A stretch of DNA of 64,000 bases, taken from the NCBI GenBank assembly GCA_016934265.1, contig JAFGTF010000070.1, forward strand, positions 1 to 64,000. The letters run 5' to 3'. The translations under genes and the position numbers were made by a program. Numbering within the stretch: the stretch's first letter is position 1; every line of letters begins with the position of its first letter. The DNA is from Spirochaetota bacterium (GTDB taxonomy: Bacteria; Spirochaetota; B62-G9; DRHN01). Positions 1 to 64,000 of this stretch are shown here, piece by piece. The notes below the pieces were generated by a model, which saw only the letters and a program-made list of their open reading frames with translations, was not told the origin of the DNA and searched no databases.

Positions 1-137
1 AGAATATTTTTATGAAAGACCTATATCGAACTTCAAGTGTACAGTTTTTTTACAACTTGTTCATTTCAATTTATACTATTAATATCATTATATATTCTAT
101 ACTCTCTTAGTTCTTATACTATTGCCTAGTCAATATT
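1..137. other. AT-rich stretch, no gene seen
   Basis: This short AT-rich run lies beyond the stop of the first deacetylase gene. I see no open reading frame, RNA gene or convincing hairpin in it. It is probably a spacer inside the polysaccharide cluster, which likely continues past the left edge. Confidence 0.5.
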
Positions 138-905
138 TTAACTTATACCTAATTCTTGACATATTCTTGCAATAGGCAGGATGGTTGCTCCTGATTTAAT
201 AGAGTGACAGACTACTTCATTAAAATATTTTATCGTGCAGCCATATTGAGACGGCTGCGTTGTTACATCGTGAGTAACGAAAATAAGCCACCCGCCTAAT
301 AAAGAGTTACGTTCAATAAGCTTCATTACCGGTTCCATGTTGTCACAGTTTCGCCAGTCAAGAAAAAATGCATTTAAAAGATTGAGGTCGATATTGCTAT
401 CGTTAACAGTCTGCCCTCCTCCTCTGCAGCATAAAAAGTGCCTTCCTATTACCCTCTTAACTTTTGGCTTTGGGCCATGGATTGGATAAGCAAAAGATTT
501 CAAGCATCCTTCAGGATAAATCTTTTGAAAGGCATCAAGATTGTCTATTACTGACTGTTCAAAAATCTTTACGTTAGTCGACCACCCATCATAATGATGA
601 AAAGTATGACAACCAATTTCATGTTCATTTTTTATAAGATGATCAATATCATCAATTGTGGCAATTCTTCCTGAAGCAGTTTCAGTTCCAAGAAGGCCCA
701 TTGATACAAAGAAAGTTCCATGCACTCCATATTTCTCTAGCACACTCGAACCATTTGTAAATGCAGAATGGGGAAAATCATCGAAAGAAAAAGATATATA
801 AGGAGTTGAAGTCGTTTTGATAAAAACTCTACGAGCAAAACGATCGCCCAATATTTTATGATATTTGTTCGCTACACGATTTGGCAAATTCCTTAACTGA
901 ATCAT
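138..905 (-). CDS. polysaccharide deacetylase family protein
   Basis: A 255-residue NodB-type (CE4) deacetylase, a family that removes N- or O-acetyl groups from sugar polymers in a metal-dependent way. The first motif is Asp42-Asp43 in a SFDDF context. The second is His100-Thr-Phe-His-His104, matching the H(S/T)xxH metal-binding pattern. A late THDV segment near residue 222 fits the closing catalytic histidine loop. There is no signal peptide, so the substrate is probably a lipid-linked or cytoplasmic intermediate, or secretion is atypical. It is the most distal gene of the leftward cluster in this window, 40 bp after the alpha/alpha-barrel gene. The family call is firm; the substrate is unknown. 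Confidence 0.85.
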   Translation of the reverse strand: MIQLRNLPNRVANKYHKILGDRFARRVFIKTTSTPYISFSFDDFPHSAFTNGSSVLEKYGVHGTFFVSMGLLGTETASGRIATIDDIDHLIKNEHEIGCHTFHHYDGWSTNVKIFEQSVIDNLDAFQKIYPEGCLKSFAYPIHGPKPKVKRVIGRHFLCCRGGGQTVNDSNIDLNLLNAFFLDWRNCDNMEPVMKLIERNSLLGGWLIFVTHDVTTQPSQYGCTIKYFNEVVCHSIKSGATILPIARICQELGIS

Positions 906-945
906 TCATATACCTCACAAGTGGTGCCGATTATGATATCTCACG

Positions 946-2130
946 TCATTTATGCTCCATTTCCAACTTGATAAATAGTATAGCAAGCGCCTTATAAGTT
1001 GTTGCTTGAGCCCAATGAAGCATCGGTGTTTTTACCTTTACAAGGGGATATTGTCTGTAATAAAAAAATCCTTTATCATGCTGCATATTATCGATCGCCC
1101 ACTGTGCAACCTTCAATGCCAATTGCAATGTCGATGACTCAATATCTGAAAAATTAGCAAGCGTATCGATAGATTGAGAGATACATTGGCTATCAACAGG
1201 ATATGTCTCGTTATGATAGTATTTCGGTCTTCCGTTCTCCTCGAAGAAATTATTTATATAAAAATCTAGTCCTCGTCTCAAGTGACCCAAATAAGTCTTA
1301 TCGCCGGTGCTCTCAATGTAACACTTAAGGCTGTCAAGGTTATATCCAGTGTGAAAATTATCGATCCAGTGAAATTTCGGATCTTCACCATAGTACCAAC
1401 TACCGTCTGGAAGCTGCCTGGTACAACTATATTCCATGGCGTTCCTGGCAGTTTCTAGATATTCTGAGTTAGACGAGTATTTATGAGTTTTAGCTAAAAA
1501 ACCTGCGGCCCACATGTTGTGGTTGTGGATTGTTGAACCGTTTTTACAGGTAGCAGTATAACTAAGACAGCTGCCTGTTTTGGTACTGTTCCGAGAAAGG
1601 TTTAGGATCCACCTGCATACACTATCAGCGATATCAAGATATCTATCCTCCCCGAGCATTTCGTATGCTTCAAGGAATGCCATTCCTATAAGGCTCGTCC
1701 AGATTGTAATCGGCTCGAATTTTGGATATCTGCCGCCGCGACTGGCAAAGTCAAAGTGCTTACCCCAGCTATATTCCTCATAGCCGGGAGATTTGTTCTC
1801 AATCAACCATTCCAGGCAATTTTTCGCCTTTAGCCTGTATGACATATCTCCCGTTTTTTTAAGCATTATCAGATATCCCCAGGCCATGTACCCTCTACCA
1901 ATTGTGGAGTCAAGAGGTTTAACGCCCAGGAGAGGTCGAAGGTTCACAGGGCTTCTCCTGATCAGTTGCATAAGGACTCTTTCAAGGAACAGGTTGCCAA
2001 AGGTTAACGGTCGTATGAAAGACGAAAGTCCGTCAAAAGGTTCATACCCTTTATAATCATGGGATTCGATCCATCTTTCAATCTTCCCTATACTCTCTAA
2101 TATCTCACTCTTAATGTTGTTGTTTATCAT
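946..2130 (-). CDS. six-hairpin (alpha/alpha-barrel) glycosidase-like protein
   Basis: A 394-residue soluble protein made of repeated helical hairpins, with Trp-rich segments such as AWGYL, HNHNMWAAG, GSWYYG and DNFHTGYNLDSL spread along its length. This pattern is typical of the six-hairpin glycosidase superfamily, which includes unsaturated glucuronyl hydrolases, polysaccharide lyases and epimerases. Repeated acidic and aromatic residues could form a sugar cleft, but I cannot assign catalytic residues. No signal peptide is seen. It sits between a GT2 glycosyltransferase gene and the terminal deacetylase gene, 17 bp from the former, so a role in trimming or modifying the exopolysaccharide is inferred. 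The start is an ATG without a strong Shine-Dalgarno sequence. Confidence 0.55.
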   Translation of the reverse strand: MINNNIKSEILESIGKIERWIESHDYKGYEPFDGLSSFIRPLTFGNLFLERVLMQLIRRSPVNLRPLLGVKPLDSTIGRGYMAWGYLIMLKKTGDMSYRLKAKNCLEWLIENKSPGYEEYSWGKHFDFASRGGRYPKFEPITIWTSLIGMAFLEAYEMLGEDRYLDIADSVCRWILNLSRNSTKTGSCLSYTATCKNGSTIHNHNMWAAGFLAKTHKYSSNSEYLETARNAMEYSCTRQLPDGSWYYGEDPKFHWIDNFHTGYNLDSLKCYIESTGDKTYLGHLRRGLDFYINNFFEENGRPKYYHNETYPVDSQCISQSIDTLANFSDIESSTLQLALKVAQWAIDNMQHDKGFFYYRQYPLVKVKTPMLHWAQATTYKALAILFIKLEMEHK

Positions 2131-2147
2131 TAATCAGGTTATGCCTT

Positions 2148-3017
2148 TCAATCTTTTCGAGGTCTGAAGAGTATGTTATGGAGTCTGTTCATCTGCTCTT
2201 TTCTGTAGAATGACATGAGCTCTTGTGATACCGGTCTTTCCTTTCGTCTAATCACTGCCAAGGCATATCCCAGAAAAAGAAAAAGACCGCTTAGTACATA
2301 CGGTTTGTTCTTCATCTGGTAAAAGATACGAAAAAGCTGCCAAACCGGATGCCCACCTAATAAATAATCTTTACGTCCACGCTTAATCCAGGCTCCTATG
2401 GAACTGGCATTTCCAGTCCCCACTTTCCTATGGTGATAACATACCTTCTCAGTAAAGGTTCGGGTGTGCCAACCATTCATTCTTGCCGTTGTAACCGCTA
2501 TCCAGTCAATTCCTCCCTCTTTTAAGGGAAAATAGCCCCCTATACTTTCGAAACATTCACGCCAAAAAAGTTGACATGCTCCAGAGACATGTTCAATATT
2601 AGTGAAATTGTAATCGTAATGAGAACCGTCTTCAACGAACGGCGTACCGGTAACACCCAGCAAAGAATCCTGTTCAAACTTTTCTAGTAAAAATTCAAAA
2701 TAATCCTTTTCGAATGTGATATCTGCATCAAGATTACCAATAATATCATATTCAATCTCTCGGAGCAGATTATAACCGGCATTAAAGGCCTCGACTTTAG
2801 CAGCAAAGTTGCGCTCTTTCCTCTCCGGTAAACGGATGAGTCTTATCCATTCATAAGTTTTACTATATTTTTGTACAATATCATCAGTACGATCAGTCGA
2901 ACCATCACTGACAATAATCCACCTCAATGGCAAAACGGTTTGTTTTATGACCGATTGGATGGTTTTTTCGATGGTAGCTTCTTCATTGTGAGCCGGTGTA
3001 ATTAATACATAGGACAT
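2148..3017 (-). CDS. glycosyltransferase family 2
   Basis: A GT-A-fold glycosyltransferase. The N-terminus has TPAHNEE and then VSDGSTD, the nucleotide-binding part. A DAD metal-binding motif follows about 100 residues in (NLDADI). One membrane segment near the C-terminus (around LFLFLGYAL) suggests membrane attachment. I chose the ATG at 3017 because GGAAG lies six bases upstream; an in-frame GTG at 3038 overlaps the stop of the GT4 gene (GTGA) but has no good ribosome site. It probably adds one sugar to the lipid-linked repeat unit together with the adjacent GT4 enzyme. Donor and acceptor cannot be read from sequence. Confidence 0.85.
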   Translation of the reverse strand: MSYVLITPAHNEEATIEKTIQSVIKQTVLPLRWIIVSDGSTDRTDDIVQKYSKTYEWIRLIRLPERKERNFAAKVEAFNAGYNLLREIEYDIIGNLDADITFEKDYFEFLLEKFEQDSLLGVTGTPFVEDGSHYDYNFTNIEHVSGACQLFWRECFESIGGYFPLKEGGIDWIAVTTARMNGWHTRTFTEKVCYHHRKVGTGNASSIGAWIKRGRKDYLLGGHPVWQLFRIFYQMKNKPYVLSGLFLFLGYALAVIRRKERPVSQELMSFYRKEQMNRLHNILFRPRKD

Positions 3018-3034
3018 ATTTGCTTCCGTTGATT

Positions 3035-4213
3035 TCACTTCAATTTAGCTTTCACACCAGACTCGATTAAATTGTAATAAATCTGCTTCTGTTTCTCCCA
3101 GTTGTAACGAATTGTAAAATCCCTCGCGTTTTTTGACAACAACAGACGACGCTGTGGATCATCATGTAATTTAACTACACATTCTGCTAACTCTTCTTCA
3201 CTTTCCCCGCTGATAAATTCCACCATGGTATCATCGAAGTAACTCTCTACCGTTCTTGTTTTTGTAACAATCACAGGTATATTTAAAGCGATGTATTCCA
3301 TTAACTTAACAGGAAGCATATATTGAGTGAAACTGTCATTAACCAAAGGGACGATACCCAAATCGGCATCCTCTATTAGCTTCGGCAGCTCATGAACCGG
3401 TACGAATTTCCCGATTATCTCTACAACCTGTGAAAGGTTAAGATCTTCCACAAGTTCAATCAATCTTTCAACGTCATCTCCTTCACCGATAATCTTGAAT
3501 ATTACATTACTAATCCGCTCTCGGATCAATTCCATTGCACGAATAGAAAGTTCCAAACCATGCCGCCTAGATATCGTACCATGATATACAAGCTTAAAAT
3601 CTTTACAATGTTTCCGATCTCCCCTCTGATAAAAAATCTCAGGATCCGGAGTATTCATAATAATTTCAAACTTACTTTTCGGATTGCCGTGGCCCACCAA
3701 TGCTTCTAGATGAATCTTATGAACTGAAATTGCTTTATGGGCAAAAGCTATGCTTATTTTCTCAACGAACCTTAATGTCTTTATTAATAAATGATTCTCA
3801 TTCAGTTTGAATTTCGAAATATACAACTCCGGCACTAAGTCATGTACATCCAATATCACTCGCGCTCCAAAAATACGAGGGATAAGAGCGGAAAAAACCA
3901 TGAAATCAGGCATCGTATGAACCTGTATAACGTCATAACGGGTTTTAATGTGTTTAATAGTAACTTTAACCGATGCTTTAAGTAAAAAAATAAAATAACT
4001 TAGTATATATCGCCACGAGCTCGAACCGCGATATCTTCTAACATTCAGCTGACACATCCACACACCATTAAGAATTTTTCTTTCTCCACGTTTCTCATTA
4101 CTTAAGCAAATGCATTCAACCTCGTCGCCTCTCTTAGCAAGCGCTTCGGCTTCCCTCCTGATCCGCGCATCAGATATGTATTCCGAGTATGCAACCATGC
4201 AGATTCTTGCCAT
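3035..4213 (-). CDS. glycosyltransferase family 4
   Basis: A 392-residue GT-B-fold retaining glycosyltransferase. The N-terminal domain has the DARIRREAEAL segment usual for family-4 enzymes. The C-terminal domain has IIGEGDD and the ADLGIVPL...LPVKLMEYIA segment that carries the acidic donor-binding motif. An N-terminal hydrophobic helix (YILSYFIFLLKASV) may dock to the membrane. The stop overlaps the alternative start of the GT2 gene, indicating one transcript. It is expected to transfer a nucleotide-activated sugar to the growing lipid-linked oligosaccharide. The sugar is unknown. Confidence 0.88.
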   Translation of the reverse strand: MARICMVAYSEYISDARIRREAEALAKRGDEVECICLSNEKRGERKILNGVWMCQLNVRRYRGSSSWRYILSYFIFLLKASVKVTIKHIKTRYDVIQVHTMPDFMVFSALIPRIFGARVILDVHDLVPELYISKFKLNENHLLIKTLRFVEKISIAFAHKAISVHKIHLEALVGHGNPKSKFEIIMNTPDPEIFYQRGDRKHCKDFKLVYHGTISRRHGLELSIRAMELIRERISNVIFKIIGEGDDVERLIELVEDLNLSQVVEIIGKFVPVHELPKLIEDADLGIVPLVNDSFTQYMLPVKLMEYIALNIPVIVTKTRTVESYFDDTMVEFISGESEEELAECVVKLHDDPQRRLLLSKNARDFTIRYNWEKQKQIYYNLIESGVKAKLK

Positions 4214-4262
4214 GACGTTCTATCAACCCCTTTACTGTCTTCTGAATAAAATCTATGAAATA

Positions 4263-5888
4263 TTACGATTCGCCAATAGTGAGATAGTCGGAAAAGGGGA
4301 TATCTCTTTGTGCCTCTCTTCCATTAGGAGAGTAATTAAAAGACCTGAGTAATAGACCCGGCACTGTAGTGTTTCTCTTGCATGTTACCGTTATCTTTCC
4401 CCGCCGGCCGGAATCGACTTGATTGAACTCAACGGAACGCCTCTGTGCGAACCATTCGACAACGTGATAAGCCGTAGAAGACCAGATTGCATCGTTTTCT
4501 ATCATTTTCACCACATGTCTATAGGAATCATCCCATAATCTCTCCGGCCCAAGGCTTCTTTGATGCCAGTTCACTGTTAACACACCGCCAATATCTCTTA
4601 TCTGAGCAAGCATATCCTCGACAGCATGAACTCCGCGATTTTGTGTCAATCCCATTCTTTTTGAATAGTACAATGCCGTATCTTGAATATTCAGAGGGAG
4701 CTCTAAAAGTTTCTTCACTCCAAAGGGCCGAAAGACCTGAGTCGTCCCTCCCCGAAACCCGACACATTCGTTGTAGCCATATGTCGAATCATAACAAAAT
4801 CCAGCTTTTTCGAGCAGTTTCGGCGATTGTTCATCATAATAGAGCCAATGCACCCTGACACCAGCGACATTACGCCCTGTGATCCGTTTAATTCTCTCTT
4901 TTTCATCTTCTGCCTTTTCTGAATCTCGCCATGCGTCAATTGCATGAAGTCCAATTTCGCAGCCCTTCGCAAGTAAACTCTCTACTTCTTGCTGGATATC
5001 ATTTACATCGTATCGAGCGGCTCTTCCTGATGCGTTACCCTTAGCAGGGGTAAGTCCATTTATTTTCTTGTATGGAATAACGAAAAAAGTTGATCTTAGG
5101 TTTTTCTCGATCTGCAAGTACTGTTCGAACTGATTGAAAAAGTCCCTTGCTAAGCCGAAGAAGATGAGAGGTAATGACATGGCTGCGAGTAAATTTTTAA
5201 GAAGCTTCTTCAGGGCAAGCCGCCCCCTCAAAAAACTCCATAAAGATAGAAGTGTTGCCCTATAGCAAAAACCCAAAACCGTTCGATCGATTTTATGAAA
5301 CCGTAAGCCCACAAAATCAACGTCATGCGTACAACAAGCTATGCAATCGAAGCCGGGCGGAACCGGCGGAATCTCGATTAAAGGAATTCCCGAGCCAACA
5401 ATCAGGTCGCGAATGATTGAAATATGATACTCTAATGTGGTGATAGTTGCATATTCCACCGGCTGACCAATCGATAGCAGAAAGCGAATCTCCTCTATCA
5501 GATCGACACCAATTCGGATTATTCTACTCTTATTATTTATTACCTCTATTCCTACTGCCTGGCTTGTATTTTCAGCCCGAATAACCACACGTTCGGAATT
5601 CTCGAAAGTTGAAAAACCGCGATAAATTGGAATACGTTTTTTTCGATAGCAAAGAACCGCTTGAATCCCGCTCGAGGCTGCAACAAGCCCAATTTTGCGG
5701 TCAAAATCGCGGTAGCTGCTTCCATATATGATGACAAGTTCAGCGTTAACACCAGAGGATTCTCCTGTCATCGATATCACAACGTCATACTTATTATCTC
5801 TACAGAAAAATTCCCATGGAGTTTTGAATAACTCGAAAAGCTCCCGGACAACATCCTTGTCTTTTTCCTCAATAATGACACCAATCAA
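4263..5888 (-). CDS. large polysaccharide deacetylase-like protein
   Basis: A 541-residue protein. The first 180 residues form a separate alpha/beta domain of the kind seen upstream of some EPS-cluster deacetylases. A NodB-like domain follows, with His188-Asp-Val-Asp191 and a GLHAID segment at 313-318. In canonical CE4 enzymes the second motif is H(S/T)xxH; here the partner position is Ala319, so only His315 is kept, as in a subgroup of long deacetylase-like proteins. A hydrophobic segment near 235-246 may contact the membrane. The start is a TTG five bases after AAGGTG. It lies 49 bp from the GT4 gene and is clearly part of the cluster. Deacetylase activity is plausible but not assured. Confidence 0.72.
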   Translation of the reverse strand: MIGVIIEEKDKDVVRELFELFKTPWEFFCRDNKYDVVISMTGESSGVNAELVIIYGSSYRDFDRKIGLVAASSGIQAVLCYRKKRIPIYRGFSTFENSERVVIRAENTSQAVGIEVINNKSRIIRIGVDLIEEIRFLLSIGQPVEYATITTLEYHISIIRDLIVGSGIPLIEIPPVPPGFDCIACCTHDVDFVGLRFHKIDRTVLGFCYRATLLSLWSFLRGRLALKKLLKNLLAAMSLPLIFFGLARDFFNQFEQYLQIEKNLRSTFFVIPYKKINGLTPAKGNASGRAARYDVNDIQQEVESLLAKGCEIGLHAIDAWRDSEKAEDEKERIKRITGRNVAGVRVHWLYYDEQSPKLLEKAGFCYDSTYGYNECVGFRGGTTQVFRPFGVKKLLELPLNIQDTALYYSKRMGLTQNRGVHAVEDMLAQIRDIGGVLTVNWHQRSLGPERLWDDSYRHVVKMIENDAIWSSTAYHVVEWFAQRRSVEFNQVDSGRRGKITVTCKRNTTVPGLLLRSFNYSPNGREAQRDIPFSDYLTIGES

Positions 5889-5935
5889 AACTGCACCTTA
5901 CATAACTATACTTGAATTACTTGGTATTAAATAAA

Positions 5936-6655
5936 TCAGCTGGATTCTAGCTTTTTCTTCATCTCATTTGAATTCTTAATGGCGTTTAGTATATCGGATT
6001 CAAACATTCTTTGAAGTATTTTAATATTCGGCATAATACAATGCCCGCCAATTTCACCCGGGAAATATTTTACTGGAGGCAGGTATCCTATCTCCTCATA
6101 AAAACTCACCACCTGATCATAATCTATGCTAAGTTTTCGACAATATCTCTCAACTTCCTGAGCCCATGCTATAATAAGCCCAAAATACGTTGTCGATGAA
6201 AGCTTAGCAAGCTCGGTGGTTTCAGGAGAGTCTAGAATCTTTATTTTCATTCCCAATGTTTGAAAATGTTGCGCTGCCAAAGTGCTCGCCTCTTTGTTTA
6301 TTCCACCTATAAATTTTGTATAGTGCATTAATTCTTGTCCCATTTTTCGGTGCTTCCCCCTGACGGGACTATGAACTATTAGTTTCTCAGTACTATTATA
6401 TATTCGACGTGTCGTACCGGGAAGTATCGTGCTATTAATTACTGTTAAAGCCGGTTTATACGTCTCTATATAGTTAATGGTTGTTTGAATAAAATCATCG
6501 ATCTCATATGGATAGCATATATGCATGATCTCACATGGCTCTTTAACCTCTTTTTCTTCTATATCAATACCGATCGCGTCATACTTTTTTCTTATAACAT
6601 CGTAAATAGGCTTTCCTATCTCCCCTAAACCGATAACTATTACTATCCCCTTCAT
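5936..6655 (-). CDS. short UDP-sugar dehydrogenase-like protein
   Basis: A 239-residue protein with a Rossmann NAD site (GLGEIG at 9-14), the STILPGTT segment, an ELAKLSS segment matching the central helix of UDP-glucose/UDP-GlcNAc dehydrogenases, and GGHCIMPN near the end, which matches the catalytic-cysteine loop. It stops soon after and so lacks the C-terminal nucleotide-sugar-binding domain of the usual 400-450-residue enzymes. AGGAGG lies seven bases before the ATG. It may supply the 6-dehydrogenase step (WbpA-like) for the WbpB-D-E genes upstream, or act on a different substrate. I see no neighbouring frame that restores the missing domain, so it is either a compact variant or a 3'-truncated gene. 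Confidence 0.65.
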   Translation of the reverse strand: MKGIVIVIGLGEIGKPIYDVIRKKYDAIGIDIEEKEVKEPCEIMHICYPYEIDDFIQTTINYIETYKPALTVINSTILPGTTRRIYNSTEKLIVHSPVRGKHRKMGQELMHYTKFIGGINKEASTLAAQHFQTLGMKIKILDSPETTELAKLSSTTYFGLIIAWAQEVERYCRKLSIDYDQVVSFYEEIGYLPPVKYFPGEIGGHCIMPNIKILQRMFESDILNAIKNSNEMKKKLESS

Positions 6656-6688
6656 GAAAACCTCCTACTGTGATGTATAATATACGTT

Positions 6689-7783
6689 TTATGAATATGA
6701 TTTTAATCTATTCGATATATATTTTATTTGGTCTTTTGTGAGCTCTGCAAACATTGGAAGCGAAATAAATTCCTGTGAACACTTTTCTGCGATCGAAAAC
6801 GGTGTAAAATCCTTACGCTGAATTGCTTTCTGCAGATGAACGGGTACCGGATAATGAATTCCGCAATAGATGTCCTGCTCTTTAAGAAAATCGATCAATG
6901 CATCACGGTTTGGAGTTCGCACTGCATATATATGGTATATGTGCTTTCTATAATCCGCCTCTTTCGGAGTAATGATCCCATTAATTTCTGAAAGCAATTC
7001 ATTATATAGCTCTGCATTTCTTCTGCGAGCCTCATTCCATTTTTCCAGGTGTTTCAATTTTACACTCAGAACTGCTCCCTGTATCCCGTCCATCCGTGCG
7101 TTCCATCCCATTACATCGTGATAATATTTTTTACTCTGGCCGTGATCCCGCAACATTTTTATTTTATTATTCAGGTCCGAATTATTAGTTACAACAGCCC
7201 CTGCTTCCCCAAAAGCACCGAGGTTTTTTCCAGGATAAAAGCTGAAACAGCCCGCATCTCCCATGGATCCTGCCTTCTTTCCTTTATACTCGGCACCATG
7301 GGCCTGGCAGGCGTCTTCAATGACAAAAAGCCCATGTTTTTTTGCGATATCCATAATCGGGTCCATATCCGCCGGCTGGCCGAACAGGTGAACAGGGATA
7401 ATCGCCTTTGTTTTTGAAGTTATTACATTCTCAACTAAATCGGGATTCATAGTGTAGCTGTTTTCATCGATATCCACAAATACCGGAGTGGCGCCGGCAA
7501 ATATGATTGCTTCGACAGTCGCAATAAATGTATTCGGGACAGTGATCACTTCGTCACCTCGGCCGATTCCAAGAGCAAGAAGCGAAAGCCAGAGAGCATC
7601 TGTACCGTTTCCAACGCCTATTGCGTGATCGACTCCACAGAATTCAGCGTACTCCTTCTCGAATTTCTCAACAAAGGGTCCCCCTGCAAATGCACAGGAA
7701 TCAACAACCTCCTGAATAGCTGCATCGATCTCTTCTTTAATCGTTTCATATTGTGCCTTCAGGTCAAGAAACGGAACTTTCAT
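6689..7783 (-). CDS. DegT/DnrJ/EryC1-family sugar aminotransferase (WbpE-like)
   Basis: A 364-residue PLP-dependent nucleotide-sugar aminotransferase. The Schiff-base lysine is Lys186 in the FYPGKNLGA motif; Asp157 (EDACQ) should pair with the PLP nitrogen; GNGTDAL at 58-64 binds the phosphate. GAGGAG is placed well before the ATG. WbpE/WlbC enzymes of this type transaminate UDP-3-keto-GlcNAc-uronate to the 3-amino sugar, which fits the WbpB-like oxidoreductase and WbpD-like acetyltransferase just upstream. The four-helix-bundle gene and purine-rich repeats separate it from those partners. Family certain; pathway assignment is from neighbours. Confidence 0.88.
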   Translation of the reverse strand: MKVPFLDLKAQYETIKEEIDAAIQEVVDSCAFAGGPFVEKFEKEYAEFCGVDHAIGVGNGTDALWLSLLALGIGRGDEVITVPNTFIATVEAIIFAGATPVFVDIDENSYTMNPDLVENVITSKTKAIIPVHLFGQPADMDPIMDIAKKHGLFVIEDACQAHGAEYKGKKAGSMGDAGCFSFYPGKNLGAFGEAGAVVTNNSDLNNKIKMLRDHGQSKKYYHDVMGWNARMDGIQGAVLSVKLKHLEKWNEARRRNAELYNELLSEINGIITPKEADYRKHIYHIYAVRTPNRDALIDFLKEQDIYCGIHYPVPVHLQKAIQRKDFTPFSIAEKCSQEFISLPMFAELTKDQIKYISNRLKSYS

Positions 7784-7798
7784 AATTACTCCTCAATA

Positions 7799-8037
7799 TA
7801 GGTTAAAGGTGAAAGGACAAAGGTTCAAGGTTTAAGGTAAAAGGGAAAAGGTTCAAGGTGAAAGGACAAAGGTTCAAGGGAAAAGGTTCAAGGTTTAAGG
7901 TAAAAGGGAAAAGGTTCAAGGTGAAAGGACAAAGGTTCAAGGGAAAAGGTTCAAGGTTTAAGGTGAAAGGAAAAAGGTTAAAGGTTTAAGGTGAAAGGTA
8001 AAAGCAGCCTTTATCCTTATTCCTTTATCCTTTGTCT
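7799..8037. repeat. purine-rich AAAGG-type repeat block 1
   Basis: About 200 bases of degenerate tandem repeat on the plus strand with the theme AAGGTnnAAGG. A longer unit beginning GAAAGGACAAAGGTTCAAG recurs at 7811, 7860 and 7923 (spacings 49 and 63), so there is a higher-order period. At about 8009 the strand bias flips to CCTTTATCC-type pyrimidine repeats, making the end of the block an inverted copy that could fold back. It lies directly downstream of the four-helix gene stop and upstream of the aminotransferase start. Confidence 0.9.
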
Positions 8038-8394
8038 TTATAAAAACCCCCGTTTAGTTTTAATAAGTCCACTTATCATTGAGGATATTTCAATTGTCTC
8101 TTTAAGCCAATCTTCTCCTACTTTCTTGTCAATATAGCCAACATCCATTCCTATATAAATTTGTGAGCGAAGTTCACCACAAGATCCTTTGGCATACGAT
8201 AAAAAGTTTAAACATTGTCTATTAGATTCTCTTTCAAAACCCTCTGCGATATTACTTGAAACGGACAACCCAGATCTGGTAATTTGATCTTTGAAACCAT
8301 AATCTTTTAAATACTTAAGTTTCTTATATAAATCAGCACTTAACTTAGCAGATCTTTTCCATACTTCAAGCTCCTCAAACCTCATTATTCCCAT
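8038..8394 (-). CDS. four-helix bundle protein, S23/IVP family
   Basis: A 118-residue all-helical protein. It starts with the FEELEVWK signature, then has the SSNIAEGFER motif in the middle and the GSCGELRSQ segment. These mark the four-helix-bundle family named after proteins encoded by 23S rRNA intervening sequences (TIGR02436-like), related in fold to the Avd accessory protein of diversity-generating retroelements. The function of free-standing members is not established. No reverse transcriptase or variable repeat is visible nearby. Purine/pyrimidine repeats flank it on both sides and it interrupts an otherwise compact sugar operon, so it looks like a later insertion. A second in-frame ATG at 8385 is possible. 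Confidence 0.88.
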   Translation of the reverse strand: MGIMRFEELEVWKRSAKLSADLYKKLKYLKDYGFKDQITRSGLSVSSNIAEGFERESNRQCLNFLSYAKGSCGELRSQIYIGMDVGYIDKKVGEDWLKETIEISSMISGLIKTKRGFL

Positions 8395-8403
8395 CCATAA
8401 ACA

Positions 8404-8475
8404 TTAGCAATGTTCCTTTTGCCTTTAACCTTTTACCTTTATCTTTCTTTGCGATCTTTGCGTCTTCGCGGTTAT
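8404..8475. repeat. purine/pyrimidine repeat block 2
   Basis: Plus strand is a run of CCTTTnnCC-type words followed by CTTTGCGATCTTTGCGTCTTC. On the minus strand this reads as the GAAGACGCAAAGA followed by AAAGGTnAAAGG pattern. It fills the whole gap between the acetyltransferase stop and the four-helix gene start. It is the same family as the blocks at 7799 and 8971. Confidence 0.85.
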
Positions 8476-8943
8476 TTACTTTATTTTCCTGAAGACGCGG
8501 GCTGGGTTTCCGGCAACAATAGTATTCGGCGGGACATTCTTTGTAACAACACTCCCTGCGCCCACAACGGCATTTTCCCCTACAGTAATCCCGCATAGAA
8601 GCGTTGCGCTCGAACCGATGGATGCTCCTTTCTTTATCAATGTTGGTATGCACTTCCAATCATCATCCGTTTGCTGTGTCCCGTCTTCATTCGTTGCTCT
8701 AGGATAGATATCATTAATAAACGTTACATTATGCCCTATGAAGACGTTATCTTCAATAGTCACACCTTCACAGATAAATGTATGGCTCGAGATCTTGCAA
8801 TTTCTCCCGATTTTTGCCCCTTTCTGTATTTCTACAAATGTACCCACTTTCGTATTATTTCCTATTTCGCAGCCATAGAGATTAACGAAATCGTATATTC
8901 TTACATCTTTCCCCAGTTTCACATTTGAAGCAATCTTTTGCAT
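8476..8943 (-). CDS. UDP-amino-sugar N-acetyltransferase, hexapeptide family (WbpD-like)
   Basis: A 155-residue left-handed beta-helix protein with a run of hexapeptide repeats (for example IGNNTKVG, IGRNCKIS, IEDNVFIG, VGENAVVG) ending in the GNPARVFRKIK tail. An extra loop rich in Asp and Gln (DGTQQTDDDW) is typical of WlbB/WbpD acetyltransferases, which acetylate the 3-amino group of UDP-GlcNAc3N-uronate from acetyl-CoA. AAGGA lies six bases before the ATG. It lies next to the WbpB-like oxidoreductase, supporting the pathway. Family strong; exact substrate by context. Confidence 0.85.
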   Translation of the reverse strand: MQKIASNVKLGKDVRIYDFVNLYGCEIGNNTKVGTFVEIQKGAKIGRNCKISSHTFICEGVTIEDNVFIGHNVTFINDIYPRATNEDGTQQTDDDWKCIPTLIKKGASIGSSATLLCGITVGENAVVGAGSVVTKNVPPNTIVAGNPARVFRKIK

Positions 8944-8970
8944 ATGATATCCTTAAATAATTATCTGGTA

Positions 8971-9081
8971 TGAGGTACAAGGAAAAAGGCTAAAGGAAAA
9001 AGGATAAAGGACAAAGGATAAAGGACAAAGGCTATATGAACAAAATAAAATTCCTTTTACCTTTCGCCTTAATCCTTTGCG
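8971..9081. repeat. purine/pyrimidine repeat block 3 (inverted)
   Basis: Plus strand 8971-9033 is AAGGANAAAGG-type repeat; 9051-9081 is the complementary CCTTTnnCC type, with an 18-base AT-rich centre. The two halves could form a long imperfect hairpin. It fills the gap between the WbpB-like gene stop at 9084 and the acetyltransferase start, and shares words (CTTTGCGAT) with block 2. Confidence 0.85.
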
Positions 9082-9083
9082 AT

Positions 9084-10100
9084 TTATATATCAGCTATCT
9101 TTATTCTGGCACCACCTTCTTGTAATGATTTTGATGACGCTTCGAGAACCTGCACGACCCGTAAACCGTCCTGACCCGAGGTTTCCGGAATCGACCCGGT
9201 TTTAATACAATCGAGAAAATGCTGGCATTCGATCTTAAGCGGTTCCTCCTGCTTGATGTACGGTGAATACACATCACCGTAATAATAAGAAAAGTGAAAC
9301 TCTGCAAATGTGTCATAGTGCGGGGGAGTCTCAACTCTTTTATCATATATTTTTATCTTTTCCAATGTCTGGGTGTCGTCATACACAATCATGCGTTTGC
9401 TACCCACAATGATCATTTCCCTCACCTTATTCGGATCAAGCCAGCTGCTCTGGATCGTGGCAAATCCTCCACTTGAGAAATCCAACGACATACTGGTGAC
9501 ATCCTCGATTCCTGTATTCATATGAGATTTACCCTGACAATTAACCGCAATCGGTTCTTGATTAATTAAATATAAAATGATAGAGATATCATGCGGCGCG
9601 AGGTCCCACGCCACATTAATATCCTTTTGAAATAACCCGAGGTTTAACCTTCTCGAGCTTATGTATAATAGCTCACCGATATCGTTGTGTTCAATAATCT
9701 CTTTGATCTTTCGAACAATAGGAGAATAAATAAACGTATGCCCTACCATGAGCGTTGCGTTTTTTTCTTTTGCGGTCTCTACCAGCTCCTTACAAGTTTT
9801 TGCAGAAGAAGTCATGGGTTTTTCTATTAAAGTGTGTTTCCCTGCCAAAAGACTTTTTTTTGCCAGCTTAAAATGCATGGAAACAGGAGTCGCAATTGCA
9901 ACGCCATCGATTTCACTATCATTGATTATATCATCATATCTCGTGGTGGTTTTTATCATTGGATAAATGCCGGATAAATAAGACAACCTATTCTTATCGG
10001 TATCACATATCAACTTGACTTTACACTCATTTAATGAATTAAAATTTCGAATAAGGTTGGGGCCCCAGTAACCGCACCCGATTACTGCTACGTTAATCAT
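9084..10100 (-). CDS. Gfo/Idh/MocA-family sugar oxidoreductase (WbpB-like)
   Basis: A 338-residue NAD-dependent oxidoreductase. A Rossmann motif GCGYWGP occupies residues 8-14 and the family hallmark EKP is at 93-95 (LIEKPMT). HTFIYSP and WDLAPHDIS are typical of WlbA/WbpB proteins, which oxidise C3 of UDP-GlcNAc-uronic acid using bound NAD. GAGGAG precedes the ATG. The gene is followed by WbpD- and WbpE-like genes, so it is probably the first of three steps that make a 2,3-diacetamido-2,3-dideoxy-uronic acid for the polymer. The family call is firm; the substrate is inferred from order. Confidence 0.87.
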   Translation of the reverse strand: MINVAVIGCGYWGPNLIRNFNSLNECKVKLICDTDKNRLSYLSGIYPMIKTTTRYDDIINDSEIDGVAIATPVSMHFKLAKKSLLAGKHTLIEKPMTSSAKTCKELVETAKEKNATLMVGHTFIYSPIVRKIKEIIEHNDIGELLYISSRRLNLGLFQKDINVAWDLAPHDISIILYLINQEPIAVNCQGKSHMNTGIEDVTSMSLDFSSGGFATIQSSWLDPNKVREMIIVGSKRMIVYDDTQTLEKIKIYDKRVETPPHYDTFAEFHFSYYYGDVYSPYIKQEEPLKIECQHFLDCIKTGSIPETSGQDGLRVVQVLEASSKSLQEGGARIKIADI

Positions 10101-10137
10101 TTAAATTCTCCTCGATATTATTTGTTTAAAATGTTAT

Positions 10138-11670
10138 TCAAGAATGATTAGGCTGCTCCACTTTATTCAACTGAGATTTCTTTTCACAATCGATTAACCT
10201 GCATATTCCGAAATATCGTTTCGCAACATTATAGGTAGGAGAGAGCCTGTTCAATCTGGAAAGAAGGAGCATCAGGTCCACTAAATCGATATTGTAATTC
10301 TTCAGTTTATCATCGAGAAACTCGAGCTTGTCCACATTATAGATATCCGAGTAGTAGCGCTTAATGAACTCCTTGAACTGTTCTTCCGGAATTTTCTTTT
10401 TCCCTATCTTATTAAAAAACGCATCAATGGCAAATTTTTCAATAATCATGGAGATCACTGTCGGTATAGTCATTACCAGTATCCACAAGTCTATCCATAA
10501 CGACAGTTTCTTCGCATACATAATATCCAGACGGATCATCTCTTTAAAGGTCAAACGATTTTTCCCGCTCACCTGCCAGCGTCCCGTCATTCCCGGTTTG
10601 ATATCAAAGCGGTATTTATGCCATTTTAAATATTCCTTTGCCTCATACGGTAAACACGGCCTCGGTCCCACGAGGCTCATGTCGCCCTTCAGAACGTTAA
10701 TCAATTGAGGCAGTTCATCGATACTGGCCTTTCTTATGAACTTTCCTAATGGAATTATACGCGGGTCGTTATGCTTATCGAGCTTTGTCATCGGCTTATC
10801 GGTCTGTATCAACTCATTCAAGTAATCCTGATGTGCAGTAGTTTCGATGTTTGCTTTCATGGTACGGAATTTTAAGAACGTAAAAAGCCTGCCGCCCTGC
10901 CCCACCCTGTCCTGTTTGAAAAATACCGGCCCTTTGGATACCACTTTTATCAGGACAGGAATCATAACGAAGAAGGGAGAAAACAGAATGAGTGCAACTA
11001 TCGAGCCGCCAATATCCACCGTTCTCTTCCAGACAGGCAGCTGTCGTATGAATAGCTGCTCTATACCCTCTACATATTCTTTTTTATCTCTCTTTCCGTT
11101 CGTATCTATCCGACGATAGTCTTTTTCCATCCATTTTGACGGATAAGAATAAACCCTGAAATTCGGTGGTGATACTTTCCTTGTTATTATATTCTTATAT
11201 AAATCATGGGCGCACTTCATACCGCCTTTATACGGAGTGTTCGGCAGAATAATACCGATAGTATCGTTATTATACCAGCCGAACCTGTCAATAGAGCGTG
11301 CCCTTGACTTCAATACCCTGATCAGCACATTTACTGATTTTAAAGATTCTTCCTCAGAAAAATCAAAGAGGATAAGTGACAATTCGTGCCCGTTTCTATC
11401 TGTGCGCGATCTCTCGCGTTGAAGGATGACTTTAAATACATCCTCATCGCAAATACCATATTGTCTCTGCCCTTTTCCGTTCGAGCCCTTTTCTTCGTGT
11501 GGAATACTATTTTTAGTTATGATACCTGCCTTCCTATTCGCATCTTCAATTATTTCTCGTGCTTCTTCCTCGGCCTTTTTCCTTATCAGCTCAGCCGTTT
11601 CCAATATAGAATCCACCTTTTGATCTACAGCAGGAGTAAGCCCAATTCTATTATTATGCAGTTTGGGCAT
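10138..11670 (-). CDS. GGDEF-like/undecaprenyl-phosphate sugar phosphotransferase fusion
   Basis: A 510-residue protein. The N-terminal 50 residues are a charged helix. Residues about 65-180 resemble a degenerate GGDEF-type domain, with GWYNNDTIGI where the GGDEF loop would sit, so no cyclase activity is expected. From about 210 to 440 it is a polyprenyl-phosphate hexose-1-phosphate transferase (WbaP/ExoY type) with a membrane hairpin, FLKFRTMKAN, DELPQLINVLKGDMSLVGPRP and PGMTGRWQVSG. It should start repeat-unit assembly on undecaprenyl phosphate. I place the start at the ATG at 11670, seven bases after GGAG, rather than an upstream GTG at 11703. The C-terminal 70 residues are an added soluble tail. 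Confidence 0.85.
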   Translation of the reverse strand: MPKLHNNRIGLTPAVDQKVDSILETAELIRKKAEEEAREIIEDANRKAGIITKNSIPHEEKGSNGKGQRQYGICDEDVFKVILQRERSRTDRNGHELSLILFDFSEEESLKSVNVLIRVLKSRARSIDRFGWYNNDTIGIILPNTPYKGGMKCAHDLYKNIITRKVSPPNFRVYSYPSKWMEKDYRRIDTNGKRDKKEYVEGIEQLFIRQLPVWKRTVDIGGSIVALILFSPFFVMIPVLIKVVSKGPVFFKQDRVGQGGRLFTFLKFRTMKANIETTAHQDYLNELIQTDKPMTKLDKHNDPRIIPLGKFIRKASIDELPQLINVLKGDMSLVGPRPCLPYEAKEYLKWHKYRFDIKPGMTGRWQVSGKNRLTFKEMIRLDIMYAKKLSLWIDLWILVMTIPTVISMIIEKFAIDAFFNKIGKKKIPEEQFKEFIKRYYSDIYNVDKLEFLDDKLKNYNIDLVDLMLLLSRLNRLSPTYNVAKRYFGICRLIDCEKKSQLNKVEQPNHS

Positions 11671-11706
11671 ACTTATTCTCCTTTTTTGATAATAATATCG
11701 CACATG

Positions 11707-13710
11707 CTAAAAACGCCGATACATCCATTGAGGGATATAGTAACGGCGTTTATTAAGCACTACCCCGAAAATATTCGCGCCCGATTGTTCCAGCTTCGCT
11801 TTCGCATGGCTGACAACCTCTCGGCGTACCTTTTCCGACTCGATAACAAGAATCATCCCATCCGCCGCACTCGCGGTTTTAACGGAAGCAACCCCCTCGT
11901 TGATTGAGGGTAAATCAAGCACAATAATCTTGTAATTGAGCTTCTCGATAGATGGTAATAGTTTATCGATTTTATCCGAGCCCTTGATCTGTGATAGATA
12001 GTCATCCATATTACGATCGGAAAAAAACCCTGTTGTTCTCTCGGTGGAATTTCCAGGACCCTGCGGCTTGACGGTCATTTCATACAATCCTGCCGGGCGA
12101 TTGACACCGGCAACGTTATCTACATCCGGATGATGACGATTTGAATCCACAAGTAAAACATTCTCGCCTTCATACAACGCAATCGTATACGCCAGCCCTG
12201 TTGCAACGGTTGAGACGCCCTCCCCCCTGTGACAGCTCGTGACTGCAAGGACATACGGTGCTTTTGCAGAGCTTTTTTTAATCGTCTTCATTGAAAGAAA
12301 AACCTGGTTTTTGATATTTTCAAAGCACTCCCGTACTTGCTGGTCTATATAAAGCCAGACGGTTACGTTCTTCGACATTACCTTAGGAGGAAGCAAGTAT
12401 TCTTTTTGTTCTCTTTTACCCTCGTTACTCACGATACGGAAAATCTGTCTGGTATTCACAGGGGGAATTGCTGCAATATTATGCAATGCCAATCTCTTCT
12501 CTACGTCTTCGACCGACCGTACCTTGTGATTGAGGTACTCTAAAATGAAGGCAAGACCGATACCGCCGATTATTCCCAAGAATAAACCGAGTGCAAGAAT
12601 TTTCTTTCGCCCCTCGCTGATCGGCTCAATGATAAACGTCGGTTTCTGCATGACACTGACATTTGAAATCTCCTGGCTCTCCAGAGTTCGCGCGATACGC
12701 GCCTGCTCGAGGCTTGCCAGGTACCTTCTGTAGTTTTCATCAAGCGTCTCCACCCTTCGCTGGAGAAAAATGTATTTCCTTTCATTTGCTCTGAGATCTG
12801 CAAGATCCTTGTTCGGCTTTTTGATCTGTTCGTTTAATATTTCCAGTCTTGCTTGCAGCGATTCGAGCCGTATCTCCTCTTGCTGTAGAAGATCGCGGAG
12901 ATCGATATTCGGCCTCATTGCCTCTATAGCCGCCTGCGAAGCATATATATCGGCTTCAGTCCCTTCAATCGCAGTCTGAAGGCCTTCGATACGTTCCAAA
13001 AGAAAAGTGATCTGTTCGGGAAGCGAGACAATATCTACACTATCCTGGAACCGCCTGAGCTCCTCCTCTCCTTCCGTTAACTCGGCTTTAATTCTCTCCG
13101 TTTCATCCGAAAGAAACCCCAATGATATCGCGGCGGTATGTATCTCTATATGTTTGTCCATATAGGTTTCGACTGTATTCTGCAAGATCTCCTGCGCTAC
13201 TTCCGGTGTTCGCGCCTGATACGAGATGTCGATAATAGTACTGCGCGGCACAGCGTTGAGACTAAGAGTATCCGTTAATTGCTCAATCGCTTTTTCCCGC
13301 ATTTTAATGGGATCAACGGATTGTTCCGGCCCCTTTTTTATTCCAATTTTTTCAATCATATTTGCCAGCACTACGGCAGGACTTTTATCATCCTCAGGAG
13401 TATAAAGCACTTTGTCAGGTCCGATTTTATCAACAATCGCCTCGGCAAGCCCCCTGCTTCTAAGCAGCTCCAACTCCGAGTTGATTTCACTCGGGCCTGA
13501 CATCCCGGTCACCATTTCCAACGGGCCCGCCTGTCCTGCTGAAACCATTATTTTTGCATTGGATATATACATATCCGGTTTCGATAAAGCGATTAAAAAT
13601 GCAATAACAGCTACTAAAACAAAAACAGAAATTATCATCCATTTATACTTGAATACTACATTGAGAATATCTCTCATCGATCTTTCTTGCGTTTTTTCAT
13701 CTTCTGCCAT
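11707..13710 (-). CDS. Wzz/BY-kinase-like chain-length regulator with degenerate Walker A
   Basis: A 667-residue inner-membrane protein. A first membrane helix near 27-47 (WMIISVFVLVAVIAFLIAL) is followed by a long periplasmic coiled coil, then a second helix near 370-390. A cytoplasmic CapD-like domain has HRGEGVST where BY-kinases have GEGKST: the invariant lysine is Val. Walker A-prime reads LLVDSNRHHP. The end, NKRRYYIPQWMYRRF, is not a classic tyrosine cluster. It most likely sets chain length or bridges export with the adjacent Wza-like lipoprotein, without ordinary kinase activity. The ATG at 13710 follows GGGAA; a TTG two codons upstream is less likely. Confidence 0.85.
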   Translation of the reverse strand: MAEDEKTQERSMRDILNVVFKYKWMIISVFVLVAVIAFLIALSKPDMYISNAKIMVSAGQAGPLEMVTGMSGPSEINSELELLRSRGLAEAIVDKIGPDKVLYTPEDDKSPAVVLANMIEKIGIKKGPEQSVDPIKMREKAIEQLTDTLSLNAVPRSTIIDISYQARTPEVAQEILQNTVETYMDKHIEIHTAAISLGFLSDETERIKAELTEGEEELRRFQDSVDIVSLPEQITFLLERIEGLQTAIEGTEADIYASQAAIEAMRPNIDLRDLLQQEEIRLESLQARLEILNEQIKKPNKDLADLRANERKYIFLQRRVETLDENYRRYLASLEQARIARTLESQEISNVSVMQKPTFIIEPISEGRKKILALGLFLGIIGGIGLAFILEYLNHKVRSVEDVEKRLALHNIAAIPPVNTRQIFRIVSNEGKREQKEYLLPPKVMSKNVTVWLYIDQQVRECFENIKNQVFLSMKTIKKSSAKAPYVLAVTSCHRGEGVSTVATGLAYTIALYEGENVLLVDSNRHHPDVDNVAGVNRPAGLYEMTVKPQGPGNSTERTTGFFSDRNMDDYLSQIKGSDKIDKLLPSIEKLNYKIIVLDLPSINEGVASVKTASAADGMILVIESEKVRREVVSHAKAKLEQSGANIFGVVLNKRRYYIPQWMYRRF

Positions 13711-13728
13711 AATCAATTTCCCACAATG

Positions 13729-14505
13729 TTAATTTTGCTCGGGCGCAGCCGGATTGACGGCTGTCGTTATTCCAAGAGTGTTCGGTCCGCCCGGAACGAT
13801 AGTATAGGTTAAGCCGATCTCAGGAAGTATCCTGTCAATGTTCTGATCTATCCACCGGTTAACTTCCACTATTCTCGTCTCAGGAACATATACGATATCC
13901 TGGGGTTCAAGGCAGAATTGTTCCACCTTCTCGCCCTCTAGTACCTTTTTAAGATTAAGCATCCCTCCAGCCCATTTATTATCTTCAAACCGTATGATCA
14001 GCACATTTTCGTAGCTTCCATTTTGCAGATTGATTCCCCCGGCAAGCATGATGGCTTCCAGGGCCGTAAGCTTACCCGGCATCGGGACACTTCCCGGGGT
14101 AAGCACCTGTCCCCCTACATATACTCGCCTGTTGCTGAAAGTCTGTACTATGACCGTTATATCCAGCTGTTTGATATGCTGCTTGTACTGCTCGTGCAAC
14201 TGTTCTTTAAGCTCGAGCGGCGTTTTACCCTGGGCCAGTACCTCACCGACGAGTTGAAGCGCGATCTTCCCATCAGGACGAATGGTTTGAACCGTATTTA
14301 ATTCGGGCGTATAAAAAAACCTGATATCAAGAATGTCCCCCGGATTAAGTTTTACTTCAGATTCGGTGTATTTTTTCGGTTTAAATTCCACAGGAGCTAT
14401 TTTTACTTCTTTGGGAAACGTCTGGCATCCCATAAGAAAAAGCAGGACACAGATACATCCTGCAACCACGACAACTGTTTGCCATTTTCTTTTTTTTCTA
14501 AGCAT
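13729..14505 (-). CDS. polysaccharide export lipoprotein, Wza-like
   Basis: A 258-residue lipoprotein. A basic start and a hydrophobic stretch end in LFLMGC, with Cys27 as the lipidated residue. The poly-export domain begins with LNPGDILDIRFF and IRPDGKIALQLVGEV; one SLBB-type domain follows (VYVGGQVLTPGSVPMPG, ALEAIMLAGG). Wza-type proteins form the outer-membrane channel for capsule or exopolysaccharide. It is the first structural gene of the cluster and lies 18 bp before the Wzz-like gene, forming the usual export pair. Confidence 0.9.
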   Translation of the reverse strand: MLRKKRKWQTVVVVAGCICVLLFLMGCQTFPKEVKIAPVEFKPKKYTESEVKLNPGDILDIRFFYTPELNTVQTIRPDGKIALQLVGEVLAQGKTPLELKEQLHEQYKQHIKQLDITVIVQTFSNRRVYVGGQVLTPGSVPMPGKLTALEAIMLAGGINLQNGSYENVLIIRFEDNKWAGGMLNLKKVLEGEKVEQFCLEPQDIVYVPETRIVEVNRWIDQNIDRILPEIGLTYTIVPGGPNTLGITTAVNPAAPEQN

Positions 14506-14667
14506 TATTTTACGATCTATTTTTCGATTTATAATTTTTTTACAAAAGTACCACAGCTATTATGCTCGAATGATTAGCATCAAATACCATTTCACTTTTT
14601 AATAAAACATACACGTCTGTTTAGATATAAACCTCCCCCTTTCTACTATAGGGAGTTCATATAAAAT

Positions 14668-14705
14668 AAAAGAGTGCCGCCGAAACAGGCTCCTCTTTTA
14701 CATTA
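14668..14705 (-). terminator. intrinsic terminator after the PilZ gene
   Basis: AAAAGAG at 14668-14674 pairs with CTCTTTT at 14693-14699, with a small GCC/GGC inner pairing. On the minus strand the hairpin is followed by a T-rich tract. It lies 20-60 bases after the PilZ gene stop and would separate it from the wza-like gene; it may work in both directions. Confidence 0.5.
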
Positions 14706-14725
14706 CTAGCTCAAAAATTATTTAC

Positions 14726-15046
14726 TTACCGTCGGTACGGCATGATTTCGTATTTATTATCAAAGGCTACGGCTATTCCTTTGGGCTCGGAACGGGTAAC
14801 GCTCCCGACCACTTTCACGCATCCGTACATACCTATGAGTTCTTTTATCTTTTCAACCGGCAGGACAATATCCAGTTGTACTCTGGTTCCTTCCGGTAAC
14901 GGGTGTTCCGTGTGTAAAAAAGCTCCTCCAGCACTTATATTGGCCGTTTGTAATTCAATTACCTCTCTTTTTTGATTCTCCGTAGTAACAAGAAGCCTGG
15001 CCGGGATATCAAGCTCGAAACGTTCTAATTTTCTATTCTCTTTCAT
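14726..15046 (-). CDS. PilZ domain protein
   Basis: A 106-residue single-domain protein. An N-terminal RKLERFELDIPARL segment supplies arginines in the position of the c-di-GMP-binding RxxxR motif, and ANISAGGAFL matches the later (D/N)xSxxG motif with Asn in the first position. It lies between the LuxR-type regulator and the export genes, so it probably couples cyclic-di-GMP to polysaccharide production. Binding is inferred, not certain, because the RxxxR spacing is only approximate. Confidence 0.8.
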   Translation of the reverse strand: MKENRKLERFELDIPARLLVTTENQKREVIELQTANISAGGAFLHTEHPLPEGTRVQLDIVLPVEKIKELIGMYGCVKVVGSVTRSEPKGIAVAFDNKYEIMPYRR

Positions 15047-15191
15047 AGATATATTTGTAGCACATTATTGTAATAAAACAATAAGTAAAAGACATTATTT
15101 TTCTGCGTATTTTTGGTTAAAAAAGAGACATAATTTATAGGTGAAGAATAGTACTGTTATTACGATAAGTATACTACTTTTTTACTAGATA

Positions 15192-15890
15192 CTATAGTTC
15201 CTTTGCCGCCCAGAGAGCCGCCTGAAGTCTCCCTTTGACTTTGATCTTTTTAAAAACGTTATACAGGTGAGTTTTTACCGTATGCGGGCTAATACAAAGC
15301 TTTTTCGCTATCTCGTCATTTTTCGCCCCCACCGAAACCAGGGCGATTATTTCAAGCTCGCGTTTTGTGAGATTATGATCGCCATTCTTCGTTAATGATT
15401 CTCTCAAGGAGTGGTGGTGATTGGTATTTTCCAAAATATATTTCGAAAGTAGATTTCGGGAAACCCACAACTCTCCGTTAAAAAGCACCTGAATCCCTTT
15501 TGCAAAGTGTTCCAATGTATCATTCACATAAAAGAAACCTCGTATTCCACGACTCAGGGCTTCATTCTCGATTCCTGTAGCACTTAAATTGAATAACGCT
15601 ACCATAAAATTAGAAATAATCCTGTTGTACTCGGTTTTTCTCTCATTCAATTGCCTGTTTATGTTCTTATCGGATATATCCAAAAGAAGAAGAGTTTTAG
15701 GGTCGATCCCGACGGCATCTAAGCTCTCGATACGGTCTATACTTTCATTGACTATACACTTCACTCCGAATTGTGTATATAGAAAAAATTCAATAAGATC
15801 GGTCTGAAACTTACCGGGACCGATTATATAAATGAGCCTGTCTTTAAAGATACCCATATCGGTAGTATTCATAACATCCGGTTTTTTCAT
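15192..15890 (-). CDS. LuxR/CsgD-like transcription regulator
   Basis: About 232 residues. The C-terminal 65 residues are a LuxR-type helix-turn-helix (LTKRELEIIALV, NDEIAKKLCISPHTVKTHLYNVFKKI). The N-terminal 150 residues have receiver-like alpha/beta spacing but no clear phospho-acceptor Asp pair, as in CsgD and related matrix regulators. A TTG at 15905 is an alternative start; neither start has a strong ribosome site. Being first in the leftward order of the polysaccharide cluster it is the likely local activator. Its ligand or signal is unknown. Confidence 0.8.
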   Translation of the reverse strand: MKKPDVMNTTDMGIFKDRLIYIIGPGKFQTDLIEFFLYTQFGVKCIVNESIDRIESLDAVGIDPKTLLLLDISDKNINRQLNERKTEYNRIISNFMVALFNLSATGIENEALSRGIRGFFYVNDTLEHFAKGIQVLFNGELWVSRNLLSKYILENTNHHHSLRESLTKNGDHNLTKRELEIIALVSVGAKNDEIAKKLCISPHTVKTHLYNVFKKIKVKGRLQAALWAAKEL

Positions 15891-16367
15891 ATCTATAATA
15901 ATCAAGATTTCAGGGAATAGACGTCACTACAACAATAAATAATGGAACAAAAGATATTTATTAAATCAGGATCATCCGAAAAACATGTACGTATTATTCC
16001 AAGAAGAATTCAGCATTCAGACGAACCAACAATAATAATATTTATTATATTTTAAGTTTTCAATGTGTCAAGGCATAAAACCACTACCGTCCGAATTAAT
16101 TGAGCCTGAGCTTGCATTAAGTCACTTTTGTTGCATCATGCCCCTGTCTTATGTGTCACGCAGTATGCGTGCGTCAACCGCATCTTTTATGAGGTCCGTA
16201 TCAGGGTATTATCGTCCAGGCGGCATAGGGCCCTGCCGGTTCCTGCAGGACCCGGATGCAAACAGTAATCGGTTCATCTGCTCAATAATACCGCATGAAT
16301 TATCCTAAGAAGGCACAATAAAAGCCTTTTTGTCATCATTTTTTTAACAATAATGAAAAAATAATAG
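15891..16367. other. intergenic region between the polysaccharide cluster and the pot operon
   Basis: A divergent spacer of about 500 bases. It contains short dyads (CACGCA-GTA-TGCGTG near 16157, and one centred on CCTGCAGG near 16243) and a weak hairpin AAGGC/GCCTT followed by T residues near 16310. An 81-codon open frame here has no ribosome site and no protein-like pattern, and I do not call it. Base composition changes from AT-rich to GC-richer across this spacer. Confidence 0.5.
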
Positions 16368-16396
16368 TTGCAGTTAAAATTATTTTATGATACAGT
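16368..16396 (+). promoter_or_regulatory. candidate sigma-70 promoter for potA
   Basis: TTGCAG at 16368-16373 and TACAGT at 16391-16396 with a 17-base AT-rich spacer. Each box matches the consensus at four or more positions. It would give a leader of roughly 105 bases before the potA ATG. Confidence 0.4.
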
Positions 16397-16509
16397 TTTT
16401 GTTTAAACTGGAATACGGGTATCCGGATTGCTCTTGCATCTGTTTCTGCGTTACTACCGTCTGCCCGCCTAAAACGGGACATCGAAATAATCAGGATTGA
16501 AGTATACCC

Positions 16510-17658
16510 ATGACGAATAAGCCGGAAGAGAATCAAACAGTCGAAAAAGAGGACATATCGAAAGGCGGCATCGAATCGGGCGGCCCCTACGATGTCGTTC
16601 TTCGGAATATAACCCACTACTACGGCAGCAATATGGTATTGAAGGACATTTCGCTTGCCATAAAAAGGAAAGAGTTTTTCGGCATTCTCGGGCCAAGCGG
16701 TTCCGGAAAGACCACCACGATGCGGATAATAGGAGGTTTCGTCATCCCGACAACCGGCGAGGTATATCTCCAGAATGAACTGATGGGACGAAAACCTCCG
16801 TACAGCCGAAACACTACGATGGTCTTTCAGCACCTCGCCCTGTTCCCGCATATGAAGGTGTTCGACAACCTCGCCTACGGGCTGAAGGTTCGAAGGGTAC
16901 AGAGAGAAGAGATCAAAGTCAGGGTGAAGAAGGTACTGGAGGTCGTTCACCTCGAGGGTTTCGGAGACCGGTACCCGAAACAGTTAAGCGGCGGCCAGCA
17001 GCAGCGTGTCGCACTCGCACGCGCACTGATCGTAGAGCCGAGTGTCGTTCTGTTCGACGAACCGTTGGGCTCTCTCGATCTAAAGCTCAGGCGGGAGATG
17101 CAGATAGAGATTAAAAACATTCAGCGCAGGCTGGGCACGACCTTCATCTACGTGACGCACGACCAACAGGAAGCGCTCAATATGTGCGACAGAATCGCAC
17201 TTTTAAATGAGGGAAGAATCGAGCAGATCGGCACCGCCGAGGAGATCTACGAGAGGCCGAATACCAGGTTTGTGGCGGACTTCATCGGCGATATCAACTT
17301 CATAGAGGGCACGGTGGTTTCGTCGGACGGGAAGAAACTGACGATAGAATCCGACGGACTTTCTCTCAAAGCGGAGGCTGTTTCTCCTCTGAAAAAAGGA
17401 AAACCCACCACAATCTGTATCCGCCCGGAGCGCATCCTGATGGGCGGGGATACTAAAAAATGCGATACGATCCTTTCAGGCAAGATCGTCAACATAGTGT
17501 ATTCCGGTGCGGTGCGCAGATGTATCGTGAGGCTTTCAAACGGCGGCACTGTAAAGGTGGACCTCGATGCCAAGGACACCGCCGATTTTCGTGTCGATGA
17601 TGAGACGCGTATCGGCTGGTTCACCGGAGACGAAGTATTGCTCTTTAACAAAGCATAG
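16510..17658 (+). CDS. potA: spermidine/putrescine import ATP-binding protein PotA
   Basis: A 382-residue ABC ATPase of the polyamine/iron/sulfate type. It has Walker [10 protein letters not shown], the Q-loop in [10 protein letters not shown], signature LSGGQQQR, Walker [13 protein letters not shown], and the switch histidine in VTHDQ. The last 110 residues form a TOBE-type regulatory domain. It is the first gene of an A-D-B-C operon. Upstream there is only a weak ribosome site. It drives uptake of spermidine or putrescine with the PotB and PotC permeases. The first 30 residues, rich in Glu and Lys, are an extension seen in several PotA proteins. Confidence 0.92.
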
Positions 17659-17811
17659 TAATAAACATCTCCCATAAAGGGGAGGAACCAGGATAAGAAC
17701 GACCTCCGTATTCTACGAATTTACTATGAAGGAGGTGAGCGCCACAAAACCATGTTGCCGTAGTAAGCAAAGATCGTCGGTAGTAAACACCAAGAAAGGA
17801 GAAAGCCGATT

Positions 17812-18885
17812 ATGAAAAGAAGATTGTTCTACATCATAGCATTTGTCCTCATCATGGCGCTTGTTTCAGCGGTCGCCGTGTTTGCGGAAAGAGAGGAGGT
17901 GAAGGACGAGGAGCTCAACGTCTGGACCTGGGGTATCTACTGCCCGGACTTCGCCACCGAATCGTTCCAGGAGAAGTACGGCATCAAGGTCAACTGCACC
18001 TTCTATCACGGAAACGAGGAGCTCTGGTCGAAGATACAGGCCGGTCATGAGGGTCTCGATATCATTCAGCCGAGCAATCACATGATCCAGCGCTTCGCCA
18101 ATGCGGGGCTTCTGTCGCCGATCGATATTAAAAAAATTCCGAACTATGCAGGCCTTTCTGAAGGATTCAAGAAGGCGGACTACAACACCGTGGACGGCAA
18201 GCAGTACAGTGTGCCCTATACCTACGGCATCATGGGTGTCGCATACCGTACGGACAAGATCAAGGAGCCTCCCACTTCGTGGGGCGCGCTGTGGGACCCT
18301 CGCTATAAGGGGAAGATCACGTTCTCCAGAAATCCCGTCGATGCGTGCTTCGGTGTCGCCCTGTATCTCGGGATGGATATCGCCAAGCTCGACGAGGACA
18401 TAGACAGCAAGCTGGTCAAGATAAAAGAGAAGATGCGCGAGCAGAACCCGCTGCTTCTGAAACGTCTCGAAAGCCTCGAGGAGATGAAAAACCTCCTTGC
18501 AAGCGGCGAGGTCTGGATGACATCCGCCGACGACGGCATGATCCACAAGATGCAGCTCGACGGGCAACCCGTAGAGTTTGTAGTGCCGAAGGAAGGGTCG
18601 GCGGCATGGATCGACCAGTTCTGCATCATGTCCGATGCGCCGCATAAGGACGCCGCCTACCTCTGGATCGACCATATGCTGTCTCCGGAGATCGCGTCGC
18701 AGATGATCAAGAAGATGGGGTATATGGTGGTCAACGCCAAAGCGGCGGAAAACCTGCCCGCCGACATGGCACAGATCATGAAATACACCGATGCGGAGAC
18801 TCAGCGGTTGAGCCCGTATCCGACGCTGAAGCCGGAAACAAGCGAAAAGATGGTAAAAGCGTACCAGGACGTTCGGGGGGAATAA
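17812..18885 (+). CDS. potD: spermidine/putrescine-binding protein PotD
   Basis: A 357-residue periplasmic binding protein with a cleavable signal peptide (residues 1-26, ending AVAVFAE). NVWTWGIYCPDF at the mature N-terminus, the VPYTYGIMGVAYR segment and TSADDGMIHKM are characteristic of PotD-type polyamine receptors. AAAGGAG precedes the ATG at a good distance. The gene lies 153 bp after potA, in a leader that includes CTCCC/GGGAG and ACCTCC/GGAGGT pairings. The separate, strong ribosome site fits the higher expression usual for binding proteins. Confidence 0.9.
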   Translation: MKRRLFYIIAFVLIMALVSAVAVFAEREEVKDEELNVWTWGIYCPDFATESFQEKYGIKVNCTFYHGNEELWSKIQAGHEGLDIIQPSNHMIQRFANAGLLSPIDIKKIPNYAGLSEGFKKADYNTVDGKQYSVPYTYGIMGVAYRTDKIKEPPTSWGALWDPRYKGKITFSRNPVDACFGVALYLGMDIAKLDEDIDSKLVKIKEKMREQNPLLLKRLESLEEMKNLLASGEVWMTSADDGMIHKMQLDGQPVEFVVPKEGSAAWIDQFCIMSDAPHKDAAYLWIDHMLSPEIASQMIKKMGYMVVNAKAAENLPADMAQIMKYTDAETQRLSPYPTLKPETSEKMVKAYQDVRGE

Positions 18886-18966
18886 CCGACGTACCAGTAT
18901 AACCGGGGAATTGTCCCGGCTTGTCGAGTGACAGTTCCCCATGTATTTTCCGTATGGAGGCGCCGG

Positions 18967-19854
18967 TTGCATAGTAAAGGGATATCGGACCGTTCGACAC
19001 GGTACGGAAGACTCAGCGAGCTCAGCATACCGCTCTTCGCGATACTGCCTGCTGCCATTATGCTTATACTGTTCTTCCTCCTCCCCATCTTCGTCGCACT
19101 GCGCTACAGCCTGCTTTCCACCATGCCGTTCTTCAATCCGAACCCGTACTACACGCTTGCTAATTATGTCCGGGTCATCGTCGAGCCGATCTACAGAAAC
19201 GCCTTCATACGAACCTTCAAATATGCGGCGATAGCGACGGTAATATCACTTTGTATCTCCTACCCCGTCGCTTTCTATATGGCGAGAAAGAGCAAGCGGG
19301 GAGGCCTACTGCTGCTTGTGCTTCTCATTCCCTTCTGGACGAGCATCATACTTCGCGTCTTCGCCTGGAAGATCATACTCGGTTCCACTGGAATTCTCAA
19401 CTGGCTGCTTCAGACCGTCGGCCTGACCGACGACCCCGTCAAATTTCTCTACACCGGGGTGGGGGTCGTATTCGGACTCGTGTATACGTATACCCCCTAC
19501 ATGGTTCTCCCACTCTACGCGACCCTCGGCAAGGTGCCCGAGGCGCTCTTCGAAGCCTCCGCCGACCTCGGTGCAAACAGGGTGAATACTCTTTTCAGGA
19601 TAACCATTCCCCTGACCAGCTCGGGTACGATTTCAGGGGTCATACTGGTGCTTTTGGCGTGCTTCGGCGATGTGCTCTCCTCACAGCTTCTGGGAGGTAC
19701 AAACACGCTGATGATTTCGAGCGTCATATTCGAAACCTTCATGGGCGGGGCGAACTGGGTGACCGGAAGCGCGCTTTCCGTTGTTGTGTTCACCGTTCTG
19801 CTGATACTGGCAGCACTCTTGGCCCGACTCGGCAAGGAGAGCGAATATGCATGA
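18967..19854 (+). CDS. potB: spermidine/putrescine permease PotB
   Basis: An integral membrane subunit of about 295 residues with six membrane spans and the EAA-type loop (EALFEASADLGANR) that contacts PotA. I prefer the TTG at 18967, six bases after GGAGG; an in-frame GTG at 18928 would give 308 residues but lacks a ribosome site. The stop overlaps the potC start by eight bases. It pairs with PotC to form the channel. Confidence 0.9.
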   Translation: MHSKGISDRSTRYGRLSELSIPLFAILPAAIMLILFFLLPIFVALRYSLLSTMPFFNPNPYYTLANYVRVIVEPIYRNAFIRTFKYAAIATVISLCISYPVAFYMARKSKRGGLLLLVLLIPFWTSIILRVFAWKIILGSTGILNWLLQTVGLTDDPVKFLYTGVGVVFGLVYTYTPYMVLPLYATLGKVPEALFEASADLGANRVNTLFRITIPLTSSGTISGVILVLLACFGDVLSSQLLGGTNTLMISSVIFETFMGGANWVTGSALSVVVFTVLLILAALLARLGKESEYA

Positions 19855-20662
19855 TCCCCGACGCCGCCGGCCCTCTTTACGCTTTGGGGAGAGGTGTCTG
19901 CAGATCTACGTCGTGATCTTTTTGTTCTACATCCTTCTTCCGCTCGCCGTTCTGCTGCTCTACTCATTCCATTCGTCCGAATACCTCACCTGGCCGGTGA
20001 AAGAGCTCACCTTCCACTGGTATAAGAAAGCGTTCAACGATTCGCGACTGATCCATTCGCTGTGGAATTCGATCATAATCGCGCTTGCCACCACGGTTTT
20101 TTCCGTAATCATCGGGGGCGGGCTCGCGTACGGTCTTGCTCGATACAAATTCAGAGGCAAGGCCGTGCTCGAAAGCCTTAACATACTTGCGATCATCACC
20201 TACGGCATCGTTTCCGCCGTTTCCGTGCTTTTATGGTTCCGCTTTCTCGGCATTCCCGGCGGTATTTGGCCGACCATCCTGGGACATACCACCTTCATCA
20301 TGCCGTTCGCAGTCATGGTGATACGCGACCGCCTGCTCAATTTCGACATTCAGGTCGAAGAAGCGGCAATGGACCTCGGAGCGGGCCCTTGGCGCACCCT
20401 GCGTGACGTCACGGTGCCGATGCTTTTACCCGCGATTCTCGCGGCCGGGCTCTTCTGCTTTACGATCTCCCTCGGAGAGTTCCTCCTCGCCTTTTTCCTG
20501 ATAGGGAACGAGCTGACCCTTCCCGTCTATCTCTACAGCCTCATGCGCTTTACTTTTACGCCCGCAGTGAATGCGGCGGCCGTCCTGATTATAAGCTTCC
20601 CGACCGTTGCGGTGATCATCGTGGCGATCTTCTTCAGGCGCGAAGTCGAGAGCCTGTATTAA
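19847..20662 (+). CDS. potC: spermidine/putrescine permease PotC
   Basis: A 271-residue membrane protein with six spans and the EEAAMDLGAGPWR coupling loop. YSFHSSEYLTWP and KELTFHWYKKAF near the N-terminus are typical of PotC. It is the last gene of the operon. Its stop codon lies over the end of a decayed gene on the other strand (20659-20981). The first ten residues are unusually Arg-rich. Confidence 0.92.
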   Translation: MHDPRRRRPSLRFGERCLQIYVVIFLFYILLPLAVLLLYSFHSSEYLTWPVKELTFHWYKKAFNDSRLIHSLWNSIIIALATTVFSVIIGGGLAYGLARYKFRGKAVLESLNILAIITYGIVSAVSVLLWFRFLGIPGGIWPTILGHTTFIMPFAVMVIRDRLLNFDIQVEEAAMDLGAGPWRTLRDVTVPMLLPAILAAGLFCFTISLGEFLLAFFLIGNELTLPVYLYSLMRFTFTPAVNAAAVLIISFPTVAVIIVAIFFRREVESLY

Positions 20663-20981
20663 AGAGACATTTTGATTAATTCCAGCTTTTTAGATCCGTA
20701 ATGCGGGAGTATTGGTATTTCAGGATTATTTGATAGACCAATTATCGCACTGCTTTGCGTGGTATTTCCATCCACACCCATGCTTGCTAAAAACGGGACA
20801 TACTTTTGATTACCTGGTTTAATATATTCAAGTCTTTGACAAACGCTAACAGTAAATCAGAAGGAAAATGTTTTCCCGTCGGTACTTCATAACCATTTGT
20901 GTATGAAAAACTATGTTGCTTTAAGATTGTCTCGAATTTTTACTCGAATGACCGGCCTGCATTACTACTCTTTAATCCCAT
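20659..20981 (-). pseudogene. decayed small gene, possibly nuclease-like
   Basis: Read on the minus strand, a protein-like sequence starts at an ATG at 20981 (MGLKSSNAGRSFE), meets a TAA about 13 codons in, resumes in the same frame with KFETILKQHSFSY and TGKHFPSDLLLAFVKDLN, then shifts frame near 20822 and continues as KPGNQKYVPFLASMGVDGN to a natural end (KLELIKMSL) whose stop overlaps the potC stop. One nonsense and one frameshift therefore separate three coherent pieces of a protein of about 105 residues. The NAGRSFE start and the later Pro-Ser-Asp recall some PD-(D/E)xK restriction-type nucleases, but I cannot confirm a catalytic core. It is more AT-rich than its neighbours. Confidence 0.5.
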
Positions 20982-21069
20982 TTTTTTCTCTCAAACAACC
21001 GATACATTTCGTATTATTCTTGGTTCATCTCCAAATTAGTTGCAATAAATATGGACGTATTGATCATAC

Positions 21070-21345
21070 TGTGTCATTACGAGGCGTAAGACTACATCAT
21101 CCGATGTCGTCTTTTCTTAAAGAAGGCAAAAGTCGCCTATGGCTCAAATCGAGGCTTTATGCCTCAATCGACGAAGTAATCTCTTACTACAGTCATTTAT
21201 TGTCCTTTTTAGATTGCTTTTAAAAACTCCGTAGGAGTTTTCACTCGCAATTGCGAGATCAGACATCGAAGATGTCTGACGAAGCAATCCGTATGCTCGC
21301 CAATGAGAACGAGGATTGCTTCAGCCTTCGGCTTCGCAATGACGT
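21070..21345. repeat. compound palindromic repeat element
   Basis: A series of adjacent dyads: AGACTACATC/GATGTCGTCT (21089-21112, one mismatch), GAGGC/GCCTC (21151-21165), AAAACTCC-GTA-GGAGTTTT (21223-21241), CTCGCAATTGCGAG (21244-21257), TCAGACATC-GAA-GATGTCTGA (21259-21279), GAAGCAATCC/GGATTGCTTC (21281-21322) and AGCC-TTC-GGCT (21323-21333). The outer ends TCATTACGAGGCGTAAG and CTTCGGCTTCGCAATGACG are imperfect inverted copies. The CGCAATGAC / GAAGCAATC words are those of a widespread class of bacterial intergenic palindromic repeats. No gene is present. Confidence 0.75.
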
Positions 21346-21480
21346 ATGGAGGACGCTTAAAACTGTCCTCGAATTACATGACATTTACAGCAATGACACC
21401 CATACCGTTTGTTTGATACTGTACGAGATATCATGCAAGAAGAGATCAACATGTAATACCGGATATGAAACAGAGGGCGT
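21346..21480. other. spacer after the palindromic element
   Basis: No gene or strong hairpin is visible in this AT-leaning spacer, which ends at the endonuclease III stop codon. An open frame that begins inside the palindromes and runs through here has no ribosome site and reads as repeat-derived sequence. Confidence 0.5.
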
Positions 21481-22131
21481 TTATAAATTCTTCTCTTCGA
21501 ACGGGCAGAGCGTTTCCACCACGCATTCGCCGCAGCGTGGCTTTCTGGCGACGCAGGTGTACCTTCCATGAAACGTCACCACCCGCGAGTACGGCGTCCG
21601 GTCTTTTTTGGGAATGATCTCAACAAGCTCGAGCTCTATCCTCTTGGGATCCCTACTGTCCGTCAGACCGAACCGCATGGAAACGCGCTTCACGTGGGTG
21701 TCAACTATGATTGCGGGCCTGCCGAAGCAGTTACCCAGCACGACGTTCGCCGTCTTCCTGCCCACGCCGGGAAGCGTAACGAGCTCCTCCATCGTTTCCG
21801 GCACCACACACTTGAAACGATCTACGAGCGTCTTCGACGCGCCGAGAAGCGACTTCGTCTTCGCCTTGAAGAAGCCTGTGGGTTTTATTATCTTCTCGAT
21901 CTCCTCGGAAGTCGCTTTCGACATTCGATCGGGGTCCGGGAATCGGGAAAAGAGCAGAGGCGTCACCCCGTTCACGCGCTCGTCCGTGCACTGCGCCGCG
22001 AGGATCGTCGCAATGAGAAGCTCGAACGGATTTCTATAGTAAAGGAGCACCCGCGCGTCCGGATACCGCTCTTTTAAAAGCGAGAGTATCTCAGACGCTC
22101 GTTTTCTTCTTTCTTCTTTTGAAAAATTCAT
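21481..22131 (-). CDS. nth: endonuclease III
   Basis: A 216-residue base-excision-repair glycosylase/AP lyase that removes oxidised pyrimidines. A helix-hairpin-helix LPGVGRKTA carries catalytic Lys126, and Asp144 lies in VDTHVKR. The [4Fe-4S] cluster ligands are Cys193, Cys200, Cys203 and Cys209 (C-x6-C-x2-C-x5-C). The start at 22131 lies inside the 3' end of the PolX gene (41-base overlap), so the two are probably co-translated. GGGGAAAT is a modest ribosome site. Confidence 0.93.
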   Translation of the reverse strand: MNFSKEERRKRASEILSLLKERYPDARVLLYYRNPFELLIATILAAQCTDERVNGVTPLLFSRFPDPDRMSKATSEEIEKIIKPTGFFKAKTKSLLGASKTLVDRFKCVVPETMEELVTLPGVGRKTANVVLGNCFGRPAIIVDTHVKRVSMRFGLTDSRDPKRIELELVEIIPKKDRTPYSRVVTFHGRYTCVARKPRCGECVVETLCPFEEKNL

Positions 22132-23839
22132 CTATTTCCCCGGCGGTCATGCAGTTTAAAACGTCCTTTTTTTCGAGCCACCCTTTCCGCGCCATCGTGA
22201 CGCCGTATCGCATGTCGGAAAACCCCTCGATCGAATGCGCATCCGGGTTTACGGAGACGAGTATCCCCATTTTCTTGGCGCGCTTCAGTAGAGGCCAGTC
22301 CGGATCGAGCCGGAGCGGGTTGCAGTTGTGCTCGAGCGCCGTGCCGTTTTTTTGTAGCGCTTCGAGGATACGCTCCTCGTCGAGCCTGTACCCCTCCCGC
22401 GAGAGAAGCAGCCGTCCGCTCATGTGCCCGAGGATCGTAAGATAGGGGTTTTCTATCGCACGCAAGAGCCTTTCCGTCGCCTCCTCCTTTGACATGGCAA
22501 GATTCGAGTGCACCGACCCGATGATGAAATCGAGCTCTTCGAGCACCTCGTCCGGATAGTCGAGGCCGCCGTCTCCCAGTATCTCCGATTCTATCCCGCA
22601 GAACATCCGAAAGGGAGAAAGCGCTTCGTTCACCCTGCGCACCTCGTCCGCCTGCTCCCCGAGACGTCCCTCGGAAAGACCGTGCGCGTAGTACGCGGAC
22701 CTGGAGTGGTCCGATATGCAGAGATAGGAGTAGCCGAGGGCGGCACACTCTCTTGCGAGCTCCTCGATACTGTTCGAGCCGTCCGAGTAGGAGGAGTGTA
22801 CGTGCACCATGCCGTGAAAGTCCTCAGCCTTTACGAGGTCGGGCAGCTCGCCCTTTTCCGAAAGACGTACCTCTTCATCTCCCTCCCTGAGCTCCGGAGG
22901 AATGTACTCGAGTCCGAGCGTTTTGTACAAATCTTCTTCCGAAGAAACATAAACAGGCTCGTCACCCCTGTAGATCCCGTACTCGTTGACTTTTAACCCC
23001 ATACGCTTCGCCCGCGCCCGCAGGATCGTGTTGTGCTCCTTCGATCCGGTGAAATGCTGGAGCGCGGTAGGGAAGGAGCCGGGCGATACGATCCTGAAAT
23101 CTATCTGGAGCCCGCGGCGCCGAACGGAGATCTTGGTGTCCCCCGAAGCGATCACGCCGTTCTCGTCCGCGAGCGATAAAAGCGTTTTCTGTAACGATTC
23201 CCTATTTTTACCGTCTTGCTCGACCACGAGGATATCGATGTCCTTGAACGTGGTCTTCCCGCGCCTGAGGCTTCCCGCGGCCACGATCTCGATGTCCCGG
23301 ATCGCTGAGTTTTTCAGCGTTCCGATAACCTCCTCCGCGGTTCCGAGCGCGTCGCTTAAAAGATGGAGCCCTCCCTGGAGCCTGATGAACTCGATCGCCT
23401 TGAGAAGCTTCGTCTGGGTCTTCTCACCGAACCCTTCGAGCGTTACGAGCCTGTTTTCCGTACAGGCGTATTCGAGCTCACCGACGGATGAGACGCCGAG
23501 CTTCTCGTATACCGCCCTGACCTTCTTCGGGCCCATACCCGGGACCGTGAACAGCTCCTCTATCGTATCGGGAAACGCTGACCGCAGCGTCTCGAGCTCC
23601 GAAGAGCGCCCTGAGCGAACGTAGCCGGTAATGACCTCGGCGACACCCTTGCCCACCCCCTTCAGCGTCTCGAGCATCCCCTTATCCGATAGCGCGGCAA
23701 CTTCCTCCGGATGCATTTCTACGCTTCTCGCTGCGTTTTCGAATGCCCGTACCTTGAACGGGTTCTCGCCTGAAAGCTCCTTGTAGACCGCGATCCGCTT
23801 GAGAACGGACGCAATCTCCTTGTTGACCGGTGTTTTCAC
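22091..23839 (-). CDS. polX: DNA polymerase/3'-5' exonuclease PolX
   Basis: A 582-residue bacterial family-X polymerase. An N-terminal helix-hairpin-helix DNA-binding part includes GVGKGVAEVI and PGMGPKKV. The nucleotidyl-transfer Asp triad is Asp200, Asp202 and Asp247 (KDIDIL, QIDFRI). From about 340 onward is a PHP phosphoesterase domain (VHVHSSYSDG, CISDHS, GSVHS, VSVNPDAHS) with the metal-binding His and Asp residues that supply 3'-5' exonuclease activity. The start is a GTG preceded by AGGGAA. It overlaps nth, forming a two-gene repair unit. Confidence 0.92.
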   Translation of the reverse strand: MKTPVNKEIASVLKRIAVYKELSGENPFKVRAFENAARSVEMHPEEVAALSDKGMLETLKGVGKGVAEVITGYVRSGRSSELETLRSAFPDTIEELFTVPGMGPKKVRAVYEKLGVSSVGELEYACTENRLVTLEGFGEKTQTKLLKAIEFIRLQGGLHLLSDALGTAEEVIGTLKNSAIRDIEIVAAGSLRRGKTTFKDIDILVVEQDGKNRESLQKTLLSLADENGVIASGDTKISVRRRGLQIDFRIVSPGSFPTALQHFTGSKEHNTILRARAKRMGLKVNEYGIYRGDEPVYVSSEEDLYKTLGLEYIPPELREGDEEVRLSEKGELPDLVKAEDFHGMVHVHSSYSDGSNSIEELARECAALGYSYLCISDHSRSAYYAHGLSEGRLGEQADEVRRVNEALSPFRMFCGIESEILGDGGLDYPDEVLEELDFIIGSVHSNLAMSKEEATERLLRAIENPYLTILGHMSGRLLLSREGYRLDEERILEALQKNGTALEHNCNPLRLDPDWPLLKRAKKMGILVSVNPDAHSIEGFSDMRYGVTMARKGWLEKKDVLNCMTAGEIDEFFKRRKKKTSV

Positions 23840-23879
23840 TATGTATTTCCCTGCGGGTTTTAAAGAGCCTCAGCACTCT

Positions 23880-25202
23880 CTAGCGGAGCGCATCTATGGC
23901 TTCCTGTGCCTTCTTCAGCGCTGCGTCGGGGTCTTCGACGTTGACCATTATCGACTCGAGCGCATGCTCTATGATGCCTGAAACCGCGAAGTAATCGTAG
24001 GAGGGACGGAACACGGTACCCGATTCTATCTCGACCGTCGATGTCATGTAGTTCGGATTGTCCTCGTAGAAGATGAGCAGGTCGAGCGACTCCTTTACCG
24101 TCGACCGTATCGCCGGGCTTCCGGTATGGGTGTGCCAGTTTATCGCCCGCTCATAGCCGACGAGCCACTCGATGAATCGAAACGCTTCTCTCTCCTTTTT
24201 CTGGTTCGAACGAACGACTGCGAGACACTTCCCGAATACGGAGGGGCCCACCGTCTCCCAGGAGGGTAGATGCCAGACGTTCATGTCATACGGAAGGTTG
24301 GATTCGATATACACGAGCATCGTGCTCGGCCGGAGCATTATTCCGAGGTCCCCCGCAAGGAACAGGCCGACGCCTTCGTCCGTACTGAGCCGCGGTGGCA
24401 TGAGCCCCTCTGTGTAGACGGCCCGCTGCAGAAACCTCATCGCCTGAACAGAGCCTTTTGAGTACACCACCGCCCGGTCCCCCCGCATCAGCGTTTCTCC
24501 GGTGTAGCTTTCCACGAAAGCGATAAAATCGGAGGCGTTTTCCATCGGTATGAAAAGCGGCGCCCGGCCGGGTGCGTTCTCTTTAATCTTCATGCCGATT
24601 GAAAAGAGTTCCTCCCATGTTTCCGGCCCCGTCGTCATTCTCGCCCCCGCTATCCGCAGTATGTGCTGGTTCACATACAGCGTATGAACAGAGTAGTAGA
24701 ACGGAACGGCGAAGGTACCCCCCTCTATCCTTACCGAATCCCAGAACTTCGGTTCGATATCGCCCGTCAATCTCTGGTCCAAGAACGTATCGAGCCGACG
24801 TATATACCCCTTTTTCTGAAGCGGCTGTAGATACTGCACGGGAAGCTCGACGATGTCGGCGCTGCCCTCCTGTGACAGGATTTTCAGATAGAGATCATTC
24901 TCCCGTCCCTGAAATACCCCCTTCACGGGGATTGAATCTTTCTGCGCATTGTAGGATTCGATGAGGTCGGTGAGGGTTTCCTTGTTTTCGGTTCCGACGG
25001 AATGCCAGAAGATGAGCGCCTCTTCGTCCGACGGCGGTTTCTTCTTTCCTGCGGCGAGCACACCCGGAATGACGATCCACATCGCGGCAAAGAAAAGAAA
25101 AAAGCACGCACACCTCAGGTTGGAAAACCGCCGAGGCAGCGTCCGGTTCGCTGCGATTTGCACTGAAGTTCCAGTTTTAGAAGCTTTCATCGACACCCGC
25201 AT
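23880..25202 (-). CDS. ABC-type sugar-binding protein (family 1), orphan
   Basis: About 440 residues with an N-terminal export signal (hydrophobic CFFLFFAAMWIVIPGVLAAG after a basic region). The mature start LIFWHSVGTENKETLTDLIESYN and the later KGVFQGRENDLYLK and ETWEELFSIGMKI segments are typical of MalE/UgpB-type solute receptors. No permease or ATPase gene is adjacent. In-frame ATGs at 25202 and 25190 are both possible and neither has a strong ribosome site. It resembles the orphan receptor at 42356, which opens in the same way. The ligand is unknown; glycerol phosphate, oligosaccharides or other sugars are typical of the family. Confidence 0.82.
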   Translation of the reverse strand: MRVSMKASKTGTSVQIAANRTLPRRFSNLRCACFFLFFAAMWIVIPGVLAAGKKKPPSDEEALIFWHSVGTENKETLTDLIESYNAQKDSIPVKGVFQGRENDLYLKILSQEGSADIVELPVQYLQPLQKKGYIRRLDTFLDQRLTGDIEPKFWDSVRIEGGTFAVPFYYSVHTLYVNQHILRIAGARMTTGPETWEELFSIGMKIKENAPGRAPLFIPMENASDFIAFVESYTGETLMRGDRAVVYSKGSVQAMRFLQRAVYTEGLMPPRLSTDEGVGLFLAGDLGIMLRPSTMLVYIESNLPYDMNVWHLPSWETVGPSVFGKCLAVVRSNQKKEREAFRFIEWLVGYERAINWHTHTGSPAIRSTVKESLDLLIFYEDNPNYMTSTVEIESGTVFRPSYDYFAVSGIIEHALESIMVNVEDPDAALKKAQEAIDALR

Positions 25203-25282
25203 TAAATCGAAGCCGGCCGTCGACAGACGGCGGCAACAATGGTTAGACACGAAGACTCCCGCATACTATTATATACTTAAAA

Positions 25283-25978
25283 ATGGCTGAGTTGAATACA
25301 TTTTTCCCGTCTGCGGCGCACGACCTTTTATTTCTGCTCGATCGAGGGTACCCGAAGACGCCTGCCGTCGATCTCGTAGCCAACAGGTACAGGCTTGGTG
25401 GCATGGAGCGTATGGTGCTCTATAGGGGCATATTCGACCGAGGGAGCGCTTCCGAAAGAAAGAAAAAGCGCGTCGGGCTCGACACTATTATATCCTCCCC
25501 GCTTCATATCGACGGTTTCAACGTTACGATTACCCTGGAAAGCTACCTCCGCGGGCTCTTCGTCTTTCGAGCGACCGACGGATACGTGCGGGACGTCTCC
25601 GAGTTTCACGGAGGGTACAAGACAAACGACACCACACAGCACTCCGTCGATCTCATGGCCGGATCCTTGCTGCAACGAAATGCAAAAACGGTCTTCGTAC
25701 TCAAAAGCTGCATGGACGCCTGTACGGATCTCGTCGCCATGATCGAACGTTCGATAAAGCGGCTTCGCCGGGATTTCGAGGTCAAAACTGAAAAAAATCC
25801 GGACGATCTGCTTTTGGAACGTTCCGATACGCACGCGCAGGCGGTGGTAGCCACAGCCGATACGGAAATTCTCGATCGTGCGGACCGGGCGGTCGATCTC
25901 GTGTCGCTGATAGTGGAAAAGAAGCTCAAGAAAACGGTCTTCGACCTCGAGCGCGTGCTAACCGATACCGGCGGATGA
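25283..25978 (+). CDS. DUF434 domain protein
   Basis: A 231-residue soluble protein. The N-terminal half matches the DUF434 pattern as I know it: LLDRGYPKTPAVDLVANRY, ERMVLYRG, then HIDGFNVTITLESYLRG. The C-terminal half, with ATDGYVRDVSEFHG and a run of conserved Asp and Lys residues, matches the partner domain often joined to it. The family is common in archaea and patchy in bacteria, and its function is not known. It is divergent from the orphan binding protein and converges on batE with only 20 bases between the stops. Confidence 0.75.
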   Translation: MAELNTFFPSAAHDLLFLLDRGYPKTPAVDLVANRYRLGGMERMVLYRGIFDRGSASERKKKRVGLDTIISSPLHIDGFNVTITLESYLRGLFVFRATDGYVRDVSEFHGGYKTNDTTQHSVDLMAGSLLQRNAKTVFVLKSCMDACTDLVAMIERSIKRLRRDFEVKTEKNPDDLLLERSDTHAQAVVATADTEILDRADRAVDLVSLIVEKKLKKTVFDLERVLTDTGG

Positions 25979-25997
25979 AGAGAACCGGCATGTGTCG

Positions 25998-26756
25998 TCA
26001 GATGAAATCGAACATATTCGCCTTGGTCCATCCTTCACGACCGTCGGGGACCCATACCCGTATCCATTCCCCGCGGCTCTCTTTGAGCAGCACCTCCCCC
26101 CCCTCGTGAAGGACGAAGGAGGCATCGCTCTCCTCGACCGGGGCGCTTAAAACCTCCACCTGAGCCCGGGTCACCACGCCGCGCGGGTGGTGCTTCGTCT
26201 GCATCCGGTACAGCACGCCGCAGCCGAGCGAGAGAAAAAAGAGTATGCCGGAGGTATACATCCAACGCCTCGTTTTGTCGCGCATTGAAGGAAGAAGGAG
26301 GAACAGATGGGTGACCGCCGCAAAAGCGGTCAATAAAAACAGCTCAATGTACGTCACCATTCTCTCGTTGATATAGGTTCCTATCTTCGAGAAGTTCTTG
26401 AATATACTCTCGCTGTACAGGGGGACTATCCGCTCCGAAAGCGAACCCTCGAGGTAGCTAAGGTTGTTTCGGACGTCCCGGTCGAAGGGCGAAAGCCGAA
26501 GCGCCCTCTCATAGTAGAGCCGTGCGTAACCTATCTGCCCGAGTTTGAAATAGGTATTCGCCGTATTGTAGTATAAAGACGGATTCACGACACCCCGTTC
26601 GAGGAGGTCCGAATACAGATCGAGCGCCTCCTGATACTGTCCCGCGGCATACCGGTCGTTCGCCTCGTTATACAGAGAGGCGTAATCGGTTGCGGCGCAA
26701 AGCATCGAAACGGGCAGCAGTATCAGACACACGAGCAGGCACACCCTTTTCATCAC
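25998..26756 (-). CDS. batE: BatE-like TPR/SH3 protein
   Basis: A 252-residue protein with a signal peptide or N-terminal anchor, two or three TPR units (for example YNEANDRYAAGQYQEALDLY and YYNTANTYFKLGQIGYARLYYERAL), two membrane helices near 135-180, and a C-terminal bacterial SH3 domain (about 195-252) ending in GWTKANMFDFI. Last gene of the MoxR-Bat set; its GTG/ATG start directly follows the batD stop. The SH3 domain probably binds a cell-wall or protein ligand in the periplasm. Confidence 0.85.
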   Translation of the reverse strand: MMKRVCLLVCLILLPVSMLCAATDYASLYNEANDRYAAGQYQEALDLYSDLLERGVVNPSLYYNTANTYFKLGQIGYARLYYERALRLSPFDRDVRNNLSYLEGSLSERIVPLYSESIFKNFSKIGTYINERMVTYIELFLLTAFAAVTHLFLLLPSMRDKTRRWMYTSGILFFLSLGCGVLYRMQTKHHPRGVVTRAQVEVLSAPVEESDASFVLHEGGEVLLKESRGEWIRVWVPDGREGWTKANMFDFI

Positions 26757-28586
26757 CTATCTCCTCTCCAGCGAGTCTATGAGCCTGACGGTCAGTTCCA
26801 ATAGTTTTGAAACCTGCGAACCTTCCTTCGATTTTCTTTTCGAGAACATAAACGCGGTGCAACTGTCGACAACGTCACGAAGGTCCTCTTTCTGTCGCTC
26901 ATCGAGCTGAAACAGCCTCTCCGAGACCGGCAGAATGTTCTTGGCGGTGACGTCCTGGGGAGACGTACCGTCCTTGTGCGCTATGTAGGTAAAAAGCGCA
27001 AGGTTTATCTCTTTTACCGAGTCCTGAAGCTCTCCTCGCTCGAGATGCGATTTCGCGCCGTCGAGGATCGCCTTCGCCGTCTTGTACGCCTTAACCTGGC
27101 GGAAAAGCGTCCTATTCTGCTTAAGGCTCTCGCGTTTCGACTTGATGAGAAAAAAGATACCGGTCCATAGTATCAGGACCGCATGGTAGAGATAGTAGTA
27201 GCGGCTGCCGAACAGCGATGTCTCCATGCCGGTAAGCCGTTTCACGTCTTTCTTGATGAAGGAGAAGTTTCCCCGCCGCGCCTTTATTCCGCTTCCCGTG
27301 ATCAGCGTCTCCTCCGCGATGCTCTTTCCCGTGACGCTGATCGTGAACGGGTCGGGATCGGCAACGATATACTGCCCGGAATCGGGGTGGTAGAATACGA
27401 TGTTTTCCACGTCCACCTTGAGCGTACCGCTCTCCTCGGGGATGATCGTGTATTCGTAGCGCCTCGTGAGATACAGGCCGTCTTTCTCCTCCACACGATC
27501 CGCCTTCGTATCAGAGAGATACACACGCCCGCGTTTAGAAAGCAGAAGCTGCGGCGGATTTATCGATCCGAGGTTTCCCGTGCTCTTCATTACGACGTAG
27601 CAGGCGGTTGATTCGCCTGCTGCGACCGTCCGCTCCCTTCCCGTTATCTCGAGCGTGAGGTCGCCGACGATATGTGAAAATCCCGCCGACGGTCCTCCCG
27701 GCGGGAGCGGTTTCACCTCTATCTCCACGTCGTTGCTCCTAAGCTGAAAGGTGAACGGCCTCCCGAAAATCCCGAACGGGTCTTCGCTCTTCACGATCAC
27801 CGTCGTTTCGAGAACGAGCGGATTGAGGCTGAACGTTCCCGGCTTGATCGGGTAGAGCGCCACCTTCTTGAGCAGAGTCGTTTCGTAAACTTCTTCCTCG
27901 ATAACCTCGCGCCTGTTTTCGAGCTTGGTGGCGTTGTATATGTCTTCTTTGTAGAACCCGGCGAATTCCGGCGCGCTCTTCAGCGAGATGGAATCTATAT
28001 CGATACGCGAATAAAGCTTATATGACAGGACGACCTGCTGTCCGACGACCACGGAGGTCTCGGCGGGCTTGACGCGGATAAAAATATCCCGTCTGAGCTT
28101 TCCTATGTCGATCGGGGTGCCATCGTCGAGCATATACTCCTTCGCGGCGTCTTGGGAGTACCCCTCGACGACTGTCACGGTGAGCGGCGAGGTACTGTAT
28201 GTGACTCCCTTGTACTGAATACTCACCGCATCGATGACGAAGGTTCCCTCCTTCAGCGGCTTCAGGGTATAGATGTAGCGCTGCTCCCGCTTTTGCGTCT
28301 TCTTCCCGTTCACTATGGTTATGCTCAAAGAAGAACCGGTCTGCTCGTTTACGACACTGAATTCCGGAAGATCGGGAAGCCTCGGTGAGGGCAGTGCCTT
28401 TACGTTTTCCGTGTGCGCGGTGACGGTGAGTATGACGGTATCGTCGATACCGACCTTTGACCGGTCCACCGCCGCATCGAGGCTCACGATCCGTTCCGAA
28501 GAAAACGACGTCTGCACCCCGCAGAATAGAAGGACACATACAGCCGCTATTAGTATTCTGTTACCAGTCCTTTTCCGTCTCTCCAC
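26757..28586 (-). CDS. batD: BatD protein
   Basis: A 609-residue exported membrane-anchored protein. A signal peptide (RILIAAVCVLLFCGVQTSFS) is followed by several beta-sandwich domains with the family features DTVILTVTAHTENV and YIYTLKPLKEGTFVIDAVSI, a membrane span near 465-485, and a helical cytoplasmic tail. BatD proteins present a large periplasmic region and work with the von Willebrand-type BatA and BatB. The start is a GTG that overlaps the 3' end of batC by 26 bases. Confidence 0.88.
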   Translation of the reverse strand: MERRKRTGNRILIAAVCVLLFCGVQTSFSSERIVSLDAAVDRSKVGIDDTVILTVTAHTENVKALPSPRLPDLPEFSVVNEQTGSSLSITIVNGKKTQKREQRYIYTLKPLKEGTFVIDAVSIQYKGVTYSTSPLTVTVVEGYSQDAAKEYMLDDGTPIDIGKLRRDIFIRVKPAETSVVVGQQVVLSYKLYSRIDIDSISLKSAPEFAGFYKEDIYNATKLENRREVIEEEVYETTLLKKVALYPIKPGTFSLNPLVLETTVIVKSEDPFGIFGRPFTFQLRSNDVEIEVKPLPPGGPSAGFSHIVGDLTLEITGRERTVAAGESTACYVVMKSTGNLGSINPPQLLLSKRGRVYLSDTKADRVEEKDGLYLTRRYEYTIIPEESGTLKVDVENIVFYHPDSGQYIVADPDPFTISVTGKSIAEETLITGSGIKARRGNFSFIKKDVKRLTGMETSLFGSRYYYLYHAVLILWTGIFFLIKSKRESLKQNRTLFRQVKAYKTAKAILDGAKSHLERGELQDSVKEINLALFTYIAHKDGTSPQDVTAKNILPVSERLFQLDERQKEDLRDVVDSCTAFMFSKRKSKEGSQVSKLLELTVRLIDSLERR

Positions 28587-29322
28587 CCCGTATCCTCTCG
28601 CGGATGATATCGTTGATGATCCGGTCCTGCTCGCCGCTCACCGAAAAAAGAAGCCGTTCGGCCTCCGCTTTCGAGAGCTCCCGCGTAGTACCGCCCGCCG
28701 TATTCTCATCCGCCGTTTTCCGGTCCGCGCCGCCTGATTCTCCCTGCGGCGTTTTTTGATCATCCGGCGCCGGGCGGTCTTTCTTTTGACTGTTATCCCC
28801 CGCGTCACCCTCGGCGGGTGTTTTCTCCATACCGCCCTGCGGGCCCTCACCCTCCTGCCTGGCGCCGTCCTTCTTTTCTTTCGCTTTCTTTCCTTCCAGC
28901 GCGAGCTCGAGATTGTATTTCATGTTAAGATTTGCCGGGTTAAGCTCAAGACCCTTGATATAGCTTTCAATCGCCTCGTCGTATTCACCTACCATGAGAT
29001 GGCTGTTCCCGAGGTTGTAGTAGATATCGGCCTTCTCATGCCTGCGCTTTGTGAAATCCAGCGAACGATCGAACGCGTCTATCGCAGCCGTGTAGTCCTC
29101 ACTTTTGTACAGCGCGTCCGCCCTGTTGAACACCGGCTCGAACACCCCGGGATTTTTTTCTTCGCCCTTCGTGTAGTTATCGAGTGCCTCGTCATACAGT
29201 TCGCTCTTGTAGTACCTGTTGCCGCGGGTGATGAGCCTTCCGTAGGTGTCCGCGCCGCAGTCGGCGGCAGCGAAGAAAAATATCACGGTAACGAACGTAA
29301 AAACACCGGCCGTCTTTTTCAT
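28561..29322 (-). CDS. batC: BatC TPR protein
   Basis: A 253-residue protein with an N-terminal hydrophobic signal (VFTFVTVIFFFAAADCGA). Three TPR units lie at about 25-145 (RGNRYYKSELYDEALDNYTKG, NRADALYKSEDYTAAIDAF, YNLGNSHLMVGEYDEAIESY), followed by a low-complexity charged region rich in Gly, Glu, Lys and Asp (about 150-215). Starts in an ATGA overlap with the batB stop. The TPR part probably holds BatA/BatB or BatD together. Confidence 0.86.
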   Translation of the reverse strand: MKKTAGVFTFVTVIFFFAAADCGADTYGRLITRGNRYYKSELYDEALDNYTKGEEKNPGVFEPVFNRADALYKSEDYTAAIDAFDRSLDFTKRRHEKADIYYNLGNSHLMVGEYDEAIESYIKGLELNPANLNMKYNLELALEGKKAKEKKDGARQEGEGPQGGMEKTPAEGDAGDNSQKKDRPAPDDQKTPQGESGGADRKTADENTAGGTTRELSKAEAERLLFSVSGEQDRIINDIIRERIRGGETEKDW

Positions 29323-30353
29323 GAGGTTTTTTTTACACCTCCGCCCGATCTCCTTGTGAGAAGAAATACGTATAACAAAAACAGCCAGATACCGGCGCCG
29401 AGCGGTATCTGGAAACGGTCCTCATACACGGTGAACCGTTTGGTCTGAAGATCCCGTTTCTTCATGTCACGAACCGCAGCAATCATCTTCTTCGCCTCGT
29501 CCACGGTCCGATCGGCTTGATAGTACGCACCGGAGGTCTCCCGGGAGATGGACCGCAAGATGTCGTCCCGCAGGGTCGAAATTACCACCTTTCCCGTCTT
29601 GTCCTTCTTGTAGCCCGTCTTTCCACCCGACTCGTCGTACAGGGGAATGGGGGCTCCCTCCATCGTGCCGATCCCGATACAGAAGACTCTGATACCGCGC
29701 CTTTTTATCGCCTGCAGCGTTTTACGATGATCGCCTACGGTACTCTCCCCGTCCGTGAGGAGCACAACGATCGCGTATGTCTCCTCTCCCGTCTGCAAAG
29801 AATCGAGGGCGACTGAAAGCGGCGCTTCGAGGGAAGTCCCGCCCGCCTCCGCCGTCGACTCGCCCGGCGAGCTGCTCAAGGAGCTGATAAACGAGCCGAC
29901 CGCTTCGTAGTCGTTTGTGAGGGGACACTGGACGAACGCATCCTGCGCGAACAGAATGAGCCCGACCCTGTCCCCCGAGAGGGAGCGTACGATCTCGAGG
30001 GCATCGAGCTTCGCCCTTTCGAGCCTGTTCGGTTTCACGTCCTCGACCGTCATGCTCATCGAGAGGTCTATCGCAATATACAGATCCGATCCCCTCACCG
30101 TCACCGGTTCCAACCTCGTACCCGCCTGCGGCCTCGCGAGCGCGAGAACGAAGAAAAGAAACGCCGCACATATCACAGCCCCCTGCGTGAGAAGCCCCCC
30201 GCTCATCCGTTTCGTCGCGAAGCGGTCGAGCCTGTCGGCGTCACCGAGCTCTTTCAGCGTCTTCTTTTTCCGCCTATCGCTTAAAAGGAAAAAGATATAC
30301 ACCACAGGCACGATTATAAGATAGTAGAGAATCTGCGGTTGGTAAAACCTCAT
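29319..30353 (-). CDS. batB: BatB, von Willebrand factor A protein
   Basis: A 344-residue membrane protein. N-terminal membrane spans bracket a VWA domain with a complete MIDAS motif (AIDLSMS, then SSSPGESTAEAGGTS and LLTDGESTVGD). A C-terminal membrane span is followed by a short basic tail (about 320-344). Paired with BatA. BatA and BatB proteins are linked in other bacteria to aerotolerance or cell-envelope maintenance; the exact job is unknown. Confidence 0.9.
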   Translation of the reverse strand: MRFYQPQILYYLIIVPVVYIFFLLSDRRKKKTLKELGDADRLDRFATKRMSGGLLTQGAVICAAFLFFVLALARPQAGTRLEPVTVRGSDLYIAIDLSMSMTVEDVKPNRLERAKLDALEIVRSLSGDRVGLILFAQDAFVQCPLTNDYEAVGSFISSLSSSPGESTAEAGGTSLEAPLSVALDSLQTGEETYAIVVLLTDGESTVGDHRKTLQAIKRRGIRVFCIGIGTMEGAPIPLYDESGGKTGYKKDKTGKVVISTLRDDILRSISRETSGAYYQADRTVDEAKKMIAAVRDMKKRDLQTKRFTVYEDRFQIPLGAGIWLFLLYVFLLTRRSGGGVKKTS

Positions 30354-30371
30354 AACAACGTCAGCCCTTTT

Positions 30372-31349
30372 CTACGGCAGTACCTTCAAGACTATCTTCT
30401 CGATCACTACATAGGCGAAGAGAAGGATCAGCCCAAAAGCGAGCGGGTAGACGAACCACTCCTTCACCCTTCTATATTGCTGTATCTCGATTTTACTCTT
30501 TTCAAGCGCGTCGATCTCTCTGTATATCTCGACGAGCTTCTCCGTGTCGGTGGCTCTGAAATAGCGTCCCGCCGTTATTTCGGCGATACGCCGAAGCACC
30601 GCCTCGTCGATCTGGACCGGAACGTACACGTACCGCTTGCCGAGCACGGGATCTTCCACGGGAAACGGCGCGTTCTGCGTGCTTCCCACACCTATCGTAT
30701 ATACTCTGATGCCGAACGCCTTTGTCGCATATGCCGCGGTGATCGGGTCGACCTCCCCGCTGTTGTTGATTCCGTCCGTGAGCAGGATGAGCACCTTGCT
30801 CTTTTCTTTTCCCTGGTTCAGCCGCTTCGTCCCCTCTATGATTGCGTTCCCTATCGCCGTCCCGTCCTGTATCATTCCCGTTTCTATGCCGTCTATGAAT
30901 CCGTACAGCATCGAATAATCGATCGTCAGCGGACTGTGGGTTATCGCCTTCCGGCTGAACACCACGAGCCCGATCTTGTCGTTCTTTCTTCCCTCGATGA
31001 AATCCTTTGCCACGTTCCGCGCCGCACCGAGTCTGTTGGGCTTGAAATCCTCGGCCTTCATGCTCGACGATATGTCGACTGCGAGCATGATGTCTATACC
31101 CTCGGTGATGAGCTTCTCCTCGATATATCCCTTCTGCGGACGGGCGAGGGAAAAAACGAAGGCGCCGAGCGAAAGGGCGAGAAGAACCCTCGAAAAGACA
31201 AGCAGCCTCGTGCGAAAGGTCTTGCCGCCGGGAAAGAACCGGTATATCCCGGTCCGAAGGGTCCTTGAAAACAGTCCCCAGCGGAGATAGTAGTACACGA
31301 GGGGAACGATACTGAGCCCCCACAGTATCTGCGGATTCTTGAACTCCAC
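30372..31349 (-). CDS. batA: BatA, von Willebrand factor A protein
   Basis: A 325-residue homologue of BatB. VWA MIDAS residues are in AVDISSSMKAED, TAIGNAI and LLTDGINNSG. A membrane span near the N-terminus and one near the C-terminus (LAFGLILLFAYVVI) flank the domain. The GTG start is three bases after the preceding gene's stop, after a G-rich ribosome site that lies in that gene's final codons. Confidence 0.9.
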   Translation of the reverse strand: MEFKNPQILWGLSIVPLVYYYLRWGLFSRTLRTGIYRFFPGGKTFRTRLLVFSRVLLALSLGAFVFSLARPQKGYIEEKLITEGIDIMLAVDISSSMKAEDFKPNRLGAARNVAKDFIEGRKNDKIGLVVFSRKAITHSPLTIDYSMLYGFIDGIETGMIQDGTAIGNAIIEGTKRLNQGKEKSKVLILLTDGINNSGEVDPITAAYATKAFGIRVYTIGVGSTQNAPFPVEDPVLGKRYVYVPVQIDEAVLRRIAEITAGRYFRATDTEKLVEIYREIDALEKSKIEIQQYRRVKEWFVYPLAFGLILLFAYVVIEKIVLKVLP

Positions 31350-31352
31350 CGA

Positions 31353-32321
31353 TCAATCCCCCCCGCCCTCTTTTTCATCCCGTTTGCCTATCGCGTCATG
31401 CACCTCGCGTACGATACCGATCGATTCATCCACGTCGGATACGACCTTCCCCTTTTCCGGGCTGTCCTTGGCGAACTTTACGAGGTCGCTTTTTTTTAGC
31501 AATCCGAGAAACCGGCGCTGAGGCACGATAGGGAAATCGTCCCGCTTAAGATACCGGGCAAGCTGGTTGGTTGTCATCCGGGACGCATTGAACCGCATAA
31601 TCGAACCGATGAATAGCCTCATGATGAGAGAGAGCTCGGAATAGGCCTGCTTCGTGCCTATCGAGTCCTTTATGAAGCCGGCCCGCACCCGCTCGAGCGC
31701 TTCGATCGAGCGCCCGTAGGGGTCAGGGTCAGACGCCGCCTGCGTCTCGACGTCGGGACGTCCTCGTTTTTTGCTCTTCACAAACCGGTACAGAAAATAT
31801 CCGATCCCGCATGCCGCTATGATCGAGCCGAACACGATCAGCACGGTCGACCGTCTGGTCCTCGGCCGGTACGGAGGAACGATCTCCTTGAGCCGGTGGG
31901 CCTCCTCATCCTTCGGCAGCACGGAGAGTATATGTATCTGAAGCGGCTCGGTATTCAGCACTTGCTCTTCGATCTTCACCGGGAGAGACGGAAACGTCAC
32001 CGTGCCCGTCTCGAACACGGCCACGGTGTATACGGCGATCGTCTTGTAGGTGTCCTTCGCGACCCTCGAGCGTTTCTGTGAAAAACCCCGTACGGTGAAG
32101 GGAGCGAACAGCTCCTCTTCCTGCGGGAAGCCGACTTTACCCTGTCTGTCCGCGATGACGGTGTACAGTATGTCGATAGGGTCCCCTATGGTGAACGGTC
32201 CCTCGCTCAGAATGGAGCCGGACACCGTGGGCGTTTCGGGCGCCCAGTGCTCCCTTCTACCGCAGCCGGTTCCGGGGACAAGAAGAAGGAAAAGTATCGC
32301 TGTAGTGATTATCTTTCTCAT
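31353..32321 (-). CDS. Bat-operon membrane protein (hypothetical)
   Basis: A protein of about 322 residues with an N-terminal export signal ending at GTGC, a weak lipoprotein-like site, a predicted beta-sandwich periplasmic half (about 25-150), a membrane span near 165-185 (LIVFGSIIAACGIGYFLYRF), and a helical cytoplasmic half. Its position between the DUF58 and batA genes matches the extra membrane subunit, DUF4381-like in some genomes, found in these operons. It probably belongs to the same complex. The ATG at 32321 is preferred over an upstream TTG. Confidence 0.7.
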   Translation of the reverse strand: MRKIITTAILFLLLVPGTGCGRREHWAPETPTVSGSILSEGPFTIGDPIDILYTVIADRQGKVGFPQEEELFAPFTVRGFSQKRSRVAKDTYKTIAVYTVAVFETGTVTFPSLPVKIEEQVLNTEPLQIHILSVLPKDEEAHRLKEIVPPYRPRTRRSTVLIVFGSIIAACGIGYFLYRFVKSKKRGRPDVETQAASDPDPYGRSIEALERVRAGFIKDSIGTKQAYSELSLIMRLFIGSIMRFNASRMTTNQLARYLKRDDFPIVPQRRFLGLLKKSDLVKFAKDSPEKGKVVSDVDESIGIVREVHDAIGKRDEKEGGGD

Positions 32322-32341
32322 ACGGGGTACCAAAATAAAAA

Positions 32342-33220
32342 CTACAGCCTCCTCGCCCTTCTCTGAAAGAACTCGAAAAGCGGCCGGATATACGGCCGCT
32401 CCGTTGATATCTCGATGTAATCGATCCCGAGTGCTATAAACAGCTTTTTCGCCGCCACCCTGCTCGCGTTCAGCCTTCTTCTGTACTCATTTTTCGTATG
32501 CGGATCCGCCATGTCCATAAGACCGGATTCGTGTCCCTCGATGTCTCCGAGAAGGAAGATCCCGCCGGAATCGGCGAGGCGGCTGTCGAACGGGTCTTCG
32601 ATCAGTATCGGGATGACATCGTGCCGTTTCGCCATCAGCTTGAACGATTTCTCATACCCGGTATCGTAGAAATCGGAGAGTATGAACACGATGCTCTTCG
32701 TCGTCTGGACCGTGCTTATCCAATCGAACGCGTTCCTCATGTCGGTCTTTTCACCCTGGACCTGGTGATACAGAAGCTCGCGGAGAATCCGCAACGCATG
32801 CGTCTTGTCCTTTCTCGGCGGCACGTACTGCTCGACCCGATCGGAGAACAAAACCGCACCGACCTGATCGTTGTTCTCGACCGCGCTGAAGGCGAGCAAT
32901 GCGGCGATCTCTATCATGCAGTCCCGTTTCGACATACGGCGAGAACCGAAAGAGGTGGAAGCGCTCATATCGAAGAGGATCGACACGACGAGCTCTCGCT
33001 CCTCCTCGTATACCTTTACGAACGGCTTTCCGAACCGCGCGGTTACGTTCCAGTCGATGAGCCTCGTGTCGTCACCGTACTGATATTCCCGCGTCTCGCT
33101 GAACTCTATCCCCCTGCCCTTGAAGGTGGAATGGTACTCGCCGCTGAAGATCTCGTCCACCAAAAGTTTTGTTTTGATATCGAGAAGCCGTACCCGCTTG
33201 ATAAGCTCTTTGGGGATCAT
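32342..33220 (-). CDS. DUF58 domain protein
   Basis: A 292-residue protein of the DUF58 family, which has a von Willebrand-like fold. It contains GEYHSTFKGRGIEFSETREYQYGDD followed by DWNVTARFGKPFVK, and a VWA-like loop LFDMSASTSFGS. It is always encoded beside MoxR in this type of operon and is thought to be a client or effector of the MoxR ATPase. ATG start immediately before a conserved PKELIKRVR segment. Confidence 0.9.
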   Translation of the reverse strand: MIPKELIKRVRLLDIKTKLLVDEIFSGEYHSTFKGRGIEFSETREYQYGDDTRLIDWNVTARFGKPFVKVYEEERELVVSILFDMSASTSFGSRRMSKRDCMIEIAALLAFSAVENNDQVGAVLFSDRVEQYVPPRKDKTHALRILRELLYHQVQGEKTDMRNAFDWISTVQTTKSIVFILSDFYDTGYEKSFKLMAKRHDVIPILIEDPFDSRLADSGGIFLLGDIEGHESGLMDMADPHTKNEYRRRLNASRVAAKKLFIALGIDYIEISTERPYIRPLFEFFQRRARRL

Positions 33221-33237
33221 CGTCTTGGCCTCGACAT

Positions 33238-34227
33238 TTACGGGACCTCCACGCCGCTTAGGATCTTCCCGATGACGTCCTCCGGTGTGATGTCCTCGGC
33301 CTGCGCCTCGTAGGTGAGGATCAGCCGGTGCCGAAGCACTTCGTACCCGATGTCGCGCACGTCGTCCGGAATTACGTACCCCCTTCCGTGCAGAAACGCG
33401 TTCGCCTTCGCGCCTGCCTTCAAAAAGAGAGACGCACGCGGGCTTGCACCGAAAGCGATGAGGTCCTTTATGTCGGCAAGCTCATACCCCTCAGGGTCCC
33501 TCGATGCCGCCACGAGATCGACGATATAGCGCTCGACCTTTTCATCCATATATATGGCATGAAGCGTCTTCTTCGCACGCTCGAGATCCCCCCTCGCCAC
33601 CACGGGCGAGACCCGGGGGGAACTTCCGGAGCCGTGTACGCGAAGTATACCGACCTCCTCCTCTTTCGACGGGTAATCCAGCCGTAGCTTCATCATGAAA
33701 CGGTCCACCTGCGCTTCGGGAAGCGGGTAGGTCCCGTGCTGTTCGATCGGGTTTTGCGTTGCGATGACGATGAATGCCGAGTCAAGCCCGTAACTTTTAT
33801 CGCCGATCGTGACCTGGCGTTCCTGCATAGCCTCGAGCAGCGCGCTCTGCGTCTTCGCCGGCGCACGGTTGATCTCGTCAGCGAGGATGACAGCGGAGAA
33901 TAACGGCCCCTTCTTCACCTGGAACTCTCCGGTCTTCTGGTTGTAGACCATCGTTCCTACGAGGTCGGCGGGGAGCATGTCAGGAGTGAATTGAATACGG
34001 TTGAAGGGAAGACTGAGCGCTTGTGCGAAGGTGCTCACCGTGAGGGTTTTTGCGAGTCCCGGAACCCCCTCGATGAGCAGATGACCGTTCGCGAGGAGGC
34101 CGATGATGATCTTGTCGACCATGTCCGTCTGGCCCACGATCACCTTTCCCACCTCGGCCCTCAGCCGTTCGATCGCCCCGCTCTCCTTATCGATCTTCTT
34201 CTGTGCGGCCCGGATCTCTTCATCCAT
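33238..34227 (-). CDS. MoxR-type AAA+ ATPase
   Basis: A 329-residue AAA+ ATPase. The nucleotide site is GVPGLAKTL (modified Walker A) with Walker B in ADEINRAPAKTQ; a sensor-1 region ATQNPIEQHGTYPLPEAQ follows. First gene of the MoxR-DUF58-Bat operon, with GGGAG before the ATG. MoxR proteins act as chaperone-like ATPases on VWA-domain partners, here BatA, BatB or the DUF58 protein. Confidence 0.92.
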   Translation of the reverse strand: MDEEIRAAQKKIDKESGAIERLRAEVGKVIVGQTDMVDKIIIGLLANGHLLIEGVPGLAKTLTVSTFAQALSLPFNRIQFTPDMLPADLVGTMVYNQKTGEFQVKKGPLFSAVILADEINRAPAKTQSALLEAMQERQVTIGDKSYGLDSAFIVIATQNPIEQHGTYPLPEAQVDRFMMKLRLDYPSKEEEVGILRVHGSGSSPRVSPVVARGDLERAKKTLHAIYMDEKVERYIVDLVAASRDPEGYELADIKDLIAFGASPRASLFLKAGAKANAFLHGRGYVIPDDVRDIGYEVLRHRLILTYEAQAEDITPEDVIGKILSGVEVP

Positions 34228-34494
34228 TGCATACTCCCAAGAGGGTGATTCGAAACGATATCATGCTCCCCGAGTCGAGTACGTCGATAGAACGTAAATG
34301 ACACATCGCGAGCAGTATCGCTTCTTAAAAAACATGACGTGAATGCCGGCCGTCCTACGGTCGTATACCGGATACCGTAGAACAACGAAGCGGTATTCCA
34401 TCAAGAACCGATTAGAAAAGATACTGACAGCGGCCGATATGGTCAAATACACTGTATTGGAAGACCGGACTCAGGCCCCAAAACGACACGGCGG

Positions 34495-35235
34495 TCAGAT
34501 CACTATCGTCATCCCGCACTCTGCAACGGCCGTATCATCGAAGATCGTTTTCGCCTCGGCGAGGGTCTTTTTCCGGTCGTACTCCGGCCACACATGGGTC
34601 AAAACGAGCCTTTTTACCTTTGCCTCCGAAGCCAACCGCGCGGCCGTTTTCGCCGTCATGTGCCCCATCTCTTCCATCTCCCCGTCCGCTTCGAGCAGTG
34701 TCGCCTCAGCGAGCAGGACATCCGCTTCCTTCGCAAACGACGTGAGTCTTTCGAAATACCTCGTGTCTGCAGTATAGACGAGCGTTTTACCCCGATGCTC
34801 GAAACGCATCGCGTAACTTGCGATCGGATGTATCCCGCGCAAAAACCCGACCGACAGGTCTTCTATACGAACAACAAGGCCTTCAGTGATCTTTTCGATT
34901 GAAAACTCTCTCTTGATCGCGTTTTTAATGAAAGCGAATGTCCTCTTCGGGCTCTTCGGCATGTATATCGAAAGAGGACCTTTCGCCAGCCCGTCCCGCT
35001 GTGCGACGAACACCGCGTACCGCATGGTATAGATATCGGATACGTGATCCGCATGAAGATGGGAGAGGAACACTCCTCGTATCTCCCCGTAATGTATATA
35101 CCGCTGGAGCACCCCGAAGCTTCCCGGTCCCGTATCTATTACGAAGCTCTGTCCCCCGCAGCTCAATAGATACGACGAACATGCCTCGTTCTTACCGGCG
35201 AATGCGGCGCAGGTACCGAGTATTACGAGATCCAT
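34495..35235 (-). CDS. metallo-beta-lactamase fold hydrolase, RNase Z-like
   Basis: A 246-residue MBL-fold protein. The metal-binding core is HLHADH in FLSHLHADHVSD, with later Asp in VYTADT and His in THVWPEY. These match the RNase Z/arylsulfatase-like branch, but the exosite arm of true tRNA 3'-processing enzymes is not obvious, so the substrate is open. GGAGAAACGT precedes the ATG. It may form a unit with folB, which lies just upstream in the leftward order. Confidence 0.8.
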   Translation of the reverse strand: MDLVILGTCAAFAGKNEACSSYLLSCGGQSFVIDTGPGSFGVLQRYIHYGEIRGVFLSHLHADHVSDIYTMRYAVFVAQRDGLAKGPLSIYMPKSPKRTFAFIKNAIKREFSIEKITEGLVVRIEDLSVGFLRGIHPIASYAMRFEHRGKTLVYTADTRYFERLTSFAKEADVLLAEATLLEADGEMEEMGHMTAKTAARLASEAKVKRLVLTHVWPEYDRKKTLAEAKTIFDDTAVAECGMTIVI

Positions 35236-35255
35236 ACGTTTCTCCGGTTACTCTT

Positions 35256-35600
35256 TCAGGTTTCGATGGTGTAGGAAACGGACCGTGTATCGCGGTACGG
35301 GTACTTCGTCACCGTTACCGAAATCGTCTCTATGGAATGATGTGAGGCGACAAGCTCCAAGATCTTTTCCGCCGCCGTCTCGATGAGCCCGAACTTCTCC
35401 CGTTTCAAGAAACGTAGCACGTCTTGCCGTACCGCGGAATAATTCACCGTTTTATCGATGCAGTCGTCGATATTGCCGGGACCGGTCCGCGGCACGATGA
35501 CGAGACTCACCGAAATACGCTGCCTGTGCCTTATTTCCTTCTCCGTAACACCGATATGGACACGGGCGTCGATCCTCTCCATGGTTATCCTGTGCTTCAT
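35256..35600 (-). CDS. folB: dihydroneopterin aldolase
   Basis: A protein of about 114 residues matching dihydroneopterin aldolase (folate biosynthesis; makes 6-hydroxymethyl-dihydropterin). IDARVHIGVTEKEIRHRQ carries the conserved Glu of the active site; VNYSAVRQDVLRFL and ETAAEKILELV are family segments; a Lys-Tyr-Pro near the end replaces the usual KP element. An upstream in-frame ATG would give 157 residues, but the start at 35600 matches the usual family length of about 120. Confidence 0.82.
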   Translation of the reverse strand: MKHRITMERIDARVHIGVTEKEIRHRQRISVSLVIVPRTGPGNIDDCIDKTVNYSAVRQDVLRFLKREKFGLIETAAEKILELVASHHSIETISVTVTKYPYRDTRSVSYTIET

Positions 35601-35872
35601 AAGACCCCCATACACGGGAAACATCGGTTCCCACGGGTAGCGAAACGTCATGTACGAGCGTCCGCCTTTCCGCCGGGACGTTCGACGATGTAATTGTAGT
35701 CTCTTTAATGAGATACAATTATTTATCAATGTACCATGACGGCCGGTGAAAACTCAACAGCTTTCTTGCGTGGGCAATTCTCATTGCACCGTTTAAAAAC
35801 AACGCCGTGTTGTATCGGAGGACGGCACGTACCGTACATGCCGCGTACGAGGTGCCGTACAGTAAAAAATGA
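35601..35872. other. divergent spacer
   Basis: Spacer between folB and the STAS gene. It includes an imperfect dyad CGGCAC/GTGCCG near 35825-35857 and no protein-like frame beyond the folB upstream extension. Confidence 0.45.
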
Positions 35873-35901
35873 TTGCAATAACCGCATATTGATAGTATCC
35901 T
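35873..35901 (+). promoter_or_regulatory. candidate promoter for the STAS gene
   Basis: TTGCAA at 35873-35878 and TATCCT at 35896-35901 with a 17-base spacer. It would give a short leader to the very strong ribosome site GAGGAGGGG before the ATG at 35929. Confidence 0.45.
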
Positions 35902-35928
35902 AACGACATAGTACCGAGGAGGGGATGA

Positions 35929-36237
35929 ATGGATATAAAAGTCTCCGGTTCTGACGACAGCATAGTGGTGAGTTTAAAGGGCGATATCTATATCGATCAG
36001 GCCGACGAGCTTCTCTATACCTTCAACGATATCATTGAAAAAGGTCCCAAGGAGGTCCTTCTCAATATCGACGGGCTCAAATCCATTACCAGCTCCGGAA
36101 TAGGAAAGATCGTTTTCCTCTACAAGAAACTCCTGAAGAAAAACGGTACGCTGAGAATACAGGGCGCGAACAAGACGATCATGGAGATTTTCAAAATCGT
36201 TAAGCTCGATAAGCTCATCGATATAGAAGGCGCGTAG
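35929..36237 (+). CDS. STAS-domain anti-sigma-factor antagonist
   Basis: A 102-residue single STAS domain of the SpoIIAA/RsbV type. SITSSGIGK holds the phosphorylatable serine (Ser55 or Ser56). It has the alternating beta-alpha pattern of the fold and a near-ideal ribosome site (GAGGAGGGG). No cognate serine kinase or sigma factor gene is in the window. Such proteins release a sigma factor from its antagonist when dephosphorylated. Confidence 0.9.
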   Translation: MDIKVSGSDDSIVVSLKGDIYIDQADELLYTFNDIIEKGPKEVLLNIDGLKSITSSGIGKIVFLYKKLLKKNGTLRIQGANKTIMEIFKIVKLDKLIDIEGA

Positions 36238-36328
36238 ACTCCCGGCGGCATACAATTTACTTTCACTTTCATCAAAATGATATTATGGTATTATTGTTAT
36301 CACAATACTACCCGTACGAGAATACGAA

Positions 36329-37099
36329 ATGTTCCGGAAAAAGGGAAAAAACCAGGATATCTCGGGCATCCTGAAGGGGTGGGATTACGACCTCAGGCAG
36401 GACATGATGGTCAGGAGGATCACAGGCGCAGACGGGAAGCCGAAAATCCAGATGCGGCTGGATCTCGGCATTCTACAGATGGAGGAGGGGGGACGCCCGG
36501 ACGGTAAAAAACCCCACGGCAAGGAATCCCTTCTCCACTACTACGAATCGGTCGTTTCGTGGATGAAAAAGAAATACGGTGCGGTTACGGACTTTACGCT
36601 TGACAAGGACGACTGCTACGCCCTCCAGCAGGAAGGATTTCAATACTACTACCGCTACCTCTGCTTCTTTCAGCTCGGCGATTTCATCCGGGCCGAACGG
36701 GATACCGCGAGGAACCTCAAGATGTTCGATTTCGTAAAGAGGTACGCGGGCGACGAGAGGTATGTCGAGGAGTTCGAGCAGTACAGGCCGTATGTCATCA
36801 TGATGAATACGAGGGCGAAGGTGCTCGGGGCGCTGAAGTCCAAAGACGCGTCGCGTGCTGTCAACGAGATCAATCACGGCATACACAAGATAGAAACGGC
36901 ATACGAGAAACAGGCCCAAACAGATGATTATGAGGGGTCTGAGATCGCCTTTTTGAAAAACTGGGCCGAGGAGATAGTGAAGGACCATACCCCATCCAAG
37001 CGTCAGCGGCTCGTAGAAGAGCTTCAGTCGGCCATCGCGAATGAGGAGTACGAACGTGCCGCGCAGATACGGGACAGGCTGAAACGTATGAAGCACTAG
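36329..37099 (+). CDS. UvrB/UvrC-motif protein
   Basis: A 256-residue protein. The last 35 residues form a UvrB/UvrC (UVR) motif (LVEELQSAIANEEYERAAQIRDRLKRM). The N-terminal 80 residues hold a basic start and YDLRQDMMVRRITG; the middle has a helical, TPR-like region (YYYRYLCFFQLGDFIRAERD). Proteins of this type follow STAS genes in spirochaete genomes, in my knowledge. It may be an adaptor that binds other proteins through the UVR motif. Its stop shares the palindrome CTAG with the convergent trmB stop. Confidence 0.75.
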   Translation: MFRKKGKNQDISGILKGWDYDLRQDMMVRRITGADGKPKIQMRLDLGILQMEEGGRPDGKKPHGKESLLHYYESVVSWMKKKYGAVTDFTLDKDDCYALQQEGFQYYYRYLCFFQLGDFIRAERDTARNLKMFDFVKRYAGDERYVEEFEQYRPYVIMMNTRAKVLGALKSKDASRAVNEINHGIHKIETAYEKQAQTDDYEGSEIAFLKNWAEEIVKDHTPSKRQRLVEELQSAIANEEYERAAQIRDRLKRMKH

Positions 37100-37824
37100 G
37101 ACGTCGTATTTTCACGCGTACAATCAGTCTTTTTTTTTATCCACTGAAGGAAGTAGAGCGGTCTTCCCTCCTTTTTGAACCTTTCCAAAAACAACGTTCT
37201 CGGATATTCGTCGGGGTAGTCTCCCCATCCTCTCGAATAGGGGCTTTCGAAACCGTCGACGGACTCAAACGATGCAATGATAAAATCCCTGTATTCCTCA
37301 TGATCCGTTGCCACACAGACCTTTCCTCCGTCAACGAGCCTGTCTTTGAGCATCCTGACGAACCGGTCCGAAAGCAGACGGTGCTTGTGGTGACGCTTCT
37401 TCGGCCACGGGTCCGGAAACAGTATGATGAACTCATCGACCGTTTCCTCGTAAAGAAACTCCCATACGAAACGTCTCGTATCGCCGTGAAAGACGGCGAC
37501 GTTCCGTAATCCCCTCTTGCGCGCCTTCGAGGCGAACTTCCGAGCACGCCCGAGTAGGATTTCCGTCCCGATGTGGTTTTTATCGGGGTGTGTTTCCGAG
37601 TAATCGACGAGGAAGTGCCCGTTTCCCGACCCGATCTCCACGACGATCGGCCCTCTTCCCCGGAAGATACCGGCGAAATAGCGAAGGGATTCTTCCTTGT
37701 CCTGCGGCGGCAGCTCGTCTTTCACGGAATAGAGCGGCGGAAGTTCTTTTGACCTCTGCGTTTGTATTCCCGCCCGACCATCCCGACCGTTTCTCACCCC
37801 GTCACCGCCTTTTTCTCTCCGCAT
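37096..37824 (-). CDS. trmB: tRNA (guanine-N7)-methyltransferase
   Basis: A protein of about 242 residues. The SAM-binding site begins VVEIGSGNGHF; VDEFIILFPDPWPKKRHHKHRL is the TrmB signature with the catalytic acidic residue and the tRNA-binding basic loop. It methylates G46 of tRNA. The start at 37824 is an ATG inside the 3' end of the upstream activase gene (23-base overlap); a GTG at 37797 is an alternative. The basic N-terminal extension is unusual and may be untranslated. Confidence 0.88.
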   Translation of the reverse strand: MRREKGGDGVRNGRDGRAGIQTQRSKELPPLYSVKDELPPQDKEESLRYFAGIFRGRGPIVVEIGSGNGHFLVDYSETHPDKNHIGTEILLGRARKFASKARKRGLRNVAVFHGDTRRFVWEFLYEETVDEFIILFPDPWPKKRHHKHRLLSDRFVRMLKDRLVDGGKVCVATDHEEYRDFIIASFESVDGFESPYSRGWGDYPDEYPRTLFLERFKKEGRPLYFLQWIKKKTDCTRENTTS

Positions 37825-40800
37825 GCCGGGTCGTTCCCGTGCGGCCCGCATATTCTTTCGTCTGGTACATGAACGCCTCGAGCCTCGTATCCATTCCCGT
37901 GTCATCCTGCCCGTCGTATACTATGTTGACCCAGGGAATATTGTCGTAATCAGACCGGAACGACTGTGAAATCGCCGTTATCAGCGTTCCCGGCATACAG
38001 GTAAACGGAAGTATATTGGCGATACCGGATATCCCGGCGGGTACCTGCCCGGCGCTCGAACCCATAATTATCGCAGGCTCGCCGTCGTAGCTTTTGTCGA
38101 TATAGGGGCTGCAGAGCTTCAGGACCTCGCGGATAGGTATGTCCCGTCCGAAGTCAACCGAGCCGGTGACCGATTTCAGAACCTTCCGCTCGAGCAGGTG
38201 CTGGAAGAACTCGAACATCTTCGAGGCTACGATACCTTTCAGATCCCTCTTCCAGACGCTGTCCCTGAAGAAACGGTAGGTGGAATAGTGTATCCACTCC
38301 CTAACAGGGGCTATCATCGTTTCCGCACCGAGCCGTTCAAGCTTTTTTACGACATGACCGCTGCAGAACGGGTTGTCCCGCATGAAAATCTCGCCGGTTA
38401 CGGATATTAAAGGCTTTCTCTCAAGGTCCGTCGTTTCGATCGAAGAAAACGCCTCCGCAGCATCGGCGAGAACACCCTCGATATTCCTCCCCCCCCGCTC
38501 CGCATCCCGAATAAGCTCGTCGCGGTATCGGGCATACAGACGGTCGCTTTTCCCCGGCACTCTCTCATACGGACGCTTCTGTTGCAGGAGCTTTCTGAGC
38601 ATGTCTATACCGACCGTCCCTTTCCACACGGGAACCCAGAACTTCACGATCCGGCCCCCCGAGAGATCGGCGTATGCGTTGTCGTTTCCCGGAGATATAA
38701 GCTCGACCTCTCCGAAACCGAGCCTGTCGAGGATAGTCCGCTGAAGCCTGTTGTACTGCCCGAACCGGCAGGGCCCGTTGTGGTCCGGCATAAAAAAGCT
38801 CGAACGCGCGGGATCGAATCCGTTTTCGAAGGCTTTCTTCAAAAAAGAGCCCGTCGTACAAATCATGGGAAAGCACTCCCGCGACGATGTGTATTTCCTC
38901 CCGAGATCGAGGTCGATCTCGTCCTGCGGCGGCAGGACCTCGGCATGGATGCCGCATGACCTCGACCCTGCGGCGAGCACGTGCGCATGATCGCTCATAT
39001 ACGGCACGTAGAGCTTTCTCTCTTTCACCGGCGCATGCCGCATCACCTGCGGTACGGATATGGACCGGCGCGTATCACTTTCCGCATCTTCGCCGCTTTT
39101 GGGGACGATGCGGGCGGGCCTTCTCTTCCGAAGGCTGTCTAAAAACGCCTCGCAGCGGGTGATCATGCCTGCATCCGCGCTGTGCTCGTCCACCTCGAGC
39201 TGAAGATAGGGTTTCTTTTTCATCTCTTCACGAACGAAATGCAAAAGAAAAGAGTCCGGGCCGCACCTGAAGTTTCCGAGATAGACCGCGTCGAGACGGC
39301 GGTCGCTTGACACAATCCTGGCCGCCTCGAGAATTTTTCTTCCGTTCGGCCAGTACATCATCCGGTACTCCCCGTATATGTTTTCTTTTTCCAGTGGAAG
39401 AAAATCCATGGGAACGGGAAGCACCTCCAGACTTATGAGCTTCTTAACGAGGTCGAGATTGAGCTGCGGATCGTTCGTGTTATAGGGCCTCCCGATGACG
39501 ACTACCGCTTTCCTGCTCCCGTCGAGCTCTTCCAACGCCTTTTTTCCCGCTTCCCTCACCCGACGCTCGAAATCTCGCTGCGCCCCGTCCGCCTCTTCTA
39601 CCGCACTCCGGACAGATGAGTGCGAAATACCGAAACGCGCTCCCATGTACGATGCGAGCTCGCGGTTTAAAACCGCACCGAAGTAGCGAAAGTGAAGCGC
39701 CGGAGTCATTAATTTTTCCTCATCTTTCGTGTTCCGTAAAAGCGCCCTTACCATATAGGGAACAGTCTGAACCCAGGGGCAGTTGTAGTATACGGTCGGG
39801 TTATTTTTCTCCGCCTTCGAGTTCACCACGGATGGGAGCCATATGTGGTCCACACCCGCTCTTAGAAGCTCGAACACATGTCCGTGCATCACCTCTACGG
39901 GGAAACAGGTCTCCGCTGTGATACGCTCCAGTGATTTCGTAACGAGACTGTGCGAGGAGGGGGGGGAAACAACCACCCTGAATCCGAGTGTCTCGAAAAA
40001 CCGCCTCCAGAATGGGAACTGCTGGTAGAATACCATCAACCCTCTTGGGATACCGATGGTAATACGGCTTCCGGCCGTATTACTATCAGCCGGCAAACTA
40101 TCATTCTCAAAGTCGCCCAAGAGGAGTTTCTCCCTGACCGCGAAGAGGTTCGGGATATCTTTCCCCCTCCCCTTGCGGTCTTCCATCTCGTACCGCTCAC
40201 ACCGGCCGCCGTAGAAAAGCGGCCTCATCTCACCCTCAATCCGCACCCGCCGGATCTCGCACCGGTTCGGGCAGCGTTTGCACGTGAACGTGTCGACCTT
40301 GTACCCTGTTCTGCTTATCGAAAATCCCTTGAACCGCGTGGAGGACGACCCGACGGCGTCTTTGGCGAGCATCGCGGCCCCTATCGCACCGGTGACATCG
40401 TGATGCGGGGGTACGATTATCGGCTTACCCGTCACCTTCTCGAAGGCGGCGACCACCGAACGATTGTACGCGACCCCCCCCTGAAAGAAGATACGGTCCG
40501 CAACGCGTTTGGTACCGACAACTTTCTGAAGGTAGTTGTACACGATCGAGTAGGAAAGCCCGGCGACGAGGTTCTCTTTACGCGCCCCCTTCTGCTGGTG
40601 CGCGTTGAGGTCCGATTCCATGAACACCGTACACCTGTCTCCGAGCTTGACGGGCTTTTTGGCCTCGATCGCGATTTCGCCGAACTCGTCTATGATGTCG
40701 ACGCCGAGTTTCTCCGCCTGCTCTTCTAAAAAGGATCCGGTGCCTGCGGCGCATACCTTGTTCATTTCGAAATCGACGATCACGCCGTTGTCGATACTTA

Positions 40801-42091
40801 TGAACTTGGAGTCCTGGCCGCCGATCTCGAACACCGTGTCCACCGACGGGTCTATCGCGATTGCAGCGGTGGCCTGGGCGGTGATCTCGTTCTGTATCGT
40901 ATCCGCGCCGACGAAGTCCCCGGTGAGGTACCTTCCGGACCCCGTCGTCCCCACGGCCCGCACCCTCACCCGATCGCCCGCCTCCGCGTCGATCTCCGCC
41001 ATGCCCCGCCTGATCGCCTCGAGAGGCTTCCCGGAAGTGGGGAGGTAGCGTCGTGCGATCACCCTGTTTTGATCGTCTATCAGCACGACGTTCGTGCTCA
41101 ACGATCCGACATCGAGCCCGAGATACACATCCGTTACGCCGCGTGATTCTTCAGCCGCGACCACATCCGCCCGCACCTGCTTCGTAATGGACACCGCGTG
41201 CGAAAGCGGCGCGAGCGTTTCGCAGTCGTCGTCCGTCGAATGTATGTATTGTTGAAGCGCCGCAAAGCCTATGAACGGACGCTCCACCTCGGGAGGAAAA
41301 TCGAAAAGGTGGAACAGGGAGCCTATCGCTCCCATCGAGGCGTGGTGTTCGGGAACGACGGGTTCGCCGTCAGGGAGATCGAACACTTCCCTGAATGCAC
41401 GCACCATACCGGCGTTCGCAGCGACACCCCCCTGAAAGAGTACTGGTCGGGGCAGGGCTTTTCCCCGTGCCAGGTGGCTCTTGAAGTTTCGAGCCACCGC
41501 AAAGCAGAGACCGGCGACGATATCGCAGAGCGGTGTCGCTATCTGCTGGAGGTGAATCATGTCGCTCTTGGCGAACACGCTGCAGCGTCCCGCGATCCGC
41601 GGCGGTTCGGAAGACTCGAGCGCCAGCTGCCCGAACTCGTCCTCAATACTAACCCCGATCCTCCTCGCCTGCTGGTCCAAGAACGAGCCCGTTCCTGCCG
41701 CGCAGATGCTGTTCATTGCAAAATCGACGAGCTCCGAACGGCCGCCTTTTCGTTCCATGAAGATGAGCTTCGAATCCTCTCCTCCCATCTCGATCACGGT
41801 CCGGACCTCCCCGTATAAACGGGAGACGGCACAAGACTGTGCGACGATCTCGTTTATGTAATGACCCCCGATGAGAGAAGCGGCGAGCGGCCCGCCCGTA
41901 CCGGTGATCCCGATACGGCGGATGTCTTTTTCACCGAACTTTACGGTGACATCGCGAAGTATGTCGCAGAGGAGGGTGAACGGTCTGCCCCGACAGTACT
42001 CGTACCTGTCTTCAAGGATACGTCTTTCTTCGTCCATGACCACCGTATTGATAGAAACGGACCCGATGTCGAGACCGAGGTAATACTTCAT
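37802..42091 (-). CDS. tandem acyl-CoA dehydratase activase-like protein
   Basis: A 1429-residue multidomain protein. Two BadF/HgdC-type ASKHA ATPase domains lie in tandem at about 1-290 and 320-595. Each keeps both cysteine elements of the activator (ICAAGTGSFL with RCSVFAKSD; VCAAGTGSFLEEQ with RCTVFMESD), so one chain could build the bridging [4Fe-4S] cluster that in HgdC needs two subunits. A Cys cluster CKRCPNRC at about 605 is followed by a DUF2229-type region and then two dehydratase-related domains (FRCGPDSF; FFMPDHNGPCRFGQY). Such proteins occur in many anaerobes with no dehydratase beside them. The reaction is unknown; ATP-driven electron transfer is inferred. Confidence 0.85.
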   Translation of the reverse strand: MKYYLGLDIGSVSINTVVMDEERRILEDRYEYCRGRPFTLLCDILRDVTVKFGEKDIRRIGITGTGGPLAASLIGGHYINEIVAQSCAVSRLYGEVRTVIEMGGEDSKLIFMERKGGRSELVDFAMNSICAAGTGSFLDQQARRIGVSIEDEFGQLALESSEPPRIAGRCSVFAKSDMIHLQQIATPLCDIVAGLCFAVARNFKSHLARGKALPRPVLFQGGVAANAGMVRAFREVFDLPDGEPVVPEHHASMGAIGSLFHLFDFPPEVERPFIGFAALQQYIHSTDDDCETLAPLSHAVSITKQVRADVVAAEESRGVTDVYLGLDVGSLSTNVVLIDDQNRVIARRYLPTSGKPLEAIRRGMAEIDAEAGDRVRVRAVGTTGSGRYLTGDFVGADTIQNEITAQATAAIAIDPSVDTVFEIGGQDSKFISIDNGVIVDFEMNKVCAAGTGSFLEEQAEKLGVDIIDEFGEIAIEAKKPVKLGDRCTVFMESDLNAHQQKGARKENLVAGLSYSIVYNYLQKVVGTKRVADRIFFQGGVAYNRSVVAAFEKVTGKPIIVPPHHDVTGAIGAAMLAKDAVGSSSTRFKGFSISRTGYKVDTFTCKRCPNRCEIRRVRIEGEMRPLFYGGRCERYEMEDRKGRGKDIPNLFAVREKLLLGDFENDSLPADSNTAGSRITIGIPRGLMVFYQQFPFWRRFFETLGFRVVVSPPSSHSLVTKSLERITAETCFPVEVMHGHVFELLRAGVDHIWLPSVVNSKAEKNNPTVYYNCPWVQTVPYMVRALLRNTKDEEKLMTPALHFRYFGAVLNRELASYMGARFGISHSSVRSAVEEADGAQRDFERRVREAGKKALEELDGSRKAVVVIGRPYNTNDPQLNLDLVKKLISLEVLPVPMDFLPLEKENIYGEYRMMYWPNGRKILEAARIVSSDRRLDAVYLGNFRCGPDSFLLHFVREEMKKKPYLQLEVDEHSADAGMITRCEAFLDSLRKRRPARIVPKSGEDAESDTRRSISVPQVMRHAPVKERKLYVPYMSDHAHVLAAGSRSCGIHAEVLPPQDEIDLDLGRKYTSSRECFPMICTTGSFLKKAFENGFDPARSSFFMPDHNGPCRFGQYNRLQRTILDRLGFGEVELISPGNDNAYADLSGGRIVKFWVPVWKGTVGIDMLRKLLQQKRPYERVPGKSDRLYARYRDELIRDAERGGRNIEGVLADAAEAFSSIETTDLERKPLISVTGEIFMRDNPFCSGHVVKKLERLGAETMIAPVREWIHYSTYRFFRDSVWKRDLKGIVASKMFEFFQHLLERKVLKSVTGSVDFGRDIPIREVLKLCSPYIDKSYDGEPAIIMGSSAGQVPAGISGIANILPFTCMPGTLITAISQSFRSDYDNIPWVNIVYDGQDDTGMDTRLEAFMYQTKEYAGRTGTTRHAERKRR

Positions 42092-42281
42092 GAAGTAATC
42101 CTGCAGTGCCTAATATCGGTTTGTATCCCCGATAAAAAATAGAAGAGTCGCGGCCGATCGTCAAGTCGCCGATTCCGAACCGATGCATAACCAATGCCGA
42201 ACCGACGGTTCTTTCAAACGGTGCGGTGAGCCGCCGAAACGTCGGCCGAAACGTCGGCCGCGTCGGCTGTATCGGATGGCC
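42092..42281. other. spacer with a short tandem repeat
   Basis: Divergent spacer. Two perfect copies of CGAAACGTCGGC (42235-42258) followed by a partial third (CGCGTCGGC) lie just upstream of the promoter at 42282, where an activator or repressor could bind. No gene is seen. Confidence 0.45.
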
Positions 42282-42310
42282 TTGACGCGTGAGGTGTAAC
42301 GGCTTATATT
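42282..42310 (+). promoter_or_regulatory. strong candidate sigma-70 promoter
   Basis: TTGACG at 42282-42287, a 17-base spacer and TATATT at 42305-42310, each box five of six to consensus. It points at the binding-protein gene that starts at 42356. Confidence 0.65.
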
Positions 42311-42355
42311 CCGTTCTCGGTGGTATCCGGGTAAATCCCGCAGGGGAACGCGTCG

Positions 42356-43594
42356 ATGAGAACGCTTTTTTTTGTACTGGCTTTCATAGTGGTATCGAGC
42401 CCGCTGTTCGCACGAAGCGAAAAAATCAGTTTCTGGCACGGCCAGGGATTTCATGCGAAGCGGATTATCGAGGAACTTGTAAACGAGTACAACCGGTCGC
42501 AGAGCGATGTTCATGTGGACGCGGTGTTTCAGGGACTCTACCAGGACATGGAAGTTAAGATGCTTGCAGCCGCCGTGACACGCCAGCTCCCCGAAGTCGC
42601 TCTCGAGCAGATCGAGTACATCGATCTCTATATCAAAGAGGGACTGATCCCCCCCATCGATGCCGCCGTCAAAGAAGAGACGAGAAAGGATGTCCACGGG
42701 GTCATGTGGGATGCCGTTACCCGCGAAGGAAAGACGTATGGGGTTCCGTTCTGCATGAGCACCACGGTCCTGTTCTATAACAGGGATGCGTTCAAACGGG
42801 CGGGCCTCGACCCCGACAAACCTCCGGAAACATGGGACCAGATAATCGCGGCTGGCCGTCGCCTTACCGTTGACGAGGACAAAGACGGCAGCCCAGACCG
42901 CTTCGCGATCAGCGTGTGGCAGAACGGCCTGTACGGATGGGCGCCGATTCTCTGGGCGAACGGCGGCACGCTTTTTTCAGAGGACGGAACGAAGATCGAC
43001 CTTACCTCCCCGGCGATGAAAACAACGATAGGCATGCTCAAAGACCTCGTCTATAAATACGGCATTATGCCGAAAAGCTGGACCGACTGGGAGTCGGGCC
43101 AGGCGTTTCTCGCAGGAGACCTCGCCATGGGATTTTTCTCGAGCGCGGGGATCGCGTACAGCGAGCAGAACCTCCCCTGGAGTCTCGGTGTCGCCCCAAT
43201 GCCGTCCATAAACGGCCGGAAGTTCACGGTGCTCACCGGTTCCGCGCTCGTCAACTTCGCGAAAAACAGGAAGAAATGGAAGGCGGCGAACGATTTTATC
43301 TTCTGGCTTATCGAAAAACCCAATATCATCAGGCTTCACAAGGAGATCGGCTATATACCGGTACGGAAATCCGCCGCCGGCTCCCTCGACCTCAGGTCGT
43401 TTCACCGGGAGAACCCCAACTTCAGGATCCCCGTCGAAGAGCTGGCCTTTGCGAGGGCGCTTCCCCACCACAACGAGTATTTCAAGATCAACAAGCTCCT
43501 CATCGACATGCTGCAGCAGGTCATTCTCCAGGGATCGAGCCCGGACGAAACGCTTGCCGCCACTGAACGCGAGATAAACCTTCTGCTCAAGTGA
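42356..43594 (+). CDS. ABC-type sugar-binding protein (family 1), orphan
   Basis: A 412-residue exported solute receptor. Signal peptide residues 1-19 end at LFARS. The mature N-terminus KISFWHGQGFHAKRIIEELVNEYN and VDAVFQGLYQDMEVK are typical of UgpB/MalE-like receptors, and DEDKDGSPDRF forms a calcium-like acidic loop. No permease or ATPase gene lies beside it. It opens like the orphan receptor ending at 25202 (FWH, then VFQG), suggesting a paralogous pair. A strong promoter of its own precedes it. Confidence 0.85.
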   Translation: MRTLFFVLAFIVVSSPLFARSEKISFWHGQGFHAKRIIEELVNEYNRSQSDVHVDAVFQGLYQDMEVKMLAAAVTRQLPEVALEQIEYIDLYIKEGLIPPIDAAVKEETRKDVHGVMWDAVTREGKTYGVPFCMSTTVLFYNRDAFKRAGLDPDKPPETWDQIIAAGRRLTVDEDKDGSPDRFAISVWQNGLYGWAPILWANGGTLFSEDGTKIDLTSPAMKTTIGMLKDLVYKYGIMPKSWTDWESGQAFLAGDLAMGFFSSAGIAYSEQNLPWSLGVAPMPSINGRKFTVLTGSALVNFAKNRKKWKAANDFIFWLIEKPNIIRLHKEIGYIPVRKSAAGSLDLRSFHRENPNFRIPVEELAFARALPHHNEYFKINKLLIDMLQQVILQGSSPDETLAATEREINLLLK

Positions 43595-43611
43595 TACGAC
43601 TCTCCCGCGGC

Positions 43612-44481
43612 TTATCCGGCATTCCGGCGCACTCTGCCTGCAACCGAATCGATTACCCGCATCGCCGCCTCCCTCCCTATCCTGTATCCCTCGTCGACCT
43701 TCCTGAAGCAGAGGGGACGTATTTCTCCGCAGATCGGCGCTATCGAAACGTCCGCGCCGCATTCCGGATTCCGCCCCTCGCCCGGGCGGTAGCGGTGAAT
43801 GATCCTGAGCGTGCTTCGCATCACTGCGGGCAGCGATATTTTTCTCTCGAACGGTCTCTTCGAAGACGCTTTTTCTGCCGCTTTCTTTAAGAGCTCCGAT
43901 TGAAGAGGATGTGCGTAGATATCCGATAGAAGGGAGACATCGGAGGCGAGCACGAAACCGGCTCCTTTTTTCCTCGCTATGTCTGTCGCAACGCTGTCTA
44001 CGATTCCGCCGTCCGTAAGGAGCCTGCCGCCGATCCGTACCGGGGGGAAGAGGCCCGGGAAGGCGGAGGACGCACGAAGCGCCGTTGAAAGTCTCCCCCG
44101 TTCGAGCAGCACCGGCTCTTCGCGCTCGAGGTCCGCGGCGAGTACGATCACCGGAATACCAAGATCCTCGATCCCTATGAGCCCCAACCCCTGCTCGAAG
44201 AGCCGCTGGACCTTCTCCCCGCTGAACATTCCCCTCCACGGGGCCCTGAAATCCAATAAAGACCACAACCTGAACCGCCGTGCGTAATCGAGCATCTCTT
44301 CGGTCGAATAGCCGGCGGCGAAGTATGCCGCAACGATCGCACCGAAGCTCGCACCGACGATGAGGTCGATCCCGATCCCGTACTCCTCGAGAACCGAGAG
44401 AACACCGATATGCACAAGCCCGCGGGCCGCCCCTCCGCTCAAAACGAGCCCGAAAAAGTCCTGCCCTACTCGGTCACTCAA
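43612..44481 (-). CDS. patatin-like phospholipase
   Basis: A protein of about 289 residues. The oxyanion motif is SGGAARG, the nucleophile is in GASFG (GxSxG), and the catalytic Asp is in DGGIVDS. It hydrolyses acyl esters of lipids. I prefer a TTG start at 44481, which overlaps the glmS stop (TTGAGTGA); a longer frame runs 60 bases further into glmS. The C-terminal portion is basic and rich in Arg. Confidence 0.85.
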   Translation of the reverse strand: MSDRVGQDFFGLVLSGGAARGLVHIGVLSVLEEYGIGIDLIVGASFGAIVAAYFAAGYSTEEMLDYARRFRLWSLLDFRAPWRGMFSGEKVQRLFEQGLGLIGIEDLGIPVIVLAADLEREEPVLLERGRLSTALRASSAFPGLFPPVRIGGRLLTDGGIVDSVATDIARKKGAGFVLASDVSLLSDIYAHPLQSELLKKAAEKASSKRPFERKISLPAVMRSTLRIIHRYRPGEGRNPECGADVSIAPICGEIRPLCFRKVDEGYRIGREAAMRVIDSVAGRVRRNAG

Positions 44482-46300
44482 CGGTGACGCTCTTCGCGAG
44501 GTTTCTCGGCTGGTCGACGTTGCACCCCCGTTTGACCGCAATATGGTATGCGAGCAGCTGAAGCGGGATGACGTTTACGATCGGCATGAGGCTTGGAATG
44601 AGCTCCGGCACCTCGATAACTTCGTCCGAAAGGTCCGCAATCATCGTATCCCCGCGCGTTACGATCGAGAGCACCCATCCCTTCCGTGCCTTGATCTCCG
44701 ATATATTGCTCATGATCTTTTCGTACGTGAAATCCTTCGTTGCGACGACGATCACGGGCATGTCGTCGTCTATAAGCGCGATGGGTCCGTGTTTCATTTC
44801 GGCGGCCGGATACCCTTCCGCATGGACGTACGATATCTCCTTGAGTTTGAGCGCCCCCTCGAGCGCGACGGGATAGTTGTATCCCCTGCCGAGGTAGAGG
44901 GCGTTCTTATGGCGGGACAGCCGGTCGGCGATCTCGCCTATCTTCCGGTCTTCGCGAAGTATTTTTCCGACGATACCGGGCAGGCGCATCGCTTCTTTGA
45001 CGAGCTTTGTTCCCTCCTTTTTCGAGAGCCCCCGCATCCTTCCCAGCATCAGGGCGATCATGAACAGGACGAGAACCTGCGAGGTAAAGGCCTTTGTGGA
45101 CGCGACCCCGATTTCCGGTCCCGCGTGTATGTACACGCCGCCGTCGCTCTCCCGCGCGATCGTGCTCCCCACGACGTTGCAGATACCGAGCACGATGCCT
45201 CCCCTCTTTTTCGCCTCTCGCATTGCACCGAGCGTGTCCGCCGTCTCACCCGACTGGCTTATGACGAACATGATCTCGCCCTCCCGGACGATCGGGTTCC
45301 TGTACCGGAACTCGGATGCGTACTCGACCTCGCACGGAATTCCGGCAAGCTCCTCTATCAGGTATTCCCCGATGAGCGCGGAATGCCAGGAGGTGCCGCA
45401 GGACGTGATAATGAGCCGATCGGCCTTTTTCAGCTGCTCTGAGTAACCAAGCAGGCCGTCGAGCCGTGCGGTGCCCTCCTTCTCGTTGAGTCGCCCCCTT
45501 AAGGTGTCCCTAAGCGATTTCTCCTGCTCGAATATCTCCTTCAGCATGAAGTGATCGAATCCCCCCTTCTCGATCATGTCGAGACTCCAGGAGATCTGCT
45601 GTACCTTCTTCTTTACCTCTTCGTTGTTCGCCCTCGTCACCCGGTAGCCGTCACGCCTGACCTCGGCGATCTCCCCGTCCTCGAGGTAGATAATCTCGTT
45701 CGTATGCTTCAGCACCGCCGCCACATCCGATGCGACGAAGAACTCGCCGTCGCCCTTGCCGATGATGAGGGGGCTTCCGCGCCGTGCGGTAAAGATCTTG
45801 TCAGGCTCCCGTTTCGATATGATCGCGAGGCCGTAGGTCCCCTCCACCTCCGCCAGCGCCGCGGAAATCGCTAAAAGAAGGCTTCCGTTGTAGTTCTCCT
45901 CGATGAGGTGGGCGATGACCTCGGTGTCCGTGTCGCTCACGAATCTGTGCCCCTTGCCTTCGAGGTACGTTTTCAGAGCGCTGAAATTCTCGATGATGCC
46001 GTTGTGAACGAGCGCCAGCTCTCCGCCGCAGTCGATATGCGGGTGGGCGTTTTTGTCGTTCGGTTCTCCGTGGGTCGCCCACCTCGTGTGCGCGATACCG
46101 ACCGTGCTTTCGAAACGAGTTCCTGCGATCTTCCCTTCCAGTGCGTCAACCTTGCCCTTTGTCTTTTCCAGGATGATCTCGCCCTTTTCGATGAGTGCCA
46201 GACCCGCGGAGTCATATCCCCTGTATTCCAGGCGCTTCAGGCCCTCGATCAGTATCGGCACCGAGCAGCCCTTTCCGATATAACCGACTATGCCGCACAT
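44474..46300 (-). CDS. glmS: glutamine:fructose-6-phosphate aminotransferase (isomerizing)
   Basis: A 608-residue enzyme making glucosamine-6-phosphate for cell wall and polysaccharide precursors. The mature N-terminal nucleophile is Cys2 (MCGIVGYIG). The glutaminase domain has AHTRWATHGEP, and the two SIS domains (about 280-608) carry ITSCGTSWHSA and VISQSGETADT. The C-terminal NLAKSVTVE is the usual end. GAGGTACGG precedes the ATG. No glmS ribozyme is visible upstream. Confidence 0.95.
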   Translation of the reverse strand: MCGIVGYIGKGCSVPILIEGLKRLEYRGYDSAGLALIEKGEIILEKTKGKVDALEGKIAGTRFESTVGIAHTRWATHGEPNDKNAHPHIDCGGELALVHNGIIENFSALKTYLEGKGHRFVSDTDTEVIAHLIEENYNGSLLLAISAALAEVEGTYGLAIISKREPDKIFTARRGSPLIIGKGDGEFFVASDVAAVLKHTNEIIYLEDGEIAEVRRDGYRVTRANNEEVKKKVQQISWSLDMIEKGGFDHFMLKEIFEQEKSLRDTLRGRLNEKEGTARLDGLLGYSEQLKKADRLIITSCGTSWHSALIGEYLIEELAGIPCEVEYASEFRYRNPIVREGEIMFVISQSGETADTLGAMREAKKRGGIVLGICNVVGSTIARESDGGVYIHAGPEIGVASTKAFTSQVLVLFMIALMLGRMRGLSKKEGTKLVKEAMRLPGIVGKILREDRKIGEIADRLSRHKNALYLGRGYNYPVALEGALKLKEISYVHAEGYPAAEMKHGPIALIDDDMPVIVVATKDFTYEKIMSNISEIKARKGWVLSIVTRGDTMIADLSDEVIEVPELIPSLMPIVNVIPLQLLAYHIAVKRGCNVDQPRNLAKSVTVE

Positions 46301-46507
46301 ATCCGTACCTCGCTTGTTAGTAAATTGCTGAGACCGTTTTTGAAACGGCGCTATTTAAGTAACCCGGAGGGCGACAGCCTAGCAAGATATAATAAGAATA
46401 TACCACTGCACCGACCGAATTTCATTCCGCCCTTTTCTTTTCTGATTATATATCGGCACGGTCTAAGTGTAACAGTACGGGTATCCGATGCGGTGCCGCC
46501 GCTTCTT

Positions 46508-47062
46508 TTATGCTTCGTTCGCCTCATCTTCCGGCCCCGGGACATCTGTACCGCCCCCGGGCGGCTGCTGCTCTTTGATGAGCCCTCTCGTGAGAAACGC
46601 CGCACCCACGATGAGAATCACCACAGCCGTTACTATACCGAATCGGTAACGCACGGAGTAGAGCGCCCAGATGACGATGGAGGCCCCAGTGGCGAGAAAC
46701 GAAAGTAAAAGGGGAAATTTCTTTCCCTTTCCGTAGAAATAAACCGCGAGAAACCCCATCCCGGCGGCAAACAGAAAACCCGGCCAGATAACCTTGAAGT
46801 TGTCGAAGCTTGTGAAGGTGAGTATGAAAAGAGGCACGCTGCTGATTGCAAGAAATGTCGCCAGAAACATGAGGGCCGACCTGTCGGCCTTCTTCCTCGT
46901 GGAGAAGTAAAAGATAAAGAAAAACATCCCGACGAGGAGCACCAGCGAGGGCCAGAGCCTGCCGAAGCCCCCTTCGGTCTTTTTCAGGTTCAGATAGAGG
47001 AGCACGATACTTATCACGATGAGGATTATTCCCATTATCTGCTGTTTTGCTTTGCGTTTCAT
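46508..47062 (-). CDS. six-span membrane protein, hypothetical
   Basis: A 184-residue protein with six evenly spaced hydrophobic segments and a charged, Pro/Gly-rich C-terminal tail (GGGTDVPGPEDEANEA). No catalytic motif is visible. It resembles small LiaI/DUF5668-like membrane proteins. GGAGG precedes the ATG well. It lies 15 bases after the DUF5312-like gene and so is likely co-transcribed. Confidence 0.6.
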   Translation of the reverse strand: MKRKAKQQIMGIILIVISIVLLYLNLKKTEGGFGRLWPSLVLLVGMFFFIFYFSTRKKADRSALMFLATFLAISSVPLFILTFTSFDNFKVIWPGFLFAAGMGFLAVYFYGKGKKFPLLLSFLATGASIVIWALYSVRYRFGIVTAVVILIVGAAFLTRGLIKEQQPPGGGTDVPGPEDEANEA

Positions 47063-47077
47063 GAAAAACCTCCGATT

Positions 47078-48649
47078 CTACGTTGTTTTCCCGGCAGACG
47101 ATTCGTCCCGTGCCGCCTGCAGCGGTAGATAGTGGCTCAATAGTTTCAGAAACCAGTATATGTCCTTATATGCGGCCGCCATATCCTCGATGAACTGCCG
47201 GTTCTTTCCCGCCCTGATCTTCCTGATATTCGAGACGACCGACGGGGATTTCTGCTTGTAGTCTTCCACTATTTTTTTTATAGAGACCGCCAACTCCCTG
47301 AAGGAGACGATCCTTCCGTCGATGATGCTTTTGGCTTTCTCGTTGACTTCCTCAATATTGTTTATCAAAGCCCTTCTTGCACTCTGCTCTTTGGTCACGC
47401 TGTCGAGCAGACGCTTCATCAGCCTTCCCTTGTCTCCATCCATGTCGAGATCGCTGTCGAACGTTTCGATGAGCGAAAGGCTCTCTTTCAACGCATAGTA
47501 GCAGTTCGAAAGCTCGGTGAGTGTATGTTTATTAATGAAGATACCGCCGACAATGAGCTCGTTTATTATCTCGCTAATGGAAGGAACGTACTTGTCCGTC
47601 AAAAAAGCCTTGAGATAGTTCAACGGCTCGACCCACCGATACGGCGGAAGCTCGAACCGCTGGTATGTCTCGTTGTGTGATTTCCCGTAATTATTCACCC
47701 TTCCGTCCACGCTTCCGTCGAAAAGCCGGGATACGATCGTACCGACGGCCTCGTCCCTGAGCTTGCTCTCTAGCGAGCGCAGCACTCTGCCGACTTCGGA
47801 ACGCCTTCGCTGAATGTAGTGCTGAAAAATATCGATACTCCTTCGCTTTTCCACCGGCACGGGAGAGAGACTCTTTTTGATTGCACGGATGATGGTCTCG
47901 ATGTAGTTGTTCCTCTGCAGGGTCGCTATCGCCTTCCTGAGCTTCGGGTAGCTGCCGCCGCCCGGATCCGTCCCCGCTATACGGGCGAGCGCCTCCATTG
48001 CGATATCGAGCCCGGTGTCGGCGTCGAACCTGAAGAGCGCGCGATGCAAACCGACGAGATCTTCGAGGAGGAGCGTCCCCTCCGCGGGAGAGAAGGAGGT
48101 TTTCGACTGGAAGTCCCCCTCGTCAAGCTTGAGGTCGAACTCGCGGAGGAGGGGGAAGAAATCGAAATACACGAACCGTGCAAAGCCGATGAGATTCGCA
48201 TACGCCGTATTGATCTTCGATATCGTCTCCCTGTCCCACTGGTCCGAATACTCGTCGAGCATCTTCTCGACATAGGGAACGGTCTTCGGCATCCCGTGCG
48301 TTTCCGCGAGCTTCCTGATGGTATCAAAGCCGAGCTTCTCATGAATCGATGACGCCTCTTTCGTGTGAAACGTCAGTATGAAGGCCTCCTCGAACGAGGG
48401 GAGAAACCGCTTCCCCGAACCGTCGAGCGGAAGTTGCTGCCGCATGGGGTAAGAAAGCCTGTAGATCTCGTAGAGAAGCTTGGCGACGGCCGGCGATATG
48501 GTATCGTTCTTTATCTTATACAGCTCTATCCGCGACGCGTTCAGCTCCCGCTTCAGGACGCGTAGCGTCCGTTTTTGCTGGGCCGACCCTTTCGTGAAAA
48601 GCCGGCTGAAAAAACCGCCCTCGTCGAGCTTGTGCGGGGAGGATTTCAT
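47078..48649 (-). CDS. DUF5312-like spirochaete protein
   Basis: A 523-residue, mostly helical soluble protein. A basic start (GSAQQKRTLRVLKRELNASR) leads into long helices with acidic and basic patches, and there is a short SYPMRQQLPLDGSG segment near 70. It looks like the DUF5312 family described from Treponema and relatives, which is restricted to spirochaetes as I know it. Function unknown. The 15-base gap to the six-span membrane protein suggests one complex or pathway. Confidence 0.6.
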   Translation of the reverse strand: MKSSPHKLDEGGFFSRLFTKGSAQQKRTLRVLKRELNASRIELYKIKNDTISPAVAKLLYEIYRLSYPMRQQLPLDGSGKRFLPSFEEAFILTFHTKEASSIHEKLGFDTIRKLAETHGMPKTVPYVEKMLDEYSDQWDRETISKINTAYANLIGFARFVYFDFFPLLREFDLKLDEGDFQSKTSFSPAEGTLLLEDLVGLHRALFRFDADTGLDIAMEALARIAGTDPGGGSYPKLRKAIATLQRNNYIETIIRAIKKSLSPVPVEKRRSIDIFQHYIQRRRSEVGRVLRSLESKLRDEAVGTIVSRLFDGSVDGRVNNYGKSHNETYQRFELPPYRWVEPLNYLKAFLTDKYVPSISEIINELIVGGIFINKHTLTELSNCYYALKESLSLIETFDSDLDMDGDKGRLMKRLLDSVTKEQSARRALINNIEEVNEKAKSIIDGRIVSFRELAVSIKKIVEDYKQKSPSVVSNIRKIRAGKNRQFIEDMAAAYKDIYWFLKLLSHYLPLQAARDESSAGKTT

Positions 48650-48722
48650 TCCGCTATCCCTCTTGATGCGATTATCATTCTATTCTACGCGTTCTGTATA
48701 AAAAGTACACGTCTTTTCCATC

Positions 48723-49355
48723 TCAGCGGTCGGCCAGATCGACCATTACGAACAGCGAATCCGTTACGAAATAGGCATATCCCTTCCTCTTTTTCTCTCT
48801 CAGCGATACACGGAACACTTCCCCGTCCTTCAAACCGCAGGGTATCTCCACGGTAACGGGAACGGCCCGCGTCACGTGCCCCCTGTCCGCGCAGAGCGAG
48901 CAGCTTTTCCTGTTTCCGCCGCACAGCGGGCATATCACATGCGCCGGAACATCGATCCGGACGAAAGCCCCGCGCAAGAGCTCTGAACAAGAAAGACGCA
49001 CGCGCACGTCGTACCCTTTCATCATCCGGCCGATATTCCGCCGTCGTGACGAGCACCGGCCGCCGTTTTTTACGCCCACTGCGGGTGAGAGCGCGATATC
49101 CTTGAGCGAGACCGCATAAAATATCCTGTCCTTCGGCAGCAGGAGACTCCCTGAAGCCCCCCTTAGTCTTTTGTTGTATTCCTTTCTTTTTTTGTCGTCT
49201 ATAAGCGTCCGATACGCATCGACCATCCGGATGAAGTCGCCGTTGCCCTCCGATACGTCCGGGTGGTGTTTCTTCGCGAGACGGCAGAACGCCCGCCGTA
49301 TCTCCTTTTTTTCGGCACCCTCTTTTATTTCCAAAAGCTCGTAGTAGTCGCCCAT
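48723..49355 (-). CDS. DnaJ-domain protein
   Basis: A protein of about 210 residues. Residues 1-65 form a J domain with the HPD tripeptide (KKHHPD) that stimulates Hsp70 ATPase. The C-terminal part has CPLCGG and CSLCADRG, a reduced DnaJ-type zinc finger, and a C-terminal substrate domain (VTVEIPCGLKDGEVFRV). The ATG at 49355 fits DnaJ-family starts; an upstream ATG at 49367 overlaps the guaA stop. It lacks the Gly/Phe-rich linker of full DnaJ. Confidence 0.8.
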   Translation of the reverse strand: MGDYYELLEIKEGAEKKEIRRAFCRLAKKHHPDVSEGNGDFIRMVDAYRTLIDDKKRKEYNKRLRGASGSLLLPKDRIFYAVSLKDIALSPAVGVKNGGRCSSRRRNIGRMMKGYDVRVRLSCSELLRGAFVRIDVPAHVICPLCGGNRKSCSLCADRGHVTRAVPVTVEIPCGLKDGEVFRVSLREKKRKGYAYFVTDSLFVMVDLADR

Positions 49356-49357
49356 CC

Positions 49358-50908
49358 CTATTCCCATTCGATCGTCGAGGGGGGTTTCGACGAGATATCA
49401 TACACCACACGGTTTATACCCTTTACCTCGCCGATGATCCGGGACGATATCTTATCGAGAACCTCCGCCGGTATCCTGAACCAGTCCGCGGTCATACCGT
49501 CGACGGAGTGCACGGCCCTGATAACGCATACGTTCTCGTAGGTCCTCTCGTCCCCCATCACCCCCACGCTTCGCACCGGCAGGAGCACTGCGAAGGCCTG
49601 CCATATATCCCGGTAGAGTCCGGCGTTTCTGATCTCCTCTATTGCGATTGCGTCCGCCTCCTTGAGGATCGCGAGACGCTCCTTTGTCACCTCGTCGATG
49701 ACGCGTATCGCGAGGCCCGGACCCGGAAAGGGGTGGCGCATGATAAGCCCTTCGGGAATATTCAAAAGCCTCCCCAGCTCCCTGACCTCGTCCTTGAACA
49801 GCTCCCGGAGCGGTTCTATGAGCTTCAGCCTCATCCGCTGCGGCAATCCTCCGACATTATGGTGGCTCTTGATTGTCGCGGAGGGACCGCAGTATGAAAC
49901 GGATTCTATTACGTCGGGGTACAGAGTCCCCTGGGCGAGATACTCTATATCGCCGAGCGTTTTCGCCTGCTCCTCGAAAACCCTGATGAACTCCCTGCCT
50001 ATCGTCTTTCGCTTCTTCTCCGGGTCGCGTACCCCTCTCAAACGCTTCAGAAAGCGTGTCGATGCGTCGACATAGATGAAATCGAAATCGAACCCGTTTT
50101 GAAAAGCCTTTGTTACCTCCTCCACCTCGTTCTTTCTCAAAAGGCCGTTGTTGATGAACACCGCCTTGGTGTCCCTGCCGATCGCCCTCCCCATGAGCGT
50201 CGCCACGACACTGGAATCGACGCCGCCGGACATGGCGCATATCGCCTTCTTGTTTTTCACCGTTTCCCTGATAAATGCGGTTTCCCGCTCTATGAAAGAA
50301 CCGACGTTCCAGTTGCATCCCGCGCCGCAGACGACCCTTAAAAAATTTTGCAGTATGGTTTTTCCGCGCTCCGTGTGGTGAACCTCCGGGTGAAACTGAA
50401 CTCCGAAAATTCCGCCTGTTTTGTCGGAAACAGCGGCGTAAGGGCTCGACTCGGTATGCGCGATCGCCCTGAATCCTTCGGGAAGCCTCTCCACACGGTC
50501 GCCGTGACTCATCCATACGGTGGTCTTGCCGTTCTTTCTGAAGCCCGAGAAGATCGCTCCCGTGCCTTCGACTGTCAAAACCGCCCTTCCGTACTCCCGC
50601 TCGTGCGACGGAAGCACCGTGCCTCCCAGAAGCTCGGTGATGACCTGGAGCCCGTAACATATGCCAAAGACCGGTATGCCGAGCGTGAGAATCGCGGGCT
50701 CCGGAAGCGGCGCATCGGTGGCGAATACCGACGCCGGACCCCCTGAGAGGATGATGCCCTTCGGGTTTTTTTTCCGCACCTCGTCCGGTGTAATGAAAAA
50801 AGGCACTATTTCCGAATATACGCCGAGCTCCCTCGTCTTCCGTGCGATGAGCTGCGTGTACTGCGACCCGAAATCCAGAATGACGACCCTATCGAACCCC
50901 TCGAACAT
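49358..50908 (-). CDS. guaA: GMP synthase (glutamine-hydrolysing)
   Basis: A 516-residue enzyme converting XMP to GMP. The class-I amidotransferase nucleophile Cys is in GICYGLQ; the ATP-pyrophosphatase P-loop is [25 protein letters not shown] and the C-terminal [18 protein letters not shown] are hallmarks. The ATG at 50908 matches the usual N-terminus ([13 protein letters not shown]); a longer frame upstream is not part of the family. Confidence 0.95.
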
Positions 50909-50922
50909 CGTGCAACAACCCT

Positions 50923-50950
50923 TTGAAATAACGGTGCGAACTGTTATAGT
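50923..50950 (+). promoter_or_regulatory. candidate promoter for the radical SAM gene
   Basis: TTGAAA at 50923-50928, a 16-base spacer and TATAGT at 50945-50950; a perfect TATAAT overlaps at 50950-50955. It points to the rightward gene at 50996 and lies in the 87-base gap between divergent starts. Confidence 0.45.
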
Positions 50951-50995
50951 ATAATACTGTACCAGGATCAAAAATTCACCTACATTTTTATCGTC

Positions 50996-51931
50996 ATGGA
51001 GCCATCCTACTACAAGCGGTTCTCCCGCTTCTTGAAAGAACGGTTCGGCGGCCCGGTATACAGGGTATGTATTGACGCCGGTCTCACCTGCCCGAACCGG
51101 GACGGGACGCTCGGCTACGGCGGATGCGCGTACTGCACGCCGGGGGGATCCTGGAGGAAACCGGAGACGGATTCCGTCACTGGGCAGGTCAGGCTCGAAA
51201 AAGAGCGCGTTCGACGGCGGTACGGCGCGCGGAAGTTCATCGCCTATTTCCAGGCGCACACGAACACGTACGCGCCGGTCGACATGCTGCGGCGGCTGTA
51301 CGACGCCGCCCTCACGGAAAACGACATTGTGGGCCTCGTCGTCGGCACCCGTCCCGACTGCATAGACGAAGAACGGCTCGAGCTTCTGGCCTCATACAGA
51401 GAACGGGGCATGTACGTTCTCATAGAGTACGGTCTGCAGTCGGCACACGACAGAACGCTCGAGCTCATAGAGAGGGGACACGACTCGAAAACCTTCCATG
51501 ACGCGGTACAAAAAACAAAAGGGTACGGCATCGACGTGGGGGCGCACGTCATCATCGGACTGCCGAATGAAGAAGCTGCGGATATCAGAGAAACCGCCGA
51601 CTTCCTCTCCCTGCTGCCGATCGATCTTCTGAAGATACACAACCTCAACATCGTTTCCGGAACGAAAATGGCCCGATGGTACCGTGAGGGTGCCGTATCG
51701 CCGCTTTTACTCGAGGAATACGCGGAACTTGTGGTCGATTTCCTCGAACGGACCCGGCCGGAAGTCTGTATCGACCGGCTCGTCGCCGAATCCGACCCGG
51801 CGCTGCTCATCGCGCCGAGATGGCCCCTGAATAAACAGCGTGCGATCAGGGCGATTAACGAATGTTTTTCCAGAAGAGATAGTTACCAGGGCAAATGCCG
51901 TCAAGGCATCGGGACGCGTCCGGTTTCCTAA
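50996..51931 (+). CDS. TIGR01212-type radical SAM protein (YhcC-like)
   Basis: A 311-residue radical S-adenosylmethionine enzyme. [12 protein letters not shown] begins the cluster-binding segment, and GGCAYC supplies the closing C-x2-C ligands. [11 protein letters not shown] and [13 protein letters not shown] match the YhcC family, whose function is not settled. Between 51072 and 51501 two shadow frames also run open on the plus strand, but the codon pattern supports this one. The ribosome site is weak. Confidence 0.88.
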
Positions 51932-51943
51932 AAGGAGGAGACG

Positions 51944-52765
51944 TTGAGGATACAGTGCCTGTACCGTGATTTCTTTCTCTTTCTCAAGATGATGAACCTC
52001 GAGAAGGACCACTGGAGAACGTTCAGGCGACTGTATTACGACCGGCACGAAGAGTTCCTCTCTTCCGCCCTGCGACAATGCGGGGATATGACCCTCAAAA
52101 GCCTGAAGAAGCGGATAACGTCCATCCAAAAGAGGCACTATCAAAAGCTCGAAGCGCTCATCAAGGTATACGACATAGAGGATCACACAAAGGAGATCGT
52201 GCAAAGATGCAAGGACCTTTTACACTACCAGGCTTCCTGCAACCTCTTCATCTTCGTCGGGTTCGGCGGTCCCGCCTCCTTCGTGATGCAATATAAGACA
52301 AAACCGGTGATCTGCATCGATCTCGAGCGCGTACCCGGGGAAACGGGCGACTTCCGATACTATCCCGTGCTCCTGAGCCACCTCTTCTGCCGGTATATCC
52401 AGGAGGTCCGTACGAAGGAGGCGGCAAAGACGCCGCTTCGCAGGCTAATATCGAGCGGCATCTCGGTGCACTTCTCGAGGCAAGCGTATCCCGGGTATGA
52501 TGACCGTATCTATCTCTTTCTTCCCGAGGAAGCCCGTACGTGGCTCGACGAACACCACGAAGATGTCTATTCTGCGGTGATGAAGGGTGGACGCGACGCC
52601 GATCTCTTCGCGTACGGTCCGAAAAAGAAGCCGGGCCGGGCAGCGCCGTATCTCGGTTACAAAATAGTGGGTGACTATGTGAGGGAGACCGGCGAGCAGT
52701 CCACCTCCCTGCTTATCGAGCAGGCGGAACGAATCGAAGAGGCCGCTGTCTTCACGATTCGATGA
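51944..52765 (+). CDS. degenerate metallopeptidase-like protein
   Basis: A 273-residue soluble protein with a TTG start seven bases after AAGGAGG. It recalls DUF2268/gluzincin-type peptidases in overall layout: a helical N-terminal half, then LLSHLFCRYIQ in the place where HExxH would lie, LISSGISVHFSRQAYP where the family has EGLAxxF, and YLGYKIVGDYV where the GYxI segment lies. The zinc ligands and the catalytic Glu are missing, so if related it is a pseudoenzyme. It starts 12 bases after the radical SAM stop, suggesting one transcript. Homology is my inference and could be wrong. Confidence 0.5.
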   Translation: MRIQCLYRDFFLFLKMMNLEKDHWRTFRRLYYDRHEEFLSSALRQCGDMTLKSLKKRITSIQKRHYQKLEALIKVYDIEDHTKEIVQRCKDLLHYQASCNLFIFVGFGGPASFVMQYKTKPVICIDLERVPGETGDFRYYPVLLSHLFCRYIQEVRTKEAAKTPLRRLISSGISVHFSRQAYPGYDDRIYLFLPEEARTWLDEHHEDVYSAVMKGGRDADLFAYGPKKKPGRAAPYLGYKIVGDYVRETGEQSTSLLIEQAERIEEAAVFTIR

Positions 52766-52841
52766 GAGGGGCGTCTTTCCCGTTGCCGGAAGCAATAATA
52801 TATTAATATATTATTATATTATAATATTTCTGGAGCACACG

Positions 52842-53366
52842 ATGAAAAGGATACTACCGGTACTCATGCTTTTTTTGCTTCTTCCGGTTTTCCCGCATGC
52901 GGCGGATCGCACGCTGTTCGACAGGATCGGCGTAACGAAGCTGGATCGGGATATCAAGGCAGTCGAATTCACCGTAGAATCCCTCGACGGCAAAAAAACC
53001 AGCCTCGGTGATTTCAAAGGAAAGGTGATATTTCTGAACTTCTGGGCGACCTGGTGCGGGCCGTGTAAATCGGAGGTGGAAGAGATCGACCGGCTGTATG
53101 AGACGCTGAAAGACGAGGCGTTTACCGTGATGGCCCTCGATATACAGGAGAGCAAAAAAAAGGTACGGAATTTCATGAAAAAAAACGGCATCGGATTTCC
53201 GGTCTACCTCGATGAGAGAGGCGAGATCGCCGGCGAATACGGGGTGAACGGAATACCGACGACCTATATCATCGGCCCGGACGGCAGGGTGGCGGGGTGG
53301 GCGGTCGGCCCCCGCGAGTGGGGAGGCGAGGATTCGGTGGCGCTTATGAGAGCGCTGATGAAATAA
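52842..53366 (+). CDS. TlpA-like thioredoxin-fold lipid/periplasmic protein
   Basis: A 174-residue protein with a signal peptide (residues 1-21 ending FPHAA). A thioredoxin/redoxin domain has the active site NFWATWCGPCKSE (Cys-Gly-Pro-Cys), with GVNGIPTTYIIG as the cis-Pro loop. It probably reduces disulfides or supports cytochrome maturation in the periplasm. The leader is AT-rich with a TATAAT at 52820; CTGGAG precedes the ATG. Confidence 0.88.
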   Translation: MKRILPVLMLFLLLPVFPHAADRTLFDRIGVTKLDRDIKAVEFTVESLDGKKTSLGDFKGKVIFLNFWATWCGPCKSEVEEIDRLYETLKDEAFTVMALDIQESKKKVRNFMKKNGIGFPVYLDERGEIAGEYGVNGIPTTYIIGPDGRVAGWAVGPREWGGEDSVALMRALMK

Positions 53367-53385
53367 AGTATCGTACAGGCGCGAT

Positions 53386-54003
53386 ATGACGATGCAGGGT
53401 GAACGAACTCTCTTGATATTCGACGCGGGAGGGGTGCTGTATACATTCGATCACGAGAGGATGTGGCTGCATCTGGAAGAAGCGACCAAGCGATCACGAG
53501 GGTATATCAAAAGCATACTGTACGGCGAAAACTTTGTGTGTTTCGAGCGGGGCATGATGAGCGCCGAACAGTACTACACCGCCGTTTCCGAACGGCTCGA
53601 ATTAAACCTGAGCTTCGACGAGTTCACACGCGTTTTCAACTCCTTTTTGATTAAGCGCGACTGTATGTTTTCTCTGCTTGCAAGGCTCGTATCGAGAATC
53701 CGTCTTCACATCCTTTCCAACACCAACGAGATCAACGCCGTGCGTATCCGCCGCGATCTTTCCGGAATCCCGGCGGGAATGACTTTCTCTCACGAGACGG
53801 GGTTTTTAAAACCCGAGCCCGAAATATACGGGATCGCGCTCGACAATGCGGGTTCTGCGCCGTCTGACGCCCTATTTATCGACGATTTTATCGAGAATGT
53901 TTCCGCCGCGGAATCCGTGGGCATACGCTCTCACCGCTTCGACGGATTGAGGGGCCTTCTTCGGTTCCTCGAGGCCGAAGGAATCGAAACGGCACCGGCC
54001 TGA
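53386..54003 (+). CDS. HAD-family hydrolase, subfamily IA
   Basis: A 205-residue phosphatase-like protein. The nucleophile motif is LLIFDAGGVLY, where the second Asp of DxD is replaced by Gly, as in YihX-type members. Motif II is ILSNTNE, motif III Lys in FLKPEPEIY, motif IV FIDDFIENV. It is a few bases after the TlpA-like gene. Sugar phosphates are common substrates; the precise one is unknown. Confidence 0.85.
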   Translation: MTMQGERTLLIFDAGGVLYTFDHERMWLHLEEATKRSRGYIKSILYGENFVCFERGMMSAEQYYTAVSERLELNLSFDEFTRVFNSFLIKRDCMFSLLARLVSRIRLHILSNTNEINAVRIRRDLSGIPAGMTFSHETGFLKPEPEIYGIALDNAGSAPSDALFIDDFIENVSAAESVGIRSHRFDGLRGLLRFLEAEGIETAPA

Positions 54004-54194
54004 TACCGCTCGACGACCGTTACAACACGCATCTACATCGAACGTTTACTACATCGCAGCCTATCGACTCAGTACTTATGTAATCGTTCTTTTTGTAAAC
54101 CTGTTTCAAAATAAGCACGCGATAATCGGCTGCGGAAAAAAGGCGGTAGGCGGCCGCGGGCAGATACCGCACCCGTGAAAAATACGTATACGGT

Positions 54195-54223
54195 TTGACA
54201 ATGGAGCCTGTGAGGGTTAGAGT
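54195..54223 (+). promoter_or_regulatory. candidate sigma-70 promoter for the uroporphyrinogen-decarboxylase-family gene
   Basis: A perfect TTGACA at 54195-54200, a 17-base spacer and TAGAGT at 54218-54223. The ribosome site GGAGAAAG and the ATG at 54251 follow. Confidence 0.6.
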
Positions 54224-54250
54224 AGTAAAAGCAACGTATCGGAGAAAGCC

Positions 54251-55390
54251 ATGGCAAGAAAGATGACGCCGAGAGAACGCGTGTTGTGCGCCCTGCGCCA
54301 CGATGAGCCGGACAGGGTACCGGCGGCTCTCTTCGGAAGCTACTACTCGCTTCAGGACGAGACCTACTTCGGGCTCTTGGATCATCTCGGGATACCGGAC
54401 CGCGTCCCCCCGTTCCGCCGCTTCAAGACGCGGAGCACGAACTACTGCGACGACCGTGTGCTCGACCGTCTCGGTACCGACATGCGGTATGTGTGGCTCG
54501 GATTCACCGACTTGGGTGGCACGAACCCGGAAACGATGACGGACGCGTGGGGGACGAGATGGAAGCGTATGGGACCCTCGTTCACCGGCGTCGGCTACCC
54601 ACTCGGCGATGCGACGATAGATCAGGTGGAGTCTTACCAATGGCCGGACCCGGAGCGCTATATAGACAGAACCCTGTGCAGGACCCGGGCCGAGGCGCTC
54701 GCAAAGGATGGCGTATACGCCGTCGTCGCCCGCGGCGTCAACTCCTACGGGCCGTTCGAGCAGGCCTCCGAGCTTCGTGGACGCGACAGGTACCTTATGG
54801 ACCTCGTGCTCGAGCCGGAACTCGCGACGCTTCTTTTGGAGAAGGTCACCGATGTAATCGTCAGGCTCACGGAGATACTGCTCGACACCTGCGGCAGGTA
54901 TCTCGATATCGTTGAAGTCCCGGGAGACGATTACGGCGGTACCGAGTCGCTTCTCATCTCACCGGCAATGTTCAGGACGATCGTAAAGCCGCAGCTTGCG
55001 CGTATCATACGGCCGATAAAACAGTTTCGCTCGGATCTGTTCTGCGCATTTCATTCGGACGGCGCCGTTTCCCATATCTTAAACGAGTTCTCCTCTTTGG
55101 GCATCGACCTGTTTCACCCCCTCGAACCGCTCCCTGCAAACGACATGGCGGACATAAAAACACGCTTCGGCGACCGGTTGTCTTTTATGGGCGCGATCGA
55201 CATCAAAACCGCCATGACGGGAAGCGTTCGGGACGTCGAGGAAGAGGTAAGGCGCAGGATCGGTCTCCTCGCGTCAGGCGGCGGGTACATTCTCGCGCCC
55301 GCCAACCACCTGCAGCCGGACGTTCCTCCAAAGAACATCGTCGCCCTGTACGAGGCCGCGAGAAAATACGGAACCTACCCGCTTTGTTGA
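54251..55390 (+). CDS. uroporphyrinogen decarboxylase-family protein
   Basis: A 379-residue TIM-barrel protein of the UroD/MtaA family. MTPRERVLCALRHDEPDRVP is the usual opening of the methyltransferase-like branch; DDYGGTESLLISPAMFR, FHSDGAV and GAIDIKTAMTG are conserved segments. The residues that distinguish heme-pathway HemE are not kept, and no heme genes are near, so a cobalamin- or methyl-transfer role is more likely. It stands alone with its own promoter and terminator. Confidence 0.8.
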   Translation: MARKMTPRERVLCALRHDEPDRVPAALFGSYYSLQDETYFGLLDHLGIPDRVPPFRRFKTRSTNYCDDRVLDRLGTDMRYVWLGFTDLGGTNPETMTDAWGTRWKRMGPSFTGVGYPLGDATIDQVESYQWPDPERYIDRTLCRTRAEALAKDGVYAVVARGVNSYGPFEQASELRGRDRYLMDLVLEPELATLLLEKVTDVIVRLTEILLDTCGRYLDIVEVPGDDYGGTESLLISPAMFRTIVKPQLARIIRPIKQFRSDLFCAFHSDGAVSHILNEFSSLGIDLFHPLEPLPANDMADIKTRFGDRLSFMGAIDIKTAMTGSVRDVEEEVRRRIGLLASGGGYILAPANHLQPDVPPKNIVALYEAARKYGTYPLC

Positions 55391-55524
55391 AATATCCGAT
55401 ATACCGAAGGGCGGAGTCCGACGGGGAGTTTTTGAATCGAATATCGCGACTCTATTCACCTCCGTATGCATATTCAGGCTCGAACGATGCGGTCGAACCC
55501 AATACGGGATCCGATGTGAAAGCG

Positions 55525-55567
55525 GGCACCGGTAGCCGTTGCTACCGCACGGTGCCGGTTTTCTTTT
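55525..55567 (+). terminator. intrinsic terminator
   Basis: GGCACCGGTAGC pairs with GCTAC and CGGTGCC around a CGTT loop, with a four-base CGCA bulge; TTTTCTTTT follows on the plus strand. It ends transcription about 135 bases after the uroporphyrinogen-decarboxylase-family gene. Confidence 0.75.
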
Positions 55568-55702
55568 CATCGCATTCGCCGGTATCGTGATGGGTTGTAC
55601 TTCGAAAAAGAGATATTCCTGTATCTTTCCGTCGCCGTTTCCGCCCGCTTCGTCGATAGGGGGCGGCGACGTATACCGGTTAACATCTTCGAAAAAGTCG
55701 GA
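55568..55702. other. possible read-through extension of the small CxxC frame
   Basis: On the minus strand the frame of the 47-codon CxxC ORF stays open after its UGA and remains protein-like (SDFFEDVNRYTSPPP, then IDEAGGNGDGK and YLFFEVQPITI) until it runs into the terminator without a stop. On the plus strand the same stretch reads as Ser/Pro/Phe-rich shadow sequence. It may be the rest of a decayed or recoded gene. Confidence 0.35.
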
Positions 55703-55846
55703 TCAATTCATACTTTCGCCTTTCGCAGTGAACGGTTTTATGAGAAAATCGGGACCCGGTTCAAAATATACGCTCGGATCTTCATGGCCGCAGGTGTCGC
55801 AGGAAAAAGGCTTTGTACCGTAATTCCTGTGGATTTCAGAGAGCAA
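55703..55846 (-). CDS. small CxxC protein, possible microprotein
   Basis: A 47-codon frame beginning at a TTG that overlaps the last bases of the polyferredoxin gene. GGAG lies nine bases upstream. It contains KPFSCDTCGHEDP, a Cys-x2-Cys unit like half of a zinc ribbon, then VYFEPGPDFLIKPF, and ends MN-UGA. It is too short for ordinary gene finding, but the ribosome site, coupling to the upstream gene and protein-like composition support it. The UGA could be a true stop, a recent nonsense change, or a selenocysteine codon, since the frame continues in a coding-like way beyond it. Confidence 0.4.
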   Translation of the reverse strand: MLSEIHRNYGTKPFSCDTCGHEDPSVYFEPGPDFLIKPFTAKGESMN

Positions 55847-57020
55847 GATCCGGCTCTCCGGTATCCGCTATTTTCGTTTTAACCGCTGCAAGGGTGAGCG
55901 ATCCGTCTATCTCCTCGAGGTCATAGAGCTTCGTGGAAGCCGGTATATCCGCCGGAAGGCCGAGTATCGCGTTCAGCACACCAACATCGATATTCATCCC
56001 GGCAGCAACGTCTTCCAGGGACATAGAGCCCTTTATCTCCTCGACGGCGAGCATGCCTTTTTGTACCTTCCGGGCTTCTGAGGCGCCGCTGCCGGTGGTG
56101 TTGTAGAGCCCGACCGCCCGGGAGAACAGGATCGGCGCCGCGAAAACCGCGACCGCGAGCAGTCCTGCGAGGGCCTTGTTCCTGAACGGAAGTATCCCTC
56201 CGCCTCCGGCGGAGTACTCAAGCGCGCCCTCCCTGCGGCATGAGGTAACGCACTCGAGGCAGCGGTTGCACCGCGTATCTCGCACCACGCCTTTTTTATC
56301 AAGCGGTATCCTCATTGGACAGCGGTTCTTGCATACCCCGCACCCGGTACATTCTTCCCTGTTCCTTCGTATCTTCCACGGCGATACGAGCTGCAGTATC
56401 CCGAGAAGCGCACCGAACGGGCAGAGCCACCTGCACCACGGCCGCTCGAAGAAGAAAGAGAGCAGGATCACGAAACCGAGAACGACGAGGGCGGTAAAGA
56501 AGACGTCGCCCGTCCAGAAATGGAAGAGCGCGTAGTAGGGATCATACCGCTGAAAAACGAGCGATATCGAGTGGGTGGTAAAATACAGTATCAGCGCGAG
56601 CACCCCGTACCGCATGTACCCGAGCATACGGTCGGCTTTTTCACCGATGAACCTGTTGTACCGTTTCTTGAAAATCCTCTTCCCTATTCCGCCTATCCAT
56701 TCCTGTACCGATCCGAGCGGGCAAAGCCACCCGCAGAAGAGCGGGCCGAACAGCAGGGTGAGCAGCGCGACCCCTGCAAACGTCCATAGATTCGATTCGT
56801 GTATCTTGGGGATGAAGCTCCCCTCAAAAAGAAGCCTCCCCGCGGTCTCCACCGCGCCGAACGGGCAGATCGCGTGGAAGTTCCCGACCACGGGCCAGGG
56901 TACGTCGAGGCCCCGCCGCTCGACGAAATGGGAGAATACGACGGTGAATACGAAAAGAAAGAAGGTGACCTGAACCCCTCTTCTTACCCATGCGGATCTT
57001 TTACCGCGCGATATCTTCAT
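55836..57020 (-). CDS. membrane polyferredoxin, NapH/NosR-like
   Basis: A 394-residue membrane iron-sulfur protein. Four or five membrane spans carry CPFGAVETAG, FCGWLCPLGSVQE and CRWLCPFGALLG motifs typical of NapH/MauN/NosR proteins. Two ferredoxin clusters follow: CTGCGVCKNRCP and CNRCLECVTSCR. The C-terminus (about 325-394) has two copies of a GSxxLxxVAxxxxI-type helical unit. It should move electrons across or along the membrane. AGGAGAC precedes the ATG. It is co-transcribed with the small secreted protein upstream and overlaps the CxxC microORF downstream. Confidence 0.85.
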   Translation of the reverse strand: MKISRGKRSAWVRRGVQVTFFLFVFTVVFSHFVERRGLDVPWPVVGNFHAICPFGAVETAGRLLFEGSFIPKIHESNLWTFAGVALLTLLFGPLFCGWLCPLGSVQEWIGGIGKRIFKKRYNRFIGEKADRMLGYMRYGVLALILYFTTHSISLVFQRYDPYYALFHFWTGDVFFTALVVLGFVILLSFFFERPWCRWLCPFGALLGILQLVSPWKIRRNREECTGCGVCKNRCPMRIPLDKKGVVRDTRCNRCLECVTSCRREGALEYSAGGGGILPFRNKALAGLLAVAVFAAPILFSRAVGLYNTTGSGASEARKVQKGMLAVEEIKGSMSLEDVAAGMNIDVGVLNAILGLPADIPASTKLYDLEEIDGSLTLAAVKTKIADTGEPDLAL

Positions 57021-57032
57021 GGTAACCGTCTC

Positions 57033-57467
57033 CTATTTTATCTTGAACTCGAGCGTTTCGTCGTAGCCTCCCTTGGGGCAGTCTCTTATCACCTCGAGCG
57101 CCGTCTTCTGGCTCTCCTGTGCAATAAACACGAGATTCTGCTCCCAGGTCCCGGACGAAACCTCCGTCCACTCGCTCTGCGACAGAAGCAGGAGGGGAAG
57201 ATGTTCCTTGCCCGTTTTCCATTTCTCCTCCTCCAAAAGATACACCGTGTCCTCCGCCGGTACGATGCAGTTTCTGTGGTCCTGCACGAACTCCACCTCC
57301 ATGGTATATGTCTCTCCCGTTTCGAGCGTCACGGGCTTGTTCGGCCGCACCTCGACCGATTCACCCTCTTTTGAGATTATCGTAAAGTTTATCTCGCAGG
57401 CGAGCGCCGCAGAGCCCGTTACAAGAGCGGCAATAACGATACCGAGCAATATAATCAAACGTTTCAT
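57033..57467 (-). CDS. small secreted protein, partner of the polyferredoxin
   Basis: A 144-residue exported protein with a signal peptide ending ALACE. The mature part is beta-rich, with Cys in ACEINF, HRNCIVP and RDCPKGGYDE. GGAGG lies eight bases before the ATG at 57467; a longer upstream frame has no signal. I do not recognise the family. It lies 12 bases upstream of the polyferredoxin gene, so a redox or metal-related periplasmic role is inferred only from position. Confidence 0.7.
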   Translation of the reverse strand: MKRLIILLGIVIAALVTGSAALACEINFTIISKEGESVEVRPNKPVTLETGETYTMEVEFVQDHRNCIVPAEDTVYLLEEEKWKTGKEHLPLLLLSQSEWTEVSSGTWEQNLVFIAQESQKTALEVIRDCPKGGYDETLEFKIK

Positions 57468-57678
57468 TGTCCGCCTCCATCCGACATTGTATGTTCGGTG
57501 ACAAGTATAGCCGAAAGAGGTATGAAACCGGTGGAGGGTGTGTGAAGATTCCGTGAAGTGTCGGGACCTGTGAACTCGCCGCAGACGTCGGATTTTGTAA
57601 CACAGCCATTTCATCATTGTCCCTGTGTGGACGGATTCTGAAAAATTGTAACAATACCATTTGCTGTTTTTTTAGTGT
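57468..57678. other. upstream region of the polyferredoxin operon
   Basis: No gene is visible here. The stretch should include the leftward promoter for the secreted protein and polyferredoxin; I do not see a convincing consensus match. Confidence 0.4.
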
Positions 57679-57681
57679 TAT

Positions 57682-58180
57682 GTGATAAAAATGATCCTTG
57701 CGATATTCCTTTGCTTGCCTGAGAGTAGCTTTTCATGTATCGGAGCCTGCCCTAAAGGATTTCTTGCAGGTCTGTGTGTGCAGCTTTTTTTCCCGGGATG
57801 CAGCGGTGCCCCGGCTTCAGACACAAACGAACAGGGGCTTGTAGGAGTTATGAGTATTCAGCAAGCGAAGAATCGGCCAATCCTCGGCCGTAGTCGCCTC
57901 TGGTATGACCTTCTCTTTCTGCGTCTGTTAGGAGGGGAAATCCCAAAAATCGCCGCCTGACACACAGATTTTCGAAGAGGCGATTCTTTCCGAATCCGAC
58001 GCCCAGACTGCAATCACCCGCAGCCCTGTCACACACGATGACTTTTCCGTTACTGCAATGCTTCTGACCAAACACCTCGGCGACACTGCCTTTATATCGA
58101 GTGCGCTTGTTCCCGAGGGCGGAGGTTTTGGCTGGGGAGAGCCTGAATCGGAACTGTTCGAGGAATGCACCTCTGGCGGC
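57682..58180 (+). pseudogene. possible decayed lipoprotein gene
   Basis: A plus-strand frame from 57682 begins with a hydrophobic stretch and a lipobox-like FFPGCSG, then loses coherence. A second plus-strand frame from about 57931 reads coherently (DTQIFEEAILSESDAQT, then AMLLTKHLGDTAFISSA, GGGFGWGEPESELFEE) with no start codon and no stop before it runs into the ankyrin gene. A single lipoprotein gene with a frameshift and a lost 3' end would explain both. Evidence is only codon pattern. Confidence 0.25.
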
Positions 58181-58183
58181 TAT

Positions 58184-59923
58184 CTACCGGATTTCAAAAG
58201 AGCCTTTTGCGATACGCTCCCCGGCGATCAGTATTTCAACGGAATACGTCCCGGGCTTCCAATGCCCCGGCTCTTCCCAGCCCGTTCCGTACGCATGCAT
58301 GCTGCTCTTCCATCCCGCATCTGTAAACCCGTGCATCGTCTGCCGGTACATCTCGCTTCCGTCTGGATTGTAATACACCGCATGAATGACGAAATCCACT
58401 CTCCTGCTCCAGTCCAGATGCTTCAGCCGGAGCTCCCAGTTGATATATCGCGCCTCTGCGCCCTCAAACGGTCCGCCGTAGCGTCTTTCCTCAGCCGGGG
58501 GAACTCCGGTCCCGCTTTCGAAAAATTTCAAGCTCGTTTCCCTTTTATCAAGGGAAAGTCCAGGCAGCGGCACCGTGTTGCCGCCTTTTCTATACTGAAC
58601 AAGCCTGCCGCCTTCCAGCTGACCCCCGGCCGGTATTTGTACCTGGGCGGACTGCTCTCCGAACCCTGCGATATTCAAGATAATGTCCGAAGGTTCGTCG
58701 ATTTCGAAATAGAGGCGATGCACGTCGGTGCCGTCCCAGTACGTCCAGACGGAGACATGCATGACCTTCCCGTCGATAAACGCCCCCTTGTTCTTGAAAT
58801 CATGCATAGGGCCGATTACTTTCAGCACATCCTCCCTGGGCATACCGAGATGGAGGTTTGAAACCAGCTCGAGCTTGTTGAGCTTTTTCAGCTCCTCCAG
58901 TTTCTGGCGCACCGGCTCGGGCATGCGTAGTTCGTTACACTCGAAGTCTATCATCTGCAGGGGGACCTTCCCCTCGTTGTTCTTGACATGCGTGTCCGCA
59001 CCGCGCGCCATCAACAGGCTTGCCGTCTCGCTGTCGCAGAAACGCACGATTTTTTGTTCAAGGTCCACGACACTCCACCCTGCCACCGCCAGATGCAAGG
59101 GTGTATTCCCGAAATCGTTTTTCGCATTGATGTCCGCCCCGCGCGCGACGAGCAGCTCGCAGGTGAATATCTGAAGATACATCGCTGCTTGATGGAGAGG
59201 AGTGTTGCCGTACTTATCACGGGCGCCGATATCCGCCCCCCTGTCTAAAAGCATGGCGACGAGATCCGGAAAACTTTTATGCCTCGGTCCGGTCTGCTCG
59301 TCGTAGTAGGCGGTCCCCACGGCGGCATTGTGCAGCGGCGTAGACCCAAAAACGTTTTCTCTTGCGTTGACATCCGCCCCGTGATCAAGCAGCATCTCGA
59401 CCAGCCGAAAGTGGTGCATGCTCACTGCAATGTGCAGAGGGGTCGCTTCCTGTTCGGTTCGTGCGTCGACATCCGCACCTTCTGCGATCAGTATCTCGGC
59501 TATCGCTATCTCCTCTTCCTCCAAACCCCGGTTTTTATTGGCGAGGACATGAAGCGGTGTCCACCCGCTTTCGTTCTCACTTTTAACGTCCGCTTTTTTA
59601 TCAAGGAGCATCATGACCATCTGAAGCGATCCCGTCTCGACTGCGAGCCGAAGCGGCGTATTCCCCTCGTCGTCCGCCCGGTTCACATCGGCGCCCTCAG
59701 CGATAAACTGCGATACCGTTTCGAAGTCTTTCCTCGTAACGGCTTTACATAAAGTATCCGGCTCTTCCTTTTTTTTTGTTTCAGGTTCCTGAATTGTGGT
59801 CAATAACAGCGGCGCGCATGATGCAAGAAACAATGACGAAGCCGCAAGAATTGGGAATAGGATGAAAATCCAAGTGCTCGAACCCTTGCGCCGACCCGTT
59901 TCGGAACTGTTCTGTTTCTTCAT
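58184..59923 (-). CDS. ankyrin-repeat lipoprotein
   Basis: A 579-residue lipoprotein with the signal peptide ending LFLASC (Cys36). Seven or eight ankyrin units at about 65-335 carry the TPLHxA core (GNTPLRLAV, GWTPLHVLA, ATPLHIAV, GSTPLHNAA, GNTPLHQAA, GNTPLHLAV). A LHLGMPREDVLKVIG segment near 360 resembles the BamE/SmpA fold, and a beta-rich C-terminal domain ends KPGTYSVEILIAG. The repeats should bind proteins in the periplasm or outer membrane. GGAGTAGCG precedes the ATG. No partner is obvious. Confidence 0.85.
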   Translation of the reverse strand: MKKQNSSETGRRKGSSTWIFILFPILAASSLFLASCAPLLLTTIQEPETKKKEEPDTLCKAVTRKDFETVSQFIAEGADVNRADDEGNTPLRLAVETGSLQMVMMLLDKKADVKSENESGWTPLHVLANKNRGLEEEEIAIAEILIAEGADVDARTEQEATPLHIAVSMHHFRLVEMLLDHGADVNARENVFGSTPLHNAAVGTAYYDEQTGPRHKSFPDLVAMLLDRGADIGARDKYGNTPLHQAAMYLQIFTCELLVARGADINAKNDFGNTPLHLAVAGWSVVDLEQKIVRFCDSETASLLMARGADTHVKNNEGKVPLQMIDFECNELRMPEPVRQKLEELKKLNKLELVSNLHLGMPREDVLKVIGPMHDFKNKGAFIDGKVMHVSVWTYWDGTDVHRLYFEIDEPSDIILNIAGFGEQSAQVQIPAGGQLEGGRLVQYRKGGNTVPLPGLSLDKRETSLKFFESGTGVPPAEERRYGGPFEGAEARYINWELRLKHLDWSRRVDFVIHAVYYNPDGSEMYRQTMHGFTDAGWKSSMHAYGTGWEEPGHWKPGTYSVEILIAGERIAKGSFEIR

Positions 59924-60348
59924 CGAACGCTACTCCTTTGAAATCGAAAATGATCGAGCCGTCAAGGTTTTCCCGTCACCGACGACTGCATCATCAGCGA
60001 TTTGCATCGCATACGGTTCATCGATATACCTTGTGTAAAACTGCGTGTGTTTCGTACCGGCGTATGTGCCCGCATATCGTTCCCGGCAATCTGCCGATTA
60101 AGAAAATTATGAACATAGTACACGACACAGGGAGTGATGTCCAGAAACATTCTGCCATACGGGGTTGTCCGGTAAGGGAGAACGTATGCCTACTATGCTT
60201 TTACCGCTAAAAGAGGCTTGGGACGCACGATGCGGAAAGAAGCGTCCGCACCGCAGTACTTCGCGAATTTTCATTCCCATCCGCAGCACAACGGACTTTT
60301 AAAAAGGCGGTTTTTTTGTATCGTACACATCCGGACGCCACGACGCCG
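59924..60348. other. intergenic region between ankyrin and TetR genes
   Basis: About 425 bases with no protein-like frame. It should hold the leftward promoter of the ankyrin gene and the end of the TetR transcript; I see no clear terminator or promoter. Confidence 0.45.
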
Positions 60349-60936
60349 TCAATTAAAAAGATAATCGGTAAGACCGGCAATCTCCTTCATAAGCCTTTTG
60401 TAATCGACAGTGGTTCTGCGGTTCAGGCAGAACATTAAAAGGCCGTGCAGCGCCAATTTGTGGATCTTGCGTGCGTCCGCCTTCTCTTCTTCACCACCCC
60501 CTTCTTCCGACCGGAACACCTTCCAGTCAGTCTCGGTAAGGGAATCGAATAACTTTGTAATGTTCTCAAGGTCGGAGCGTTTTGTCGCTATGTCCGACGG
60601 CTTCTGGAAATAGAGAAGCTCGAAAATCCCGGGATATTGAATAAAGAACTTCGCGTAACTCTCCGATATCGCCTTGATTCTATCCGCGCCGGCGGCGGCG
60701 TGTCCCGCATTCTCCTCGACGAACTCCCTGCATTCGTTCATGAAGTCCTCGGCACAGCTGAATATCAGGTCGCGGATGTCTTTGAAATAGTTGTACAGCG
60801 TCGCATAGGAATATCCTGCGCGCTCCGCGACGTTTCTTGCGCTCACCACCGCGATGCCTTCCGCGCGTATAAGCTCCTTTGCCGCGGTGATGAAATAGCC
60901 TCTGATCCGTGCTTCCTGAACGGCTTTCCTGTCCAT
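60349..60936 (-). CDS. TetR-family transcription regulator
   Basis: A 195-residue repressor. The helix-turn-helix is GIAVVSARNVAERAGYSYATLYNYFKD (residues about 25-52). The rest is the helical ligand/dimer domain, with no match to a known ligand class. AGGAGTCAG precedes the ATG. A perfect 9-base dyad 18 bases upstream of the start is the likely operator, so it probably represses itself. Confidence 0.88.
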   Translation of the reverse strand: MDRKAVQEARIRGYFITAAKELIRAEGIAVVSARNVAERAGYSYATLYNYFKDIRDLIFSCAEDFMNECREFVEENAGHAAAGADRIKAISESYAKFFIQYPGIFELLYFQKPSDIATKRSDLENITKLFDSLTETDWKVFRSEEGGGEEEKADARKIHKLALHGLLMFCLNRRTTVDYKRLMKEIAGLTDYLFN

Positions 60937-60953
60937 TTCTGACTCCTGTTCAA

Positions 60954-60983
60954 AATATTAATGATGTTAATTAAATTAATATT
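60954..60983. promoter_or_regulatory. TetR operator-like dyad
   Basis: AATATTAAT (60954-60962) and ATTAATATT (60975-60983) are perfect inverted copies around a 12-base AT-rich spacer that itself includes TTAATTAA. The dyad ends 18 bases before the TetR start codon, the usual place for autoregulation. Confidence 0.6.
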
Positions 60984-61353
60984 GTTCGTGAAGTCAAGCA
61001 TTTTACATCGATGAATAAACGGCCCCCGGTTACGGCAAACGGCAAAGATGCATCCGAATGAATCGGACCGACGGACCCTCCAAAACCCCGGGTCCTGTGA
61101 ACTACTGCGGCGTAAAGACCGGGAGCGATCCGGTACGGCGGTTGTAATGAAGAAACGACGCGGTAATCGGCTGAGACGAGTATACGAGAATCCAAAACAG
61201 TGCGTTGGGACCTCGCCTATATAATTCAGCGCAGGGGCTATAAAAAACTGCGGGGCCCTCGGTAGGATGAAAGCACGGGACGGAATGCAAAGGTATCTAA
61301 AAGAGAATTTCCCGCGAGCACGAATGCGGTGAATGGCACTACCATACTGCGGG
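60984..61353. other. intergenic region
   Basis: No gene, hairpin or repeat stands out in about 370 bases between the TetR dyad and the response-regulator stop. Several plus- and minus-strand frames are short and not protein-like. Confidence 0.45.
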
Positions 61354-62772
61354 TTATTTACTCCCGGAACGAGGCAGGCGCACGGTAAGACCGAGATCTT
61401 TGATCTTCTGGTATATGTACGACCTGTTCAATCCGGAACGTTTTGCCAACTCGGTGATGTTGTAATTGACCGTCCGGAGGGCACTGCTGAAGTACATCTT
61501 GTCGAAATCACGCTTCGCTTCCTTATACCGCTTCGTAAACGCCCTGTTCCGAAAGTCCCGCCCGGCATCCTTCCTGTTCATTCCCCTCGAACGCAGGACA
61601 TCCATATCTATCGTATTGTTCCTTGCGAACAGCACGCAACGCTCGATCACCTGTTTCAGCTCCCTGATATTCCCCGGCCAATCGTACGAAAGCAGGAAAT
61701 ATTCCGTATCCTTGGTCATCCCGGTTATGTTCGCCTGATACTTTCTGTTGAAAAAGTTCCTGAAAATTTCTGCAAGATCGAGAATGTCCTCTCTTCTCGC
61801 CCGAAGAGGCGGTAGATACAGCTCGACCGTGTTGATCCTGAAATAGAAATCGGACCTGAACCCGCCCGATCCGATCCTTTCTTGCAGGTTTTGATTGGTT
61901 GCGGATATTATCCTGCAGTCCGTGGTTTTGTATTCCGGGCTTCCGACGGGACAGTACGTCTTTTCTTCGAGCACCTTTAAAAGCTTCGCCTGATTCAGAG
62001 TCGGCATCTCCCCTATCTCATCCAGCATGAGGGTCCCTCCGTGCGCCTGCTCGAAAAAACCCTTTTTGTTCCCCACGGCCCCGGTGAACGCCCCCTCGAC
62101 ATACCCGAACATCTCGCTTTCGAACAGCGAATCCGGAATTGCGCTGCAGTTTACCGCGAGAAAGCTCTTTTCACTTCGCATACTGTTCTGATGGATGTAG
62201 CGTGCCAGTATCTCTTTTCCCGTACCGCTCTCCCCGGTAATAAGAATATTTACATCCTTCGGTGCGACCTTCTTCGCAAGCTCGAAAACCCTGCAGACGT
62301 CGCTGTTTTTCGAGCCGAAAAGGTAGAATGTATCGGACAAAGACGACAGCCTCTGCTCCAGGGAGGTCATCTTTTCCTGAAGAAAGATCGTTTCCGCAAT
62401 CTTCTTTATCTGAAAGAGGAGGAGCTCGGGGTCCCGGTCCTTTTCGAAATACCCCGATGCACCGAGCTTCAAGCCCTTTACCGCTCCGTCTATCGAACCG
62501 TAGCCGGTGAGCACCAGGATCTTCCCTGTGGAGAGCTCGTCTTTTTTCAATCTCTCGATGAAGCTGTAACCGTCCATCTTCGGCATATTGATATCGGTCA
62601 CTATCACGTCGAATGTTTCTTTTCGAGTTTGGAGCGCATCGAGGGCTGATTCCGCGGAATAATACGATTTCACTCTGTAGCCGTGCATCTCGAGCAGGTC
62701 GACGATGCTGCAAGCCACAAGCTTTTCGTTGTCAACCACCATCACGTTCAGCGTTCTCGACATCGCCCGCAT
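61354..62772 (-). CDS. sigma-54-dependent response regulator (NtrC family)
   Basis: A 472-residue regulator. The receiver domain (about 1-125) has the phospho-acceptor Asp in IVTDINMPKMDG and Lys in GYFEKDRD. The AAA+ domain has GESGTGKE, the sigma-54 contact GAFTGA and Walker B TLMLDEIGE. The last 60 residues form a Fis-type helix-turn-helix (NITELAKRSGLNRSYIYQKI). It starts immediately after the histidine kinase stop, so the two form a two-component pair activating sigma-54 promoters. Its target genes are not visible here. Confidence 0.92.
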   Translation of the reverse strand: MRAMSRTLNVMVVDNEKLVACSIVDLLEMHGYRVKSYYSAESALDALQTRKETFDVIVTDINMPKMDGYSFIERLKKDELSTGKILVLTGYGSIDGAVKGLKLGASGYFEKDRDPELLLFQIKKIAETIFLQEKMTSLEQRLSSLSDTFYLFGSKNSDVCRVFELAKKVAPKDVNILITGESGTGKEILARYIHQNSMRSEKSFLAVNCSAIPDSLFESEMFGYVEGAFTGAVGNKKGFFEQAHGGTLMLDEIGEMPTLNQAKLLKVLEEKTYCPVGSPEYKTTDCRIISATNQNLQERIGSGGFRSDFYFRINTVELYLPPLRARREDILDLAEIFRNFFNRKYQANITGMTKDTEYFLLSYDWPGNIRELKQVIERCVLFARNNTIDMDVLRSRGMNRKDAGRDFRNRAFTKRYKEAKRDFDKMYFSSALRTVNYNITELAKRSGLNRSYIYQKIKDLGLTVRLPRSGSK

Positions 62773-62773
62773 C

Positions 62774-64000
62774 CTAGTTCAGAATCGTCGACACCTGTTC
62801 ATTGTCATTTATTTCTATGGTAAACCGCGATCCTACTCCCACCATGGACTCGACGCGCAGATTCCCTCCCAGCCCGTCGACTATGTTTTTAACGGTAAAC
62901 AGGCCGAGTCCGGTTCCATGCTCTTTCGTGGTATAAAACGCCTGAAAAATCTTAACCTTTTCATCATCGCCAATCCCGTCGCCGTTATCGGTAATGATCA
63001 GCTTCATCTTGCCGGTCTCGCTCTTCTCGAAAATTTTTATCTCGCCGTTGCTTCGTATGGCTTCGAGGGCGTTGGAAAAAAGGTTCATGATGATCTGTAT
63101 GAATCGGGATCGAAATCCCGTTATCAGTATTCCTTCCCTGATGTCGACGGAGATGTTCGCGTTTTTGTCGAGTACCATACTGTTGTAGATCCGAACGACA
63201 TTCTCGATACACTCTTTCAAGTTGAACTGTTCTCTGTGTTCAGGTGAATTCCCGGCGAGGGAAATGAGCTGGCTGAGCAGTCTCCGCCCGTTTTTCAGAC
63301 CGTCTTCCTGCACGGTGAGGACCCTCTTGAGGTTTCCGTTGAACTCGTCATTCGAAGACGTGGAAACCATTCGCTTCAGGGTACAGTTCGAGTTGCCGAG
63401 TATCGCAAAAATCCCCTTCATGTCATGCGCGATACCGGAAGCGAGCATACCCACCCCGGACATCTTTTCCGAAAACAGCGCGTTCTCCATCATGAGCTGG
63501 TAATCGGTGATATCCTTAACCGTTATGAGAACCCGTGAGATGCTGTTGTCATAGTCGAGAATGGGGGTCGCTTTTATCGAGTATAACTTTATGCCGTACT
63601 CCCTCTTCACCTCGATATCCGTAATTTCACCGGAAAACAGGCGGTGAAGTTGCGCTTCTTCTATCGGCTCCCAGATCCCGTTGTTCGAAAGCGTTTCCGT
63701 TTCGCCTATATCCTCTACGAGCTTCACGTATGCGGGGTTGTACTTCAGCCGTCTCAGTGAGGCGTCGTAAATGCAGAGCGCATTCAGGTTATTATCGAAG
63801 AACATGTCCATCTGTTTCTTGCTTTCTACAAGCTCTCGATTTCTGAGCTCGAGCGCCTCGAGTGCTTTTTCCTCGGCAGAAACATCTATAATAACGGCTG
63901 AGGACTTGACGACCTGATTCGAGAGGTTTTTCTGTGGAGTCAGGCAGATCCTGCAGGGAAGCATCTCCCCGTCTTTCTTCCTGAGAGATCCCTTGAAATC
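62774..64000 (-). CDS. sensor histidine kinase, partial at right edge
   Basis: The frame is open to the window edge, so the N-terminus is missing; at least 408 residues are present. A PAS domain straddles the edge (KKDGE, then PCRICLTP). A second PAS-like domain has FFDNNLNALCIYD. The phospho-His is in SGIAHDMKGIF; the ATP-binding part has the N-box MNLFSNALEAI, the G1-box DNGDGIGD and the G2-type GTGLGLFTVK. It should phosphorylate the adjacent NtrC-type regulator. No membrane span is seen in the visible part, so it may be cytosolic, or the anchor may lie in the missing part. Confidence 0.9.
   Translation of the reverse strand, partial: DFKGSLRKKDGEMLPCRICLTPQKNLSNQVVKSSAVIIDVSAEEKALEALELRNRELVESKKQMDMFFDNNLNALCIYDASLRRLKYNPAYVKLVEDIGETETLSNNGIWEPIEEAQLHRLFSGEITDIEVKREYGIKLYSIKATPILDYDNSISRVLITVKDITDYQLMMENALFSEKMSGVGMLASGIAHDMKGIFAILGNSNCTLKRMVSTSSNDEFNGNLKRVLTVQEDGLKNGRRLLSQLISLAGNSPEHREQFNLKECIENVVRIYNSMVLDKNANISVDIREGILITGFRSRFIQIIMNLFSNALEAIRSNGEIKIFEKSETGKMKLIITDNGDGIGDDEKVKIFQAFYTTKEHGTGLGLFTVKNIVDGLGGNLRVESMVGVGSRFTIEINDNEQVSTILN

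What the first reader, a model, noticed from the sequence alone, without database searches (positions are those of the whole stretch)
37802..42091. Single-chain CoA dehydratase activase with two cysteine sites and extra domains
Seen: two activator domains in tandem, each with both cysteine motifs, fused to DUF2229 and dehydratase-like domains, and no dehydratase gene near. Established: HgdC-type activators are homodimers with a bridging cluster. Inference: this chain may form an internal pseudo-dimer and pass electrons to its own C-terminal domains; the substrate is unknown.
Basis: partly seen in the sequence, partly recalled or inferred. Interest (0 to 1): 0.5.

Follow-up and report, generated by a model that had tools for sequence, protein, structure and literature searches.

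The report
One-chain ATP-driven iron-sulfur reductase, uncharacterised family
A single large bacterial protein appears to contain, on one chain, all the parts that other anaerobes build from three or four separate proteins to push electrons uphill with ATP; it belongs to an annotated family for which I found no known substrate.

Summary
Window 37802-42091 is one intact 1429-aa gene on the MINUS strand: two activase domains, each with both cluster cysteines, then DUF2229 and a further domain. These extra domains are two dehydratase-type subunits: residues 672-1012 (h1) and 1018-1429 (h2) are homologous, each with three aligned cysteines, and h1 has the HadBC/BzdNO/double-cubane-protein fold.

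Relatives occur as three genes (h1, h2, one activase with the motif), two genes, or one; the direction of change is not shown. In 35 fused pairs the cluster cysteines are kept 35/35 in both halves, but ten nucleotide-motif sites are all intact in 35/35 second halves and only 19/35 first halves.

Best reading: an internal pseudo-dimer with one bridging [4Fe-4S] cluster and a mainly one-sided ATPase feeds its own dehydratase-like pair; substrate unknown. Cysteine geometry could not be measured, because the tools return no coordinates. The family is already annotated; the mechanism is inference. New variant of a known kind.

The parts
37802..42091 (-). whole gene, 1429 aa, ATG at 42091, TGA at 37804-37802
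41285..42091 (-). activase domain 1 (residues 1-269), cluster cysteines C130 and C170, nucleotide motifs present with GGEDSK instead of GGQDSK
40343..41134 (-). activase domain 2 (residues 320-583), cluster cysteines C447 and C487, full nucleotide motifs; fold of MbdQ and of the dehydratase activators, Z 27.6-29.7
40199..40282 (-). four-cysteine motif CxxCxNxC-x19-C (C604, C607, C611, C631), inferred Fe-S (or zinc) site
39092..40078 (-). h1, first dehydratase-like subunit domain (residues 672-1000; includes DUF2229 at 678-897), cysteines C729, C771, C943
37847..39040 (-). h2, second dehydratase-like subunit domain (residues 1018-1415), cysteines C1073, C1108, C1365; homologous to h1

Best explanation
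This is a complete ATP-dependent reductase (or dehydratase) machine on one chain. Act1 and act2 fold back on each other as the two halves of an HgdC-type dimer and share one [4Fe-4S] cluster held by C130, C170, C447 and C487. ATP binding and hydrolysis, in the family as a whole mainly in act2, opens the pair and drives a low-potential electron into the C-terminal half. That half is a pseudo-heterodimer of two HgdA/HgdB-type subunits, h1 and h2, each holding one [4Fe-4S]-type cluster by three cysteines. The four-cysteine motif between them probably holds a further cluster that works with h2. Shown by sequence: the domains, the conserved cysteines, the h1/h2 homology, the split-gene relatives and the one-sided decay of the nucleotide motif in relatives (the window's own act1 keeps it). 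Inferred: the pseudo-dimer geometry, the clusters, the direction of electron flow and the redox role. The substrate is unknown; relatives in Listeria and Fusobacterium suggest that it is not aromatic-CoA only.
For: Act1 and act2 align over 257 columns, 39% identity, E 2.8e-63. h1 and h2 align with all three cysteines in register: E 1.8e-3, probability 14.8% with 56 close relatives; E 8e-20, probability 99.2% with a wider set of 38 and 29 rows. The model of 590-1429 (pLDDT 85.5, pTM 0.85) matches HadBC, BzdNO, MbdON and DCCP at Z 11.6-15.0 over 271-285 residues, next unrelated row 7.3, all ten rows within residues 641-994, i.e. h1. Three-gene operons h1, h2, activase with the four-Cys tail: L120, L126, L127. 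Two-gene forms (act1-act2-four-Cys-h1, then h2): L100, L102, L105, L107, L109, L110, L121, L131. In split L120, h1 scores in both DUF2229 (174.5 bits) and HGD-D (37.5, cut-off 28.4), and h2 in DUF2229 (52.9) and, just at the cut-off, HGD-D (28.4). In a 77-row activase tree all 35 act1 lie on one side of one branch (99/95). All ten nucleotide-motif sites: act2 35/35, single 7/7, act1 19/35; both cysteines in every row.
Against: No distance between the four activase cysteines was measured. No fold match of its own was obtained for h2 (two rows at Z 5.8 touch it), and Foldseek's whole-chain scores are modest (E 3.9e-5 to 1.1e-3 for the nine relevant rows, target TM 0.41-0.51). The C-terminal profile finds no solved relative by sequence (best E 0.38). 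h2 meets the HGD-D set only weakly (E 3.8e-4, probability 35.9%). In the tree the four HgdC/DCCPR-type activases fall beside or inside the act2 group (act2 as one group only 62/90), so neither the root nor the direction (fusion or fission) is settled, and several act1 branches are long. The 35 pairs are a hand-chosen, partly related set, and the ten sites were picked by me from recalled motifs, with E allowed for Q and T for S; 5 of the 16 incomplete act1 differ only at the site of N543. The chain could pair with a second chain instead. Fe-S versus zinc at the four-Cys motif is untested. No neighbour cluster reaches more than 13 of 81 loci, so nothing names a substrate.
Confidence: 0.7

Rival explanations
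1. The chain dimerises: act1 of one chain pairs with act2 of another (or act1 with act1), giving two bridging clusters per dimer instead of an internal pseudo-dimer.
For: HgdC-type proteins are dimers (recalled); nothing here measures the geometry (one search gives confidence only). The stretch between act1 and act2 (about residues 270-319) might allow either arrangement.
Against: Act1 and act2 occur as a fixed pair in all 35 fused members examined and lie apart by one branch, as expected for complementary halves; act1:act1 dimers would often lack nucleotide sites.
Confidence: 0.15
2. It is only an activase, as annotated, serving a separate dehydratase elsewhere in the genome, and the C-terminal domains are regulatory.
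For: TIGR00241 names it an acyl-CoA dehydratase activase; the genome has an HGD-D pair on C27.
Against: The C27 pair has its own adjacent activase. In split relatives the C-terminal parts are separate genes; h2 is named 2-hydroxyacyl-CoA dehydratase and in L120 both score in HGD-D. Of the six cysteines of h1 and h2, five are C in 56 of 56 and C1365 in 55 of 56, with one gap.
Confidence: 0.07
3. It is a double-cubane (DCCP-like) reductase with an [8Fe-9S] cluster that reduces small molecules.
For: DCCP is among the fold matches of h1 (Z 13.7-14.2). The four-Cys motif could lend ligands to a second cubane.
Against: The [8Fe-9S] cluster of BzdN is held by six cysteines within one subunit (PMC11971306 section 8, read), whereas h1 and h2 have three conserved cysteines each. 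NCBI's double-cubane model does not hit the window's h1 or h2 at E up to 1.
Confidence: 0.05

Closest known systems
Class I benzoyl-CoA reductase (Bzd/Mbd type: two activase subunits plus two cluster subunits)
   Same: Same four building blocks in kind; act2 matches MbdQ best (Z 29.7) and h1 matches BzdNO/MbdON.
   Different: One chain instead of four; extra four-Cys motif; h1 and h2 have three conserved cysteines each whereas BzdN has six; no benzoyl-CoA reductase equivalog cut-off reached.
2-hydroxyacyl-CoA dehydratase with its activator (HgdC + HgdAB, HadBC)
   Same: Activase scores above the family cut-off; three-cysteine sites in both subunit domains; fold of h1 (Z 15.0).
   Different: Fusion of all parts, tandem activase, four-Cys motif; the window's h1 and h2 show no HGD-D hit at E up to 1 and no NCBIfam family.
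Double-cubane cluster protein and its reductase (DCCP:DCCPR)
   Same: Two-component ATP-driven logic; fold of h1 (Z 13.7-14.2) and of act2 (Z 25.1).
   Different: DCCP carries a double cubane per monomer of a homodimer (PMC11971306 discussion, read); here three conserved cysteines per domain and two different domains.
NCBI 'acyl-CoA dehydratase activase' large proteins (COG1924/COG3580/COG3581, COG names recalled)
   Same: This is the family the gene belongs to; L121 (first gene), L122, L123 and L124 carry this name in public records.
   Different: No characterised member found in the papers searched.

Membership tests
HgdC-type acyl-CoA dehydratase activase | score above the curated family cut-off | tested here: met
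   TIGR00241 304 bits vs 125.4, two stretches
HgdC-type acyl-CoA dehydratase activase | two cluster cysteines per domain plus nucleotide motifs | tested here: met
   C130/C170 and C447/C487 in 56 of 56; all ten nucleotide sites present in both domains of the query, counting E for Q in act1
HgdC-type acyl-CoA dehydratase activase | dimer with one bridging [4Fe-4S] cluster | not testable with these tools
   no coordinates returned by structure prediction
2-hydroxyacyl-CoA dehydratase / BCR-I superfamily component | fold of HadB/HadC/BzdN/BzdO | tested here: met
   h1: Z 11.6-15.0 over 271-285 residues, next unrelated row 7.3
2-hydroxyacyl-CoA dehydratase / BCR-I superfamily component | same fold in h2 | tested here: inconclusive
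   h1 filled the fold list; homology of h2 to h1 by profile, E 8e-20
2-hydroxyacyl-CoA dehydratase / BCR-I superfamily component | three cluster cysteines per subunit | tested here: met
   C729/C771/C943 and C1073/C1108/C1365; C in 56 of 56, except C1365 in 55 of 56 with one gap; aligned with each other
characterised dehydratase or benzoyl-CoA reductase (equivalogs) | reaches an equivalog cut-off | tested here: not met
   no NCBIfam family for the window's h1 or h2; BCR A, D and Q models below cut-off
double-cubane cluster protein (NF040772) | six cluster cysteines in one subunit and the curated cut-off | tested here: not met
   three conserved cysteines per domain; no hit for the window, 23.4 bits vs 350 for split L120 h1
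2-hydroxyacyl-CoA dehydratase / BCR-I superfamily component | acts on a CoA ester | not testable with these tools
   needs assay or structure

The most novel reading that the evidence does not exclude
A separate, common branch of ATP-driven iron-sulfur reductases in which a paired activase has become an asymmetric engine: act2 is the ATPase, act1 is kept mainly to hold half of the bridging cluster, and a four-cysteine relay, not seen in the four ordinary activases tested, feeds the second catalytic half. A sub-branch that lacks the relay also lacks the h2 cluster. The substrate is an unrecognised, non-aromatic compound handled by many anaerobes and some facultative bacteria.
Probability: 0.3. 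Interest if true: 0.75.

Novelty: new variant of a known kind. Interest (0 to 1): 0.5.

Why it matters
ATP-driven electron activation outside nitrogenase is known from a few multi-subunit systems. A one-chain version with a fixed 1:1:1:1 make-up would be a simple object for structure and kinetics, and the natural three-, two- and one-gene forms give direct tests of which parts work together. The family is common: DUF2229 is in 131 of 198 genomes of the window's phylum, and relatives were seen in Bacteroidota and Thermodesulfobacteriota, Bacillota, Fusobacteriota and Actinomycetota. I found no substrate for it.

Tried and rejected
Gene neighbours: among 81 loci (80 plus the window; many are short) no neighbour cluster reaches more than 13 loci. 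That one, a ferredoxin-like protein, is in 13 loci whose records are all labelled Bacteroidales, Bacteroidetes or Bacteroidota; trmB is in 3, two of them directly downstream.

Sequence search of the C-terminal profile against solved structures: nothing (best E 0.38). Pfam and NCBIfam on window h2 alone: no family. A stricter fixed-spacing pattern for the four-Cys motif found 53 of 56 close relatives, whereas the alignment shows all 56.

Rex-site idea, from a CoA-substrate-specific enzyme activase of Lactobacillus oligofermentans in a Rex-motif table (PMC4972977, passage seen; its length was not checked): the strict 18-base pattern occurs once in the window, at 57487, not near the gene; degenerate sites were not tested. 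PMC5495212 (passage seen) lists a Streptococcus gallolyticus activase as up-regulated; not followed.

Selenium link: PMC5322559 (passage seen) lists an activase beside YedE/YedF; it could not be tied to this family. The Sao transporter lead gave only a weak hit (24.6 bits vs 300; PMC13188914 passages seen) and was dropped.

Papers: searches on DUF2229, acyl-CoA dehydratase activase, CoA-substrate-specific enzyme activase, other activase names, COG3581 and BadF/BcrA combinations showed no characterised member; of the papers listed I opened only those named in this report. PMC7306483: passages seen. The two PNAS papers on DCCP (2018, 2022) are not held, so whether they discuss such fusions is unknown to me. 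Without coordinates no cysteine distances were computed. The genome survey covered only the window's own phylum, because the genome search accepts only genome handles as a centre.

Full report
WHAT IS THERE. The gene is an uninterrupted frame on the minus strand, 42091 to 37802, 1429 aa. The next gene on that strand looks like trmB (named by eye); its likely GTG start at 37797 lies 4 bases after the stop, so the two may be co-translated (read by eye). A divergent gene at 42356 looks like a sugar-transporter binding protein (by eye). G003, which they place in the same family as the window's genome, encodes the same protein as L010, a Spirochaetota record, so the phylum is inferred to be Spirochaetota.

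DOMAINS. Pfam: BcrAD_BadFG twice, DUF2229 at 678-897. NCBIfam: TIGR00241 twice, 304 bits. Against solved structures act2 is closest to the dehydratase activators and to MbdQ. I aligned the query with 55 of the 80 loci over the whole length. The cysteines at 130, 170, 196; 447, 487; 604, 607, 611, 631; 729, 771, 943; 1073 and 1108 are C in 56 of 56, and that at 1365 in 55 with one gap. C196 is not universal in wider relatives.

THE C-TERMINAL HALF IS A PAIR OF DEHYDRATASE-LIKE SUBUNITS. The profile of 672-1012 aligned to that of 1018-1429 puts C729 on C1073, C771 on C1108 and C943 on C1365: E 1.8e-3 but probability only 14.8% with the narrow set, E 8e-20 and probability 99.2% with the wide set (38 h1 rows, 29 h2 rows). 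The wide h1 profile meets an HGD-D set of six at E 6e-8 (probability 94.7%) over its C-terminal part, with the third cysteine aligned; h2 meets it weakly, E 3.8e-4 and probability 35.9%. The AlphaFold2 model of 590-1429 (43 sequences, pLDDT 85.5, pTM 0.85) is matched over residues 641-994 by (R)-2-hydroxyisocaproyl-CoA dehydratase (Z 15.0, 4.0 angstrom, 277 residues), BzdNO, DCCP and MbdON (ten rows, Z 11.6-15.0); the next, unrelated row is 7.3. Foldseek ranks the same families first, E 3.9e-5 to 1.1e-3. Of the 50 rows shown only two touch h2, both at Z 5.8; the tool warns that this is not a negative result.

THE FOUR-CYSTEINE MOTIF. C-x2-C-x-N-x-C-x(17-21)-C follows act2 (L100 has C-x5-C at the start). 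A pattern search found it in 36 of 38 family proteins, the exceptions being L103 and L122, and in 0 of 4 ordinary HgdC- or DCCPR-type activases. In three-gene relatives it is the tail of the single activase, so it belongs with the activase rather than with h1. In a second alignment of 25 rows (24 different, since L010 and L101 are one protein), 23 rows keep all 14 cysteines, C196 left aside; the two exceptions are L103 and L104. This joint loss suggests that the motif and the h2 cluster work together; it may be a single event, and the h2 alignment of these proteins is weak.

SPLIT AND FUSED FORMS. Three genes in the order h1, h2, activase: L120 (Monoglobus), L126 and L127 (window's phylum). 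Two genes: L100, L102, L105, L107, L109, L110, L121, L131. One gene: the window and the majority of relatives seen. In the 59 genomes of the window's phylum, 36 had a match; counting its table by hand, 56 places lie in single open frames of 1371 aa or more (recount), seven look two-gene, two three-gene, and a few are unclear or may reach contig ends. DUF2229 is in 131 of 198 genomes of the phylum, often in several copies.

THE ACTIVASE PAIR AND ITS ASYMMETRY. A 77-row tree (35 act1, 35 act2, three split activases, four HgdC/DCCPR-type) separates all act1 from everything else by one branch (99/95). The split activases come off next to that branch. The four HgdC/DCCPR-type rows fall beside or within act2 (act2 as one group 62/90). 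If the root lies on the HgdC-type branch, the split activases are nearer act1; if it lies between act1 and act2, they are nearer the duplication. The data do not choose, so fusion from three genes and fission into three are both open, and long act1 branches add doubt. Of ten nucleotide-motif sites, which I chose from recalled motifs (E allowed for Q, T for S), all are present in 35 of 35 act2, 7 of 7 single and 19 of 35 act1; both cluster cysteines are present in every row. Of the 16 incomplete act1, five differ only by L at the N543 site; one (L131) has gaps at three sites because its alignment starts late, besides F at the N543 site. Five residues after the second cysteine (175/492), act1 has K in 32 of 35, while act2 has E in 21 and N in 12. 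The window's own act1 keeps the motifs with E for Q. The simplest reading is that act1 is kept above all to complete the cluster, which argues for a shared cluster and hence a pseudo-dimer; this does not depend on the direction of the gene fusions.

MECHANISM. By analogy with BzdNO and its activase (PMC11971306; sections 8 and 12 read and other passages seen), an electron from the activase cluster would pass, with ATP hydrolysis, to the C-terminal clusters. That paper assigns three cysteines plus water or hydroxide to the [4Fe-4S] of BzdO and six cysteines to the double cubane of BzdN. The 3+3 pattern here is like the HAD dimer, which that paper describes as holding one catalytic [4Fe-4S]-OH2 and one [4Fe-5S] cluster. 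Which of h1 and h2 is catalytic cannot be told; the paralogs that keep only the h1 cysteines point, weakly, to h1.

WHAT WAS NOT SETTLED. The model of 1-1012 (pLDDT 84.2, pTM 0.77) should contain the answer on cysteine geometry, but no coordinates are returned. Substrate: no conserved partner gene. Relatives in Collinsella, Haliovirga, Listeria, Subdoligranulum, Fusobacterium, Acetoanaerobium and Paraclostridium match at 27-32% identity over 78-99% of the query; this speaks against a role limited to aromatic degradation, by inference.

NOVELTY. The sequence family is annotated in public records. I found no paper on a characterised member, but the library lacks most subscription journals and the two DCCP papers.

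Noticed in passing
L103 4347-8138, L104 5552-9301, L122 4992-8840: A 1249-1282-aa paralog without the four-Cys motif and without h2 cysteines lies beside ABC-importer genes in all three loci (annotated in L122, by eye in L103 and L104), with cupin genes annotated in L122. The L122 binding protein matches NMT1/THI5 and, below cut-off, SsuA-type models. The shared neighbourhood in two phyla suggests a linked substrate.
   Followed up: partly
window 37096-37797: trmB (tRNA guanine-N7 methyltransferase, named by eye) probably starts at GTG 37797, 4 bases after this gene's stop; it also follows directly in L010 (same place as L101) and is near in L061.
   Followed up: partly
G000:C27:23979-27134 (L001, L008, L009): The same genome has an ordinary three-gene activase plus HGD-D pair of the HgdC/HgdAB kind.
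   Followed up: no
L120 9250-9495: A TSCPD-domain protein (TIGR03905) follows the three-gene form in Monoglobus.
   Followed up: no
L133 738-3807: In Sulfurovum a single 2-hydroxyacyl-CoA-dehydratase-family gene and an activase lie between 4Fe-4S protein genes and an RND efflux pump gene, a possible DCCP-like system.
   Followed up: no
window 29319-34227: Frames that look like a MoxR ATPase / DUF58 / von Willebrand A cluster resembling the Bat aerotolerance operon (named from recall; frames).
   Followed up: no
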